Of a stretch of 64,000 bases of DNA, positions 1 through 64,000 are shown piece after piece. The translations under genes were made by a program, and so were the position numbers. The notes under the pieces are model-generated. The model made no database searches and was not told the origin of the DNA. It saw only the letters and a list, made by a program, of their open reading frames with translations. The stretch is taken from assembly GCA_032622095.1 (NCBI GenBank), contig CP136061.1, positions 99,011,345 to 99,075,344 of the forward strand, in the 5' to 3' direction. Numbering within the stretch: position 1 is the first letter of the stretch; each line of letters starts with the position of its first letter. Source of the stretch: Siphonodentalium dalli. Taxonomy: Eukaryota > Mollusca > Scaphopoda > Gadilida > Siphonodentaliidae.

Positions 1-829
1 GTTCGGATGTCCGTTCGCTAAGTGTTACAATTATAATTGGACGCCATATTGTACGGCATCTTGTAATTTCATTCTTATATAATAGTGAATATGGATGGAA
101 ATTCATACCTGTAATTTCGTATGTGTGTTCTACATTAAATAAAACAAACTACTGCGCGCCATGCTCTCATTCGTGGTTCCAATCCCAGGCGATAACATGA
201 TTTCGAATTTTATGACATTGGATGGAGGGATACAAATTACCTATTATTTTACCAATTGATAATATGTATTAAATGTCAAATTAATGTATTACGTGAAATG
301 TTATGTAATGTAGTCATTTACGATAGTATAGAGTTTACAACTGGGGCGTTTCTTTTATTGATTTTTCGTATGTCGCTTCACTAAGGGTCGATCCACACCG
401 GGCGCGAGCGAGCGATTATAACGCCCGTTTTCTGTCGTCCATAGCAGTTCTAAGCGTGCGATTGTTATATTCACACTGGAAGCGACTGAATCGCTGACCA
501 CAAGGCGATCGCAGCAGTGATTTTATGCTTCGTCGATTTATCGATTTGTGGAATACCAGCGGGATAATTGGGTCGCTGTCAAATAGAATATTTATACGGC
601 CATAATCATCCTATCTGAAGGCGACACATTCATTCGTCGTCGCGATAACAAATGCGGTGGAGGAGAAGAGAAAATGGCTGGCAAGAAGTCGACGTAATAA
701 CAGGGTCGTCTGGTAAATATTTGGTCCCAATACATTCCAAGCTTGTGAAGTCACTTTGCCCGCAATTTGCACCCCCGATAAAAAAAGCTTACAAACTCGA
801 ATTATATAATTAAATTCAATTAAAGATAC
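1..829. other. AT-rich stretch without a recognisable gene
   Basis: No supported reading frame, RNA gene or clear element end is visible. Bases about 385-560 are locally richer in GC and repeat short words such as GCGAGCGAGCGAT and GGCGATCGC, which looks like part of an old dispersed DNA transposon, but neither ends nor a target duplication can be shown. Confidence 0.4.
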
Positions 830-925
830 GAGAAGCCTTGGCGGTGGGTATCATGTGAAAATATTTCCACCCGTCAAAAACCGCACAAACAGAAAGAATA
901 TTAAAATGTACCTTTAAACGCAATT
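830..925 (+). mobile_element. End fragment of the TTAA-flanked MITE family
   Basis: This fragment carries the family's diagnostic left end: CCTTGGCGGTGGGTAT, then AAAATATTTCCACCCGTC, then AACCGC and AAACAGAAAGAATATTAAAATGTA. The same order occurs near 27240-27330 and 56010-56080, and inverted at 9090-9176. Only one end is present, so this is a truncated copy with no coding capacity. A separate AAAGGCACGGG word, matching the outer terminus of the family, occurs at about 1019. Confidence 0.7.
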
Positions 926-1204
926 GCTATGAGAATTTAGGAAGCCTGTGCACCATTCCACTTGACATACTATATTTGACAATTAAATAGGTTTGAAAAA
1001 CTCTTAAATGCATATGTTAAAGGCACGGGACAGAATTGATAATGATTGTGTTTATTTTTGTTCTGTAATTTTGATGAATAAAACATTTAAATTCAAGGAT
1101 CGGTTATCCCAATTCGCTACACGAGTTGTGGTCACTTGTTAGATTCCATTCACCCTAGGAATGCAAGGACTGTACTATGGATTCGATATTAGTCGGTACC
1201 TTAA

Positions 1205-2955
1205 TTTTTAAATCGTCTATTATCGAGCCATATTAATTATGTCATTTTGAATTGCAAGTACGCCCAAAATTATAGCGCGATGAGCGAAGCCTCTCTTCCG
1301 TGGATCTCTTCAAGTCAGCCCATTCCTTCACCCGCGGCATACGGGTTCTGCTTCAATCTGGATGAATTCAACTCAGGACTCACGAGGAATCATGTTATCG
1401 CGATTGACGTGTACCATATATGTGACTTCGCCTCGTTGTCTGTCTACTAATATGGCTGATTGCCGCAACGCACTGCAATGTTAATAGACTCGCAAGCCAA
1501 TACGCTGATCTTAAAGTGAACATTCGACAAATGACAATGGGTGATTCAAGTCGACAACGGTCACTAGCGATGTGTTTATCGGTGTGGTACGATATCATTG
1601 AGTCACAGCAATATACACGTAAACAAGAGGACTCTACTAAAATAACCGATAATCTACAAGCTGTGTTACTGTTCATAAACGCAACAACGCAAGATATGTT
1701 TGCGTCCACAATAATAGAATTTGTTGGTAACCAAGATACACTTTTAGATACTCTCCGCGATAATGTATTCATACATGCCACAATTGACAATAGCTTTCCA
1801 CATGACTCGTCCTCATCAATGAAACAACGTGTTGTTCGAAGTTTAATCGATGATCATATTATTTATAAAAGCAGTCGTAATATGAGAATGGCAGTGGATA
1901 TATAACAATTGATGAAATTTATGGTCGATAATGATGGTGATAGCATCAGTGACTTTATAAGTAAAGGTGTTAGAAATAAAAGTGTTAGCCGTCCTTCAAT
2001 ATCAAGCATGTCTGTAATCGACGACGACCAGGCAATCTCCAATGTGAACGTCAACAGCTCGATTGTTAAAATCCTCCGAGATATATCTCTGATAAAAACG
2101 TAAAATGAAAAATTCCATAAAGACTTCTACGAACGCATCCCGAAGTTGGATTCAACAATTGCTCAAATGGAAGCCCGGTTAGATAAAATTGATGAAAAAC
2201 TATTTATTGTAAAAGATGTGAACCAACTCATAAAAGATGTTGCGAATGTAAATACTAAAATAAAAACAATGGATGAAGACTTAGAAAGTGTGAAATTAAC
2301 AGTTGAAAGAATACAAGATGAAAAATACTCTGGTGTGAAAAGATTAAAAAGTGAAATTGTCGACGTCAAATCGGATGTGTGTACTATATTAAATGGGTTG
2401 GAGGAGTTTAGTCGTAAACAAAAAAGCTTTGAAGGACAGCTATCAACATTACAGGATTTGGTAAATAAAAAGCATGTTCAACCAACACACTCCTGCGATA
2501 AACTAATGAATGAAACAATTAAAAATAACGTGAATATAATGACAGATGAATTCCGGAACTTCACCACAAGTGTGACCAATAATCTCCAAGTATTTGTGGA
2601 ATGTGTGAGTGTTTCAATGGACAATGTATCCAATACCCAACGTGATATATCAGACACACTCAATAAAATGAATGATGCATTCCTTGCTTATGCTGACACA
2701 TGTGTGCGCTCTCAAGCCAGTGATGAAGCTTCAGTGGATGATTCGCATTCCAGTGCCCCAAATGATATTTCCTATGAATCCAGAGTTCCATCATATGAAG
2801 ATAATCGCAGACACAACGTCTCATACAATACAAGAAGCCCGCGATATTCGGACAATGAACCTGATTACTATTACTTTAACAAGCAAGATGGCCCAATTAA
2901 AACATCACAGGTATTCTTTGGTGGTTTCTCCAACCGAGTGACATTCAGATTGTGA
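1205..2955 (+). pseudogene. Unidentified decayed protein-coding region with coiled coil
   Basis: I do not recognise this protein. Frame 2 is open from 1205 to 1450; frame 1 then runs from 1426 to 2955 with only two in-frame stops (TAA at 1903-1905 and at 2101-2103), which is long for AT-rich DNA. The last part (2146-2955) reads as about 270 residues. Its first 130 or so residues have heptad-like Leu/Ile/Val spacing with many Lys, Glu and Asp, as in a coiled coil. The C-terminal tail is rich in Ser, Asp, Tyr and Asn and ends in GGFSNRVTFRL. No enzyme motif, zinc finger or membrane segment is evident in the long part. It stops exactly where the satellite array begins. It could be a decayed host gene, a transposon ORF or a captured viral ORF; the sequence alone does not decide. 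Confidence 0.45.
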
Positions 2956-4147
2956 GGGGTTAATAACACCGGCCGGAGTCGAGCGAGCGAGTACTATTTT
3001 CTAGGTTGACCTCGTGGGGTATGTCGCTACGTTATAACGTCGAGATATAGTATCCACGGGCCCATGGGGTCGCCCGGGCGGTCCCTGGTGGTCCCAAGGT
3101 TCTTTTGCTTATACACTATTTTACCGTATTTTGAGGGGTCAATAACATCGGCCGTGGACGCGTCAACGAGTCAATATATGGAATTAATACTCAGGTGTAT
3201 TGCTCTACCGCGAATCACGAAAATAATATGTCTGAAAACAAACGAAGACACCCGTGATCACCCAGGCTCTTTTAGCCAATATCGGCATTTGTGGGGTTAA
3301 TATGACCGGCCGGAGACGAGCGAGCGAGTAAAATTTGTATGTTGCCCTCGGGTGGCATGTCGCTACGTTATAACATCGATATATTGTGTCCACGGGCCCG
3401 TGGGGCCACCCGGGCGGTCCCGGGCCGTCCCAATGCTCTTTTTGTTTATATACCATTTTATCGGATTTTGAGGGGTTAATAATACCGACCGGAGTCAAGC
3501 GAGCGAGTAATATTTTCTAGGTTGACCTCGTGGGATATGTCGCTACGTTATAACGTCGAGATACACTGTCCACGTGCCCATGGGGCGTCCCGGGCGGTCC
3601 CGGGCGGTCCCGGGCGGTCCCGGGCGGGTCCCAATGTTCTTTTTGTTTATATACCGTTTTATCGGATTTTGAGGGGTTAATAACACCGGCCGGAATCGAG
3701 CGAGCGAGTATCATTTTTTAGGTTGACCTCGTGGGGTATGTCGCTACGTTATAACGTCGAGATATAGTGTCCACGTGCCCATGGGGCCTCCCGGGCGTTC
3801 CCGGGCGGTCCCAATGTTCTTTTTTTATACACTATTTTACCGTATTTTGATGGGTTAATAACATCGGCCGTGGACGCGTCAACGAGTCAATATATGGAAT
3901 TAACACTCAGGTGTATTGCACTACCGCGAATCACCACAATAATCTGTCTGAAAACACACGAAGACACCCGTAATCACCCAGGCTCTTTTAGCCAATATCG
4001 GCATTTGTGGGGTTAATATGACCGGCCGGAGACGAGCGAGCGAGTAAATTGTTCTATGTTGCCCTCAGGTGGCATGTCGCTACGTTATAACGTCAACATA
4101 TTGTGTCCACGGGCCCGTGGGGCCACCCGGGCGTCCCGGGCGGTCTA
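2953..4147. repeat. GC-rich satellite with A-B-A-A-A-B-A order
   Basis: Seven units each begin T-G-x-(T/G)GGGT-(T/C)AAT-A, at 2953, 3132, 3290, 3469, 3670, 3848 and 4006. Five are type A (about 179 bp, one of 201 bp, the last cut at about 141 bp), carrying GGCCGGAG..GAGCGAGCGAG, TATGTCGCTACGTTATAAC and the 10 bp word CCCGGGCGGT. Two are type B (158 bp each) with CGGCCGTGGACGCGTCAACG and ACACCCG. The 201 bp unit is longer because CCCGGGCGGT is repeated several times (about 3590-3630). The array is much richer in GC than its surroundings. Open frames in it are by-products of the repeat. Confidence 0.9.
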
Positions 4148-6298
4148 CTATGATATGCTATGCTTTAATCTCTAAGACATGAGTTCTCATGTAACTGGCG
4201 AGATGTGCAATATTTACAAGGTGCTTAGTGCGAAATATATACATATACATAAAAGAACACAGAAAATGAAGAAGAAGCAGAAAAAGAAGAGGAAAAGAAT
4301 GAGAGGAAAAGAAGAAGAAGATAAGAAAAAGAAGAATAAGATAGAAGAAGATAGAAGAAGATTGGTCGATAGATATGGCGGTATTCTCTCTGTTAACCAT
4401 CGTCAGTCCTCATTATCGTCGTTTTTATATTCATCTAATACGTTCTATCAGGATACTTTTCGAGGATGTCTTATATCAATACTAATATAATACTAACAAC
4501 AACAACAACAACAACAACACCAGCAGCCATAACATTTTGACTTGATATTTCAATAACATTAATAAAATGTATTCAGCTATAAATTTCTATTTCTATATTT
4601 GAACGCTAATTTCAGAAAAAGTGTTAATTTTCTCAAGTCAACGCGACCAGACTTTGTCAGTAGCTCGTAAAACTTTTTCTTAGAAGGTGGGTTCCAATAG
4701 TGTTCGGATATGTATTTTACCCGCAGGTGCCTCAAGTTGGCGCACTTCATAACAAAATGGTATTCATCACCCAGTTCATTTTTGCACAAGCTACATACAT
4801 CTCTTTTTGCTCCTCGCTTTCCCCATCTACTTGTTTCTACTTCCAATCTATGATTGCATGTACGTATTTTTATCAAATATTTTCTCAGACTGAAGGGGAA
4901 ATCGATAATATAGTTTTCTAAGCGGAGAGTTGACTTCAGTTCTTTGTAAAATATTCCTCGTGATGACGATTCTATATCTAACCACCATTGCTGAGTAAAC
5001 TGGTCAATCAAAGTTTTGGTTATGTCTTTTTTCTGGCTGTCTATTAACTGTGCCTGATTCGACCATGCCACGCCGAAACCAGCTGAGTGTATTATTGTTT
5101 TAGTAATGTTAATATGTCTAAAGAGTTTACCGTCGTGTTCCATAAGACGAAACAAGATATCATATAGTTTCTTGGCCAGAACGGACCCATCTCCCGTCAT
5201 GAGTCTCGACCAGTAGCTTACTATTCTCTGCTTTGCCATTATGGCCAATGGGTATCTGCCCAGTTCCCCATACACCATGTAATTCGGAGTGCTGGTCTTC
5301 ATGTGCATCAATATTTTGCAGAATTTTAAATGTACGCTCTCAATTTCTTTCATATTTTCGAACCCCCATATTTCGCAGCCATATAACAAAATTGGAACTA
5401 CAGTCGAGTCGAACAATTTAAGAGCGACCTCGACTGATAAGTCTAGTTTCCCGACTTTACTCAGTAAGCCAAACATGGCTTTACAAGCGGTTTCTTTAAT
5501 CATTTTGATTGCATTATGATATCGCCCGGTATAAAATAGTTTTACTCCCAAATAGGGAAACTCGTCCACAATATCTAATGATTTGTCGCATAATTTGAAT
5601 TATACATCGTCACCACCCTCTCCCTGCTGAAAATCATAACCTTGGTTTTACTAGTGTTCACGTTCAGTTTCCAAGATTCTGCAAAGTCGCTGAAAGCGTC
5701 AAGGGTACGTTGCATACTTACAAAATCTTCAGCGAACAGGACAGTATCATCGGCGTAGAGTAAACATATAAGTTTCAAATAAATGCCTAATTTGTCGTGG
5801 GAAACATTGTTCAACTCGGTCAGGCCATCAACTACACAATCGTGCAGAAAATATTCAAGATCGTTGATATAAATCGAAAAGAGGAAAGGGGAGAGCATAA
5901 TCCCCTGCCGTACTCCCACACTACAGGGGAAAAATTCGGACAGATGTTCATTTTGAGAAACACATGACTTCGTACATTCATACATACTTCTAATTATTCG
6001 GAAAACTTTACCATTTATACCTTGTTTTAAAAGTTTGACCCACAGACCTTGTCGCCAAACTGTGTAGAAGGCTTTCTGGAAATCAACAAATGTGCATACC
6101 AGTTTCTTATTGCTTTTTATGTACAACTCGATAATACTCTGCAATATGAATAATCCGTCTGTAGTTGAATGCCCTTGTCTGAATCCAATTTGATTATCAT
6201 TTATGACACCGTTTTCTTGGGCGAAAGTAGAAAGCCTTTTATTCAATACACTCGTAAATAACTTGCCTATAGCACTCAAGAGTGTGATCCCTCTATAG
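4148..6298 (-). mobile_element. 5'-truncated non-LTR retrotransposon inserted in the satellite
   Basis: The insertion splits or terminates the satellite: GTCCCGGGCGGT precedes it at about 4136 and occurs again at about 6299, which would be a 12 bp target duplication. Because that word is itself the satellite's minirepeat, the duplication is suggestive only. The minus-strand element starts inside the RT domain (5' truncation) and its 3' untranslated part includes a purine tract (4252-4360) and an AAC microsatellite (4494-4519). It belongs to the same LINE lineage as the plus-strand element at 31.7-34.2 kb. Confidence 0.75.
4252..4360 (+). repeat. Polypurine tract and nearby AAC microsatellite
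   Basis: About 105 bases are almost entirely A and G (GAAGAAGAAG and AGAGGAAAAG words), followed at 4494-4519 by a clean run of AAC triplets. Both lie in the 3' part of the minus-strand LINE insertion. Lysine-rich open frames here come from composition and are not genes. Confidence 0.8.
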
Positions 6299-6299
6299 G
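4577..6299 (-). pseudogene. LINE reverse transcriptase and C-terminal zinc-knuckle region
   Basis: Two open blocks lie in different frames. Block 5575-6279 (about 235 codons) holds the RT core: a YRGITLLS start, TGFRxGHS-like GFRQGHSTTDG, FVDFQKAF (motif A), GVRQG and YADDTVLF (catalytic motif). Block 4577-5569 (330 codons) continues with the thumb segment (YLGVKL, LLYGCEIW) and ends in a C-x2-C-x8-H-x4-C cluster (CSLCKNELGDEYHFVMKC). The frame change near 5570 and the missing endonuclease make it non-functional. In an intact element this enzyme performs target-primed reverse transcription. The clade is within the APE-type LINEs; I cannot place it more finely. Confidence 0.88.
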
Positions 6300-7742
6300 T
6301 CCCGGGCGGTAATTAGTCACACCGTATATATCGCTCCAATAATATGTGTGACATATTGTGTCACGACCACAAATGAAATACATGTATATATATATATACA
6401 TGTCCTTTCACTACATTGTGTTATATTATGTATCTATACCCTTGCCATATTTGGTGTAAAAGTATAATAAATTGATTGATTTAGTTATTTCATCTCAACT
6501 TAAGATCACTGAAGATAATAATCGATCATGTGTGTCTTGTTGACAAATTCTGACGTAGAACTTCGTTTCGTGACACACAATGCCTATTTATTAAGTAAAG
6601 TAAACTGTTATGTGATATTATAGTATTGTCATACCAGGCATGTATGCACCTGTATGCGCTTCGTGAATTGTGCTGATTGTGACTGAAAAGTCCAGCGGCA
6701 AGATGATGTTTTTTCAATATCCAATTTCATGCAGTTAGTCAGTTCACGACTGGAATTACTAACAAGAACCGGGTGTTAGACCAGAAAACGGTGTCACAAC
6801 ATCACCCATGGGTTTCGTCGGCATATAATTTGATACTAATCGATAGACATTCCGTGTATTCAAGTTAAGATTAGGTGGAGCATGTATAATCGGGGCGGCT
6901 CGGAGCCTTTTGATACTCGACGACCAGACCATACATCATTCGCTGTGGGAGATTGGTCCTTCCCAGTGGAACCAAAACAAGGGCGATCACCAATAATCAA
7001 GTCCAAGTTTCAGCATCAGCGAATCCGGTTAACTTCTCGTTCGTCCCGCCTGTGATCATGTCCAGTATCAAGCTGTGTAGAACAAGGTTTCGATTCTATT
7101 TCATTAGCCGTCGGGTTATCGTTCTAGTTTAATGGTCGGATGGATTGTCGGGTAGGTATGGACACACGCCGTGTGGCCAGGCTGACGAATACATGAACAA
7201 TGTTAGGCATGAGTTCATGCTTCGTGAAACGCTATCGATTTAAAGCGGTGTCGTAAATTGTATGAAAAATCAAGGATAACATATTGTCGGTTATTAGACC
7301 GGAGTCAATTGTTCGTCGTTTGTCAGGGGTATACTTGGTTCAGTTGGTTTATGGGATTGGTTTCAGTCCCAGGTGTTTCATGCTTTGAAATACGATTCGC
7401 AGGATCAGCGAGGGCTTGTCATAAATATACACACATTCCAACTGGTACGTGTATATATACTTTATTTTCTTATACCGTCTCCAGAATGACTCAAAATCAG
7501 TCGTATTATTGTATGGTAGAAGATGGGCACAATAAAGCACTTTGGTTTTTGAGCGACAGCTTGCATGTATACCCCGAATATCAACATAATTACATGTGGA
7601 GCAACACAGGGAGCCAACAAGGATGTGACTCGATTATGAAAGCAGGTTGGATTCCACCAAACTATATCTAGTTGCTCTAAGTGACGTATATACATTTGTT
7701 AATCATTTTATGACGGGAGCTTCCTGAAATTTGCGAAAACCC
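6300..7742. other. No recognisable gene
   Basis: A 137-codon frame at 7258-7671 (TTG start) and a 57-codon frame at about 6882 show no family motif, and neither has convincing coding character. A short TA-rich palindrome (CATGTATATATATATATACATG) lies at about 6381. No transposon ends were found. Confidence 0.35.
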
Positions 7743-7743
7743 C

Positions 7744-8030
7744 GTGCCAATGCATTCTCTTATATATATATGCGAGTCGACCATAGGTCGCCTCGCATAT
7801 ATAATAGAATGCAATGGGCTAAAAAAATAAATATTATATGTTATAATTGTTAAAGAATGTAAGAAATAATGAAAAAAAAAAAAAAAAATTGTTATAGAAT
7901 GTAAGAAATAATGATAATAATGATAAAAATTGTTAAAGAATGTAAGAAAAATTGATAAAAAAAATAATAACAAAAATTATGAGGCCAATGCCTATGGTCA
8001 GCTCGCACATGTAAGTGAATACATTGGCAC
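7744..8030 (+). mobile_element. Diverged copy of the hairpin-ended element
   Basis: Both termini are versions of the 69 bp hairpin found intact at 47.5-50.9 kb. The left one (7744-7817) keeps GCCAATGCATTCTCTTATAT, GCGAGTCGACCATAGGTCGC and a slightly mutated return arm. The right one (about 7983-8025) is degraded but keeps GGCCAATGC, ATGGTC and ATTGGCAC. Between them are A-rich repeats of TTGTTAAAGAATGTAAGAAA, also seen between the hairpins at 50800-50860. It has no coding capacity. Its divergence shows that the family is older than the identical copies further right. Confidence 0.75.
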
Positions 8031-8463
8031 ATGGTCTTTAATGTTGCGCCAGCGCAGCTCGCGTCATGAAAGTGTTAAAGGCAAAGTCCGGTTATTTTTA
8101 GTTGGCATAAAATGTGCCAAATGTTACAAGTCGAGTGACGTTCACTATACTGTTATCCATCGTAAATTCAGTTGATCAAATAAAAGTCAATAGAATCGTC
8201 ACAAAAGTCGAACAATCTATTCCTTCTCTGCGACTGTTTCCCGTTTCTGCCATTCTTATTTATATAACCAGGTCGTCGTCGTTTTAGAACGTGCTTAGCT
8301 CGGTTGCTAAACGCCGAATTCCGCTGAAGTTGAAGTCATGGTGAAAGTCATTCCAAGTGAAAGTGACTCGATAACATTTGGACAAACTTTATACCACTTG
8401 AAAACAACCGGACTATGCCTTTAAGCTTTTATGGTTGTTTCTGCGTCAGATTTTTCGAACAGA

Positions 8464-8740
8464 ATGGAAACAACACCGATCGTCCCAAAGATGACTCGAG
8501 TATTCTTGTACTATATAGGATGGTTGTTACCAAATTGCCCAATGCTTCAGGCGACACCGACCCGTTTCATCTATACAACAGTGGGTTAAACGGGATATGC
8601 ACTGGATGAAACAACACCGATCGTCCCAAGATGACTGAGTATTTGTGTACTATATATCGTATGATTGTTACTATATAAGCTGCCAAATCCTTCAGGCGAT
8701 ACCGACCCATTTCATCTACAAGGGGTTAAACAGGATATGG
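8464..8740 (+). repeat. Two-copy tandem duplication, about 140 bp unit
   Basis: The unit contains GGAAACAACACCGATCGTCC, TTCAGGCGA(C/T)ACCGACCC, TTTCATCTA and GGGTTAAAC(G/A)GGATATG. Copies start at about 8464 and 8609 and differ by small gaps. The surrounding 8031-8830 has no supported gene. Confidence 0.8.
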
Positions 8741-8829
8741 AATAGTTGCAATCGGATATTTCTTCTTTAACAAAAAGTCGACATGGTTGCACTCGAAGAT
8801 TGATATTTGGTATAACATGGCCGCCAGGT

Positions 8830-9176
8830 GAATACTTCTCTCAAACCAACATACGTGATATACAGAGCGTTAATCGCCCCTTTTGTGTATGTTTTGTCTG
8901 CATGGTTAGCATAATATAGTTCCATATAGGAATTCAGCAACAAAGAACGCTCTTTATGTTTTCTATTATAATATAAACAAACACCAGGAAAGTAACGTTT
9001 TATGCTTTTGTTTACATAACAATGGTCAAACATATGACAATAACATACTGTTTATGTGGTATTTCTTATTTGTATACGAACAAAGTCTATCTACATTTTA
9101 ATATTCTTTCTGTTTGTGGCGGTTTTTGGAAATATTTTCACATGATACCCACCGCCAAGGCCTCCCGTACCTTTAA
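8830..9176 (-). mobile_element. Truncated MITE of the TTAA family
   Basis: Reading on the minus strand from TTAA (9173-9176): GGTACGGGAGGCCTTGGCGG, then TGGGTATCATGTGAAAATAT, AACCGCCACAAACAGAAAG, and the family's internal GTTATGTAAACAAAAGC and AAAGAGCGTTCTTTGTTG. It is close in sequence to the left two thirds of the copy at 55993-56495. The far end is missing. Non-coding. Confidence 0.75.
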
Positions 9177-9639
9177 CCAAATTCTGACCTGTCAGTAATT
9201 GATGCATTCAATCTATTATCTACCCGAATAGTCCAGTGCATTTATGGTTTCACCTCAAAATAATTGCAACACAAAGTTTCTCAGTGGGAATAAGTACTTT
9301 AACTCATCACAAATAATATACTAAAAATCAACAAGAATCAATAAATGCGAAATTGGTGAATTTTGTGGAATAAATTTTCAAAATTTGGTAAAACACTCAT
9401 TTTATAGCTTTTTAAGGATGTGAAAACTTCCTTTCACATGTCTTTCCATTTATATATCTGTAGAGTGCACAACCGTGATTGCAGAACAGAAAACCTTTCC
9501 TAGATACGTTCAGTATTTTTTGAGTTATGTGCCTCCAAAATTTGGAGTTTGTCTAATTTCGGAGGCTCAATTTCTCAAAATTAGTTAAAAATCCATTTTT
9601 TATGGTCTTGTATTTTAAAAATAAAGAAAACGAAGGGAT
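9177..9639. other. AT-rich, no gene seen
   Basis: No open frame of note. The region has the same composition as the inverted repeat that follows. Confidence 0.35.
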
Positions 9640-11090
9640 TCCTTGTTGTTTTTGTCATTTCCTCTCTAGGTTGTGCACAAACTATGATTTCGTTATGCAT
9701 CTATGATTGAGAGGACAGAAATATTTTTAAACAAAATGTGTGTTCCACAATTGTATGGACAGCGAAATTTGCCTGTGGTCCAGAACCGGCGTGATGAAAT
9801 AGCATATTTGATGTCATACAAATCAATAATTATATATCCATATTCCCTGTCTTTCTCATAATCACTGAAGTACACATCGTTAAACACATTGTAAAGGAAT
9901 TTCCCAAATTATGGTGTAGAAAATAAAATTATGGCCCTATTAATCTTTAGAATTGACTCATCTAAAAATGCCATTTGGGGCGTTTTTTGTTCATTTTTAA
10001 AGGTTTATGTGTGTGTATAAATTGTAAAAACAATGTATGTTTAATGTGCAAAATCATTTGAACTTTCCTCCTGAAACACTTTAGTGTTGAAATAAATGCC
10101 TTATGTTGGATATGTCAATGAATGTCACTGAATTTCACAATTTTTTGTGGAAACTGATGCCAAATTTGAATATCTGAAAATGGGGTAGGGGAAACCATAT
10201 TGACAAAATATAGAAAATATGGACCTTGATGCATAACACTTTAACATCACCAGCTCCTACAAACCTTATTCTTTCATACAGGGTTCCTGTTTTGATGTTC
10301 ATATTTAGAGCTACGATCATTTTTGTTGTAACTCAATGACGAAATGGCGAATCATTATTTCGGGCTGGTTCTATATAACATGCTGATAAAAAGTTCTAAA
10401 TAAACATCTAATAATTATTAAAGTACTAAACTGTTTACCATGCAAGAATAATCTGCACAAACTGGAATAAAACAAACCTTTGTATCAAATGACTAGAAGA
10501 TGGTGACAAGATCATAGCCTTTGTGATTTCACCTACCCCATTATCAACATTCAAATTTGGAGTCAGTTTCTTGAAAAATATGTGAAATCCAGTGACTGTT
10601 GATTGGCATAACCAATGTAATCATATTTTTCCCAACACTAAGTGTTTTAGGAGGAACGGTAAAATGAGTGTACACATTAAACACTAATTGTATTCATTGT
10701 TGTTCACTATTTGTGCACAAACAAACTTTAAAATGGACAAAAACACTACAAAACAGTCCAAAATGGCATTTTTGGAAAAGAGTCAATACAAAGGATTCAT
10801 AGGGCCATAAGTTGATTATGGCACATATGTGTTTAGCAATTCCAGCACAGTGTATTTAATGAGGTTATGAGAAATACAGGCCATATGGATATCAATTTAT
10901 TGAGTTGTATGACCTCAAATATGGTATTTCACCACACCAGTTCTGTGTCACAAGGAAAATTTGGCTAAGTCCATACAATGGAACACACATTTTGTTTAAG
11001 AATATTTGTGTCTTCTCGATCATAGATGCATAAAGAAATCTGCTGCCCACCTAGATTGTACAAAATGCATTTCATTTGAATCGGAGACGA
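9640..11090. repeat. Diverged inverted repeat, arms about 0.7 kb
   Basis: The left arm (about 9640-10330) and right arm (about 10430-11090) are reverse complements of each other with many mismatches. Paired landmarks: TTATGCATCTATGAT at 9694 with ATCATAGATGCATAA at 11018; ATGGGGTAGG at 10180 with CCTACCCCAT at 10531; TGTGTGTTCCACAATTGTAT at 9738 with CATACAATGGAACACACA at 10973. The centre lies near 10380. No reading frame is conserved between arms. It may be an old foldback transposon or an inverted duplication. Confidence 0.7.
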
Positions 11091-12299
11091 AAAACATTTT
11101 GGTTATTGGAAAGTAAATGGGCCGTTCTCCTTGGGGGGTGTATATATATATAATGTGCTGAAAAGTAGAGCGTTTTAGTCACATTATCGACTCATAATTA
11201 GTCGATTCTAAGCAAATTATGTGCACACAATGACCCGTAAAACTTAGAACATTGGTAACATGATTTTCCTTTTCTGTGAAGGTCAGAACTCCGTGTGTTT
11301 GTTTAAATAGAATATAGACCGAACCCAAGTTCAAACTTTGAGGGCCTAAATCTCCTCCATTTTTCAACGGATTTGCGATCTGTTTTCATTTTTGTGATCA
11401 GCGTTTATTGTAGATGTTATATTCCAAGTTTCATCTGATTCGAAGACTAAATAAAATTTGGCACCTGAAACCACCCCTCCCCAAAATTACAATACTGAAC
11501 CGACACTGGAAAAATTTGGCACACACCGAGCACTAGTTATTCTGGATACGTAGAAGTGTGTCACTATCTCCAATATTTGTCCGTTTTAAAGGAGATGCGG
11601 CGACAACCGATTGCCCCATTAAATACAATTTTTGAGGGCCCACAACTCTGGTATTTCTACTCAGATTTAAAAAAAATATGAAGCCATACACCTAAATAGA
11701 CGAGATTCGTAACGAAAGTTTTATTTTTAATTTGGCACCCCCACCCCATTGTAAAAATATGAGATCGACCCTGTCCAGTTTTCGTTTTGCCACTGAACAG
11801 TAAGTGACCAAGAGGACTGTGAAAACCTAATTCAGTTATCTGGAATGATAGGAGAGTACAGCTGTGTACAATGAATTCGGTGTATGCCTATCTATGGGTG
11901 GTAACTCCGCAGGGAAAGCGCGGACACAAGTTTGTATGCCAGTGGGCAGTATTGCATATCGAGGTGTCCATATGGTCCAAATTTGGATGCCCTGCTCCTC
12001 ATAATTTCCGAGATAGTAAAATGACATTTGTTCAGTTAAAGGGAGATAACTCTGCGAGGAAAGCGCAGACAATATTCGTTATGCGACTAAGGCATACAAC
12101 GCACTTGCCCCAACATACTTACCAACTTTTAGTTTTCTACTGCTCATCATTTCCGAAATATAGTGATTATAAAAGTGTGGAGTATTTTAATAATAATAAT
12201 AGTTAAAAATAATTTTTTTTAAATTTCACTCCGTGGTGAAGCGTTGGGTCGCATTCACGATATCTTCATTTTCTGTATCCCTTAGATGCATACATTCCC
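11091..12299. other. No gene; diverged dispersed repeat sequence
   Basis: The sequence recalls widely dispersed invertebrate repeats. Two copies of a TAACTC(C/T)GC-x5-AAAGCGC motif occur at about 11901 and 12046, the second preceded by AAAGGGAGATAACTC. A 111-codon frame at 11871-12206 spans these repeats and is not credible as a gene. Confidence 0.35.
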
Positions 12300-12377
12300 T
12301 AGAGATTGCACGGCCCTACTCCCATTAGTTTCTCAGTAGTTTCAATTAAACAGAAAACGGCCCCAATAGAACAACAA

Positions 12378-12473
12378 TATACTTCCTTGGTTACACCATG
12401 GAAGTATAAAAATAGTGAAAAAGGAAAAATCACAAAACAATATACTTCCATGCTAAACCATGGAAGTATAATA
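12378..12473 (+). repeat. Duplicated small hairpin inside the LINE
   Basis: ACAATATACTTCC..CCATGGAAGTATA occurs twice, at about 12376-12411 and 12439-12472. The second is a clean hairpin (TATACTTCCA / TGGAAGTATA, 10 bp arms); the first has one weaker position. The unit interrupts what should be continuous LINE coding sequence, so it looks like a small insertion followed by duplication. Confidence 0.6.
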
Positions 12474-12856
12474 ACCAAAGCTAAGTGGAAAGTTGAGGGA
12501 GAAAAAAGCACGAAATATTTCTGCATTCTTGAAAAGAGACACTACATTATTAAAACTTATTAAAAAAATAATAAAAGCTGACGGCTCAGAAACTACAACA
12601 TTTTCAGAAATACAATCTGAACAAGAATCATTCTATAAATATCTTTATAAATCCAAATTGAGTATAGTAGAAAATGAAACTTGAGTTTTGGGACACCAGT
12701 AAACCTTTTCTCAATGTTTGGGATGAAACAGAATCAGAATCTCTCATATGTTGAATGCGTGGCAGCCTTGACAAAAAATGAAAAACGATAAATCATCGGG
12801 ATGTGATGGTTTCACAGCTGGTTTCTATAAGTTCTTCTGGGATGACCTGAGCGAAT

Positions 12857-14095
12857 ACTTTTTTTTTTTTTAATAATTTTTATTGAGATCAAAAATACAT
12901 ACTCATTCAGACTTGTCATACAAAAAATACAGACATTTGGCAAAAATTGAAGAAATTAAAGAGGATTACATTTAGATATTCAGTTTCAATTATTCTCCAC
13001 ATTTCAATGATATAAAAAATAGAAATGAGAACTTCATATAAGTTTGGTTTAGGGAAGCATCTAAACAGGTATAGAGTCTCTACTACGGCTAACCACCCTA
13101 ACAGTGTGACTTGTTGTGAATAGAGAATTTAAAAGTTTCCATCTTTCAACGAAAGTTTTTTCCTTCCTAGTGGAGAAGCGTTTCAATGGTACCTCATCTA
13201 TGTTTTTATAATGCTGTATTGTTTCTATTAAGCCCTTCACTGAAGGTTCACTATTCCTGACTTTACAGGAATATATATACCTTTTATATAGTAAAATATA
13301 AAGATTAATTATATTATCTATTTCAGTCTCAATTATATTGCAACCCAAGGTTACCCATTCTGGTGAAATGTCGAAGTTTATATTACATGTTTCCGCTATT
13401 TTTTCACGTAATGACAATAGTACTGATTTAGAAACTGGGCATTCATAGAAAAAGTGAAGCAGTGTTTCCTTTTGTTCTTGACAGAAGCAGCATAACTCAG
13501 TTTCTGATAATTTGCATTTAAAAAGCTTTGAATTTGTGTATAAGATATCATGATTCATTTTGAATTGGAAAGATAAAAGCCCAGTGTCATTTGTTATTAT
13601 GGCCGTGTTATTGTATATTGATTTCCACTGCTCAGCTGAAAATATTTTCCCAAGGCGGTCTTGCCATTTTTTCTGAGATGTTTGGGGTGACATGATGATT
13701 TCATTCAAGAAAATGGGGTAAAACTCTCTGCAAGCTTTTTCACAGTTTTTTAATTTAATTATATAGTCAGATGTCACACTGTTAAGGTGAATTGATGTCG
13801 ATAAACAGTCTTTCCATGCATTTGGTAAGGCTGTAATCAGGCCTATATAGGTGGTGAGGGGAGTTTGTAATTCATACTTGCTACACAATTCCTCATATTT
13901 CATTATGCCAGAGGTTTCATCATTGATTAAATCATTTAAAAAGTAAATGCCCTTTTCTACCCAAGTCTTATAAAAGACTATTTTTCGGTTTATTCTGATA
14001 TTCTTGTTGTAAAAGAGCGGTTCACTTTGGATATCTTCTGGGGTTGTGGTGATAGATGTAGTTTGCGAATACTTGTTTAATTCAATTACCTACAC
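12857..14095 (-). mobile_element. 5'-truncated LINE nested in the plus-strand LINE
   Basis: A run of T at about 12860-12872 is the poly(A) tail of a minus-strand insertion. Its 5' limit is placed near 14095, where plus-strand LINE-type sequence resumes. It contributes the pseudogene at 13061-13903. An insertion in opposite orientation into an older related LINE explains why the plus-strand RT is split. Confidence 0.75.
13061..13903 (-). pseudogene. C-terminal part of a Tx1/L1-like LINE ORF2
   Basis: This is a 280-codon open frame, the 3' third of an ORF2 protein. Around residues 137-155 it has a C-x2-C-x8-H-x4-C cluster (CCFCQEQKETLLHFFYEC), typical of the zf-RVT region downstream of RT. Near the end, YKRYIYSCKVRNSEPS matches the LINE tails at 26354-26629 and 59359-59565. 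RT and endonuclease are absent (5' truncation), so it can produce no active enzyme. Residues before the zinc cluster (KKWQDRLG, LLSFQFKMNHDILYTN) match the usual layout of this LINE group. Confidence 0.85.
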
Positions 14096-15240
14096 AAAGA
14101 TGTGGAATAATTACATGCATTCCAAAACAAAATAAAAACAAACAATTTCTAAAAAAAAATGGAGGCCAATTTCACTCCTTAATATTGACATAAACATTGC
14201 ATCGTCTGTAATTGCAAACAGGATAAAGACATACCTTCCAAAGCTAATCTCAAACTCATAACTTTGATTCACGTCAGGGCGTTATATAGGAGAACCAACA
14301 CGACTTTTTTCGGATTTAATGGAAAAGTGCGGGAAAAATTATATTAATGGTTTCCTAACAACCCTAGACTTTGAGAAGGTATTTGACTCTTCAGAATGGA
14401 AGTTTATTCAACGATGTCTTGAATTCTTTAAATTTGGCACCTCTATAATTCAATGAGTGAAAGCTGTTTACAATAATATTTACAGCCATATAGTTAGCAA
14501 TGGGAATTTGATAAAATAAAGATATATAAAGAGGAGTCAGACACGGGGCCCCTTTGTCACCTTATATATTCACTCTATGTGGAAATACTTAGTACTGGGC
14601 TGAAATTCAATCCAGACAAAAGGAATTGATATAAAATAAATCAGAATATACCCTAAAACAACAAACAGATGACCTAACTTTTGTCTCCAGGATGATCAGA
14701 TATCACAAAAGAATGCTCTTCAAACTTTCACTGATTTTGGAAAAAAATGTCGGGCCTAAAAGTTAACTTTGATAAAACTCAGGCCATTTGGATAGGACCA
14801 AAAAAGGGCCTGCGATGAAGAAAAACATACCGAACAAGAAATCATATGGAATCATAACCAATCATTTACTTTACCGGGTATTGAATTTAACATATTCAAT
14901 GAGAACCATATTGAAACCAGAAACATTACTGAATGACTGGTCTTTTCGAAAAATTAGCCCTTTTGCAAAATGACAGCTATTAAAACTCTGGCACTACCCA
15001 TATTGACAAATTGTCTCCAGTGTACTCCCAGATCCTTCAAAACAAATTTCATACAAAATCCAGAAAGTTTCTACAATATGTTATGATCAGGAAAACCAGA
15101 CCAGATAAAAATACGTGGAATTCTCAATAACACTGATTTATAGGTGGAATGAAATTCCCCCATATGGATTCATTTACTAAAGCGTTAAAAATGAATTGGA
15201 TAAAAATAATTGATGGACCCAAAGTGTGAGGCAAGTTGGT

Positions 15241-15563
15241 AAACCCTATTGATTGACGACTGAGGATCATTCGGGGGACACGACGTCTGCAATCTCCATC
15301 ATGATGGTCTAAAGTTTATCGGCAAAAAGGTTAATCATTTCTGGAAAGTGTATTCAATGTATCGGCTTGCTTATATCGAAGTACTACCATATTTCAGAGA
15401 CATCCATAGGTTATACATGATTGAATGTTGGCGATCTCGTCAAAATCAGTTGTCAGCACATTGTGATTAAATTTCCAGGAGAAGAATTTGGGCCCAATGC
15501 AAAGGGGCGTGCATGCAGCTCCGTGTCCTAATATGGATCCATTGTGTGCACTGAATGTGTCAA
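15241..15563 (-). other. Probable 3' flank or 3' UTR of the WSC gene
   Basis: The segment lies immediately downstream (minus strand) of the WSC stop codon and upstream of the LINE. No second gene is visible. I could not pick out a convincing polyadenylation signal, so the UTR assignment is inferred only from position. Confidence 0.35.
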
Positions 15564-15730
15564 TCAGACTCCTGTGGCATAGATACTGTTTTTGGACCAT
15601 CCTCCGCAGAATTTGGTACCGTCTCCTGGGCACATGTAATCACATGAGATGTCTGACAACCGGCGATAGAAGCCGTATGATGGCCCACAGCGACAGTCAT
15701 TCGCACTCTGCATACCAGCATACTTATAAC
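15564..15730 (-). CDS. WSC-domain protein, terminal exon
   Basis: The exon begins after an AG acceptor (15731-15732, preceded by a T-rich tract on the minus strand) and runs 54 codons to TGA at 15564-15566. It supplies the second half of a WSC domain: YKYAGMQ, then DCRCG, SCDYMCPGD and KFCGGW, ending NSIYATGV. WSC domains are Cys-rich carbohydrate-binding modules of secreted or surface proteins. It starts with the last two bases of a Gly codon whose first G is supplied by exon 27944-28072, so the phases fit and the joined domain has the expected cysteine order. There are no internal stops. The protein ends right at the domain boundary. A single-copy host gene is more likely than a transposon ORF. 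Confidence 0.9.
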
Positions 15731-15855
15731 CTATATAAATATAATCGTCGATATAAATTATAATGAGATATCAGGCTTCGACATGCTATTCAATTGTTTA
15801 TTCTCATAATTTAAAGAGTTCATATGTACACATTATAGTGAAGTGCATGTGTTCG

Positions 15856-15857
<2 letters not shown>

Positions 15858-15899
<42 letters not shown>
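15858..15899. repeat. TA dinucleotide microsatellite
   Basis: About 20 uninterrupted TA units. It lies in the intron of the WSC gene, just upstream of the 62 bp hairpin. Confidence 0.95.
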
Positions 15900-15906
15900 C
15901 AGTGTT

Positions 15907-15968
15907 AATATGACAACACCAATTATAGACCCATCATTTGATGGGTCTTTAATTGGTGTTGTCATATT
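15907..15968. repeat. 62 bp near-perfect hairpin
   Basis: Arms of about 30 bp (AATATGACAACACCAATTA and TAATTGGTGTTGTCATATT outermost; GACCCATCA and TGATGGGTC innermost) pair with one mismatch (T at 15926 against T at 15949) and a two-base loop. It lies in the WSC intron beside the TA tract. No coding role. Confidence 0.9.
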
Positions 15969-16086
15969 GATAAGAACTTCCTATATATATATATCACAGA
16001 ACACCAGAACGCATCATATATATCTAGATGATATACCTCGCGGAGTTCCATTATGCATTGTTATGCGATATCAACACTAACATCCC

Positions 16087-16337
16087 AATCCATGTACAGG
16101 TACGCAAGCATTGGCGTTGGGCATTGCTATTAAAATAATCACATCCGTTAAAACCGCCACAAATAGAAAGAATGTTATATTATAGACACATCATAATATC
16201 ATAAATATCGTGTAAATTGCATATTATTTTCATGCTGGTACTCTGTGTTATGTACACAAATATCATGTTCTGTAAACCAATAGTACGTAAATAGTATGTG
16301 ATAAGGCAAACACTGAACACCGGGGAGACCCCACTAT
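16087..16337 (+). mobile_element. Remnant of the TTAA MITE family
   Basis: AAACCGCCACAAATAGAAAG near 16159 and ATCATGTTCTGTAAACC near 16262 are family words. The stretch AGTATGTGATAAGGCAAACA..GAACACCGGGG matches 55630-55665. Ends are not intact. It directly abuts the left arm of the foldback element. Confidence 0.5.
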
Positions 16338-17872
16338 GTAAACAAATGCAAAAAATCATTGTGAAAATTGGAATTTTAGTTCGGGAACAAGATCCCTCAG
16401 GATTACATTTAATCCATTTTGTTTTGTTCGTTATGACGTTTGTTCAAACTATTTAGACTTTGAAAGATGTCCGTGCATATATATGTAAAATGTATTATGG
16501 TAGTCAAGATAGCCTAGATCATATTTCGGGATTATATACCCGCTCACTTCAATGGTATAAAGGTGACAGAAAAATGCACCAGAAACGCATTATTCTTGTT
16601 GCCATGGCATAATTATGTCTGTCAGTTCATGCTAAATTTAACTGCAAACTCCATAATGGCGCAAAATGGCAAACGGAAGTATAGTAACCTTAATTTTTTT
16701 TCATCTATATGAAAAAAGGAGGCATAAATGGCTACAGTTGTGCCACCATACATGATGTACAATCCTAATCCGATAATATTAAGTCATAGCCCGACGATTT
16801 GTAAATTCAGTGTTTTAAAATGTTTCAAAAATGACGGCGAAAATTGCGATCGCAAGTCACCAATTGAAGTGTGTTTGTTGATTTTTCACTAAATCTTCAC
16901 ATATCGAATAAATTGATAGCCAAAGAGGTAGTGATACATGTATATGTCATCATAATATAGCTTCCAAAACCACTAACTATCAAATGAGTGTCCCAAACCA
17001 CATAACGAATGTATCAAACCATATACCCCGAACCCACTCATTTGTAAATGTAAATATGTTTAACCTATATATGATTTTGAATCTTTCCTTCACCATTTTG
17101 TAATAATAATATTATTGTAAACAGGGATAGGGGCAAAGTAAGTTTTGTAACTTGTCCCCAATCCCTTTTGTATTATTCGATATACAAATAAAATATGTTT
17201 GAAGTAAAAAAGTACAGAGTTACAAACCACCACCTGGTATGCAAAACCAACATGCAAATCCAAACGACGGGTACACCAAATCCAAATATTTCCCCAAACT
17301 TCCGAAAGAGTGTCCTATGCAACCCGCCCATAGAGTTTCCTTTACCAGGTATAGTGCATACAATCATATGCAAATAGTATCCAACCCACACATAGTGTAC
17401 CCCAAACCATGCATACCAAACACCAAATGATGTCTCAATCCACCCGATTATAGTGCAACAAACAATTCAATGAATGTCCCAAACCACACTGGTAGTGCCA
17501 CAAACTATACAACGGGTGTTCTAAACCACACGGGATGTGTCCCAAACCACCCCACCGGTATCTCAAAGTACCAAAATGTGTGTTCCTAACAATCCAATTA
17601 GTGCTACAAATCATACAACGTGCACACAACGAGTCTGCCAAACAATTCAATGAACGCCCAAACCACACAAAGAGTGTCTCAAACCATAGAGCGTGCCTGG
17701 ATGTCAGAAACCACAGAACGAACGACAAATAGGTATCCACGATGTACTTCATGTCACACATCTAGTGTCCCAAGCCATCTGGGTAGTGCCCTGTCATACA
17801 ACAGGTGTCCAAGACCACTCTTTCGTCTCAATCGATCAAACGTGTGTCCCAAATGGCACAATCAATGAATCA
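16338..17872 (+). repeat. Foldback element, left arm (outer part)
   Basis: This is the reverse complement of about 21600-22870. The outer landmark is GTAAACAAATGCAAAAA at 16338, mirrored by TTTTTGCATTTGTTA near 22856. The outer half is unique AT-rich sequence; the inner half (about 16975-17872) is a loose tandem array of about 25-35 bp units built on CCCAAACCACA / TGTGGTTTGGGACA. Open frames here come from the units. The arm is interrupted at about 17873 by a LINE and continues at about 20414. Confidence 0.85.
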
Positions 17873-20413
17873 ATAGAACAAATAATTTGAAAAAATCAGC
17901 CAAAGATAAATATTTAGCAAGCCTCGATGAAAACTTGAAAGTAAATGAGCCAAAACAATTCTGGCATGTCACTAAACAATTACTTAATAATTTCTCCAAT
18001 GACGAGAAAATTCCCCACTAAACTTCAACAACAGAATTTTTGAGGACGATTATCAGAAAGCACAGGTCTTAAATTCAATTTTCACGAGAAATAGTACACT
18101 AGAAAATGAAAAATCGACATTACCTAAATTTGCAGAAAGAACAACCGAAAAATTAGAAGAGATTAAATCTACTGAGGAGGACATATCAAAAGTTTTGAAC
18201 AATTTACAAACAAATAAAGCCACGGGCCCCGATGGTATAAGTAACAAAATGTTAAGGGAAACACGTGGCTCAGTTTGTAAACCACTTACAATAATTTTCA
18301 ATCTATCTGTAAAGAGCTGTTGTTCCCCTACAGCTTGGAAGAAAGCGATGTGATGCCCCTCTTCAAAAAAGGTGATAAGCATGACCCTTTAAATTATCGT
18401 CCGATATCTCTTATAAGTTGTGTCGGCAAGGTACTAGATAGATTAGTTTTTAATGAAATTCTAAGCCATTTGAAATCCCACAACCTTTTATATAAGCATC
18501 AATATGGATTTATGCCTGGTCATAGTACCGAATTTCAATTAATTGAAATCATTCATAATATCAACTGTGCAATTGACGAGGGCCAAGCGAGTTGTGCAGT
18601 CTTTTTCGACATTTCTAAAGCGTTTGACAAAGTCTGGCACCGAGGTCTTGTTTTAAAATTAGAGAAATATGGTTTGAAAGGTAATATTCTGAAATGGTTG
18701 ATAAACTATCTACAAAATAGACAGCAAAGAGTTAGAGTCAACTCAAGCTTTTCGCAGTATTCCCCAATATCAGCTGGTGTGCCACAGGGATGTGTAGTCG
18801 GGCCTCTGATGTTTTTAATTTACATTAATGACATCGCCGATGAAATTAAATCTAGCACAAGACTTTATGCTGACGACACACGTTTAATCAAAAGTGATAG
18901 TGATACTTATAACCTTCAATCGACAGTCAATAGTGACATGAACAAAATCAGAGATTGGGCTGAAAATTGGTGTGTCCAATTTAATAGTAGTAAAACCAAT
19001 CTAATGTTCTTTTCCAAGCCAAGTGTAGTTAAACCTACAATCATATTCGATGGGGTAACACTAGAATAATCAAATAGCCACAAACACATAGGATTGGATA
19101 TTGATGACAACCTAAGTTGGAACACACACATTGGTAATATATGCACTACGGCATACGCACGTTTGTCACAATTGCGTAAACTAAGAACAATGCTAAATCG
19201 CGAAACACTTCAAACCCTCTATTTATCTCATGTTCGATCCATTGTGGAATACGCTAGTAACGTTTGGTCAGGTGCACCTGAATACTTACTAAAAGATCTA
19301 GAAGATGTTCAATATGAAGCGGCTAGAATAGTCACCGGTTGCACCAGGTCAGTTTCAAATATTAGACTTCTGACCGAACTTGGCTGGGAGACGATTGAAA
19401 CTCGAAGATATTACAAACAGGTTTTAACTTTCCACAATATAGTAAACAAAAAAACACCTAACTATCTGACAGAACTTATACCACCCAAATTCAGTGCCCG
19501 AAATGACCATGATACCAGAAATGCATCAAACTTTATCCCTATGAAATGCAACTACAAAAGAAAATAGTCCACTTCCATGCCCAAGTGTATACATGACTGG
19601 AATAAACGCTATAACAAAATAAGAAATCTGAATTATGAATGTTTCCGACAATCACTAATTCCCAATCCGGTTAAATCCCCCAAGTATTTTTCTACAGGGA
19701 AACGATAATTAAATATCTTACAATGTCGACTCAGGTGCGAATGCAGTGAACTCCAATCATATAAATACTTCAATTATATTGCGATGTCCAAAGCCTGTAG
19801 ATGCAGCGATAGTGTAGAAAACGAATTTCATTATTTTCCCAATGTCAATTGCATATTATTCCAAGAGTAGACCTGCTGAACAAGCTACTACGTTTCAATA
19901 TTTATTCAGTAAAAACATTACTATTTGGAGATCCAAGCTTATCAAATTCCAATAATGAAGACATTTGCAAGGCTGTCCAAATCTTTATAAGAGACACATC
20001 CCAGGATGAGAACATACCGTCCTAATTTCAACTTAAATGACTACAATTGAAAAAGAAATCAAACAAAAATAATACTTCTGAGTATAAGACAACAGTCATA
20101 AACCCCTATTGGAACATACTCACTGTCCTGCCACCTTACCATTGGTAAGGACGGATGAGCACAGAACAGCTTAAAGCAACATATACTTTTGAACTATATA
20201 AATTCGAAGTTGGGAGAGACTAGCAACAATCAACCTTTACCATTTAACGTTAATGCCATATATAATTGTTCAATGCCATGTTCATTTTTTATTTCACTTG
20301 AGTGTATGGTGATCGTGAGAGAAGTAGCATATAAGTGGCCCGCACTTGTTCTTCAATCCCATTGCCGACTGTGTGCATTTATATGCATATATGGCGAATA
20401 AATATGTTTAAAC
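17873..20413 (+). mobile_element. CR1/jockey-type LINE inserted into the foldback arm
   Basis: The left arm breaks at about 17872 and resumes at about 20414 (AACCAATCGGTGTCCC), while the right arm is continuous across the matching point near 21600. The inserted 2.5 kb is therefore a later event. It lacks the endonuclease, so it is 5'-truncated. No clear poly(A) or simple-repeat tail is visible at its 3' end. Confidence 0.85.
18026..19720 (+). pseudogene. CR1/jockey-type LINE reverse transcriptase
   Basis: The first frame (about 18020-18352) includes ATGPDGI, the usual lead-in to RT, and is frameshifted near 18350. The next (18320-19069) holds LNYRPISLIS, GFMPGHS, FFDISKAFDKVWH (motif A), GVPQGCVVGP and RLYADDT (catalytic motif). 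A TAA at 19067-19069 interrupts the frame in phase; 19070-19567 then continues with HKHIGLDID, LYLSHVRSIVEYAS and CTRSVSNIRLL. A further in-phase TAG at 19565 precedes more matching sequence. Later frames near 19730-19870 keep a degraded Cys/His tail. Two in-phase stops and one frameshift make it inactive, though well preserved. Confidence 0.9.
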
Positions 20414-20539
20414 GAACCAATCGGTGTCCCAAACTATCCAACGGGTGTCACAAACCACCCAGCTGGTGACACAAACTATAAAACTAGTATCACAAACCAC
20501 AACATGAGTTCCCATTCCACCCAACAGGCGTCACAAAAC
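20414..20539 (+). repeat. Foldback element, left arm (inner part)
   Basis: AACCAATCGGTGTCCCAAAC to GGCGTCACAAAAC is the reverse complement of 21467-21600. It completes the left arm on the far side of the LINE insertion. Confidence 0.85.
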
Positions 20540-21466
20540 ATCTACTAACTGTCACATATAGTGTACGCACCCTCCTTCATCGAGTATTTCAGGCCATCAA
20601 ATGAGTCTTTCAAACCATCCAATGAGTTTACCAAACCGTGGGACCCTCGCTGGATGGTTTGAGATATCCGATGGGTAGTTTTCTACACTTGTTTGTGACA
20701 CTCATTGTATGGAGGGGGACATTCAGGGGTGGTTTGAGACACTAGTTGAATATTGTTAGGCACTCCTGTTGATTTGAGGCAATCGTCATGTGGCTTGGGA
20801 CACTTACTGGATGTTTAGGGACACTCATTGGTTGGTTTGGGAGTAAATTGGGACACCCATTGGGTTGTACGTTGGGGTACTCAATTGATGGATGGTTTGA
20901 GACACTCATCGGGTAGTGTGGGACACCATGGTTTGGAACAAACATTTTGCGGATTTTGACAGGATTTGCATGGTTTGGGAACCCAGTTGGGTTGATAGAG
21001 ATACCTGTTAGGTGGTTTGCGACACACTTTGGCTCATTTTGGGATGCCAGTTCTATGGACTGGGACACTCGTCGGTTGGTTTGGTATACTATTAAGAAAT
21101 GTTTTTGACACCCGTTAGCCTGATTAGACGAAACTTGATCATGCTATGAATTTCTACTCTGTTTAGCACCCACGTAGAGATCATATTCCACCAGTAAAAA
21201 ACCCGGGCACATTTTGATGTTGTGACAGGGAAGTATATATCATTGAAAACGCATGGGTACACGTATACCGTACTCAAATATTGTTGTTGATTTCTATATT
21301 CTCGATTTCGTAGAATAAGGTTACCCGAATTCCATTATTTGACTAGCTGGTGGGTGCGAAGTAATGTTATAGATGGCCGATAAGCCGGAATTAAAACAAA
21401 TAGGTCCGTTATCGAGATATTTTGGTGCAGTTATCAGGCAAATAATATATTTCTTAGTTATTACCT
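20540..21466. repeat. Foldback spacer with GGTTTGGGACAC tandem units
   Basis: Bases 20640-21110 are degenerate units built on GGTTTG(G/A)GACACTC, in right-arm orientation. About 21110-21466 is non-repetitive. No gene encoding a transposase was found between the arms, so the element is non-autonomous or not a transposon. Confidence 0.7.
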
Positions 21467-22871
21467 GTTTTGTGACGCCTAATGGATGGGTTGGGAACTC
21501 ATGTGATGGTTTGTGATACTAGTTTTATAGTTCGTGTCACCAGCTGGGTGGTTTGTGACACCCGTTGGATAGTTTGGGACACCGATTGGTTGGATTTGGG
21601 AAACTGATTTTGTCACTGTGCAATTTGGGACAGAAGTTGAAGCGACTAAGACGAAATATGAGTGGATTGTGGACACCTGTTGTATGAAAGTGCACTACCC
21701 AAATGGCTTGGGACACTAAATGTGTGGCATGAGGTACATCATGGATGCCTATTTGTCATTCATTCTGTTGTGTCTGACATCCAGACCCACTCTATGGTGT
21801 GGGACACTCTTTGTGTGGCTTTCGGTGTTCATTGAATGGTTTGACAGACTCGTGTGCACGTTGTATTATTTGGAGCACTAATTGGATGGTTAGGAACACA
21901 CATTTGGGTACCTTCATATACCGGTGGGGTGGTTTGGGACACAACTTGTTGTATAGTTTGTGGCACTACCACACATGGAACATTCATTGAATTGTTTGGG
22001 GCACTATAGTTGGGTGGATTGAGACATCATTTGGTGTTTGGATGCATGGTTTGGGGTACTAGATGTGTGGGTTGGTGGGTTGCATGGGACACCCTTTCGG
22101 AAGTTTGGGACAATATTTGGATTTGGGGTACTCGTCGTATGGATTTGCATGTTGGTGTTGCTTGCTAGGTGGGTGGTTTGTAACTCTGTATATGGTTTGA
22201 TACATTCGTTATGTGGTTTGGGACACTCATTTGATAGTTAGTGGTTTTGGAAACTACAGTATGATGGCATATATCACTGCTGTTTGGCTATCAATTTATT
22301 CGATATGTAAAGATGTTGAGAAAAATCAACAAACACAACTCAATTGTTGACTTCCGATCGCAATTTTCGCCGTCATTTTGAAACATTTTAAAACACTGAA
22401 TTGATAAATCGTCGGGCTATGACTTAATATGATCGGATTAGGATTGTACATCATGTATGGTGGCACAACTATAGCAATTTACGCCTACTGTTTTCATATA
22501 ATGGAAAATATCTCATGTTACTATACTTCTGTTTGCCATTTTGCCCGCCATTTTGGATTTGTTAGTTAAATTTTGCATGAACTGACAGGCATAATTATGC
22601 CATGGCAACAAGAGTAATGCGTTTCTGATACATTTTTATGTCACCTTTATAACATTGAAGTGAGCGGGTATATACTCCCAAAAAATTATCTAGGCTATCT
22701 TGACCACCATAATACCTGTTACATGTATATGCACGGACATCTTTGAAGGTCTAAATAGTTTGAGCGAACATCATAACTAACAAAACAAAAATGGATTAAA
22801 TGTAATCATGAGGGACATTGTTCCCGGACTAAAATTCCATTTTTCACAATGTTGTTTTTGCATTTGTTAGG
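21467..22871 (-). repeat. Foldback element, right arm
   Basis: It mirrors the left arm: the inner part (21467-22250) has TGGTTTGGGACAC tandem units and the outer part (22250-22871) has unique sequence such as CAATTTTCGCCGTCATTTTG and GGCACAACTATAGC, both present inverted at 16.7-16.9 kb. Small indels separate the arms, so it is not very recent. Confidence 0.85.
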
Positions 22872-24330
22872 ATAAGTTATTTTGTGGTCATATTTAGCTG
22901 TCAGGAAACTCAATTCGGCGTTTGTAGTCGGCACATTTGTTGACTAACAAGATTCCAATTTCACCATTTTTTTTAACTATTGTCTTTTGAGAAAAACAGA
23001 AAAACTAAATTATCATAAAAGCCATAGATAGAACTTATTTCAAAGAGCTGTAGAAAATGTTCTCACGTCGAAAACAGCTTATTACATGTTTGTTCTATGT
23101 TCATTTCAAAATGGAGTCTAATCAACGACTAGAAGCTATAGTGGCATCCGTTTCGGAAAGAGTGTCAAGTTAGTGGGTTTTAGATGTATAGGGGATGACA
23201 TGGTGTCATGTCAACGCTCAAGTTGTTCAAATTCCGACATACATACCAAAGTTAGACAATACCTTAGTTGAAATCACCTGGGTTAGCGTATACATAGAAC
23301 ACTTATATGTAATATGTTCTCCGAATTCCAAGATGTCCTTTTAAGATTCAGACCTGTGATATTATATTGTTTGTTCTAAGTGCTGGTTATCCTAATATTT
23401 CTGACACATAGAACAAGGTTGCCATTCTAACGAATTTTAGTTCAATGGTGTCATTTGAACTATTCATAGTGTAATTCAGTTCCAGTATGTCCTAAGTGCC
23501 AAGATATGCACCCTATCTGCAGTATTCTTAAAAAAACAGGATTACATTTAATTTACGAATTGTGATGCTTATTTATTCTATAAAGGAATGATTTTCCAAT
23601 TGGACAGTGTTATAAATATATTCATAGTCTTAATAGTTGACCCGCATCGTAGATTCAAACATTAAAAATCGATTATCTCAAAAACATAAAAAATGCACTT
23701 AGGACAACCTGGGAATCAGGTCGCGCTTTGAAAACTATGATTCCGCACAGAAAACTGTTTAATTTTTGTTAATAAATTTATTTTTAAATTAAATTTAGTT
23801 TTTTAGATTGAGCTCTTGCCCAAATTAACAAACACATTTTTTTTTAATTTATTTTCATTTTTTTTTTTTTATTAATATTTTTAATCTCCGCCAGGGTACC
23901 ACGAATCACCCCACCAAATTTGGTTTAAATCGGTACAGTGGTCTGGGAGAAAATGCGAACAGACAGACGGGCAGACAGACAGTTCCTACTATTATATATA
24001 TGCATGGCGTTGATCTAGTCTATATACCCGACGGGCATGAAAGTGACAATGAGAGTGGACTGGCTGATCGTGATTACCCCCGAATCTTCATTATTGGTCC
24101 CAGATTCGTTGTCCCTTATTTCTTGTGTATCTGGTGCTGACTATTACCGCTCTGTGATCAGGGCATAACATCTTTTAATATACAAAAGGGCATATAGGTA
24201 AAGAAGTGACATTCTGTAAGGATACTACCGCTCACTATTACTAGGCTTGTAATCATATAACCCTGCCCGTATACACGTATCTCGTGCACTATAAACAGCG
24301 CTTGGGTTGTAAATGCCACACACCGTAGAG
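22872..24330. other. Intronic, no gene seen
   Basis: AT-rich, with long T runs near 23838-23880. Bases 23884-24000 carry a dispersed-repeat tail (CCACCAAATTTGGTTTAAAT, then a GACAGACAGACGGGCAGACA run) of the type seen at Helitron-like ends elsewhere here. No supported frame. Confidence 0.4.
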
Positions 24331-24338
24331 CTATATGT

Positions 24339-24653
24339 ATGGCACACAAACTGATTAGGGTTATGGCATTCCAGGATATGTGTGGATGTGAGACCAGATC
24401 ACATTATATACAACATATTCCATATTATTTACCATTTGAAAGAGGTAGCTCAAAAACATTGTATTATCAACTTATCCGGTCGAATAAACGGGGAACATAT
24501 TGTTTTTGTCGAGTTACTGAGACGTGTTCTGTAATTATTGTTTATCCAGACTGTACGAGAAAGTCTATTATTATCAATGGAAGGGGAATAATTCTATCTC
24601 TTAGTTTGAATTCTGATGCATTCTGGGTTGACAAGGGGGGAGTATTGGAATGA
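24339..24653 (+). pseudogene. Unidentified exon-like frame, part of an inverted pair
   Basis: A 104-codon frame contains HIPYYLPFERGSS, CRVTETCSVIIVYPD and a short beta-rich segment. The minus strand of 24660-24790 encodes a related stretch (HIPYYIPFGRGTR) with similar DNA (CATATTAT.TACCATTTG.AAGAGG). So one coding segment exists twice, head to head. The pattern of short beta strands with a VYP motif faintly recalls IgGFc-binding-type domains of molluscs, but this is a guess. A CCAG acceptor-like site precedes codon GAT at about 24376. Either a gene remnant or an unknown mobile ORF. Confidence 0.3.
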
Positions 24654-24795
24654 ATCTGAGAATCTCTATCACTTGGTGGACACTCCAAGACCACAGCTGT
24701 TCCGTATTCTGATGGAATATATATAATTCTGGTTCCTCTTCCAAATGGTATATAATATGGGATGTGATGTGAATAATGTTATTTGGGCATTGCAA

Positions 24796-26353
24796 AATTA
24801 AGTGGGTCTTTAAGGAGTCTGTATGCTGTTGGTGTTATTGTTCTCGTTTTACAACGGAAGAACGTGTATCGTAATTAATCGACTTGACTACATGTTGGCT
24901 TGTCACATAAAGCGCATACAAACTGTTGGCAGGATGCAATTAGGTCATCATCGATATTAGTAGATTGTTGAAGTTGTGGCACAGTACGTATGATACATTG
25001 CACCCCTTTTTCAGAATAAGTCAAGCGGCTCTTTGGTTGAGTCCTACACACCAAACTGATGATATTTCATCCCGATTTACTGTGACTACTTAAGGTTTAA
25101 CCAAACCAGTCCAATATGGCCTCCAGGGATATGTTTATCAAAGTTTAAAATTGGTAGAAAAGTCTCAAAAAACGTCAAGAATTCAAAGAAAACTACAATC
25201 AATGTATCATATGTAGTTAGCAACACTATACTGGTAGCAGATTAAAAATATATAGCACACACTTACCAACCACACTCGTGACTGTGTGCGCACGTACAGA
25301 CAAAACAGTCAGCTAATTTCCATAAAGAAAGTACATCAGGATTCAGGAGAACTCCATAAGAAACGCTTTGTTGAGAAATCTACATTTCATAGTAACAAAA
25401 CGTATTTAATTTAAATGTTCCAAAACCAGGGTATGTGTTGTGGCTCAACCTCACCAGAAAGCAAACAGCTGGATTTGACTGTGACTGTACTTGTGCAAGG
25501 TCAGATTCCCCCAGCAAGCCAGCTTATATTTTAACATGGCCAACCCCGTCTAAATCCCAATCAGGATTAATCAAGAGATTACTCAATGAATTCCTACCAG
25601 TAAGTTTACAATGGATACAGCCATTGCCAAATACTGCTGTGTGGTATCTGGTTGTGTCATTTCAAAATTTTATCACTCATTTCAAAAATATGAGAATTAA
25701 ATCATGGTTTGTGCTGTAATATATACATTTCTCAACAAAGCATTCGTGTCAGAGAACTCCCCCAACAAGGATTCAGTTTTGTTTGTGGAAATTTCTCAAC
25801 AACAGACCCTGTAAGTGTGCACAAAGTCAGATTTCAGTTCGGAAGAAAGTATCACATATTTTCAATTTCTGATTTCTGTCACAGGTAAAGTGTTATTTAC
25901 TATATATAATATACGTACAGTTGTTTTAGCTTCTCATGTGAAGTTTGTGCCATTTTTTTCTCTATTTAAAAATTACCCAAATTTGAACCGGAGTCCATAT
26001 TGGAGTGCTGTGGTTAAGCCTTAACGTTGGCTGCAAATATTCATGTGAATGTAACAACTGATCTTGTTTCACAGCACACTTACCCACGATGTATGTGCGA
26101 ATCTGATAATGGATTCAAGAACCGAGGTATGGTCAAAATTGACGACTCATATGATGAGCATAGTGAGAAAACATTTATCAGTTTGTGGAATATATAGATA
26201 CTCAAGATTAGTGATAGAACAGGAAGTAGTAGCATGTATTGAAAACAGTTTAGCAACACAATATTATATACTGCAAAAGTCACTTCTTTAAGACTTAATG
26301 CTAAAATTGACAAAAACATCAATTGACTGTATTGTCTTTTATCACAGAAGAAA
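24796..26353. other. Intronic, no gene seen
   Basis: Several 60-95-codon frames lack motifs and are judged chance. Short self-similarities around CTCAACAAAGC(G/A)TTT and TTCTCAACAAAG recur on both strands near 25365 and 25733, suggesting an old element, but no ends were established. Confidence 0.35.
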
Positions 26354-26640
26354 CTAAATATGACTGCACACTGTGACCACTATTTTTGAACAGGCATACA
26401 CTTTTCCATCTCTCCTGACAAATTGTATCTTTTTTGTGGATAATATCTTGAACAGGAAACACTCAGTTTTATTATAATACATGATCGATTCTAACATGCG
26501 ATCATCTGACGGTTCAATGTCCCTCGTTTTGCAAGAATATATGTATCTCTTAAATAGAATTACAAATACACTTTTAATGCTTTCTTCTGTGTATCTGTTT
26601 TGCTGGCTCACCATATAAACATATGACAACTGAGAAGATA
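26354..26640 (-). mobile_element. 3' fragment of a Tx1/L1-like LINE
   Basis: The minus strand encodes ILFKRYIYSCKTRDIEPSDD, close to the C-terminus at 13061-13903, followed by a KILSTKK segment. At DNA level, CTGCACACTGTGACCACTAT and TTTTTGAACAG at the 3' side match 59341-59375. About 90 codons survive, without RT. In the 40.5 and 58.6 kb copies the same fragment sits inside a Helitron-like element, so it was probably captured rather than inserted alone. Confidence 0.8.
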
Positions 26641-26699
26641 CAATTGCTCAGGTGACTTAAATATGTCACAATTTGTCACGGCTGTGAAATATGAACGCC

Positions 26700-27232
26700 A
26701 ACAAATTCTTAGAACGAATTATGGAGATCACTGTATATAACATTGGTGGATATCGACGACTTAAACATTATTATCAATGCTATTTCTCCTCAACTCTCCA
26801 TCCCCGACCTAAATGTACCAAATAGGCCGTCTTTTAACCCACATGATTAGATTCCTCGTATCATTGGAGAAAATTTGGTGGAAATTAATGCTAATCACAT
26901 TTGTATCGCATTGATGCCCCCCCCCCCACCTCCGTGCACCTCTGACTCGAACGGTGTCATACCATAGAAATGATTATGTATACGTTGCTGGAATTCAGCG
27001 ACAAATATATTTCATCATTTTTGCTGCCCCTCCCCTTTTCTGCCACTGACAACAACAGTGTCACTTTAGAAAATCTGATTCCTCGTATCATTGGAGAAGA
27101 ACGTGTATAGATTTGGTGGACATTGGCGCTAAACACATTTTTATCAGTTTTTGTGATCCTCTCCTCCCGATCCATGTATCAAGCGACGCCACTTTTGTCA
27201 TCTTTAAACCACACATGCATTTATTATGATCA
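26700..27232 (+). repeat. Degenerate units of the 280 bp composite repeat
   Basis: Units carry GATTCCTCGTATCATTGGAG, AATTTGGTGGA(A/C)ATT, a C-rich segment and a (G/C)GGTGTCA..TTTAAACCACA block. They are the same family as 59.7-60.88 kb, and the reverse complement of the array at 37.1-39.2 kb. A pure C run at 26917-26928 lies inside. Non-coding. Confidence 0.75.
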
Positions 27233-27773
27233 TTAAATATACGGGCGGCGTTGGCGGTGGGTATGATGTTAAAATATTCACCTCCTTCAAAAACCGCCAT
27301 AAACAGAAAGAATAGTAAAATATAGACAAACCTTGTTCTTATACCAATCAGAAATATGGCATAAACAGTGTGTTATTGTCAAATGTTTTTCCTTTGTTAT
27401 GTAAACAAAAGCAAAAAACGTGACAGAACCTGGCTTTTGTTTAGATCCTGATATGGTAAGCACAAAGAGCCTTATTTGTTACTGTTTTCCTTATATGGAA
27501 ATAGTAAAGAGCGTTTATATCATTTGTGTGTGATTAACCAATAGAATGGTGTGTAGAATTGCGCTGTGTTATGTAAACCGAAGCAAAACTTATGTAACAC
27601 GAGCAGGCTCTTGTTTACGTACACCGTCGTACGTATTGACGACAATATACTAGTTACGCTCTGATTGTGTTTGGCATATGAACAAAACTATATATATTTT
27701 AATATTCCTTCTGTTGATGGCGACTTGAACAAATATGAATATTTCCGCAACGAACGCCGCCCGTGCCTTTATA
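27233..27773 (+). mobile_element. Complete TTAA-type MITE
   Basis: The element runs from TTAA (27233-27236) and ACGGGCGGCGTTGGCGG to CGCAACGAACGCCGCCCGTG and CCTTTAT. Termini are imperfect inverted repeats of about 85 bp, including AACCGCC..ACAGAAAGAATA versus TATTCCTTCTGTTGATGGCG. The interior is about 370 bp with GTTATGTAAAC and AAAGAGCGTTTATATCATTT and no coding frame. TTAA targets are typical of piggyBac and Kolobok elements; which one moved this MITE cannot be told. The right TTAA has changed to TTAT. Confidence 0.75.
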
Positions 27774-27943
27774 GATCAAAATGTGCGCGAAGCACACAAA
27801 GGGGCTGCTGAAAAAAGGCTCCCGAACCTGTTTCAGACAAATTCGCACACAAACAGGAACGCGGGCCGCCACTGAATAAACGGCCCCGAAAGGCGCACGT
27901 TTCGGCTAGTTTCTAAACAAGGTAGAGAAATTAGGATACAAAC
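27774..27943. other. Intron start of the WSC gene
   Basis: It contains a GT donor at 27942-27943 (minus strand), right after the exon. A short GC-richer stretch at 27780-27900 has no recognised identity. Confidence 0.5.
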
Positions 27944-28072
27944 CATTCACTGCACACTTCTGGATACATGTAGTGGGCTCATTTGCAGTTGCCAAGGTCA
28001 CCGATTTGCAGAGATCACGAACTTGCCAACGGTCCTCGAAGCATCCAATGTAGGTGCCTCTGCTGGAGTTAT
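27944..28072 (-). CDS. WSC-domain protein, penultimate exon
   Basis: On the minus strand an AG acceptor (28073-28074, after ATATATTAC) precedes a 129-base exon ending at a GT donor (27942-27943). It starts with two bases of a codon and ends with one, so it is a symmetrical phase 1-1 exon, the class typical of shuffled extracellular modules. It encodes GTYIGCFEDRWQVRDLC, then TANEPTTCIQKCAVN, the first half of a WSC domain (Y-x-G-C-[YF]-x-D, R-x-L, C-x3-C). The following half is in the exon at 15564-15730, 12.2 kb away. Upstream exons, which should carry a signal peptide, were not found. Its role (glycan binding, cell surface or secreted) is inferred from the family. Confidence 0.92.
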
Positions 28073-28831
28073 CTGTAATATATGAACTCGATCCAAATAG
28101 TGCATAACGATTAAAAATACATAATCCGAATTAGCGCGCCCAAATGACTATTTCTTAGCTTTGGGGGTAAAAACTATTTTATTCGAGACGAGAAACCCAC
28201 CGATCGAAGCTCAGATTGATCAAATATCGTTTTTTTAATTTCATTTTATTTCCGGCGATATGTAATTTTTCGCGGCCTGGCAAATATTCGTCAATCAGAC
28301 GGTCTCGGACCAAATTACGGATGAGGGTGAATAACTCTAAAATCTAGTGACCTTGGGTGTTAGACATTTGACAATCCGGTTTGAATTTGTTGAACAAAAT
28401 GTTGATAAATAACACGTTTTGGGCAATTGTATACTATAGTTGACTGTGGTTAGCTTTATTTTTGGACAATTAATCGATTCTGAAGCGGCATTTCGGAAAA
28501 TGTTGTTGTTGTTGTTGGAATTTGATGATGTGGGGACCATCGATTCGGATTGAGTACTTTTAAACATTTAAAAATTCGAAATAAACGTGCCCCATAATCT
28601 CACAAATAATGGTCAATGTCAATGACTACATAACTTAAACCTGAACATTAATATGGGAACACTTATTTTGCAATTAAGGATCAGACTCACGTTTTGCCAA
28701 AATTTCCTAATATTTCAAAATGGATTTTCACAAAATCTGTCAATAATTTCGTTGTGATATTTGGTACAAGAGATTACTGTGACTCAATATTTAAGAACCA
28801 TCGACCCATTATATATTACAACCTCATTTAC
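28073..28831. other. Upstream intron of the WSC gene, no exon found
   Basis: AT-rich and without further WSC-like or signal-peptide coding sequence that I could see. A 76-codon minus-strand frame at 28337-28567 includes an Asn run from an AAC-type microsatellite (28500-28517) and is not credible. Confidence 0.4.
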
Positions 28832-29512
28832 TTTTAGTAGGGCGGATAACTGTCAAAAAAGGCTAGAATTCTGCAAATGATGATACAAGTATGAAAGTTG
28901 GCAAGAATGATCAGTACCCATCACTGATCACATAAAAACCGGGGGCTACGCAAAAATACAAAATGGCCGCCATTTTTCAAGATGGCCGCCAAAAGTCTCT
29001 GTCATAATTCAGAATTTCCAATTTACGCATCAATTTTGGGGTTTTAAATGGTCAAACACCACCAATTATACATACATAATGTGTCACAATTGATAACTGA
29101 AGCATTTTAATGAATTATGAATATAAAATAGCTACAAATTTCCAAGTTTGTTGACAAAATAGCCGCCAAAATACTATTTTATCATTATTTTCAGATATTT
29201 GACTGTATGCATATATCAACTTTGCAAAATTATATTTCTTAATATAATATGTGTTTATCAGAAGTATTTATGCTATTATTAGCTTACAAGAAGTAATCAA
29301 ATTAACATTTCATGATTATCCCACATTAAACGTCAACCAATGATAACATATGTTTCGTGTTACTTCGGTGCTTTATGCTCATTTTGCTATGTATTTTTAG
29401 ATTTTAAAACTGAAGAGAACCCCAAAATATACGTAGAAAAGACTATCAAAACTATTTTTTGACCTTTAGTATTATATGTAAATGTTATAAATCAAATACA
29501 ATACTTCAATTT

Positions 29513-30800
29513 CTATTCTGATCGATTGAGTTCAGACTTTGAGCGAAGGTCATTACAGTTGTATTTGCACAATGGAGAATATGGCAGGCCAGCCCGTTTG
29601 CATCGTGTTTCACAACCTTTTATGCAGTTACATTTTGTCAGCATTGTGCAGCTTTTGGCAACATCCCACACGTCTCCGAATTTCATCCACCCATTCACTT
29701 GGGGCGACCAAACTTTCTGTCTTCAGCAAGCAATTTCCCCATTTGAATCCAGTCTGGTATGCAGATATTTTAATGTGCGGAAGTAGAGCTACTTTGCTTG
29801 GTGGAATATCGTCATACGACCGCTGTTTCTTTGAAAAAAGCTCCAACCTTGCATGATTGACATATTGGCAATCACTAGAACGATCGTACATTAGGTTGAC
29901 AAACTGTTCGAGTTTTTGGAGATGTGGTGATGATATTTCTGCTGGATTATGGCTGAGATCCTTGAAAACTTCAGGGCAGATGTCCTATGTACTCCACGCC
30001 ATCTTCTTCCCTTTGCCCTTGAATCCAGAAACGGTGTCGCATCCAGTAAACGCATGAAAGAATATCATCCCATCAGCACACAGCTGCCCGATACTTGATA
30101 TATTTCTTGTATTGGGATTCACTGCTTGTCTTTTCCTCTCCCAAATGATACCCACAATTCTTCCAAGACTTTGTTGCTCAATTTCGAGAACGTTGTTGTT
30201 GCAATCGCTATTACATCTGTGTCATTGGCTCTGATGGCAACCCTATTCATCCCATTCTCTACAGCATGGCACGCATGAGGGAATATCCTCGTATCTGCTT
30301 CTTCATGGGAGCTTGTCGATATACTATCAATGTTGACATACTTCTCCCCGCCAGTTGCCATGACAACGTTCTCTGATGATAATCTACCAATTATATTCGC
30401 TAGATATGAAAATAGTTCCGTCTTGTTGTCTGCATTCCTGAGAAAACCTTGCCAGTTTCTTGGGGTTTCACAACATGTGTTACCGTCGCCATAGCCCTAC
30501 TCCCCTGTTCTTCATCGCTTTCAATTTCAAACTGTCACCCCTGTATGTATCAAAGATGACATCCACTAGCTTAATACTTCAAAGCATTCGTTCTACTTGT
30601 GGTATTATGGATGCTGTAGAATATTCCCCGAATGGCACTTGCTTGTTAGGCTTGGTGGTGCTGACTTGGGCAGATCCATCGATGATTAAGCCATCACAGG
30701 ATGGCATCGTCTCCTGACTTGTAGCGTGGGCATCCAGTGGTGGCACGAGTTTTGACTTCTGAACCATGTGAAGCTTGCCAGAGTCGCTAAGTGATGGTGG
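29513..30800 (-). pseudogene. CXC-motif / HAFTGCD family protein, left copy
   Basis: Reading leftward from about 30770: a PCDGLIIDGSAQV-like N-terminal block, VDVIFDTYRGDSLKLKA (about 30500-30560), SSHEEADTRIFPHACHAVEN (30119-30361 block), FFHAFTGCDTVSGFKGKGKK (about 30000-30060), MYDRSSDCQYVNHARLELF (29800-29891), and a final Cys cluster CNCIKGCETRCKRAGL (29513-29698). This order is that of a large invertebrate family often annotated as Tesmin/TSO1-like CXC-domain proteins, with a PIN/FEN-like N-terminal part; many copies behave like mobile-element genes. Stops and frame changes near 30580, 30118 and 29700 break it. Biochemical activity is unknown. Confidence 0.75.
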
Positions 30801-30904
30801 GAAGACCTGGTTCTCAGTTCGAAAAATTCAGACAAGTCACACTGCCTAGCTTGACATGAAATAAACAGCCGCGAAAACAGACTACAATCTCAATTTCATG
30901 TCAA

Positions 30905-31692
30905 GCTAAGCAGTGTGACTTGTCTGAATTTTTCGAACATAAGAACCAGGTAACACATGTTACTGAAACCCCAAGAAACTGGCAAGGTTTTCTCAGGAAT
31001 GCAGATAACAAGACGGAACTATTTTCATTTCAAGCGAATAGAATTGGTAGATTATCATCAGAGAACCTTGTCATGGCAACTGACGGGGAGAAGTATGTCA
31101 ACATTGAGAGTATATCGCCAAGCTCCCATGAAGAAGCAGATACGAGGATATTCCTTCATGCGTGCCATGCTGTAGAGAATGGGATGAATATGATTGCCAT
31201 CAAAGCCAATGACACAGTTGAAATAGCGATTGCAATAACAACATTCTCGAAATTGAGAAAAAAAGGCTTGGAAGAATTGTAGGTATCATTTGGGAGAGGA
31301 AAAAACATGCAGTGGATCCCAATACAAGAAATATTTTCAAGTATCGGGCAGCTGCGTGCTGATGGGATGATATTCTTTCATGCGTTTACTGGATGCGACA
31401 AAGTTTCAGGATTCAAGGGCAAGGGAAGAAGGTGGCGTGGAGTACATGGGACATATGCCCTGAAGTTTTCAAGGATGTCAGCCATAATCCAGCAGAAATA
31501 TCATCACCACATCTCCAAAAATGGAACAGTTTGTCAACCTAATGTACGATCGTTCTAGTGATTGTCAATATGTCAATCATGCAAGGTTGGAGCTTTTTTC
31601 AAAGAAACAGCGGTCGTATGACGATATTCCGCCAAGCAAAGCAACTCTACTTCCGCACATTAAAAGATCTGCATACCGGACTGGATCCAGAT
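30905..31692 (+). pseudogene. CXC-motif / HAFTGCD family protein, right copy
   Basis: The 30920-31282 frame reads from RNWQGFLRNADNKTELFSF through SSHEEADTRIFLHACHAVEN to TTFSKLRKKGLEEL. After a stop (TAG at 31280-31282) the next part encodes PIQEIFSSIGQLRADGMIFF and HAFTGCDKVSGFKGKG, then NLMYDRSSDCQYVNHARLEL in a shifted frame. The gene is cut at 31692 by the LINE and resumes at 34194. It is a mirror of the left copy, with the N-terminal block deleted. Confidence 0.75.
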
Positions 31693-34193
31693 AGGTCAGT
31701 AATTGACTACGCGTTGGATAATAAGCACTTATTCCGCGCTATTGAAAACTTTCGCGTTGGGCAATTCTCAAACCTATTAAGTGATGTACATAACCCGTTA
31801 GAAACCACAATTCGCTTTTGGACCAATCCTGAACCCGAAGATGCAGATAATGATATCATGGATGAGTTAATTCCTCCATATAGAATTCGACGTTGGTACC
31901 ATGCAAAGGGTATGGGTTTAATAAATAAATATCAATGTACATGAACTTGATATGGTTCGAAGCAAAATTGAATCTTTAAATAACATGACTATGATCCGTC
32001 GGATAGCTCTTATTTAAATAATCCTATATCGGAGGAGGAAATTAAGACTGCCATATTGAGGCTTAAAAATGGAAAGTCAAGTGGTTATGACCAGCTATGT
32101 AATGAATATTTCAAATCGACTTTAGATATGTTTATGCCAGTTTTATTATTTAATTTGATTCTGAACTGTGGTATTTTCCCACAAGGGTGGGCGATAGGTA
32201 TGATAAAACCTATCGATAAAAAATATGGGGACCATGAAAGCCAGATTCATACCGTGGTATAACATTGCTAAGCTGTTTCTCGAAGATATTCACATCAATA
32301 CTTAATAGCAGACTAGTAGCCTTTTCCGAAGAATTCGAGATAATCTTGAAAACACAAACCGGATTTAGAAAAGGACACTCCGCGATAGATAACATATTCA
32401 TATTACAGAGTATCATAGATCTCTATTTATCAAGTAGCAAGAAACTTTATTCTATCTTTATAGACTTTAGAAAAGCATTTTATACGATTTGGAGGGACGC
32501 ATTGTTGCTAAAAATGATGAATTATGATATTGATGGTAAAGTCCTAAATATTATAAAGGATATGTATGGCAAAATTAAAATTTGTGTCAGAGACAACAAC
32601 TCTATGTCTGACTTTTTTGTAAGTAATATTGGCATATTTCAAGGTGAAATAATGTCACCTTTCTTATTTTCTCTCTATGTAAATGATTTACAATTTTTTT
32701 TGTATGATTGTGCAATAGACCCTCTGAAATTTCTAGATGAATCATATATGCAAAATGTTGGCTGCTTTATTAAATTGTTATGTCTTTTATATGCCGACGA
32801 TACAGTTCTATTTTCTGACGACGAAGATAATATGCATAGGGCCCTCCTCACCTTTGCCGATTATGCAGAAGCTTGGAAACTTCAAGTCAATACAAAAAAG
32901 ACCAAATTAATGATTTTCACGAAGTGGTCAAAAAATCTTCCCACATTCATGTATAGAGGCTGTGTTCTAGAACTAGTTAAAGAATTCACTTATTTAGGGG
33001 TTAAATTATTGTATAATGGTCGCTTCTGCCAGAACATAAAGAAAACAGTTAATTCTGCAACGAGAGCCATGTGCGGACTTCTTAATAAGGTCCGAAAACT
33101 AAACTTACCCATTGATATTATGCTTGATTTATTCGATAAGATGATTATACCTATTTTACTGTATGGAAGTGAGATATGGTGTTTTGAACGTATTCAAAGT
33201 GTAGAGACACTACATCTAAAATGTTGTAAGATGGTTGCGTCCATCAAAATGAGTACCCCCAATTACATACTTTATGCAGAATTCGCACGACACCCCGTCT
33301 CTTATAAATAACATGCCGAGCTCTGACATATTGGTCAAAGCTCGTATCGAGTGACGGCTCTGAGCTAGCTAAGAATATATATACCTTAATTTATCAGACT
33401 CATGAGATGAACTCACAGACAGCAGACAAAAATAACTCCAAATGGTTATGTTTTGTCAAAAATGATCTTTATGATTTGAAATTGCAATCAAAGTGGATCA
33501 CCCAGACGGGCCTGACCGCTATTGAACCGAGAAATGCAAAAACTGTTCTCAAACAACGTCATTGGGACGCACTACTCGTTGACATAAACACATCTGCTTC
33601 ATCGAGGGCCCGATTTTATAGTTTTATTAAAACTGATTACGGTTACCCAAATTACTTGAAGGTCTAATCTATCGATATACGTCTTGAAGCTCATAACTGC
33701 AAATCATAAACTGCCTTATAGAGTGTGCAAGATGGAAGAAATCTCAGAATGATAATGACAATAGGATATGCACCATATGTGGAAAATATTTAGGAGACGA
33801 ATACCATTTAGTTAGTATATGCAGTCATTTGGATGAAATCAGAAAACAATATATCCCTGAGTACTTTTGGAAGAACCCTACGAGAGTGAAATTCCATGGT
33901 CTCCTATCTCTTCAAAATATAAGCCTCATAGAAAGACTATGCATATTCCTAAGGTGTGCCTTTAAGAAGATGTCTTATACTATATAATCGAAATCATTTA
34001 TGGTTATGGGTGAACACATGTAATTATCATACTTGTTAAGTTTATCACCTATTATTGTGTAATCTAATTTAATTACTGCTGTGTATATGAAATGAACAAT
34101 GATTAATGTGATATTCAAAGTTGTGTACATAGTGTATATACGTTTTACTTGTTTGACTGTTATGCAACTTGTGCAATAAATCAATCAATCAAT
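31693..34193 (+). mobile_element. 5'-truncated LINE inside the right CXC copy
   Basis: Comparison with the uninterrupted left copy fixes the junctions: host sequence ends CTGGATCCAGAT (31692) and resumes GAAACTGCTTGCTGAAGAC (34194). The element ends in GCAATAAATCAATCAATCAAT, a short TCAA-repeat tail instead of poly(A). A few host bases (GGGG in the left copy) are missing at the junction and no target duplication is visible. Confidence 0.88.
31700..33990 (+). pseudogene. APE-type LINE: endonuclease end, RT and zinc knuckle
   Basis: The first block (to 31944) ends an apurinic-type endonuclease: SVIDYALDN, then LLSDVHNPL, the SDHxP-like signature. Then NGKSSGYDQLCNEYF (32056-32262) leads into RT at 32265-33311: TGFRKGHSAIDN, FIDFRKAFYTIW (motif A), GEIMSPFLFSLYVND, YADDTVLFSDD (catalytic motif), FTYLGVKLLYNGRF, LLYGSEIW. 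After frame breaks, 33407-33667 and about 33766-33990 continue to C-x2-C-x8-H-x4-C (CTICGKYLGDEYHLVSIC). The order and motifs match the minus-strand LINE at 4.6-6.3 kb; this copy extends further 5'. Several frame breaks make it dead. Confidence 0.9.
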
Positions 34194-34376
34194 GAAACTG
34201 CTTGCTGAAGACAGAAAGTTTGGTCGCCCCAAGTCAATGGGGTGGATGAAATTCGAAGACGTGCGGGATGTTTTGTGGACAACTCTCGAGCCTGTTGCCA
34301 AAAGCTGCACAATGCTGACAAAATGTAACTGCAAAAAAGGATGTGAAAAACGATGCAGTTGCAAAGCACCAAAATA
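34194..34376 (+). pseudogene. C-terminal Cys cluster of the right CXC copy
   Basis: After the LINE the gene resumes with LLAEDRKFGRPKSMGWMKFE, then SCTMLTKCNCKKGCEKRCSC, ending in TAA at about 34374. The Cys spacing (CxCxxxCxxxCxC) is that of CXC-type zinc-binding segments. The left copy has the mirror of this at 29513-29698. Confidence 0.75.
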
Positions 34377-34903
34377 ACACGAAACATATGTTATCATTGG
34401 TTGACGTTTAATTTGGGATAATCATGCTATGTTGATTTGGTTACTTCTTTTAAGCTAATAATAGCATAAATACTTCTGATAAACACATATTATATCAAGA
34501 AATATAATTTTGCAAAGTTGATAAATGCATAAAGTAAACTATCTTAAAATAATGAAAAAAATTGTATGTTGGCGGCCATTTTGTCAACAAACTTGGAAAT
34601 TTGTAGCTATTTTATATTCATAATTCATTAAAATGCTTCAGTTATCAATTGTGACACATTATATATGTATAATTGGTGGTGTTTAACCATTTAAAACCAC
34701 AATATTGATGCGTAAAGTGGAAATCCTGAATTATGACGGCGACTTTTGACGGCCATCTTGAAAAATGGCGGCCATTTTGGATTTTTGCGTGGCCCCCGGT
34801 TTTTGTTGTGATCAGTGATGGGTACTGATCATTCGTGCCAACGTTCATGCTTGTAGCACCATTTGCAGAATTTATGCAGTTATCCGCCCTACTATTTACT
34901 TGT

Positions 34904-35468
34904 ATGGCATGAAATGTTAAAATTTCACAGTTTCTGGTACCAAGGGTATAGTATTATTATTGTAACTATATTATATACCAGGTATGGGTTCTATATTATG
35001 GTCGTTGCAAACCATAATGTGCGAAGCACATCGAACCACGTACATGTATAACACTATACCCACATGCATATGCAATGTTTACAACACCGTGTGATAAGAT
35101 CGAACACCAATGCTATAAAGAATCACACACAGTTCACGCTGTTCAAACTGCTCACATATTCATTATAAAATACCACATACATGTTCAAAACATCGAACAC
35201 CCAGTTCCCGTATACAAGTCGATGTCGTATATAGTTTCAATAATAATTGAGCAGTGACATATATTTATTCAAAACTAATGTTCAAATATACAACACTTTG
35301 TATTGGATAATATAGAACACAGTGCGCATGTAAAGTCTGTATACTGTCATATTTCAAAAACTGCATAAATATTTATGCAGATATAAATTGTTGGCACACC
35401 ATTGTATTCCATTTGTGCATATATAGATGACCACATTGCACCAATAGATGACAGTGCGTAAACAGTTA
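34904..35468. repeat. Dispersed repeat with ACACCGTGTGATAAGATCGAAC
   Basis: The block (CACCGTGTGATAAGATCGAA, CCAATG, ACAACACTTTGTATTGGATA, TGCAGATATAAATT) recurs in part at 36900-37060, 41095-41340 and 46790-46950. It is non-coding, and its ends are not defined. The repeated CATATTTATTCA and GGCACACCATTG landmarks show a common origin. Confidence 0.65.
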
Positions 35469-36575
35469 TTAACGCCCATCGGTTGTAATCTGGTGGGCAA
35501 ATTTAGATCGACGTGTGTCTGTGGAGCTTTTATAAATAGATAATTGGTTTTTCCTTTTTCCGGTTGTGACAGTTCGCAGTAGGTCCCTGTTTGCGGGGAT
35601 CTATTTTGTGGAGATCCCCGAATTCGAGATTGTCGCATAAATTGTCAAAATATGTTGATTTTAATGGGGGAACCGGTGCGTATATGTTAATTGATACGTG
35701 TATTAAACAAATAACGACACGATCACCATAGTAGTGGTCTGTTCTATCAATCATATTATGATCATGATCATGATCATGATGATCATCGTCATCATCATCA
35801 TCATAATACGGAACAAGTCTTGCGATTTTTCGTCCAAATAACATTATTTGCAATGCTTGTTTACAAATATACATGTATGTATCGTCATTCGATATTTACT
35901 TGTTAATTAACGCCCATCGGTTGTAATCTGGTGGGCAAATTTTAGATCGACGTGTGTCTGTGGAGCTTTTATAAATAGATAATTGGTTTTTCCTTTTTCC
36001 GTTGTGACAATTCGCAGTAAGTCCCTATTTTCGGAGGTCTATTTGCGGAGGTCCTCGAATTCGCGGAGGTCCCCTAAAAGCGTCCAAATGTGTTGATTTT
36101 AATGACGGAACGGGTGCGTATATGTCAATTGATACGTGTTTTAAACAAATAACGACACGATCATCATAATAGTGGGATGTTCTATCAATCATATCATCAT
36201 CAACATCATCATCATCATCATCATCATAATACGGAACAAGTCTTGCGAATTTTCGTCCCAATAACATTATTTGCCATGCTTGTTTACAAATATATGTATC
36301 GTCATTCGATATTTAGTTGTTCAGTGTAGTAAAAAGGGAAATTGTATTCAACCAACAGATAGCCTGTTGTGAAAATTCGCAGTAGGTCCCTATTTGCGGA
36401 TGTCTATTTGCGGAGATCCCCGAATTCGCGGAGCTCCCCTAAAATGGTCGAAATATGTTGATTTTAATGAGGGAACGGGTGCGTATATGTCAATTGATAC
36501 GTACTTTAAACAAATAACGACACGATCATCATAATAGTGGGTTGTTCTATCAATCATATCATATTCGCTGGATTG
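35469..36575 (+). repeat. Tandem repeat, about 435 bp unit, with GAT microsatellites
   Basis: Three copies start at about 35469, 35906 and (partial) 36365. Landmarks are ACGCCCATCGGTTGTAATCT, TCGCAGTA(G/A)GTCCCT, ACACGATCA and GGAACAAGTCTTGCGA. GAT/ATC triplet runs lie at about 35756-35803 and 36194-36228. Asp/His-rich open frames on the minus strand come from these microsatellites. The third copy replaces the microsatellite with unrelated sequence to 36840. Confidence 0.85.
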
Positions 36576-37050
36576 ATAGTTGCTGTATGTAACTATTATG
36601 ACCGCAGTAATTGCTTTCAATGTGTAGATATCAACAATGGCTGGACCACTGTTGAGAATTTTATGGCGGGAACACGATGACTCCGATTTTTTATCCGCAA
36701 TTAGAGACTTCTGGTGTGGTGAATTAGAAACCTGCAGTAATAAGCCGTAGTTTTTTGTAATAATTTGAAGGATTAGTTGTTTTAACGGAATTCTGAGGCA
36801 GGTGCATTCATGTAGCCAAAATATTTTACATTTGTTTATCAATTTATATTTATGCGTAATAATATAATCTTGAGGGGGTTACCATTTCTGATTATGGTTT
36901 TCTTGTACACACATGCGTGTGCAAAGTTTACAACACTGTGTGATAAGATCGAACACCAATGATATAAGGTATCACATACGGTATTGTAAAATACCCCATG
37001 TATATGTTTAAAACATCGAACATCCAGTGCCCGTATATAAGTCGATGTCA
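36576..37050. other. No gene; includes a partial dispersed repeat
   Basis: Bases 36900-37050 repeat the GTGTGATAAGATCGAACACC block found at 35085. The rest is AT-rich without identity. Confidence 0.4.
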
Positions 37051-39228
37051 TGTATATCTATATCTATATTTGCGAATGTCTGTCTGTCTGTCTGTGTTCT
37101 ATAGAAATCCACAGTGGACCATCTAGATGGCACCAAAGAGGTCTACTAGGGGAAACTAATTACGAGAAAGATAATGATGAGGGTTACGATTTTCTAAAGT
37201 GACGCCGTCGTTGTCAGGAGCAGAAAAGGGGGAGAGGCAGAGAAAAATTCGATTGCCACGAAACTTATTTATAATCATCCCCATGATATCAGGAATCTGA
37301 TGGTGTGGTTTAAATGTGTTAAGAGTGGCGCCGTTGGAGTCAGGGATGCTCGGAATGGGAGAGGGGCACCAAAATTGATAAACTAAGTTTAGCGCCGAGG
37401 GACCATATGGATGGCACCAAAGGCGTCTACTAGGGGTAACTTTTTACGAGCAAGATGATGGTGTGGGTTAGAATTTTCTAAAGTGACGCCGTTGTCAAGG
37501 GCAGAACAGGGGTGAGGTAGAAAACATGTTTGCCGACGATTGCCACGAAACTTTTATATAATCATTCCCATGATATGAGGAATCTAATTGTGTTGTTTAA
37601 ATATGTCAAACGTGGTGCCATTCGCGTCAGGGATGCACGGAAGGGGAGAGGGGCACCAAAATTGATAAAACTAATTTGAGCACCGATTTCCACCAAATTG
37701 ATATATTCTTCTCCATGGTACAAGGAATCTAATTGTGCGATTTAAGACTCCAAACTGATGTCGTTTGGATGAAAGAATGTGGGAGGGGCACACAGTTTGA
37801 TTAGAATGGGCTTAGTCCCCGATTGCCACCACACGTATACAATATCATCCCCATGGTATAAGGAGTCTAAATGTGTGACTTAAATCTGTCAAAAGTGGCG
37901 TCATTCGAGTCAGGGTTGAACTGAAAGGCAGAGGGGCACCAAAATTGATACGCAATAATTTTAGAGCCAATTTTCACCAAAGTGATACGCATTCTTATCC
38001 ATAATACGAGCAGTCTGATCGTGTGATCTCGTGTGATCTCGCTGTTTTGGGCGAGAGATGGGGGTTATTGGGCACTAAATTTTATCAAATTGGTTTACCA
38101 AACTTATCAATAACCATCTCCATGATATCAAGAGTCTAATTGTATGGTTTAAGAATGCCACAAGCTGTCACAAGTGGGGCCATTCGAGTCAGGATGCGTA
38201 GAGGTTGAGAGGAACACAAACAAGGTGAACAATATGTTTAGCGCTGATTTCCACCAGATTAATACATATTCTCCGTGATACGAGAAATCTAATCGTGTGG
38301 TTTAGATACGCCAACTTGGTGCCGTTTGGACGAGATATATGGGACCCTAAATTTGATACGCATTTGTATACTAGCTAATTTTTTTACAAAAACTTATACA
38401 AAATCATCCACACGGTATGAGGAGTCTAACGGGGTGGCTTAAAGTTGTCAAAAGTGGCGTCATTTGAGTCTCTGAAAGGGAGAGGGGCGCCAACATTGAT
38501 AACAAATAATTTTAGCGCCGATGTCCACCAAATTAATACACATTCGTCTCCATGATACAATGAATCTAATAGTATGATTTAAAGACACCAAATTGGTATC
38601 GTTTGGATGTGAGATTGGAGGGGGTAGGCACTAAATTTGATAAGAATTGGTTTAGTCAACGATTGTTACCAAACTTATACAAAATCATCCACATGGTATG
38701 ATGAGTCTAATGGTTTGACTTAAAACTGAAAAGTGGCGCCATTCGAGTCATGGGTGCACTGAAAAGGAGAGGTGCACCAGAATTGATACACAATAATTTT
38801 AGCGCCAATTTCCACCAAATCAAATCATGTGATTTAAAGACGCTATATTGGTGCTCTTTGTGTGAGAGATGGTGTGGGGTGTTCACTAAATTTGATAACA
38901 GAAATTGTTTAGTCGCCGGTTAGCACCAAACTTATAAATATTTATCTTCATGATATCAAGAGTCCAATTGTGTGGTTTATGGTTTAAAGATGCCATTCGA
39001 GACATTTGCCCACAGAGGGTGAGAGACACAAAAAATGGATAAACAATATGCTTAGCGCCGATTTGCACCAGACTGATACATATTCTTATCTGTGATACGA
39101 GTAATATAATCGTGTGGTTTAAATACGCGAAATTGGTGCCGTTTGGGCGTGAGATACGGAGGCCCTAAACTTGATACAAATGTACATGTATATTCGCCAA
39201 TTTTCAACAATTTATATATATATATATA

Positions 39229-39594
39229 TCTAATATATATTTTGGGACTTCTGTCTGTCTGTCTGTCTGTTTGTCTGTTAGCTATAGCCGGGAAAACTGC
39301 CCGAAGGATTTTGACGAAATTTCATACCTAGGGATAATTTTTTCCAGGTTTTGGACGGGTCAAATCGTGACCATGACCTGACCTTGACCTTCAAAAAGGT
39401 CAAATCGGGTAAAACGGGAGTAGCGGGTAAACGGCGGGGGTGGCGGATAAACGGCGGGAGTAGCGGGTAAACGGCGGGAGCACCAAATTTGGTGGAAACT
39501 GGTAGTTTGAGGCGCGGATGCCCGTGGTCAAATCGCGCAATTCGCCAAAAAGCAGAGGGGAAACAACCCGTACGAAGTCGGGTCCACCAGCTAG
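39229..39594 (+). mobile_element. Helitron-like element (family 1), short copy
   Basis: It starts TCTAATATATATTTTGGGAC followed by a CTGT run and ends CCCGTACGAAGTCGGG-TCCACCAG-CTAG. That end has the Helitron signature: a short GC hairpin (CCCG/CGGG with internal AC/GT) about 8 bases before CTAG, inserted at A/T with no target duplication. Inside are one 125 bp unit and a short GCGGGTAAACGGCGGGAGTA minirepeat (39410-39480). No Rep/helicase gene, so it is non-autonomous. Confidence 0.75.
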
Positions 39595-40233
39595 TCTAAT
39601 ATATATTTTGGGACTTCTGTCTGTCTGTCTGTCTGTTTGTCTGTTAGCTATGGCCGGGAAAACTGCCTGACGGATTTTGACGAAATTTGATACCTAGGGG
39701 TAATTTTTTACAGGGATGGTTTTTGACGGGTCAAATCGTCACCCCGACCTGACATTGACCTTCAAAAAGGTCAATTCAAGGTCAAATCGGGTAAAACGGA
39801 CGGATTTCGACGAAATTTGATACCTAGAGTTACTTTTGGACAGGCAGTCTTTTGGACGCGTCAAATCGTTACCCCGACCTGACATTGACCTGCAAAAAGG
39901 TCAATTCAAGGTCAAATCAGGTAAAACGGGACTTTCGACGAAATTTTATAACTAGGGTTACTTTTGTCCAAGGAGTGTTTTGGACGGGTCAAATCGTGAC
40001 CCCGACGTGACCTTGACCTTCAAAATGGTCAATTCAAGGTCATATTGGGTAAAACCGGTTGTATTTCGACGGGTTCTTTTGTCGGGTACTTTTGCCCAGG
40101 GAGTGTTTTGGACGGGTCAAATCGGTACCCATACCTGACCTTGACCTTCAAAATGGTCAATTCAAGGTCAAATCGCGCAATTCGCCGAAAAGCAGAGGGG
40201 AAATAGCCCGGACGAGGTCGGGTCCACCAGCTA

Positions 40234-40234
<1 letters not shown>
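39595..40234 (+). mobile_element. Helitron-like element (family 1), tandem copy
   Basis: Starts at the very base after the previous CTAG and ends in its own CTAG (40231-40234). It has the same 5' start and 3' hairpin (GCCCGGACGAGGTCGGG). Inside are four 125-130 bp units, each with GACGAAATTT, a GACGGGTCAAATCG-type word, CCCCGACCTGACCTTGACC and GGTCAATTCAAGGTCA. The target is an AT microsatellite that continues on the right (TATATATA). Confidence 0.78.
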
Positions 40235-40270
<36 letters not shown>

Positions 40271-40464
40271 TCCCCATAATGTGTCTAAGTTTGTGGTGTG
40301 ATGATGTCAAATGTGGCGCCGCTTGAGTCTGAAATAGGGACTGGCGGGTCACCAAAAACTGATAGAAATATGTTTATTGCCAATTAACATCAAATTCATA
40401 TACGTTCTTCTCAAATGATACGAGTAATCAAATCGTGCGTGTAAAAAAACGTCACATTTGATGC

Positions 40465-41085
40465 TTAGATATATTTGAAAATATATATCTGTCTGTATGT
40501 GTTCTATATATCACTTCATGGGATACAATCGAGATGGCACCAATGCGTTCTAACAGTGGTAACTTTTTAAAAATATTAGAATAGCTCATGTTAATATTAT
40601 AACACAATTGAGTCTGCCCCTTTCAATATAGTTTCCACAAAAAAGTTACAAGAGATATGAAATGTATAGAAGGCCTGTTCAACAATAATGGCCACAGTGT
40701 GCCGTCAGATATAATTTCTTCTGAGATAAAATAAAACGGAGTCAGTGCCACATGACTTTTCAGGATCCTCCAATACTGACATCTGACAAGGTTATATCTG
40801 CCCAATATACATAGGATATCTTTAATGTTTTAGAACAAACTCATCATATTGTTTATTGGTGGGACTGATTAATCGTGATAAACAAAATGACAATCGCTCC
40901 GATCCAATAAGGTGAGCTACTACTTATATTCCGTGTGTAAGAATCATGTTTTGCGATGCTATATGGACATATAATTTATGAGAATATGTGTAACGCAAGA
41001 GTATCCTCTATTCCCATCATATATCCACAACATGCAGTGGGTTTCACATAACTTTAACATGGGCAACGCCGGGTAACCCTGCTAG
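40465..41085 (+). mobile_element. Helitron-like element (family 2)
   Basis: It begins near the TCTGTCTGTATGTGTTC run and ends GGGCAACGCCGGGTAACCCTG-CTAG (41082-41085), a GC-rich hairpin region then CTAG with T following. Bases 40615-40800 are a LINE 3' fragment in reverse sense (TTTCCACAAAAAAGTTACAA, CACAGTGTGCCGTCAGATAT), the same segment as in the minus-strand copy at 59.3 kb. No transposase gene. The exact 5' base is uncertain. Confidence 0.65.
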
Positions 41086-42074
41086 TGTTCAATAAAAGTG
41101 AGTAGTGGCATATATTTATTCAATACTATAACATATATATGTCACATACATCAAATAGTGTGTTGACATTGTTCAAACATATAACACGATGTATTGGATA
41201 ATATAGCATACAGTGGGCATGTAAAGTCTGTAGACTGTCATATGTGTTCATAAACTGAATAAATTATTATGCAGATATAAATTATCGGCACACCATTGTA
41301 TTCCATTTTGCATAATAGATGACCACATTGCATCAATAGATGACAGTGCGTAAAGGGTTGTCATTTCGGCCAATTTGGCCGTTTACTTCATGTCTGTTTT
41401 TCATCTGACGTGTGTGTCGGGATAATTGTTGTGGAGGATTTATGTAAATGTTAGCCCAAACTACATTTCCAAGTAACGATAGGTTTGTTGTTTATTTTGA
41501 GGAATAATACCGCGTCAGATGAATTCAGCCCAAATATGTTAACAGTTGTCGTGTCAAACATTCGCAGTAGGTTAGCGTTATTTAGTATTTCTGGATGTCC
41601 TTTAACATGGGGAAAATAGACTACTGCGCTTGAACGAGCATGTGAATTTGTCGTTTTTAATGTATAGCAACTTGATAATCAATAACAGAGGCATTCTCTG
41701 TCAAATAAGGTCGCTCTATTTACGATACCAATTGGGGAACTTTGTAAATTAAATTACGCGTAAATCAGCGTAAACGTATACCTGCTGCAAATAGAGAAGG
41801 TGTCGGAATCGGCGTACTTGCCCCAGGGCTAACTCGCCCAATCGACGTGTGCCAACTCGGAATAAAAGGCCAGCTCGGAATAAAAGATGTATACGGGGTG
41901 CTATATGGCGTTTGGTCCGTTGTTTCTCAATGAATATTATTGAAATTTGGTGAATATGTCCGGGCTGGGACATGGAATACAACAACGTTTGAATTGTTTT
42001 TAAATTTACAAATTTGTTGATGTTATTCTTTTTTTTTTTCGTTCTGAAACCAGCTGAAACACACTATAAAGTGT
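41086..42074. other. No gene; dispersed repeat fragments
   Basis: Bases 41095-41340 are another copy of the block at 35270-35460 (TTGGATAATATAGCA, GGCACACCATTGTATTCC). A 78-codon minus-strand frame at 41749-41985 has no motif. Confidence 0.4.
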
Positions 42075-42215
42075 ATATAATATAATAACGAACACGAGAC
42101 ATACATAATTTATAAACTGTTAACAAAAGATATCAAATTCAATACATGACAAAGATGACTCAGTGGAGTTTATAAAGTGAACATAAAAACATTGAGGTAA
42201 GAATCTTTTTAAGGA
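42075..42215 (+). repeat. Direct duplication flanking a transposon, left copy
   Basis: GAGACATACATAATTTATAA to GGTAAGAATCTTTTTAAG is repeated almost exactly at 43831-43971. The transposon at 42243-43818 sits between the two copies, so a 140 bp tandem duplication probably existed before it inserted. Confidence 0.85.
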
Positions 42216-42242
42216 ATGCAACTTTATTTAATGATAATAAAC

Positions 42243-43818
42243 CAGGGGGGGGGCGTAAAAAAGTTGCGAGACGTGGGGGTGTTTTTTTTACATTGCCATT
42301 CTTTTACACCCACCCACCCTTTCTTGCATTTTTTTTTCCATAAAATTTTAGACACCCACCCCAAAACCCCAAAGCTTCATGTTGGTCCCCTCTGTAAAAA
42401 CGACCAACCGCTCTATATTGGTCCCTTCTTTGAAAGACCAAATTAAATGTTACTTCCTGTTTACAAACATGTACAAGACAAATATTTTCTTGGCTGATAA
42501 TTATGCGATAATCAGCAGTAATCAGCGATAATCTCAACTAAATTGAACTCTAAGCAATCAACAAAGGTAGAATATGATGTGATTATACTGGTAAATTTAT
42601 AACCCAGCCTATTCATCTGTGTGAGTAGATGAACAATATGTTGAATCCCCTGGAATGACAACAAAAAATAACTTGGGCCAGTGTTAGGGCCTATAATAGA
42701 ATAAAAAATTACACAAAATTAAATTTATCTTTTTTTCAGACATCAACCAGCATCAACTAGTAGGCCTAGAGCCTATAGTAATACCAAAAAGGAAAATGTG
42801 CATATGAATTGGCTTTTATGTATGCCTGCATGACCACTGACCCGACCTCGCATTACGACTTAGGACTAGGCCTAAAATAATGTTTAACCCTTTGAGTTTG
42901 AACGCAGATGGTCAATTTAGTGCCAAATCCATATACACGGATATGCACTTTAGTGACATGTGACCGTGGAGATGAGGTCACAGTAAGCGTATACGTCATT
43001 GTGTTGGTGTAGGGAAGATAACTCCAATTTGGTCTTCTGTTTACAGTATACCGGCTGTACTTACTATTATGTGTCTACCTGTGTCTACTATATATTATTA
43101 ACTATACATTATTGTGATACATTGAGAATACCGGCCGTTATTTGAACGAGTGGGAGCCCCGCGCCAGGGTGCTACTGATGCTCTGGGGCCATAGTGTTCG
43201 AAGGATTAAAAATAAAATGAGTTGCCCTGCGTTGAGTGTCACATAGCCATAATTGTATCACATATGCTGATATGCAATCAATTTTAGTGTACAAACCCTG
43301 ATACAAATACTTATTTCATACATTACACTCATGTATCAACTAACTGTATGAATAAAGAGTATAAGAATTATTGTAATTAATATTCTGTCATGAGTTGTTA
43401 GCTGATATTGTCAGACTGCATTAAGTTCACCCTACCCTAGAGCTATCTGAAGTATTTTTTTTATTGAACTACACCGTGAACTAGACAATTTTCATTATAA
43501 AAACTGCCAAGCAAGCTGAAACAGACACAATAAAAAAATGTGCGCACAAAAAAAATCAATGAAAATTTTGGGACCCACCCCCACATTATTCACTATTTTT
43601 CCATTTTATATCAACTTATGGGGTAATTATAACAATATTGAATGTATTAGTGCTTCTCATATTGCAAAAAGCCACAACATATAAACAAATATGTTTAAAA
43701 CAGTTGAAAATATGTCAATGAAAAACAAATGCAAAAAGGTGGTCAAAAACTGTTTCCGGCCTCGGGTACCCACCCACCCCCCTACCTCACGTCTCGTAAA
43801 AACAATTCGGCCCCCCTG
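42243..43818. mobile_element. DNA transposon with CAGGGGG termini and 7 bp target duplication
   Basis: The ends are CAGGGGGGGGGCGTAAAAAA and, inverted, CAGGGGGGCCGAATTGTTTT; both arms continue with GCGAGACGTG or ACGAGACGTG. It is flanked by AATAAAC on both sides (42236-42242 and 43819-43825). The length is 1576 bp with no transposase frame. CAGGGG ends recall hAT elements, but those make 8 bp duplications, so the superfamily is left open. A TTAA MITE (42884-43209) is nested inside. Confidence 0.75.
42884..43209. mobile_element. TTAA-flanked MITE nested in the transposon
   Basis: TTAACCCTTTGAGTTTGAAC on the left and GTGTTCGAAGGATTAA on the right are imperfect inverted ends with TTAA at both sides. 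CCCTTT ends with TTAA targets are typical of piggyBac-type elements. It contains GTAGGGAAGATAACTCC and no gene. Confidence 0.55.
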
Positions 43819-43830
43819 AATAAACACATA

Positions 43831-43971
43831 AATTAAAATAACAAACATGAGACATACATGATTTATAAACTGTTAACAAAAGATATCAAACTCAATACAT
43901 GACAAAGATGACTCAGTGAAGTTTATAAAGTGAACATAAAAATATTAAGGTAAGAATCTTTTTAAGCATTA
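43831..43971 (+). repeat. Direct duplication flanking a transposon, right copy
   Basis: This is the second copy of the 42075-42215 sequence, differing at only a few bases. Confidence 0.85.
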
Positions 43972-45420
43972 CGAAACCGTTTAGCACAGTCCACTTCACT
44001 CATCCGATCATCACCAAACTTCATATTTATCTTGATATTGATCTATCAGATGAGAGCTATCAAATATTTTTTTAATTTTATAGGAAAAAATGGTCGCCAG
44101 CGGCCATATTGCATTTACGTTATATGTTATCGCGTCATGTCGATATCTAGTATTACTTAGAAATTTCACCTTTCCAGTTTCATAATTGCTCCATTGACTG
44201 TAACAGATGGAATTATTCCCCTCTTCGGATAGAGTGTCACTGAAACTTTATTTTGTCAGACTGTCTGTATAGTCCCTGATTATATATGGCAATAATCTGT
44301 AATAAGATGTAGCACTATTTTATTTTATATTTACATGCAGTGCTGTTTTTATACAACAATTCTAATCCCCCCTAGATCATCATGTGATCGACCATACATC
44401 GCGCGAGGACCTGGTTGAATTAAGGGGGGGGGGGTATGGATAACTTCTGTCCTCAAGCTAGATTATACTTATGACATTTAATGGCATGTTTCTAACGTGG
44501 GGGTTAGATATACTTGAGACACCACCACTCTTCAATTCACACCAAGTTCTCAGCTGTCATATTCGGATATTAGAACCCATAGCCATGATATATGGTTTAT
44601 TTTGTGTATACTAGTAATATTGTTATTTTCAGTACCTTTATATACCAGTACTGTGTATAACAATGCATATAAATTAATCCATGTATAGATGTATATTGAT
44701 TTAACGGATTCAGTGGTTTTGTCCATCAGTCTATCAAATTTGCGGGGAAAACATGGCCACAAGCAGTACACCCTGCTAAATTTCGAATTTGAATCAATCG
44801 GCGCACCCTGCAGCCAGCTTTTATTGGAGAACTTTTTCTCATGTGGATATTTTGGGTCACCGCTAGATGTGAGCCATATTTTGTTCTCAAACTGTCCTTG
44901 TGAAGACATCACTGCCTGCGGTGATCTTCAATTTTACTATTTTTATGGCTAAATAATTTGGTTGATCCTACAGACGACACCCCTTGTCCGACCGTCACCA
45001 GATTACACAATGATCTTCTGGATAACCAGGGTGAGAGTAATCTAATTTTCCCGAATTTCGTTAAAAAACATTACCACAGGCAGCAATTTGGTATATTACT
45101 GTTTGATCCTCTTTTGCATGACTGAATTGTTTAGCAACTGTACAGACATATCCCTCATTTGATAGTCACCAAACGTCATATTGATCTTCGGGCTGACAAC
45201 TAGATGGGAGCTATCGAATGCTTTGAATTTTTTTGGAAAACATTGTCGCCAGCAGTCATCTTCTATTTTGGTTTTTATATACATGTATATCTCTTCATTC
45301 GGATAGCCAGTATTACGTAGGTACTTCAACGTTCTGCATTCCTGTCATCATTTGAAATATAAAAATTTACCTGATACATGCACCCTTCAAAATTTGTTTC
45401 GTCGTATCTATTTTAATGAC
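43972..45420. repeat. Loose repeats with CACCAAACTTCATATT..GATCTT motif
   Basis: Degenerate copies at about 43980-44130, 44540-44930 (inverted) and 45110-45320 share TCACCAAAC(T/G)TCATATT(G/T)ATCTT, ATG(G/A)GAGCTATC(A/G)AA and a GTCGCCAGC.G(C/T)CAT block. A related pair lies at 54260-54620. No gene is supported; frames at 44550-44952 lie across these repeats. Confidence 0.55.
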
Positions 45421-45515
45421 CCGTATGGTAATATTGATACAGATATATTTGTCAAACATTTCTTTGTACAATATACAAGTATTTAGTTTGTAACTAAATC
45501 TAGAAATATATAATA

Positions 45516-46018
45516 GTAGCTGGTGGACCCGACTTCGTCCGGGATGTTCCCCTCTGATTTTCGGAGAATTGCGCGATTTAACCTTGAATTGACCATTTTA
45601 AAGGTGAACGTCATGTCGGGTCACGATTTGACCCGTCCAAAACACTCCCCGGACAAAAGTCACGACAAAAGTACCCGTCGAAATCCGCCCGGCTTTACCC
45701 GATTTGACAATGAATTGACAATTTTGAATGTCAAGATCAGGTCAGGGTCATGATTTGACCCACCCGAAACACTCCTGGGACAAAAGTAACAGTAGGTATT
45801 AAATTTCGTTGAAATACTTCCGTTTTACCAGATTTGACCTTGAATTGATCTTTTTGAATGTCAAAGTCAGGTCGGGATCAAGATTTGACCCGTCCAAAAT
45901 ACTCCCTGGAAATAATTTCCCCTAGGTATCAAATTTCGTCAAATCTGTCCGACAGTTTTCCCGGCCATAGCTAACAGACACACAGACAGACAGACAAATG
46001 TCCAAAATATATATTAAA
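45516..46018 (-). mobile_element. Helitron-like element (family 1), minus strand
   Basis: The left edge is the 3' end: AGCTGGTGGACCCGACTTCG is the reverse complement of the family terminus, with CTAC instead of CTAG. The right edge is the 5' end (GACAGACAGACAAATGTCC, AAAATATATATTA). Inside are three or so units with GACC(T/C)GACATGACG- and CAAGGTCAAATC-type words in reverse. Confidence 0.7.
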
Positions 46019-46407
46019 CTAGCTGATGTACTCGACTTCGTTCGGACTATTTAGGGATTTTTTTGTGATCGCCTCCATCTGGACAGTACCCAGTATATAC
46101 AGCGTCTGGCCAAACTATTGTTCAATTGGTCCAGAAACATGCCTATATCAACACGTTCGAGAACATGGTCCCACGTGAAATTGGACCCGTCCATATTGCT
46201 CCCGGGATCGAAGTAGTCCTACACACAAATCTTTAGTCGGATCGGTCAAGGTCCAGAAACATGCCTATGAGCGAGGTCAAGTTGACACGTTAAATACCAA
46301 ATCCGAGTCGGATCAGTCGAGCAGTGTTAGAGTCTATAACACATACACACATGCATTCATGCATGTACACATACATACAGACAGGTGTTCCAAAATGTAT
46401 AATCGAT
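46019..46407 (-). mobile_element. Helitron-like element, minus strand, abutting copy
   Basis: CTAG at 46019-46022 followed by CTGATGTACTCGACTTCGTT is an inverted 3' terminus of the same type, placed directly at the 5' end of the previous copy. Its 5' end lies near ACATACAGACAGGTGTTCC. The interior (TCGGATCGGTCAAGGTCCAG) differs from the other copies, so this is a different subfamily. Confidence 0.6.
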
Positions 46408-47494
46408 AGCTACAACAATTATATGGTAGATAGTTCACGGCCGACCTGATGCATGCATCTTAGTTTTCTTGTATATATTTGTTGTACATATCGGTCGCTG
46501 TTGCCGGGAAAATTGGTCGAAATTCTCGGACAGGGACGTATTGATGTTGCATTGTGACAGGGGTGGTTGCGTACAGGGGCGGCGGACAAATATATCCTTT
46601 ATCGAAAACCGGCAGTCATGTAGGGAGTGTTTCGGGGAAGGGAGCTAGCCCCGGTGGCAGCAGAATATAATTAGGTTGTATACCACCAATAAAGCTTCAG
46701 ACAGAGTAAATAGTTTATGATGAATCTGACATATTATTTAAAGTTACTCACTGACGTCACCAGTGTCACGGCCAGGTCCCAACGATTTAGTGGATAGTAT
46801 ATAACACATTGAGCATGTTAAGCCTATAGTGTCGCATATTCGTTTAAATATTGCATAAATTGATATGCAGATGTAGATTGTCGGCACACCATTGAGTTTC
46901 ATTTGCGCACATGCAGATGACCATATTGCATACATTGTATGATCGCGGTACCTAAACGGTTGTGACACCTATCGGTTGTATATCACCCCGGGCAAGTGGC
47001 CCTGTTAATGCGCTATGATGATGGTGGGTTTTGCTGAATTGCTATCATGTTAGTAGTATATATATGGCCGCACTGGGGCAGCGTGCAAAAAATCTCAATG
47101 ATTTCGAGAATGCATCAATACAACGTCAGTTACATACTTTATGCTGTATATACGATATACAGAAGACAGAAACAGTTGGACGTGGGAGAGGGCTGGCCCA
47201 CTGAAATTAATAAAAAAGGTCCTGGTTTTGACGCAAATTTCCACCAGTCGTTTTGGAATTTCATGATATTCTATGTTAGCAATATATTATGGTATATTTC
47301 AAATTTGTCAACGAGGCGCCGTCCTGAGTCACCAAAAGGGGCGAGGTGGTATGTCGCAAATTTCATCCCAATCGTAGATATATCAGAGAAATTGACGCAT
47401 GCACGGACTCAGTTCATGAGTGTTCATAGCTTCAAATGCGATTGCTTCAGTGAGCGTGAATAAGTTCTCATTTTTATCCAAATGCATATTTTTA
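46408..47494. other. No gene; fragments of known repeats
   Basis: Bases 46790-46950 repeat the 35290-35460 block. A 138-codon frame at 47047-47463 overlaps a diverged 280 bp-repeat unit (GGGAGAGGGCTGGCCCAC, TTCCACCAGTCG), which explains its openness better than a gene would. Confidence 0.45.
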
Positions 47495-47745
47495 CCCTGT
47501 GCCAATGCATTCTCTTATATATGCGAGTCGACCATAGGTCGCCTCGCATATATAAGAGAATGCATTGGCCTAACAATTTTTTATCATGTTTTTTAAATAA
47601 ATGTTTCTTACAATTTTTAGGACATAAAATACAAAAATATCCATTACCCTGCAGGGAGCCCCACACATATATAAGCATATAGAAGAGTGTCGTCTGCTCA
47701 TGTTTGTCTGGGGCTCTGTATGGGTGAAATTATAAAATTGTTAAA
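47495..47745 (+). mobile_element. One-ended copy of the hairpin element
   Basis: A perfect 69 bp hairpin (47501-47569) is followed by TAACAATTTTTTATCATG and the interior sequence with GGACATAAAATACAAAAATA, CTGCAGGGAGCCCCACAC and GTCTGGGGCTCTGTATGGGT. The interior is the reverse complement of that in the 48875-49342 element. A second hairpin is missing, so this copy is truncated on the right. Confidence 0.8.
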
Positions 47746-47867
47746 GAAGATCGATCGGAGTAGCACTTTGAGATGTCCGTCAACTCATATCAAACTTGGA
47801 AATCGGTCCCAAATTTTCGCACATGTTATGGTTCTAACCCGATGCATTACAACCTCATCCGCATAGC

Positions 47868-48184
47868 AGGGGCATCGGTGGCTCAATCGGTTAGGGGTAC
47901 CACTCCAAGCCGTTTCGCCCTCCAGCACTGGCGATAAGGGTTCAAATCCACATGTTTCCATCGTGGACTTTGTAACTCGAAATCGTTATCTGGTGGAGTT
48001 GCCAGTTACTCGCCGATGGTCGGTGGTTTGCCGCACATGGTTGACGAGTTTATCAGCCATTGAAATCACTGTTAGATTAGTTGCAAGTGTGCGGATTTCC
48101 TCCACCACTAAAACTGGCAATGTCGTGATATGGCCTTAGTGGCTAAAGCGACAATAAACCCCAATCAATCAATCAATCAATCAA
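47868..48184 (+). mobile_element. tRNA-derived SINE with perfect 13 bp target duplication
   Basis: The head carries an A box (TGGCTCAATCGGTTAGG) and a B box (GGTTCAAATCC, about 35 bases apart), the internal RNA polymerase III promoter of a tRNA-like 5' part. The body includes GGAGTTGCCAGTTACTCGCC and GGCCTTAGTGGCTAAAGCG, and the tail is GACAATAAACCCCAATCAA followed by TCAA repeats. Flanks are identical: TCATCCGCATAGC at 47855-47867 and 48185-48197. It has no protein. A perfect duplication and clear boxes suggest recent insertion. Movement would need an enzyme from a partner LINE. Confidence 0.92.
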
Positions 48185-48197
48185 TCATCCGCATAGC

Positions 48198-48874
48198 CCA
48201 GACGATGGTCACATATAACCTGAATCTAACCACCTCGGCTATATGGGGACCAAATGTGATAATAAAGTTGTCTAGTTGGTGTTATCATAGGGGCCAGATA
48301 TAGGATACACATACACAAGAGCTGCACATCAAAATTGATATGAGCAATAATTCTGTAGAAATAGAGGATCTATAACTCGTCCCCAGTTTATAGCCGAATT
48401 ACCAAAACGAGTCCAGTATGGAGGAGTTTTGTAAAATCCGCTATAAACTGGGGACGCGTTGTAGATTATATCTATTACATGATCCAAAACTTCGACAAAA
48501 CATACTTAAATCAACACATGGGACGCGAAACTAACATCGGCTTTTATAAGACATGCGATGACGTTTCACGAAACTATGCGTTGCTTGCCCGCGTAAATAA
48601 ATAGTCCCAGATAAATAAAGACTTTTTTGGTTATTTAATGGCGTATGTTTGATGACAACTTTTCAAACTGTTCATTCGTTATAGTTTGTTGGAGAAATGT
48701 TGGAAGCCATCGTATTTGACGACGTAGTGTACGGAATGTAAACAGATGACAAACCGCAAGTCAAAGGTCACTGGCTACGGGTACTAAATGTGTAAATAAA
48801 AGTTGTATAGTTGGTGTCATTGCATGATGGGTCATAGATAGGACATACACGTAGAGGAGGGGACATCAACATTT
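48198..48874. other. No gene seen
   Basis: It contains a short inverted pair (ACTCGTCCCCAGTTTATAGC at 48374 with GCTATAAACTGGGGACGCGT at 48441), perhaps a small hairpin element. No frame has motifs. Confidence 0.4.
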
Positions 48875-49342
48875 ATATGTGACCCGCCATATCAAATCCA
48901 GTCGTAAGTCGGGATTTTTTTTACCCTGTGCCAATGCATTCTCTTATATATGCGAGTCGACCATAGGTCGCCTCGCATATATAAGAGAATGCATTGGCCT
49001 AACAATGTTTTACAATTTTAATAATTTGTTCTTGTATTCTTTAACAATTTTATAATTTCACCCATACAGAGCCCCAGACAAACATGAGCAGACGAGACTC
49101 TTCTATATGCTTCTATATGTGTGTGGGGCTCCCTGCAGGGTAATGGGTGTTTTTTTTATTTTATGTCCTAAAAATTGTAAGAAACATTTATTTAAAAAAC
49201 ATGATAAAAAATTGTTAGGCCAATGCATTCTCTTATATATGCGAGGCGACCTATGGTCGACTCGCATATATAAGAGAATGCATTGGCACAGGGTAAAAAA
49301 AATCCCGACTTACGACTGGATTTGATATGGCGGGTCACATAT
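48875..49342. mobile_element. MITE with long inverted ends that contain 69 bp hairpins
   Basis: The inverted ends start TATGTGACCCGCCATATCAA, run through TCCAGTCGTAAGTCGGGAT and TTTACCCTGT, and include the complete 69 bp hairpin (48930-48998 and 49219-49287), so each terminal repeat is about 125 bp. Flanking TA on both sides would fit a TA target. The centre (about 49005-49210) is unique and non-coding, with GCCCCAGACAAACATGAGCA and TGTGTGGGGCTCCCTGC. Confidence 0.85.
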
Positions 49343-49344
49343 GA

Positions 49345-49575
49345 GCAGTAATAGCATAATATGGTGTATTTTGGCACAGCTGCATGTTATGTTTGTCTTC
49401 GAGATATGCCGAGCGTTGCCCTGTGCACATCCATGGGATTATATAACACACACGGCGCTGCATGTGTTTTGATACAATGCACATTGTTTTGATTGGGCGG
49501 GATTCGAACCCCGGCCGTGATGGCGAGCGCGCCTTGTTATTCACAAGTCCGACCAATCTCCATTTAGTTGCGTCC
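49345..49575 (-). mobile_element. tRNA-like SINE head, minus strand
   Basis: On the minus strand, GCGCGCTCGCCATCACGGCC followed by GGGGTTCGAATCCCGCCC is a B-box region closely matching tRNA T-arm sequence. The 5' half does not fold as a complete tRNA, so it is a SINE or a tRNA pseudogene. Downstream about 150 bp of unique body (CATGCAGCGCC, GGGCAACGCTCGGCATATC) follow. Ends are not defined. Confidence 0.55.
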
Positions 49576-50697
49576 CTTTGCTGTGCTTCGCGCTCTGAAA
49601 AGGAACGCGTACATTATTTAGTTGGAAATTTCACTTCAACAAAAGGTTGAAAATGTTCTTGTAGTTTGATTTTCAAACAATTTATTGAGTGAAATTTAAT
49701 GATTTTGGACCAATATTTGGATATTTTCCTTCTTTTTATCCAAATTTCGGACTGAAATGGGCATCAGTTGGAAATTGTCCAACCTTATATGGGGTGTCAT
49801 GTTGGAAATTTCCAACACTTGGAAAGATTGTGTCCTGATCCCTTCCTCGTGGTCAGTCAAAAACTGCTATTTAATTTAAAGAGATAGACGCAACTCGCAA
49901 AATCCACACCTTTTTGTTCTAAATCAGTCATTTATACCCTCAAAACGATCGCAAAATAATGACCTACGCAAAGCGCGAATTGAAATTTCCAGTATGACGT
50001 CGCTCAGAAAGCGCCCCTGAAACGAAAACGGCGTCACAGTGAATCCGGCCAATTCTAGTGCGTGATGTCACTTGGGGACACTGGCGAATACGTCTTCTCT
50101 TCTCTACACAATTTGGTGCTGTTATTTGCGGGTTTTAATCGATTTGTGTGGAGATTGTTTTGATCATCAAACTCAGTTGGCAATCACCATGCATATGACG
50201 AACAAATATGTTGTCACTGGGAGCAGCCACACAAAGAATGGCCTATTGTATTTCATCAATTTCCCTGAATTACCTGACAAATAATACGCTGCCTGAGAAC
50301 TATAATGTCGTATATCCATTTTGGCGGGAAAATGAGATATTGGAATCGTTGGAATCGCCGCGAAATTTTCTTTCGTTTGATACCTATGAACCGTGCATTC
50401 GCCCCACAGTCACCCTGATAAATGCTGTGCAAATGTGTTGTATGTCCATGTGTGCAAAATTTCTCCGTGCTATAATGTCGTATCTCCTTGACCAATTGCA
50501 TCACCAAAGATCGTCACGTGGAAAAACTTTGACGAATGGCGGATTCTGATATTTGGAAGAAATGGTATCACAAGAAAATAACATTGTTTTCATTATATTC
50601 TCACACTTGTTAATTGCTGGTTTGCTATGTTGTCTCCGCAAATGTTTAGTCAACTAAATATGCTTGTGTAAACGCATGTTATGAGATATGTAGCATC
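49576..50697. other. No gene; short palindromic GTTGGAAATTT motifs
   Basis: Copies of AGTTGGAAATTTCAC, CAGTTGGAAATTGTCCAAC and TGTTGGAAATTTCCAAC lie at 49619-49820; the same word family occurs at 63651-63715. Frames at 50072-50549 lack motifs and sit in AT-rich sequence. Confidence 0.45.
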
Positions 50698-51096
50698 TTA
50701 ACCCTTTACCCAACAGAACGGCCCTGTGCCAATGCATTCTCTTATATATGCGAGTCGACCATAGGTCGCCTCGCATATATAAGAGAATGCATTGGCTTAA
50801 CACATTAAAAATGATAAAATTGTCAAAGAATGTAGAAAAATATTATAAAAATGTTAAAAAAGATTTTTTTTTAGGCCAATGCATTCTCTTATATATGCGA
50901 GGCGACCTATGGTCGACTCGCATATATAAGAGAATGCATTGGCACAGTGCATAACTGTAACCATCACAATGTGGTCAATGAACCGGTTCCAATGATATCC
51001 ATATTTATATGGTGTTATTGAGACAGACCGAAGATATTTTAGGCTGTTGAAGCTTTATTTGGGCGTTTTTGGCCGCTTTGTTGGGTAAAGGGTTAA
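50698..51096. mobile_element. TTAA-flanked MITE with piggyBac-like ends
   Basis: It starts TTAACCCTTTACCCAACAGA-ACGGCC and ends GGCCGCTTTGTTGGGTAAAG-GGTTAA: 25 bp inverted ends with one interior mismatch, and TTAA on both sides. CCCTTT ends and TTAA targets fit piggyBac-type elements. The hairpin-ended element (50724-50947) is inserted near its left end, so removing that leaves a 175 bp MITE. No gene. Confidence 0.8.
50724..50947. mobile_element. Compact hairpin-ended element, nested in the TTAA MITE
   Basis: Two 69 bp hairpins (50728-50796 and 50875-50943) in inverted order enclose a 78-base A-rich core with TGTCAAAGAATGTAGAAAAA. The whole unit is about 220 bp. The core resembles the spacer of the 7744-8030 copy. 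No protein coding. It is the smallest complete form of the family here. Confidence 0.88.
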
Positions 51097-52185
51097 TAGG
51101 TGTGATACTCTGGAGATAAAACATTCTTGCACTGACGTGAATGCAAGCTATCGATGGCTCGTTGTGATATTATCGAGATACGATCGACATTAAAGCACAT
51201 ATGGTTGTATCCAACGTTTTCTGATATATAAATTATGTATATTTAGCTATATTATAATGGGTTGATATGTCATCCAAACGTCCATCTTCACATCCTTGAT
51301 ATCACCCAAATTCACATTCCAATTTTTACTTTTAATGTGATTGATTTTTGTTACATTGCCGGCAGAAACGTTATCAAAAAACTATATTTAAAAATAATGG
51401 GACGTGGGTGATTTTTGTCCGGGAGGGGGTGCTTCCCCACCGAATAATTTCCATTTATACCCCCTCGCACCAGACCATACCAACATATTCTAACTCTGGG
51501 AAATTTTACCCCCACTGTGTTTGAATTTTCTAACTGGCACCTCACGCTTTCAAGGAGTTCACTACCAAAAGCAAACATATCTAATTTTTTTTTCAAAAGG
51601 AGGTTGACAATATAGGTTCCCAGAGGGTGAATTTGGTGATGCTAGCCCGCTGTCAAAAAATGCGAATAATGCTATGTGGGACCAACATCACTGTGTAGGA
51701 AGTGTTACATCGGAAATCGTTCTATCGCCGGTTTGTGATGGTTCTTGACTGATTTGTGACGGTTCCTGATGATCGAAATTATACATTTTCACGACTTTGT
51801 GACAGTTAAAACGCAATTTTGAGACATCTAGGTGATAATTCGATTAGTTATTTTCAATCCCATCACAATCTGTGGCACCAATGAGCGTGTTAATAACGAA
51901 ACTTTCATTGTGCGAGTCATAACAACGACAAAAAACGCGAATTTTGATAATTGTTTGGGTTCTCTCCTGGTCGAGTCGGTTCTCTCCCCATTTAATCGTT
52001 CTATACGGGTAAAACTATGGCTAATATTTGCCATGGTACATGGTTCAAACTGCCAATTTTGTGAAAGTATACACAGATAAACACAGCAGACTATGCATTA
52101 AGTTGAAAATTGCACCACTTGTCATTAATTTCGATGAATTACACTGCCTTTCTGTGTTACGCTCTATCAAAATTCACAAAGTCGC
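51097..52185. other. No gene seen
   Basis: Several 60-85-codon frames overlap on both strands without motifs. The stretch is AT-rich with a C/G-rich patch at 51405-51480 (GGACGTGGGTG, GGGAGGGGGTGC). No element ends were found. Confidence 0.4.
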
Positions 52186-52601
52186 CAGCTAGTTCAAAAT
52201 GGACAATTCAAGGTCAAATCGCGCAATTCGCCGAAAAGCAGAGGGGAAACAGCCCGTACGAAGTCGGAGTGTCGTAAGCCTATTCGTTTGCCCGTGCGAT
52301 GTGACCTTGACCTTGAAATCGGGTCAATTCAAGGTCCACTGAGTGTTTTGGACGGGTCAAATCGTGACCCCGACCTGACCTTGACCTTCAAAATGATCAA
52401 TTCTAGGTCAAATCGGGTAAAACCGGATGGATTTCGACGGGTACTTTTGTCGGGTACTTTTGTCCGGGCAGTGTTTTGGACGGGTCAAATTGTGACCCCA
52501 CCTGACCTTGATCTTCAAAATGGACAATTCAAGGTCAAATCGCGCAATTCGTCGAAAAGCAGAGGGGAAACAGCCCGGACGAAGTCGCGTCCACCTGCTA
52601 G
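52186..52601 (+). mobile_element. Helitron-like element (family 1), truncated or rearranged
   Basis: Contains the family units (GACGGGTCAAATCGTGACCC, CGACCTGACCTTGACCTTCA, GGTCAAATCGCGCAATTCG) and the 3' end CAGCCCGGACGAAGTCGCG-TCCACCTG-CTAG (52598-52601). An internal repeat of AGAGGGGAAACAGCCCGTAC at about 52238 suggests that two copies fused. Confidence 0.7.
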
Positions 52602-53242
52602 TCTCATATATATTTTGAAGACCTCTGTCTGTATGTATGTTTGTTTGTTTGTTTGTCATTAATACAAATCTACGATTCTCGACCGATCGGGACGAAACTT
52701 GGTACGTGTGTGTAGTTTGACCAGGCGGTGAACGTTGTCGTATTGGCGAGCCCGTGCGGAGCCCGCTTCGCGCATGCGCAGACGAGATCTCGGGAACGGG
52801 TGGAGCTATCGACTTGAAATTTGCTATGTGAATGTATCTTGCCCCGGATACGAATTTTATTGGGTCGCCGAGCCCGTGCGACGCCAGCTTCGCGCATGCG
52901 CAGACGAGATCTCGGAAACGGGTGGAGCTATCGACTTGAAATTTGCTATGTGAATGTATCTTTCCCCGGATTCGAATGTTATCGGGTCGCCGAGCCCGTG
53001 CGACGCCAGCTTCGCGCATGCGCAGACGAGATCTGGGAAACGGGTGGAGCTATCGACTTGAAATTTGGTATGTGAATCTATCTTGCCCCGGATACGAATT
53101 TTATCGGGTCGCCGAGCCCGTGCGACACCAGCTTCGCGCATGCGCAGACTAGATCTCGGAAACGGGTGGAGCTATCGACTTGAAATTTGGTTTTTGAATA
53201 GCCCGGACAACGTCGCCCGGACAACGTCGGGCTCATCGGCTA
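52602..53242 (+). mobile_element. Helitron-like element with 122 bp minisatellite
   Basis: It starts TCTCATATATATTTTGAAGA directly after the previous CTAG, followed by the CTGTATGT run, and ends CCCGGACAACGTCGGGCTCA then CGGCTAT. Inside, four units start at 52748, 52870, 52992 and 53114, exactly 122 bp apart, each with GAGCCCGTGCG, TTCGCGCATGCGCAGAC, AACGGGTGGAGCTATCGACT and TGAAATTTG. Many overlapping frames on both strands result from this repeat. Non-autonomous. Confidence 0.8.
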
Positions 53243-54255
53243 TCTCCTATATATTTTGAGACTTCCGTATATTTGTCCTTTATAGACTCGAACACGGCCG
53301 GACCGAATGAGCTCAAACTTCATATATAAGGGTAAAATTGCACGGGAATGGTCGTCGCGGCGTTTTGGAGAAGCTCCGACCACCCGTTCTTCACTCCCAA
53401 TCACAAAAATGGCACTTCGGGGTTAATCGCGTTGATAGTTAAAGAGCGTTCCTATCCGCAGTGTCGTCGATAAAGAGCGTATGTGCGTAATGTTATTCTT
53501 ACGTCTGGGTCCGGGCGTGAGCGTGTAAGACTGTATCCAGACATGAGCGTGTTGGGGAGATTTTGTGTATTGCCGTGGCAAAATTAGACCCACAGACGAA
53601 TGCGACCAGCAAATTTCAAAATTGGTCACTTGACCTCCCCATGAATATCTCCTGGGAAATTCCAGGGAATGCGTGCCCATTATCGGCCCATTGTGTGTGT
53701 CGCGGTCGTGCAATTTTAACACTTTCGAGGTAAATACACGTGGTTGTAAATTACGTCACGCCACGTGGATCCAGGCGGAAGTTAACCTGACCCTTCCGAT
53801 GCCGCGTACGTTAGTGATACCGGAGTTGTAGCGTGCGCGTTATGTTTTTTGACCGACCGCAGTGCCCAATCCGCCGAATGTGAACATGTTATCAACTGTT
53901 ACGGCAGTCCGTGACCCACGGCAGTCAATTGCCGTGGCGAATATTGAAGTCTACGGCGATTGCCACGACAATGCCGATTGCCGCGGTGAATGTGTGTCCT
54001 TTATAGACTCGAACCGATTGAGCTCAAACTTGCTACCTACGGGAAGTGTCATGGACGGGTTAAATTGTGACCCCGACCTGACCTTGACATTGAAAATTTC
54101 CCCCAAAGCGGATTTTAGCGGATTTTGGATATATTGTTCTCTGTATTCTGCCCGACAAAATGAAACCAAAAGCAGCTTGTCAACAATTTGTCCTAGGTTC
54201 ACCCCAAAATCGAATCTCAATGACCAGACTAAAATGCGGGCTGCAGGGTACGGCG
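53243..54255 (+). mobile_element. Diverged Helitron-like remnants
   Basis: It begins TCTCCTATATATTTTGAGAC right at the end of the previous copy. TTTATAGACTCGAAC and GAGCTCAAACTT occur at 53280 and again at 53999, followed by the GGACGGGTTAAATTGTGACC and CCCGACCTGACCTTGACATT words at 54054. No clean 3' end. A patch at 53880-53990 repeats TTGCCG and CACGGCAGT words. Confidence 0.55.
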
Positions 54256-54620
54256 ATTGATTCAAATTTGAAATCCAATATGGCTGCTGGTGACAATGTT
54301 CTTTAACATATTTCAGAAAAAAATGATGGCTCCCATCTAGAGGTCACCCCGAAGATTCATATTCAGTTTGATGATTGGATGAGAGATATGGTCAAGCGAT
54401 TTAGTCATGCAAAGAGTAAAATAAAAGATGGCAGCCAGCATCCATGTTTTTCATTGAAAATCGTTCAAATTTGCAATAAATTTTCCAATAAATGCGGGCT
54501 GCTGGGTGCGGCGATGGATTCAGATTTGAAATCCAAGAGGGCTCCTATCTAGAGGTCACCCCAAAGATCAATATAAAGTTTGGTGATGATCAGATGATAG
54601 ATGTGATATGTAGGGTGTGA
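54256..54620. repeat. Two-copy degenerate repeat
   Basis: GCGGGCTGC.GGGT.CGGCGAT and GATTCA(A/G)ATTTGAAATCCAA occur at 54236 and 54496; each is followed by GGCTCC(C/T)ATCTAGAGGTCAC and CC.AAGATTCATATT-like sequence. Related to the repeats at 44-45.3 kb. Non-coding. Confidence 0.7.
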
Positions 54621-54727
54621 TAACGGAAATCGTTTATGGCTAAACGCAAGGACAGACGGGTGACGGACACCAACCCATTGTCAAAAGCTAAAACTTGACT
54701 TTGTCATTTTGAGCTAACAATAGAGCA

Positions 54728-55198
54728 TAGATGGCGTATTGCTATGATAAAGTTGTCGCACAAAAGTGCACATTCAAAATGTGTATTCAATGATGGACCA
54801 AATAACATTATTTCATTATTAAAAGATTGTTTGCTTTTTAAATTTTAGCTATTATTTTAATCTTGCCCACATTAATCAACACCCAACATATACATGGTAT
54901 TTGATGAAGAATTGAGCATTTATATCAGTCAAAAAGTTCCAACAACGGAAATGCAATTCTCACAGCGGTAACCATCTTGAGGTAAAAATAAATGCTCAAT
55001 TCTACTGTTATGTGTTTTATGCAGCATTGTGTAAACATGGTTAACGCTATCCAACAATAAAATAAACAAAAACCCTTCTGGTGACGCTGAAAAAAGAAAA
55101 TAATTGAACTTTTTCCAGTGTTAACTCAAATAGAAATTTTGTAGGTGCACTTTTGTACGACACTTTTGTCATAACAATATGGCATCTGCGCTATATAG
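54728..55198. mobile_element. MITE with about 45 bp inverted ends
   Basis: The left end ATAGATGGCGTATTGCTATG..GTCGCACAAAAGTGCAC mirrors the right end GTGCACTTTTGTACGACA..CATAACAATATGGCATCTGC. A second internal inverted pair, GAATTGAGCATTTATA (54910) and AATAAATGCTCAATTC (54987), lies inside. No coding frame. Confidence 0.7.
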
Positions 55199-55609
55199 TA
55201 TATTGTTTTCAATAAAACTATAGTGGAAAAGTGAATCGAAACATATGCTCAATCTAAATCATCACTATCCGAGCGATGCAGGAACATAGAACACAAACCA
55301 CCGATCTGTTTTTGATTGTTGGGTATATTTCACAATAAAAAAATTCAGACTGAATATATCGTCTACATGATAATGTGAAGAACTAATAGAAATACTTTGA
55401 AATACACTCGGGAAAATAGAAAATATGCACACCGAGAACGCGACGTATAACTACCAAAAACGTGATGAAAACTGAACCTCATTAAACGGATTGCAGAGTG
55501 CATTTATACCATTCAACATGTGTCACTTAAGGCACGGTAGGCCTACTACTGGCCACGTTATATTTAGAAATAACATTTACCAAATTAATTTCCTCAAGAG
55601 TATACTAGT
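55199..55609. other. No gene seen
   Basis: AT-rich with no motif-bearing frame or element end. Confidence 0.35.
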
Positions 55610-55985
55610 AATATAGTATAATGATAGTAAATAGTGAGCGATAAGCAAAACACTCAACACCGTGGTGATTTTTTTTATGAGAGCGATTCGCGGTGATCCA
55701 TTAAACACTGGAATATTGAGTGGGGAGGATTAACGAGCACTATACCGGTATATTGTAAACAAGTTGGTGGCCCTTTCTAACCAATGATCACTTAGTGGGG
55801 TCTGCCTGTTGTTGAGTGTACTGCTTATTGCATACTTTTTGCAACTGATTGTTTACATAATATAGCATTTGTTTACAAGCACAGATAACTAACATGGCAA
55901 TAACATGTAATTTACACGATAATTGTAAGAACAAAGTTTGTCTATAATACAATATTCTTTCTGTTCATGGAAGTTTAACAAATAT
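55610..55985 (-). mobile_element. Partial TTAA-family MITE, inverted beside a complete one
   Basis: On the minus strand, TCCATGAACAGAAAGAATAT and ACAAACTTTGTTCTTACAAT match the family's left part, followed by TTACATGTTATTGCCATG and CAAATGCTATATTATG. The stretch at 55630-55665 matches 16290-16325. It meets the complete copy (55993-56495) head to head. Confidence 0.65.
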
Positions 55986-55992
55986 GAGTATG

Positions 55993-56495
55993 TTAAATGT
56001 ACGGTTGGCCTTGGCGGTGGGTATGCTGTGAAAATATTTCAACCCGTCAAAAACCGCCACAAACAGAAAGAACGTCAAAATGTAGACATACTTTGTCTGT
56101 ATACAAATAAGAAATATTGCATAAACTGTATGTTATTGTCATATGTTTGACCATTGTTATGTAAACAAAAGCATAAAAAGTTACTTTTCTGGTGTTTGTT
56201 TATATTATGATGGTAAACATAAAGAGCGTTCTTTGTTGGCGAATTCCTGATATGGAACTAATAAAGAGCGTGTATGCCATTTGTGTGTGATTAGCCAGTA
56301 GCACTGTGCTGTCTTCTGTAACACAATCAGGCTCTTGCTTAGGTAAAATATAGTAGGTCTTTATGATAACATGCTGTTTACGCGATGGTCATGGTATATA
56401 TGAACGAAACTGTATGCGTTTTAATGTTTTTTCTGTTTACGGTGATTGGAACAAATATGAATATTTTCGACAAATAAGGCCTCACGTGCCTTTAA
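55993..56495 (+). mobile_element. Complete TTAA-type MITE
   Basis: TTAA (55993-55996) and TTAA (56492-56495) bound 503 bp. The left part has GGCCTTGGCGGTGGGTATGC and AAACCGCCACAAACAGAAAG, the interior has GTTATGTAAACAAAAGC and AAAGAGCGTTCTTTGTTGGC, and the right end has TTTTCGACAAATAAGGCC and CACGTGCC. The closest relative is the copy at 27233-27773. No gene. Confidence 0.78.
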
Positions 56496-57240
56496 TAGCA
56501 ATTCGACTGCTAGCACTTAAGGTGTCATTAACATTGGCCTTTATGGATATTAAAAGCACATAGTGTTCAAACATACAGCAATAGCTAATGTGGACATTTG
56601 TATTAATAGCTATATGTTACCTAGCTGTCACAAAGTATACACCACATAATTAACAAGACAGTCAATGACTGTAAGTCGCCCACCAGACTGTAAAGACTGA
56701 GAAGACTGGGACTCTGAAGACTACACGTCGGCACTTGTCAAGTTTACTTCAACATAATTAGTTATAGTGACAGGGCGTAATACATTGGTATCGACCCAAA
56801 GCAGTACATCCTTCTATCTGAAGACAGTGGTCGAAATTTGTATTCCAACTAAGTAAAATTGCAACTGAAGTTATATAGTATGCGCGACATTCAAACTGTT
56901 GAACATTCCTGTAAACTGTATCCTATGCAGTACTGTTGGAAGGACGAGGGGCACGAAAACATGTGGGCGCTATAGGTCGCCACCCCTCATTGACGTTTTA
57001 CGAGACGAATTACTCCGATGAACATGTATTCAAACACCACTACCTGTATTCATGCTAATTACACCTAATCGGATATTGACAACACGGAGGTGTCAACCGG
57101 GATGAAACACATAATGATCGTACACCTAGTCAAATATTTACAATATATAATCAAATATCCCACTAATGTCATAAATAAATAAACAGATCAGAGTATAGAC
57201 AATAATTATATGGATAACATTTTGAGTGTTGCATTGTGGG
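56496..57240. other. No gene seen
   Basis: Mixed composition with no frame longer than chance and no recognised repeat ends. Confidence 0.4.
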
Positions 57241-57282
57241 TGAAAGAAAATACACAACAACGATAATTGGCTGGAGGCACGC

Positions 57283-57549
57283 ATTTACTATGGGAGATCT
57301 AGATTGGGGTCTATAAAACTTATTCATTGTTGTTTATACGTATTTCCTAACGATATTTTAGACAATGTAACGAGGACAAATCCGTTACAGAAAATTACGC
57401 AAATTCCAAGATGTTGGTGGTCTAATAATAACTCCGATAAAAATGGTTCTATTTGGGATCTTTTCGATCAATTTTTCGGAGACGGTAGGGAGAACATACC
57501 AGTAAAAGAATATCAAAAAACGATTGCCGTATACGTTGACATTAATTAA
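57283..57549 (+). pseudogene. Unidentified short coding-like frame
   Basis: An 80-90-codon open frame ends in TAA at 57547. The last 50 residues (SDKNGSIWDLFDQFFGDGRE, then PVKEYQKTIAVYVDI) look like a folded protein's C-terminus. An AG that could act as acceptor precedes it at about 57302. No family is recognised. Either a lone 3' exon or a transposon remnant; chance is not excluded. Confidence 0.25.
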
Positions 57550-57819
57550 CCAACAGACATGGGCGTAGCCAGTTGTTTTCCTGAGGCGGGTTCGACTGCA
57601 GATTGCAACTCCATAATTGATGCGGGGAGTGCATCGGATGGGGCGATAACAGCACAACACCTCGCATGACCTCGGACTCATATCACACAACAACATTTTC
57701 AGCCTTCTTGATGACGAACGTTATGAATCATTAACATTAATTTCTCTTCCATATAAGCTGTAATCGAACCACTGCACGGGTGGTTCGTGTACGAAATATT
57801 GATATACTGTGCAAGTATT
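57550..57819. other. No gene; possible transposon end
   Basis: GGGCGTAGCCAGTTGTTTTC at about 57562 resembles the terminal word of several DNA transposons, but no partner end was found. Confidence 0.3.
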
Positions 57820-58215
57820 GTCTAAGTGGATTAGCGCCATTAGCTCAGTACGAACGTTTCTGGACACCTGCTGATTATTGATTTTGAGAAACAAACAAAA
57901 TATTTAAAATAGCGGGATTCCCTACTAAGTGTAAGCGTTCTAAGAGTAGACTCCAACTGTATCAAACTGAGATAATAGTGTGTCCATTAATTCAGTTCGA
58001 AAGGTTCTGAACCCTGCCGATTCTTTACATCGAGAACCAAGCATAATATTTAAAATAGCGCGATAAGAGTAGACCCCAATTGGTTATAACTTGGTTAATT
58101 TTTATCAAACATTTCAGTACGAAATTTTTCAGTGCGATTCCTACTAAACGGAAGCGTCATATACGAGCAGACTCCAACAGCTTCGAACTTGGATGTTTTG
58201 TCTCTTCTGCAAATC
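57820..58215 (+). repeat. Degenerate tandem repeat, about 110-140 bp unit, three copies
   Basis: The recurring order is CAGT(A/T)CGAA..TT(C/T)T, then GATTC(C/T), AAAATATTTAAAATAGCG.GA, AAGAGTAGAC(T/C)CCAA and a T.TCAAACTGAG-type block. Copies start near 57855, 57993 and 58118. Non-coding; a CGTTATTCCGAATGTTCGCT minirepeat follows at about 58255. Confidence 0.6.
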
Positions 58216-58639
58216 GAAAATGTGTCACTAGAATGGGTAGGGTTCTCTATTCGGAAGGTTCGTTATTCCGAATGTTCGCTATTCCGAAGGTTTCTATTCT
58301 GGGCGTATTTAATCATAAATGAATCAAAATTTGCACACACTCCCCCCACAAAAACCAAACGAGGAATGAAAAATAATGTTACGCTAGTATTCAAATATAG
58401 TACATTTATACACCCATGCTAATTCCCAAATTGTCCCATGTGTCGGTTATTAGTAGCAAGAAGACAGTATCAGTTTATCGTTTATTATGGAACGTTGAAA
58501 ACACGATGACTGCATGCATGCCTGAAATAAACTACACGTCAGAGATACAGTCTGTCCGAACTGGCAATCTGTATTTGAAAGAAACATCAACATTAAATGC
58601 CCACTTAATTTTCGCACCCCAGAGCTGATATATAAATTA
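58216..58639. other. No gene seen
   Basis: Overlapping frames of 70-109 codons on both strands lack motifs. The stretch leads directly into the CTAG terminus of the Helitron copy. Confidence 0.4.
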
Positions 58640-60306
58640 CTAGCAGTGTTACCCGGCATTGCCCAGGTTAAAGTGATGTGAAACCCTCTGCATGCTTTGG
58701 ATATTTGTTGGAAATAGATAATACTCTTGCTCAAAGTGTTACACGTATTCTCATAAGTTCTATATTCAAATTGCAGCACATAACATGATTCTTACACAGT
58801 CATGGAATATAAGTAGTGGTTCACCTTGTCGATTGTCATTTTGTTTATCGTGATTAATCCATTCCACCAATAATGAAGTATTTATTTATTTACAACTGCG
58901 TATACTTCAGACGTTACAATATGATACATGAACATCATAAACACATTAGCTCGTAAAAATAAAAGACGACAATGGGGTTTTACATATAGAGATGTATCAG
59001 TCAATCTAGTGAGTTGGATTAAGATCTTGAGGACACCAGGCTATCATATCTACATGAAGATACAGATGTTTTAAATAAATTTACAGGTGCCCCTCTGCTC
59101 ATGGTGCTATATATTGGCTAAATATTGTCAGTTTAAAAGAAATGTTGCTGCGCACGTATATCAGCTACATGTGCCAGACACAGAGCGAGATTTTAAGTTG
59201 TTTATGTCAGTCGATTAGTCTGTTCTAAAAATTCCGCTGTATCGGGCAGATATATCCTTGTCAAATGTCAGTGTTGGAGGATCCTGAAAAGTTATGTGCT
59301 ACTGACTGCGTTTTATTTTATATCAGAAGAAAATATATATGACTGCACACTGTGACCACTATTTTTGAACAGACCTTCGATACTTTTCCATATCTCTTGA
59401 CAAATTGAAACTTTTTTGTGGAAATTGTATTGAAATGAACAGACTCAATTGTGTTATAATATATATGCAATTATCTGACGGTTCGAGGTCTCTCAGTTTG
59501 CAAGAATATATGTATCTCTTAAATAGAATGATAGATATACTTTTAATGCTTCTTCTCCGTATCACTTTTGCTAGCTCATTATGTAAATGTCCTGATTGCT
59601 ATCCCCATCTAAATATGACTGTTGAGATAAAATTGTTCAAGTGACTTAATTGGGTCACCATATGAAATTTGAACGCCCAAAACTCCTTAAAATGATATGG
59701 AGATGGCATGGGTAACTATATATAAACTTATATATGTGGATATCGGCGAATAGCAATCTTATCAATGATAGTACATACCCTCTCGCCATCCGTTACACAA
59801 ACGACACTAAATGTGATTTAATTCATCGTATCATTATAGAAGAACATGTATGCATTTGGTGGAAATTAGTGCCAAATATATTTGTATCAGCTTTGGTGCA
59901 ACTGCAATCCTCATGTACGACTTTAACGGTGCCATTTTTGACATATTTAAACCACGTCCATTTTACTCATGGATGCATGATATACTGGATATGATTATAT
60001 ATAGGTTTGTAGTAATCAGCAACTAAACAAATTCTTAGAATAGTTATCCCCCCATCTCTCACCCAAACGGTAGCAATTTGGCGTATTTAAATCACACGAT
60101 ATCATAGAGAAGAATAATATATCGATTTGGTGGACATCTGCCAAAACCTCACCCTTTTCTTCCCCTGACACCAACAGCGTTACTTTAGAAAATTGTAACC
60201 TGCACCATTTTCTTCCTCGTAAAAAGTTACCCTCTTAGAACGCCTTGTGCCATCTCGATTGTACCCCGTGAAGTTATATATAGAACGCATACAGAAAGAC
60301 AGACAG
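58640..60306 (-). mobile_element. Helitron-like element (family 2), minus strand, with captured LINE tail
   Basis: CTAG (58640-58643) and CAGTGTTACCCGGCATTGCC are the reverse complement of the family 2 terminus at 41060-41085. The inner neighbour GGTTAAAGTGATGTGAAACC also matches. The other end lies near AGAAAGACAGACAGCACG (about 60300). Between them sit a Tx1/L1-like LINE 3' fragment (59341-59640) and 280 bp-type repeats. No Rep/helicase gene. Confidence 0.65.
59341..59640 (-). pseudogene. LINE ORF2 C-terminal fragment within the Helitron
   Basis: The minus strand encodes IILFKRYIYSCKLRDLEPSD, a counterpart of the ends at 13061-13903 and 26354-26629, followed by a shifted QFPQKSFNLSRDMEKY. 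The same DNA block (CTGCACACTGTGACCACTAT, GAACAGACCT) lies in the 40.6 kb element in the matching relative orientation. Confidence 0.8.
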
Positions 60307-60885
60307 CACGATTTGATATCTCGTATCATTTGAGAAGAACGTGTCTGAATTTGATGGTAATTGATACTAAAAATATTTTTTATCGGTTTTGATGACCCTC
60401 CCGTCCCTATTTCGGACTCAAGCGGCGCCACCTTTGTCACCGTTAAACCACACACTTAGACTCATTAGAGATTAGAGATGCATATATATAACATTGGTGA
60501 AAATTGGCGAGTATAAAAATTCGTATCAAATTTAAGGTCCCCATATCCCTCACCCAGAGGGCACCAATGTGATGTATTTAAACCACACGATAAGATTCCT
60601 CGTATCACGGAGAAGAATACGTATCAATCTGGTGGAGATCGGTGCTAAAGATGCTGTAATTATTGTTTGTGTCCCACTAACCTCTATACACCACTGATTC
60701 TAATTGCCCCACTTGTGACACCCTTAAACCACACAATTACACTCGTGATATCATGGAGATGGTTATTTATAAGTTTGCTAATCGGCGACTAAACAATTTT
60801 TTATCAAATTTGGTGAACACCCCTCCCCTCCATATCTCTCACCCAAACAGCACCAATATGGCGCCTTTAAATCAAACAATATTTA
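59700..60885 (+). repeat. 280 bp composite repeat, inverted relative to 37-39 kb
   Basis: Units carry AATTTGGTG.A(A/C)ATT, CACCAAT(T/G)TG.(C/T)GTATTTAAA (60070, 60565, 60850) and GTCACC.TTAAACCACACA (60430, 60705), again spaced about 280 bp. The last unit ends where gypsy sequence begins. It continues past the Helitron's probable 5' end, so the array's outer limit and the element's limit do not coincide. Confidence 0.75.
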
Positions 60886-61120
60886 AACAGGTAAGAATGT
60901 CTTTGAAGAAGCCGCAAGGACATTCTAAATATCATAATCATCATCATAATACATTATATCAGAGCGCGAGATATCAAACCTTCTTCCAAACACCTTCCAA
61001 ATATATGACTATAGATAGATTTGCACCTAATTACCAAAAGCTAAATAGTTATTCAAATAAACCAGTCACCGGTCGAAACCTAATACATCCTATCATGCTG
61101 ATACAAGCATTAACAAACAC

Positions 61121-61735
61121 GTGCATTCCCCAATAATGAATAGAAATCCCGCTGATCAGGTTAGAAAAGATATGAATAAACGATTACATAAGACTGTTCC
61201 CAAACAAAAGGACATTAATAACGATGCAAAAACTAAAAATCGAAACCAACGACAAGCTAATCGAATTACAACGGTTTACCAAAATAATAATAATGAGCCA
61301 GGTAAAAACGGTCAAAGTATAAATAACCATTCTGAACAGATGCAATTGCATACATTACCTAAACTAAATTACCATGCAGAAATCGCACAGCGACTGCAAC
61401 AGCAAACGCCTTGTTCAAAAATTATTAAAATTTGTAACCAACGCATAAGGGCATTACTTGACTCTGGTGCAAGCACAAGTTGTTTAAAATGCGACGTATA
61501 TCGCTCCCTTCCAAATAAGCCACTGTTATTAAAAGAAAAGATAATTCTGACCTCGGCAACAGGCCAAAACATGCAAGTATACGGCAGTATACATTTGCCT
61601 TTCAAAATTGGGTCAACGTCATTAGTACATAAATTCTTTAAATTACCCAACCTAGCACGATCAGCCATTTTTGGTCGCGATTTTTTCACAGACAAACATG
61701 TAAGACTCTATTTCGATTTGAATGCATTTAGATAG
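61121..61735 (+). pseudogene. Gypsy gag-pol fragment with retropepsin
   Basis: 204 codons. The first 85 residues are Asn/Gln/Lys-rich and unassigned. Around residue 111 lies LLDSGAST, the aspartic-protease active site, and near residue 182 the AIFGRDFF motif, which matches the second retropepsin signature (I-x-G-x-D-F). The enzyme would process the polyprotein in an intact element. The preceding 60753-61136 frame overlaps the satellite at its start, so only its later part can belong to the element. It stops at 61735; the next pol part is in another frame. Confidence 0.8.
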
Positions 61736-61739
61736 GCAA

Positions 61740-62264
61740 CAAAATATTTACCATGTTGCAGGATTTGCATATAGCGTCATTGCTACGTTCGCGGCAAGAT
61801 ATTAAATTACCACCCCATTCATGTGCATTGGTAAACACAAAACAAATCGGCACACCAGACATGTTTGACACACCATATCTTGGAGTAATTTAGGCCGATA
61901 TCGGCATATTTAAGAACTAATGGATTGGGTAGTTTCCGCGTCAAAACAAGATATACCGATCATGAATAATTCAGATTCATATATGTCTATACTCAAGGGG
62001 AATATAATTGCAAAAACACATGGCCTAAGTTCAGATCAGGTCTGTCAAACAAAGGCTAAGGTACCCACCACAAATAAAATGAATGATTCTCAAGAAGTAT
62101 TCAGTATAGAAAATCAAACAAAGTGTAACCTGGTCATAAACCGTTCAAATTGGACGATATATGTGCCCCCGACCACCACAAAATGGAACTACTTGAGTTG
62201 GTCTCCCAATATGAATATGTTTTTACAAACGATCCAAATAAGGTGGGATATTCCGATAAAATAG
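61740..62264 (+). pseudogene. Gypsy linker between protease and RT
   Basis: Frames are broken by stops (for example at 61888-61890). NNSDSYMSILKGNIIAKTHG (from about 61960) matches the usual segment before RT in gypsy pol. No catalytic motif is expected here. Confidence 0.55.
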
Positions 62265-63118
62265 TCATGCGTGTTGACACCAAACCAGATGCAGAACCTA
62301 TCTTTTGTCGTGCGTATCCTACTCCCTTACATAGACGCGAACACATGGAAAAAGCACTTAAAAAATTATTTGAGGTTGGTATTATAAAGAAAACTACAAA
62401 TGCAAAGTGGTCATTTCCAGCAATTCTGATCAAAAAAGTCACAATAGATTCTAATGGAAATCAAAATTATAGACTATGTATAGACCTGAGAAGGCTGAAT
62501 AAAATCACCGTCCCTTTACGATGGTACCTCCCCTCTTTTACTGAAGTTTTCAGCCGCCTCCAAAAATCCAAAGTTTTTTCTACAATCGACATTAGCCAAG
62601 CTTATCATGTTATCGTTGTTCTCAAAGAACATCAAGAAAAGTTAACTATGAACACTGATTCCGGATTGTTTTATTTCATAAGGGCCCCATTCGGCTATTG
62701 CAACTCGAGCGCAACATTTTTTACATTAATCCATAAACCATTTGAAGGGTTAAACTTTGTTGATAGCTTCGTCGACGATTTAATTTGTCACAGCGAAACG
62801 GAGGTCCTCCATAAACAGCACCTCAAAATAGTATTCGAGCGACTCAGAGAGTATGGATTAGTAGCACGATTAACAAAGTCCCAATTTTATATAAAAGAAG
62901 TAATATTTTTAGGGCATATCGTATCACAAACTGGCACGCGCCCAGATCCCGCCAAAGTTAAAGCCATACAAGATGTGCCGGCCCCAACATCAGTTAAAGA
63001 AGTCCATAGAGTATTAGGGATTTTCTTTTTTATCGGAATTGTTGTAAAGATTTATCGGACACTGCCGAGAATGATCCTCTATTGCGATGCATCGATGCAT
63101 TCAGTGGGGGATCATTAG
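62150..63118 (+). pseudogene. Gypsy reverse transcriptase with deleted connection region
   Basis: 322 codons. Residues 40-100 carry YPTPLHRREHMEKALKKL, VGIIKKTTNAKWSFPAILI and RLCIDLRRLN; motif A FSTIDISQAYH lies near residue 145; RAPFGYCNSSATF follows; the catalytic motif is FVDDL near residue 208 (Y replaced by F, seen in some gypsy RTs). FLGHIVSQTG and a VLGIFFFIG block follow. Then the frame jumps to MILYCDASMHS, the start of RNase H. The 70-90 residues that normally link RT to RNase H are missing, so an internal deletion occurred near 63050. Confidence 0.88.
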
Positions 63119-63673
63119 TCCAGCCATACCCAGCAAATAAACTAGATACTGATAACCAAACCCCGGAATTTCCAATTTGCTTCGTCAGCAAAAAGTTGAA
63201 CCACTCTCAACGAAATTACAATACTACAGAGCGCGAAACACTCGCTATATATGTTTGTCTAAAGAAACTCAATTTCTATCTAGAGGGATCGGACGTAGAA
63301 ATACGAACAGATCACTTACCCCATAGTTTCTATGTTTCAAAATACTCAAATGGCTAAGAAACGTATTCAAAAGTGGTTTATTGAAATTTCTGCATACAAT
63401 CCAAAAATAACTTATATACAAGGTTCTGCTAATATAGCCGCAGACTTTTGTTCTCGAGTGGACCCGACAAACCAACAAAGTATGTCGGAATATTCAATGG
63501 AAAGTGAAGAGAAAACGCCATATGACATAACTATCAATGACGGATCACTAAACATATTAGATTCACAGAAAATTAAAAATTATGTAAAGACAATAGGAAA
63601 ACAAAAAGCGGACACGTTGCCCGACACCATACTAGCCTCAAGCCTTCCTACAGTTGGAAATTTGTTGGTGTGA
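63082..63673 (+). pseudogene. Gypsy RNase H and tether
   Basis: Two overlapping frames. 63082-63357 contains FPICFVSKKLNHSQRNYNTT, ERETLAIYVCLKKLNFYLEG and EIRTDHLPHSF (TDH, RNase H core). 63332-63673 continues with RIQKWFIEISAYNPKITYIQ and NIAADFCSR (the usual N-x-A-D-x-L-S-R-type end). A frameshift near 63345 separates them. Integrase is absent; the frame runs into unrelated sequence after about residue 85. Confidence 0.85.
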
Positions 63674-63778
63674 AATTTCCAACTAATGTTTTAGCAGGTA
63701 TGAAATGTCCAACTGTTTAAAATTTTGACCAAACCCGCCCTGTCGCCACGTCTCTGAATATTTGGGGACCACTGATTC
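63651..63778. repeat. GTTGGAAATTT palindrome cluster
   Basis: CAGTTGGAAATTTGTTGG, GTGAAATTTCCAACTAATG and GAAATGTCCAACTG mirror each other and match the words at 49619-49820. They mark the right edge of the gypsy fragment and may be a small hairpin-type element. Confidence 0.55.
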
Positions 63779-64000
63779 TTAAAGGCACGGGTGGCGTTCG
63801 TTGTAGAAATATTTATATTTGTTCAAATCGCCATCAACAGAAGGAATATTAAAACATATAAGTTTTGTTCAAATGCCAAACACAATCAGCGCGTACGTCA
63901 AGACGTGCGGTTGTGTACGTAAACAAGAGCCTGGTCGTGTTACAGAAGTTCTGCTCTGTTTACATAACACGGCGTAATTATGTTGGTTAATCATACACAA
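63779..64000 (-). mobile_element. TTAA-family MITE, continues past the window
   Basis: TTAA (63779-63782) is followed by AGGCACGGGTGGCGTTCGTT, GTTCAAATCGCCATCAACAG and AAGGAATATTAAAACATATA, the reverse complement of the right end at 27600-27773. GTACGTAAACAAGAGCCTGG and the CATAACACGGCG block also match. The other end lies beyond base 64000. Confidence 0.8.

Follow-up and report, generated by a model that had tools for sequence, protein, structure and literature searches.

Why should a 69-bp sequence that folds on itself almost end to end occur five times, without a single difference, within 3.4 kb of a scaphopod genome? The window analysed here is a 64,000-nucleotide stretch of the Siphonodentalium dalli genome (GCA_032622095.1, contig CP136061.1, positions 99,011,345 to 99,075,344 of the forward strand), and a first-pass annotation made from the letters alone described five identical hairpins in it, the third and fifth inverted relative to the other three. 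Comparison of the copies confirms their identity, positions and orientations (Table 1), and the near end-to-end fold is also as described: the single strand forms 32 pairs around an ATA loop, interrupted once by a T/C mismatch. The folding energy is -35.4 kcal/mol as DNA (z = -15.6), and none of 200 shuffles folds as well. Five copies in this span form a local cluster, 0.23 being expected from the genome density, because three insertions neighbour one another. The flanks were said to differ between loci, which is not simply so, as every copy is bordered by CTGT on the outside and YTAA on the inside; the outer motif is CCCTGT in four of the five and CACTGT in the fifth.

The window hairpins lie within non-autonomous cut-and-paste transposons (MITEs). 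Three elements from two families, A and B, account for all five, and each full copy contains a pair of hairpins in inverted orientation, set just inward of its ends (copies 2 and 3 form the pair of one element, copies 4 and 5 that of another), in the order tip, outer arm, CCCTGT, hairpin, AT-rich linker, inverted hairpin, ACAGGG, outer arm and tip. The full A copy has inverted arms of 145 nt and shows 98.0% identity to a 457-bp majority sequence drawn from 11 full A copies; the B copy, with hairpins 26 and 149 bases from its two tips, shows 94.75% to the corresponding 400-bp sequence from 19 B copies. A sixth, diverged hairpin pair lies elsewhere in the window, in a relative of a further family, F. 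A scan of 10 of the 40 ORFs listed for the window found no transposase.

Table 1. Hairpin-bearing elements in the window and their parts
Feature	Coordinates	Strand	Remarks
Older relative of family F, diverged hairpin pair	7699..8078	+	Expanded ATTGTTAAAGAATGTAAGAAA linker; hairpins 7746 to about 7817 and about 7984-8030; 84% to F positions 1-127, 83% to F positions 176-263
Family A fragment	47486..47748	+	One hairpin and most of linker, other end lost; 97.7% to A positions 36-299
Hairpin in A fragment	47501..47569	+	
Target duplication ATAT (4 bp), left of A copy	48875..48878	.	
Family A MITE, full length, 460 bp	48879..49338	-	Ends GTGACCCGCCATATC...
Hairpin of full A copy	48930..48998	+	
Second, inverted hairpin of full A copy	49219..49287	-	
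Target duplication ATAT (4 bp), right of A copy	49339..49342	.	
Family B MITE	50698..51096	+	Includes TTAA target duplications 50698-50701 and 51093-51096; ends CCCTTTACCCAAC
Left hairpin of B copy	50728..50796	+	
Right, inverted hairpin of B copy	50875..50943	-	

Four families were recognised. Family A has GTGACCC tips and 4-bp AWWT duplications (457 bp in the majority sequence), and family B has TTAA duplications and piggyBac-like CCCTTTACCC ends (400 bp including TTAA). The older family F combines TTAA with CCCTTCCATGAC and a variant of the hairpin pair (about 263 bp, in a sequence made by eye), and family C, with TTAA and CCCTTTGAGTGCC, was seen with one hairpin at three loci (L001, L009 and L012, the last two with a right flank in common). 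The tips of A, B and F differ, and all three families carry the hairpin pair or its variant; all three are short, of high copy number and bounded by terminal inverted repeats, as expected of MITEs, with target-site duplications in A and B. Of 20 B loci fetched with a pattern that included the left TTAA, 19 have the right tip, and TTAA comes after it in 19/19; with a pattern lacking TTAA, it is present on the left in 18/19 chimera loci with a B tip. Identical 4-bp duplications (ATAT, AAAT or ATTT) flank 8 of the 10 A loci in which both ends were found (20 fetched), or 6/8 once two insertions present twice are merged, and also the window copy. TTAA occurs at both ends of the three C loci, and in F on the left in 13/20 loci; of 12 F loci whose tip could be recognised, 8 have it on the right.

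The TTAA of B, C and F is that of the piggyBac superfamily, whose tips follow the rule CCCTTT; B and C resemble piggyBac-type MITEs in TTAA duplications and CCCTTT tips, and F in TTAA and CCCTT. Unlike those MITEs, several families here have a 69-bp hairpin pair in common, and family A lacks TTAA, its duplications ATAT, AAAT and ATTT not being those of the superfamily. Tc1/mariner MITEs have a TA target duplication at the element ends, which is not the arrangement found here, and a Made1-like assignment does not fit. Helitron and Helentron elements likewise have a short hairpin near an end and an AT-rich interior. Helitrons are not known to make target duplications, and the elements here differ in having them, together with terminal inverted repeats.

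The whole-genome count proposed by the first-pass annotation gives 87,638 exact matches to the 69-mer in the 2.23-Gb genome (43,886 + and 43,752 -) and 148,740 with up to three mismatches (74,528 + and 74,212 -), so that 59% of the latter are exact; the reversed pattern yields no match in the whole genome at either setting. Exact tips number 43,631 for B and 18,051 for A, and F outer arms 27,039 (up to two mismatches). The recent amplification that had been suggested is supported, by way of transposition, by the target duplications and the high share of exact copies. Places without hairpins are few. B tips close to a B right arm and lacking the pair occur at 7 places vs the 43,631 exact B tips; stubs of CCCTGT or ACAGGG remain at six of these, and a scrap of the loop at the other. 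Of the three such A places, one keeps stubs, another a scrap of linker, and the third has neither; the A-type place at C5:82037799 may represent an ancestral, hairpin-free state. Since hairpin-less places are rare and nearly all retain remnants, the hairpin is integral to these elements.

The claim that the hairpin is better conserved than its context stands between families and subfamilies, and is less clear for single inserted copies, where the proposed comparison of hairpin and flank depends on the flank. Private substitutions in 38 B copies are about as frequent in the hairpin (50/5048, 0.99%) as in the right arm (43/5501, 0.78%; p = 0.25), and the AT-rich linker has more of them (49/2843; p = 0.006); in A the hairpin again falls below the linker in private changes (26/3036 vs 85/4749; p = 0.0006), and the right outer arm varies no more than the hairpins (1.43% vs 1.19% and 1.45%). 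Variants common to at least three of the 38 B copies are absent from all 138 hairpin columns, whereas 22 are present elsewhere, 8 in 79 linker columns and 14 in 149 right-arm columns (p = 4e-5). Because there are no shared hairpin variants despite equal private changes in hairpin and right arm, the hairpin in the B source copies has remained fixed; the same test in A is weak (0/138 hairpin columns vs 6/218; p = 0.09). Inserted hairpins accumulate changes, and no hairpin variant marks the sampled B or A subfamilies. The A and B majority sequences are identical at 69/69 hairpin positions vs 46/53 in a homologous linker stretch (p = 9e-5). In hairpin copies with one to three changes 55 of 69 altered pairs are broken, so pairing is not kept up after insertion. 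The F hairpin has two compensated inner-stem changes plus scattered ones, with five pairs changed on both sides vs 2.3 in shuffles (15 of 500 reach five) and a covariation score reached by 1/500 shuffles.

Families A and B have also traded arms and interiors across the hairpin, each receiving parts of the other, and some of the products have multiplied. We found 277 chimera-type places joining A and B parts across the hairpin (35 fetched): 57, on all nine contigs, have A outer parts and a B interior (20 fetched; four breakpoint types), and 220 have B outer parts and an A interior (15 fetched), with B tips at 17/17 matches in the fetched loci. The search patterns fixed one joint at the hairpin, and therefore a preference of joints for the hairpin is not demonstrable from them; most fetched chimeras have their second joint away from it, within the outer arms. 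Of the gene conversion proposed by the first-pass annotation, exchange between families is seen; conversion in place is weak, because the chimera types searched for are rare and private changes in B hairpins persist.

We infer, with about even confidence, that the subterminal palindrome is needed for mobilisation and also bridges exchange between families. As double-stranded DNA the hairpin would be a long subterminal palindrome serving as a cis-acting site for efficient mobilisation, held in the simplest form by a piggyBac-type transposase dimer via its cysteine-rich domains, and sources would arise only from copies with an intact palindrome. Common to the families and capable of forming a cruciform, it could also bridge repair and template switching between them. 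PMC11707139 describes piggyBac and piggyBat transposases binding subterminal palindromes through CRD dimers, and the palindromes there are, as here, subterminal and asymmetrically placed. Those are 14-19 bp, however, and one of 69 bp is far longer; exchange alone could keep source hairpins alike without function; family C was seen with one hairpin; and the A right outer arm is as uniform as the hairpins. The weakest step concerns family A, which lacks TTAA and would therefore require another enzyme at the same site.

It is quite possible, if short of probable, that the hairpin has no function and is ordinary MITE sequence kept uniform by exchange among more than 100,000 copies (concerted evolution through recombination or template switching). 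Exchange between A and B is directly seen in both directions, and homologous exchange would often join at the hairpin with CCCTGT, since this is the longest identical stretch found common to the two families. However, the chimera types searched for are rare (57 and 220 places vs the exact tips of B and A), B hairpins retain private changes as often as the right arm does, B right arms, likewise abundant together, have diversified, and F hairpins have changed with compensation. A bolder version of the mobilisation reading makes the hairpin pair an end-independent mobility module, working with the ends of different transposases (TTAA and AWWT systems), such that MITEs swap tips around a conserved hairpin and so change transposase; this we put forward tentatively, as doubtful.

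An unlikely alternative is a transposon within a transposon, in which the hairpin pair and linker form a mobile element with its own ends, CCCTGT...ACAGGG. The module is present in different outer arms, TA stands on both sides of it in A, ATA precedes CCCTGT in L010 and L087, and TTAA directly abuts CCCTGT or ACAGGG in L085 (left) and L086 (right). Yet in B the module lacks flanking target duplications (GG | CCCTGT ... ACAGGG | CA), L085 has no TTAA on the right, L088 has AAA, and there is one possible hairpin-free A place and no clear hairpin-free B place. The D-type copies were rejected as proof of a stand-alone transposon, TTAA occurring there only on one side each of L085 and L086.

Retention of the hairpin for small RNAs from a transcript (miRNA- or siRNA-like), as in human Made1, is very improbable. 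The near-perfect hairpin does resemble the Made1 palindromes behind hsa-mir-548 (PMC1784062), and pairing in F is preserved by compensated changes, but the loop has only three bases and the invariance spans both arms and the mismatch; the small-RNA precursor suggested initially found no evidence, Rfam 15 giving no match to RNA families in the window at the gathering threshold. Finally, assembly duplication is scarcely credible for the bulk of the copies, because most of the 135 fetched loci differ in flanks (and target duplications) and the 57 chimera places are spread over all nine contigs, although a few copies are duplicated or tandem (insertions twice with the same flanks in L041/L046, L042/L045, L009/L012 and L010/L081; regular spacings of about 14,558 and 11,175 bp at C1:0.73-0.93 Mb).

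Among known systems, the mariner-related MITE Made1 has a near-perfect palindrome of similar size, which according to PMC1784062 makes up the entire 80-bp element (37-bp TIRs on either side of a 6-bp middle), whereas every full element here has two internal palindromes and TTAA or 4-bp AWWT duplications. The foldback-like Galileo, a P-superfamily element, resembles family A in its long inverted arms, and according to PMC4168063 it has defective copies and exchange, as here, for which gap repair, template switching and ectopic recombination are invoked; unlike it, the elements here have their own complete hairpin in each arm and measure about 400-460 bp. We recognised no description of the hairpin element in the open-licence literature on MITE hairpins, palindromes, gene conversion, Made1 and tip swapping. 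It offers a countable case of MITE families with differing tips and target sites, one fixed hairpin, and arms and interiors exchanged across it, and it separates the decay of dead copies from constraint on source copies, which are usually mixed. It thereby makes it possible to test by what routes non-coding elements attain very high copy numbers and how they might switch transposase.

Direct comparison of the five 69-bp hairpins in the window revealed no difference among copies, with orientations as the first-pass annotation had described, and each folds end to end with a single T/C mismatch and an ATA loop. Copies 2 and 3 form the hairpin pair of one inverted-repeat element with 145-nt arms, and copies 4 and 5 that of a second. 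The whole-genome count that the annotation had proposed, run on the nine-contig assembly containing the window (2,226,750,531 bases), yields 148,740 matches with up to three mismatches on both strands, or 0.46% of the genome from the hairpin alone, including 87,638 exact matches (both strands summed); the reversed pattern gives none at either stringency. The exact/near ratio corresponds to ~0.5 changes per copy, assuming Poisson changes. The B tip (exact 21-mer) has 43,631 occurrences, the A tip (exact 26-mer; a full element has two tips) 18,051, and the outer arm of F, counted as a 28-mer allowing two mismatches, 27,039.

The hairpin-bearing elements are MITEs, of which the hairpin pair is a regular part. 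The first 20 loci were selected on an exact hairpin; hairpin-free patterns then retrieved 20 B loci (all at contig C1:1.1-6.2 Mb), 20 A loci and 20 F loci (both C1), and a further 20 were retrieved via an internal sequence unit, D. Family B reads TTAA-CCCTTTACCCAACAGAAsGGCCCTGT-hairpin-TTAACACATT...TTTTTTTTAG-inverted hairpin-ACAGGGCATAACTG...TGTTGGGTAAAGGG-TTAA, and family A reads GTGACCCGCCATATCAAATCCAGTCGkAAGTCGGGATTTTTTTACCCTGT-hairpin-CTAACAATTTTTT...-inverted hairpin-ACAGGGTAAAAAAAATCCCGAC...GGCGGGTCAC. Family F, read by eye, is TTAACCCTTCCATGACTGGAGCTTCCTGAAATTTTGCGAAAACCCTGT-hairpin variant-CTAACAATATTTACCTTGACCTTGTAAG...-variant-ACAGGATCTTTAATGC...TCATGAAAGGGTTAA, and family C (L001, L009, L012) is TTAACCCTTTGAGTGCC...GGCACTCAAAGGGTTAA carrying one hairpin together with a portion of A-type linker. 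Of the 20 B loci fetched by a pattern that included the left TTAA, 19 have the right tip, and TTAA follows it in all 19; a left TTAA is present in 18/19 A/B chimera loci with a B tip, for which TTAA was absent from the search pattern. Of the 20 A loci fetched, ten had both ends identified, and eight of these are flanked by identical 4-bp duplications; counting only once the two insertions that occur twice leaves duplications in 6/8 independent ones. One locus (L026) has one hairpin only and another (L035) a hairpin with a collapsed centre. Window elements were assigned by comparison with family majority sequences (see table). The F-like elements in the window and at L064 have A/B-type hairpins and a linker expanded to tandem ATTGTTAAAGAATGTAAGAAA repeats.

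Features of the window, with similarity to the family majority sequence where available
Feature	Position	Strand	Remark
Reverse-transcriptase-related retroelement fragment	5575-6312	-	RVT_1
Older F-like element	7699-8078		diverged hairpin pair
Reverse-transcriptase-related retroelement fragment	13061-14089	-	zf-RVT
Reverse-transcriptase-related retroelement fragment	18281-19069	+	RVT_1
Reverse-transcriptase-related retroelement fragment	32238-33311	+	RVT_1
Family A fragment	47486-47748		97.7% to A
SINE-like stretch	about 47870-48190		tRNA-like promoter words, AATC-repeat tail; judged by eye
Imperfect inverted repeat	48368-48466		both arms 48 nt, 81%; possibly another small transposon
Family A element	48879-49338		98.0% to A
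ATAT duplications of family A element	48875-48878, 49339-49342		
Family B element	50698-51096		94.75% to B; TTAA at both edges
Retroelement	61061-63118	+	retroviral-type aspartyl protease, then reverse transcriptase

Across 19 B copies, the two hairpins have overall substitution levels of 1.13% and 1.46%, compared with 4.26% for the linker and 2.47% for the right arm; across 11 A copies the hairpin values are 1.19% and 1.45%, with the linker at 2.51% and the left and right outer arms at 3.79% and 1.43%. We separated private changes (in one or two copies) from shared ones (in three or more), the latter taken as marks of different source copies. For B we used 38 copies from 40 loci (L028 and L119 have no recognised right end), 19 of them from the chimera set. 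There are no shared variants in 138 hairpin columns, as against 8 in 79 linker and 14 in 149 right-arm columns (p = 4e-5), these 22 variants sitting at 20 columns. Among 22 A copies from 35 loci (13 lacked a recognised complete core), shared variants number 0 in the hairpin and 6 in the linker (p = 0.09), and private changes 26/3036 and 85/4749, respectively (p = 0.0006). At the source level the hairpin is invariant in these samples; the majority sequence of the A hairpin agrees with that of the B hairpin at all 69 bases, and a homologous linker stretch matches at 46/53. The earlier proposal that the hairpin is better conserved than its context holds for B in shared variants, and in private substitutions relative to the AT-rich linker (49/2843, p = 0.006), but not relative to the right arm, where private substitutions are equivalent (50/5048 in hairpins, 43/5501 in the arm, p = 0.25).

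Individual hairpins decay once inserted, as 55 of the 69 altered pairs in 57 copies with 1–3 changes are broken, 13 are wobble and one is compensated. The F hairpin departs mainly in the inner stem, CGACC/GGTCG becoming CTCCC/GGGAG with both changes compensated. In 17 rows, comprising the window copy and 16 diverged hairpins (from 194 gap-free alignments; gapped ones excluded), five pairs are altered on both sides compared to 2.3 in shuffles (15/500 reach five), and the covariation score is matched by 1/500 shuffles; both results have few independent events behind them, and the structure was derived from one of the sequences. The T/C mismatch and first two loop bases are invariant in 17/17 rows.

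A and B have exchanged sequences across the hairpin in both directions and more than once, as both chimera patterns are matched and joints are of several types, and several products have multiplied. An A outer arm, any 69 bases and the B left linker occur together at 57 places representing all nine contigs. In 16 of the 20 fetched, the B tip TTAACCCTTTACCCAACAG, or a version differing by one base, continues into A's TCGGGATTTTTTTTACCCTGT; two (L110, L113) join the B tip to a longer A piece, one (L111) has the joint AAG|GGATT, and one (L109) shows an A arm that lacks the B tip. The converse arrangement, GGCCCTGT followed by 69 bases and the A linker, occurs at 220 places. B tips are present in all 17 matches of 15 fetched loci. 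In 13 of the loci the A linker extends to the second hairpin, of which L130 keeps a remnant; the others are truncated (L126) or cut or broken (L121). A shortened B right arm lies behind the second hairpin in ten; in L129 both ends carry a B left tip, and L133 terminates in an A tip. The patterns imposed one joint at the hairpin, so these counts cannot show that joints favour it; in most of the fetched chimeras, the other joint falls within the outer arms. In Galileo, altered copies are attributed to gap repair, template switching and ectopic recombination, a known route to chimeras of this kind (PMC4168063). In another combination, L089 (225-293) links a C-type outer arm (TTGTATCAACCCATATACCCTGT) via the hairpin to a D-type linker.

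We infer that the palindrome may be a site for mobilisation of these MITEs. The closest known parallel is piggyBac, in which a dimer of the transposase grips, via cysteine-rich domains, subterminal palindromes located at asymmetric distances from the tips (PMC11707139). In B, 26 and 149 bases separate the hairpins from the tips. Against this reading, the palindromes described for piggyBac are shorter and family A lacks TTAA. The chief rival to a mobilisation site is concerted evolution through exchange alone. A small-RNA role is improbable, the one pointer to it being a resemblance to Made1 (PMC1784062), and Rfam gave no match in the window. There is precedent for MITEs, palindromic MITEs, TTAA MITEs and recombinant elements; no description of a fixed hairpin pair common to families that differ in tips and target sites turned up among the open-licence papers searched.

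Elements without the pair were sought with exact anchors and gaps up to 28–30 bases, such that other places may be missed. Seven B places include six with CCCTGT or ACAGGG stubs and one with a loop scrap; three A places have stubs, a linker scrap, or neither, the last of which might be an ancestral form. Stubs such as CCCTGTGCCAATGCATTGGCACAGGG would be the remnant expected from cruciform collapse. Hairpin modules with TTAA directly abutting CCCTGT on the left (L085, 232-600) or ACAGGG on the right (L086, 518-592) are perhaps a stand-alone element.

The D unit (ACCCTTATGGAGCCCCTCACAGAC...GGGGCTCCCTACAGG) is repeated in tandem over short arrays with 107- or 122-bp spacing at C6:1.080-1.081 Mb (L100), L096 and C7:0.796 Mb, and many lie near contig ends among the 100 of 478 matches listed; the middle of the A linker seems to hold a relative. 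At C1:0.73-0.93 Mb of G000, exact hairpins are evenly spaced at about 14,558 and then 11,175 bp, which suggests a tandem array of large units, and a B copy is present at all three places fetched there (L004, L005, L007).
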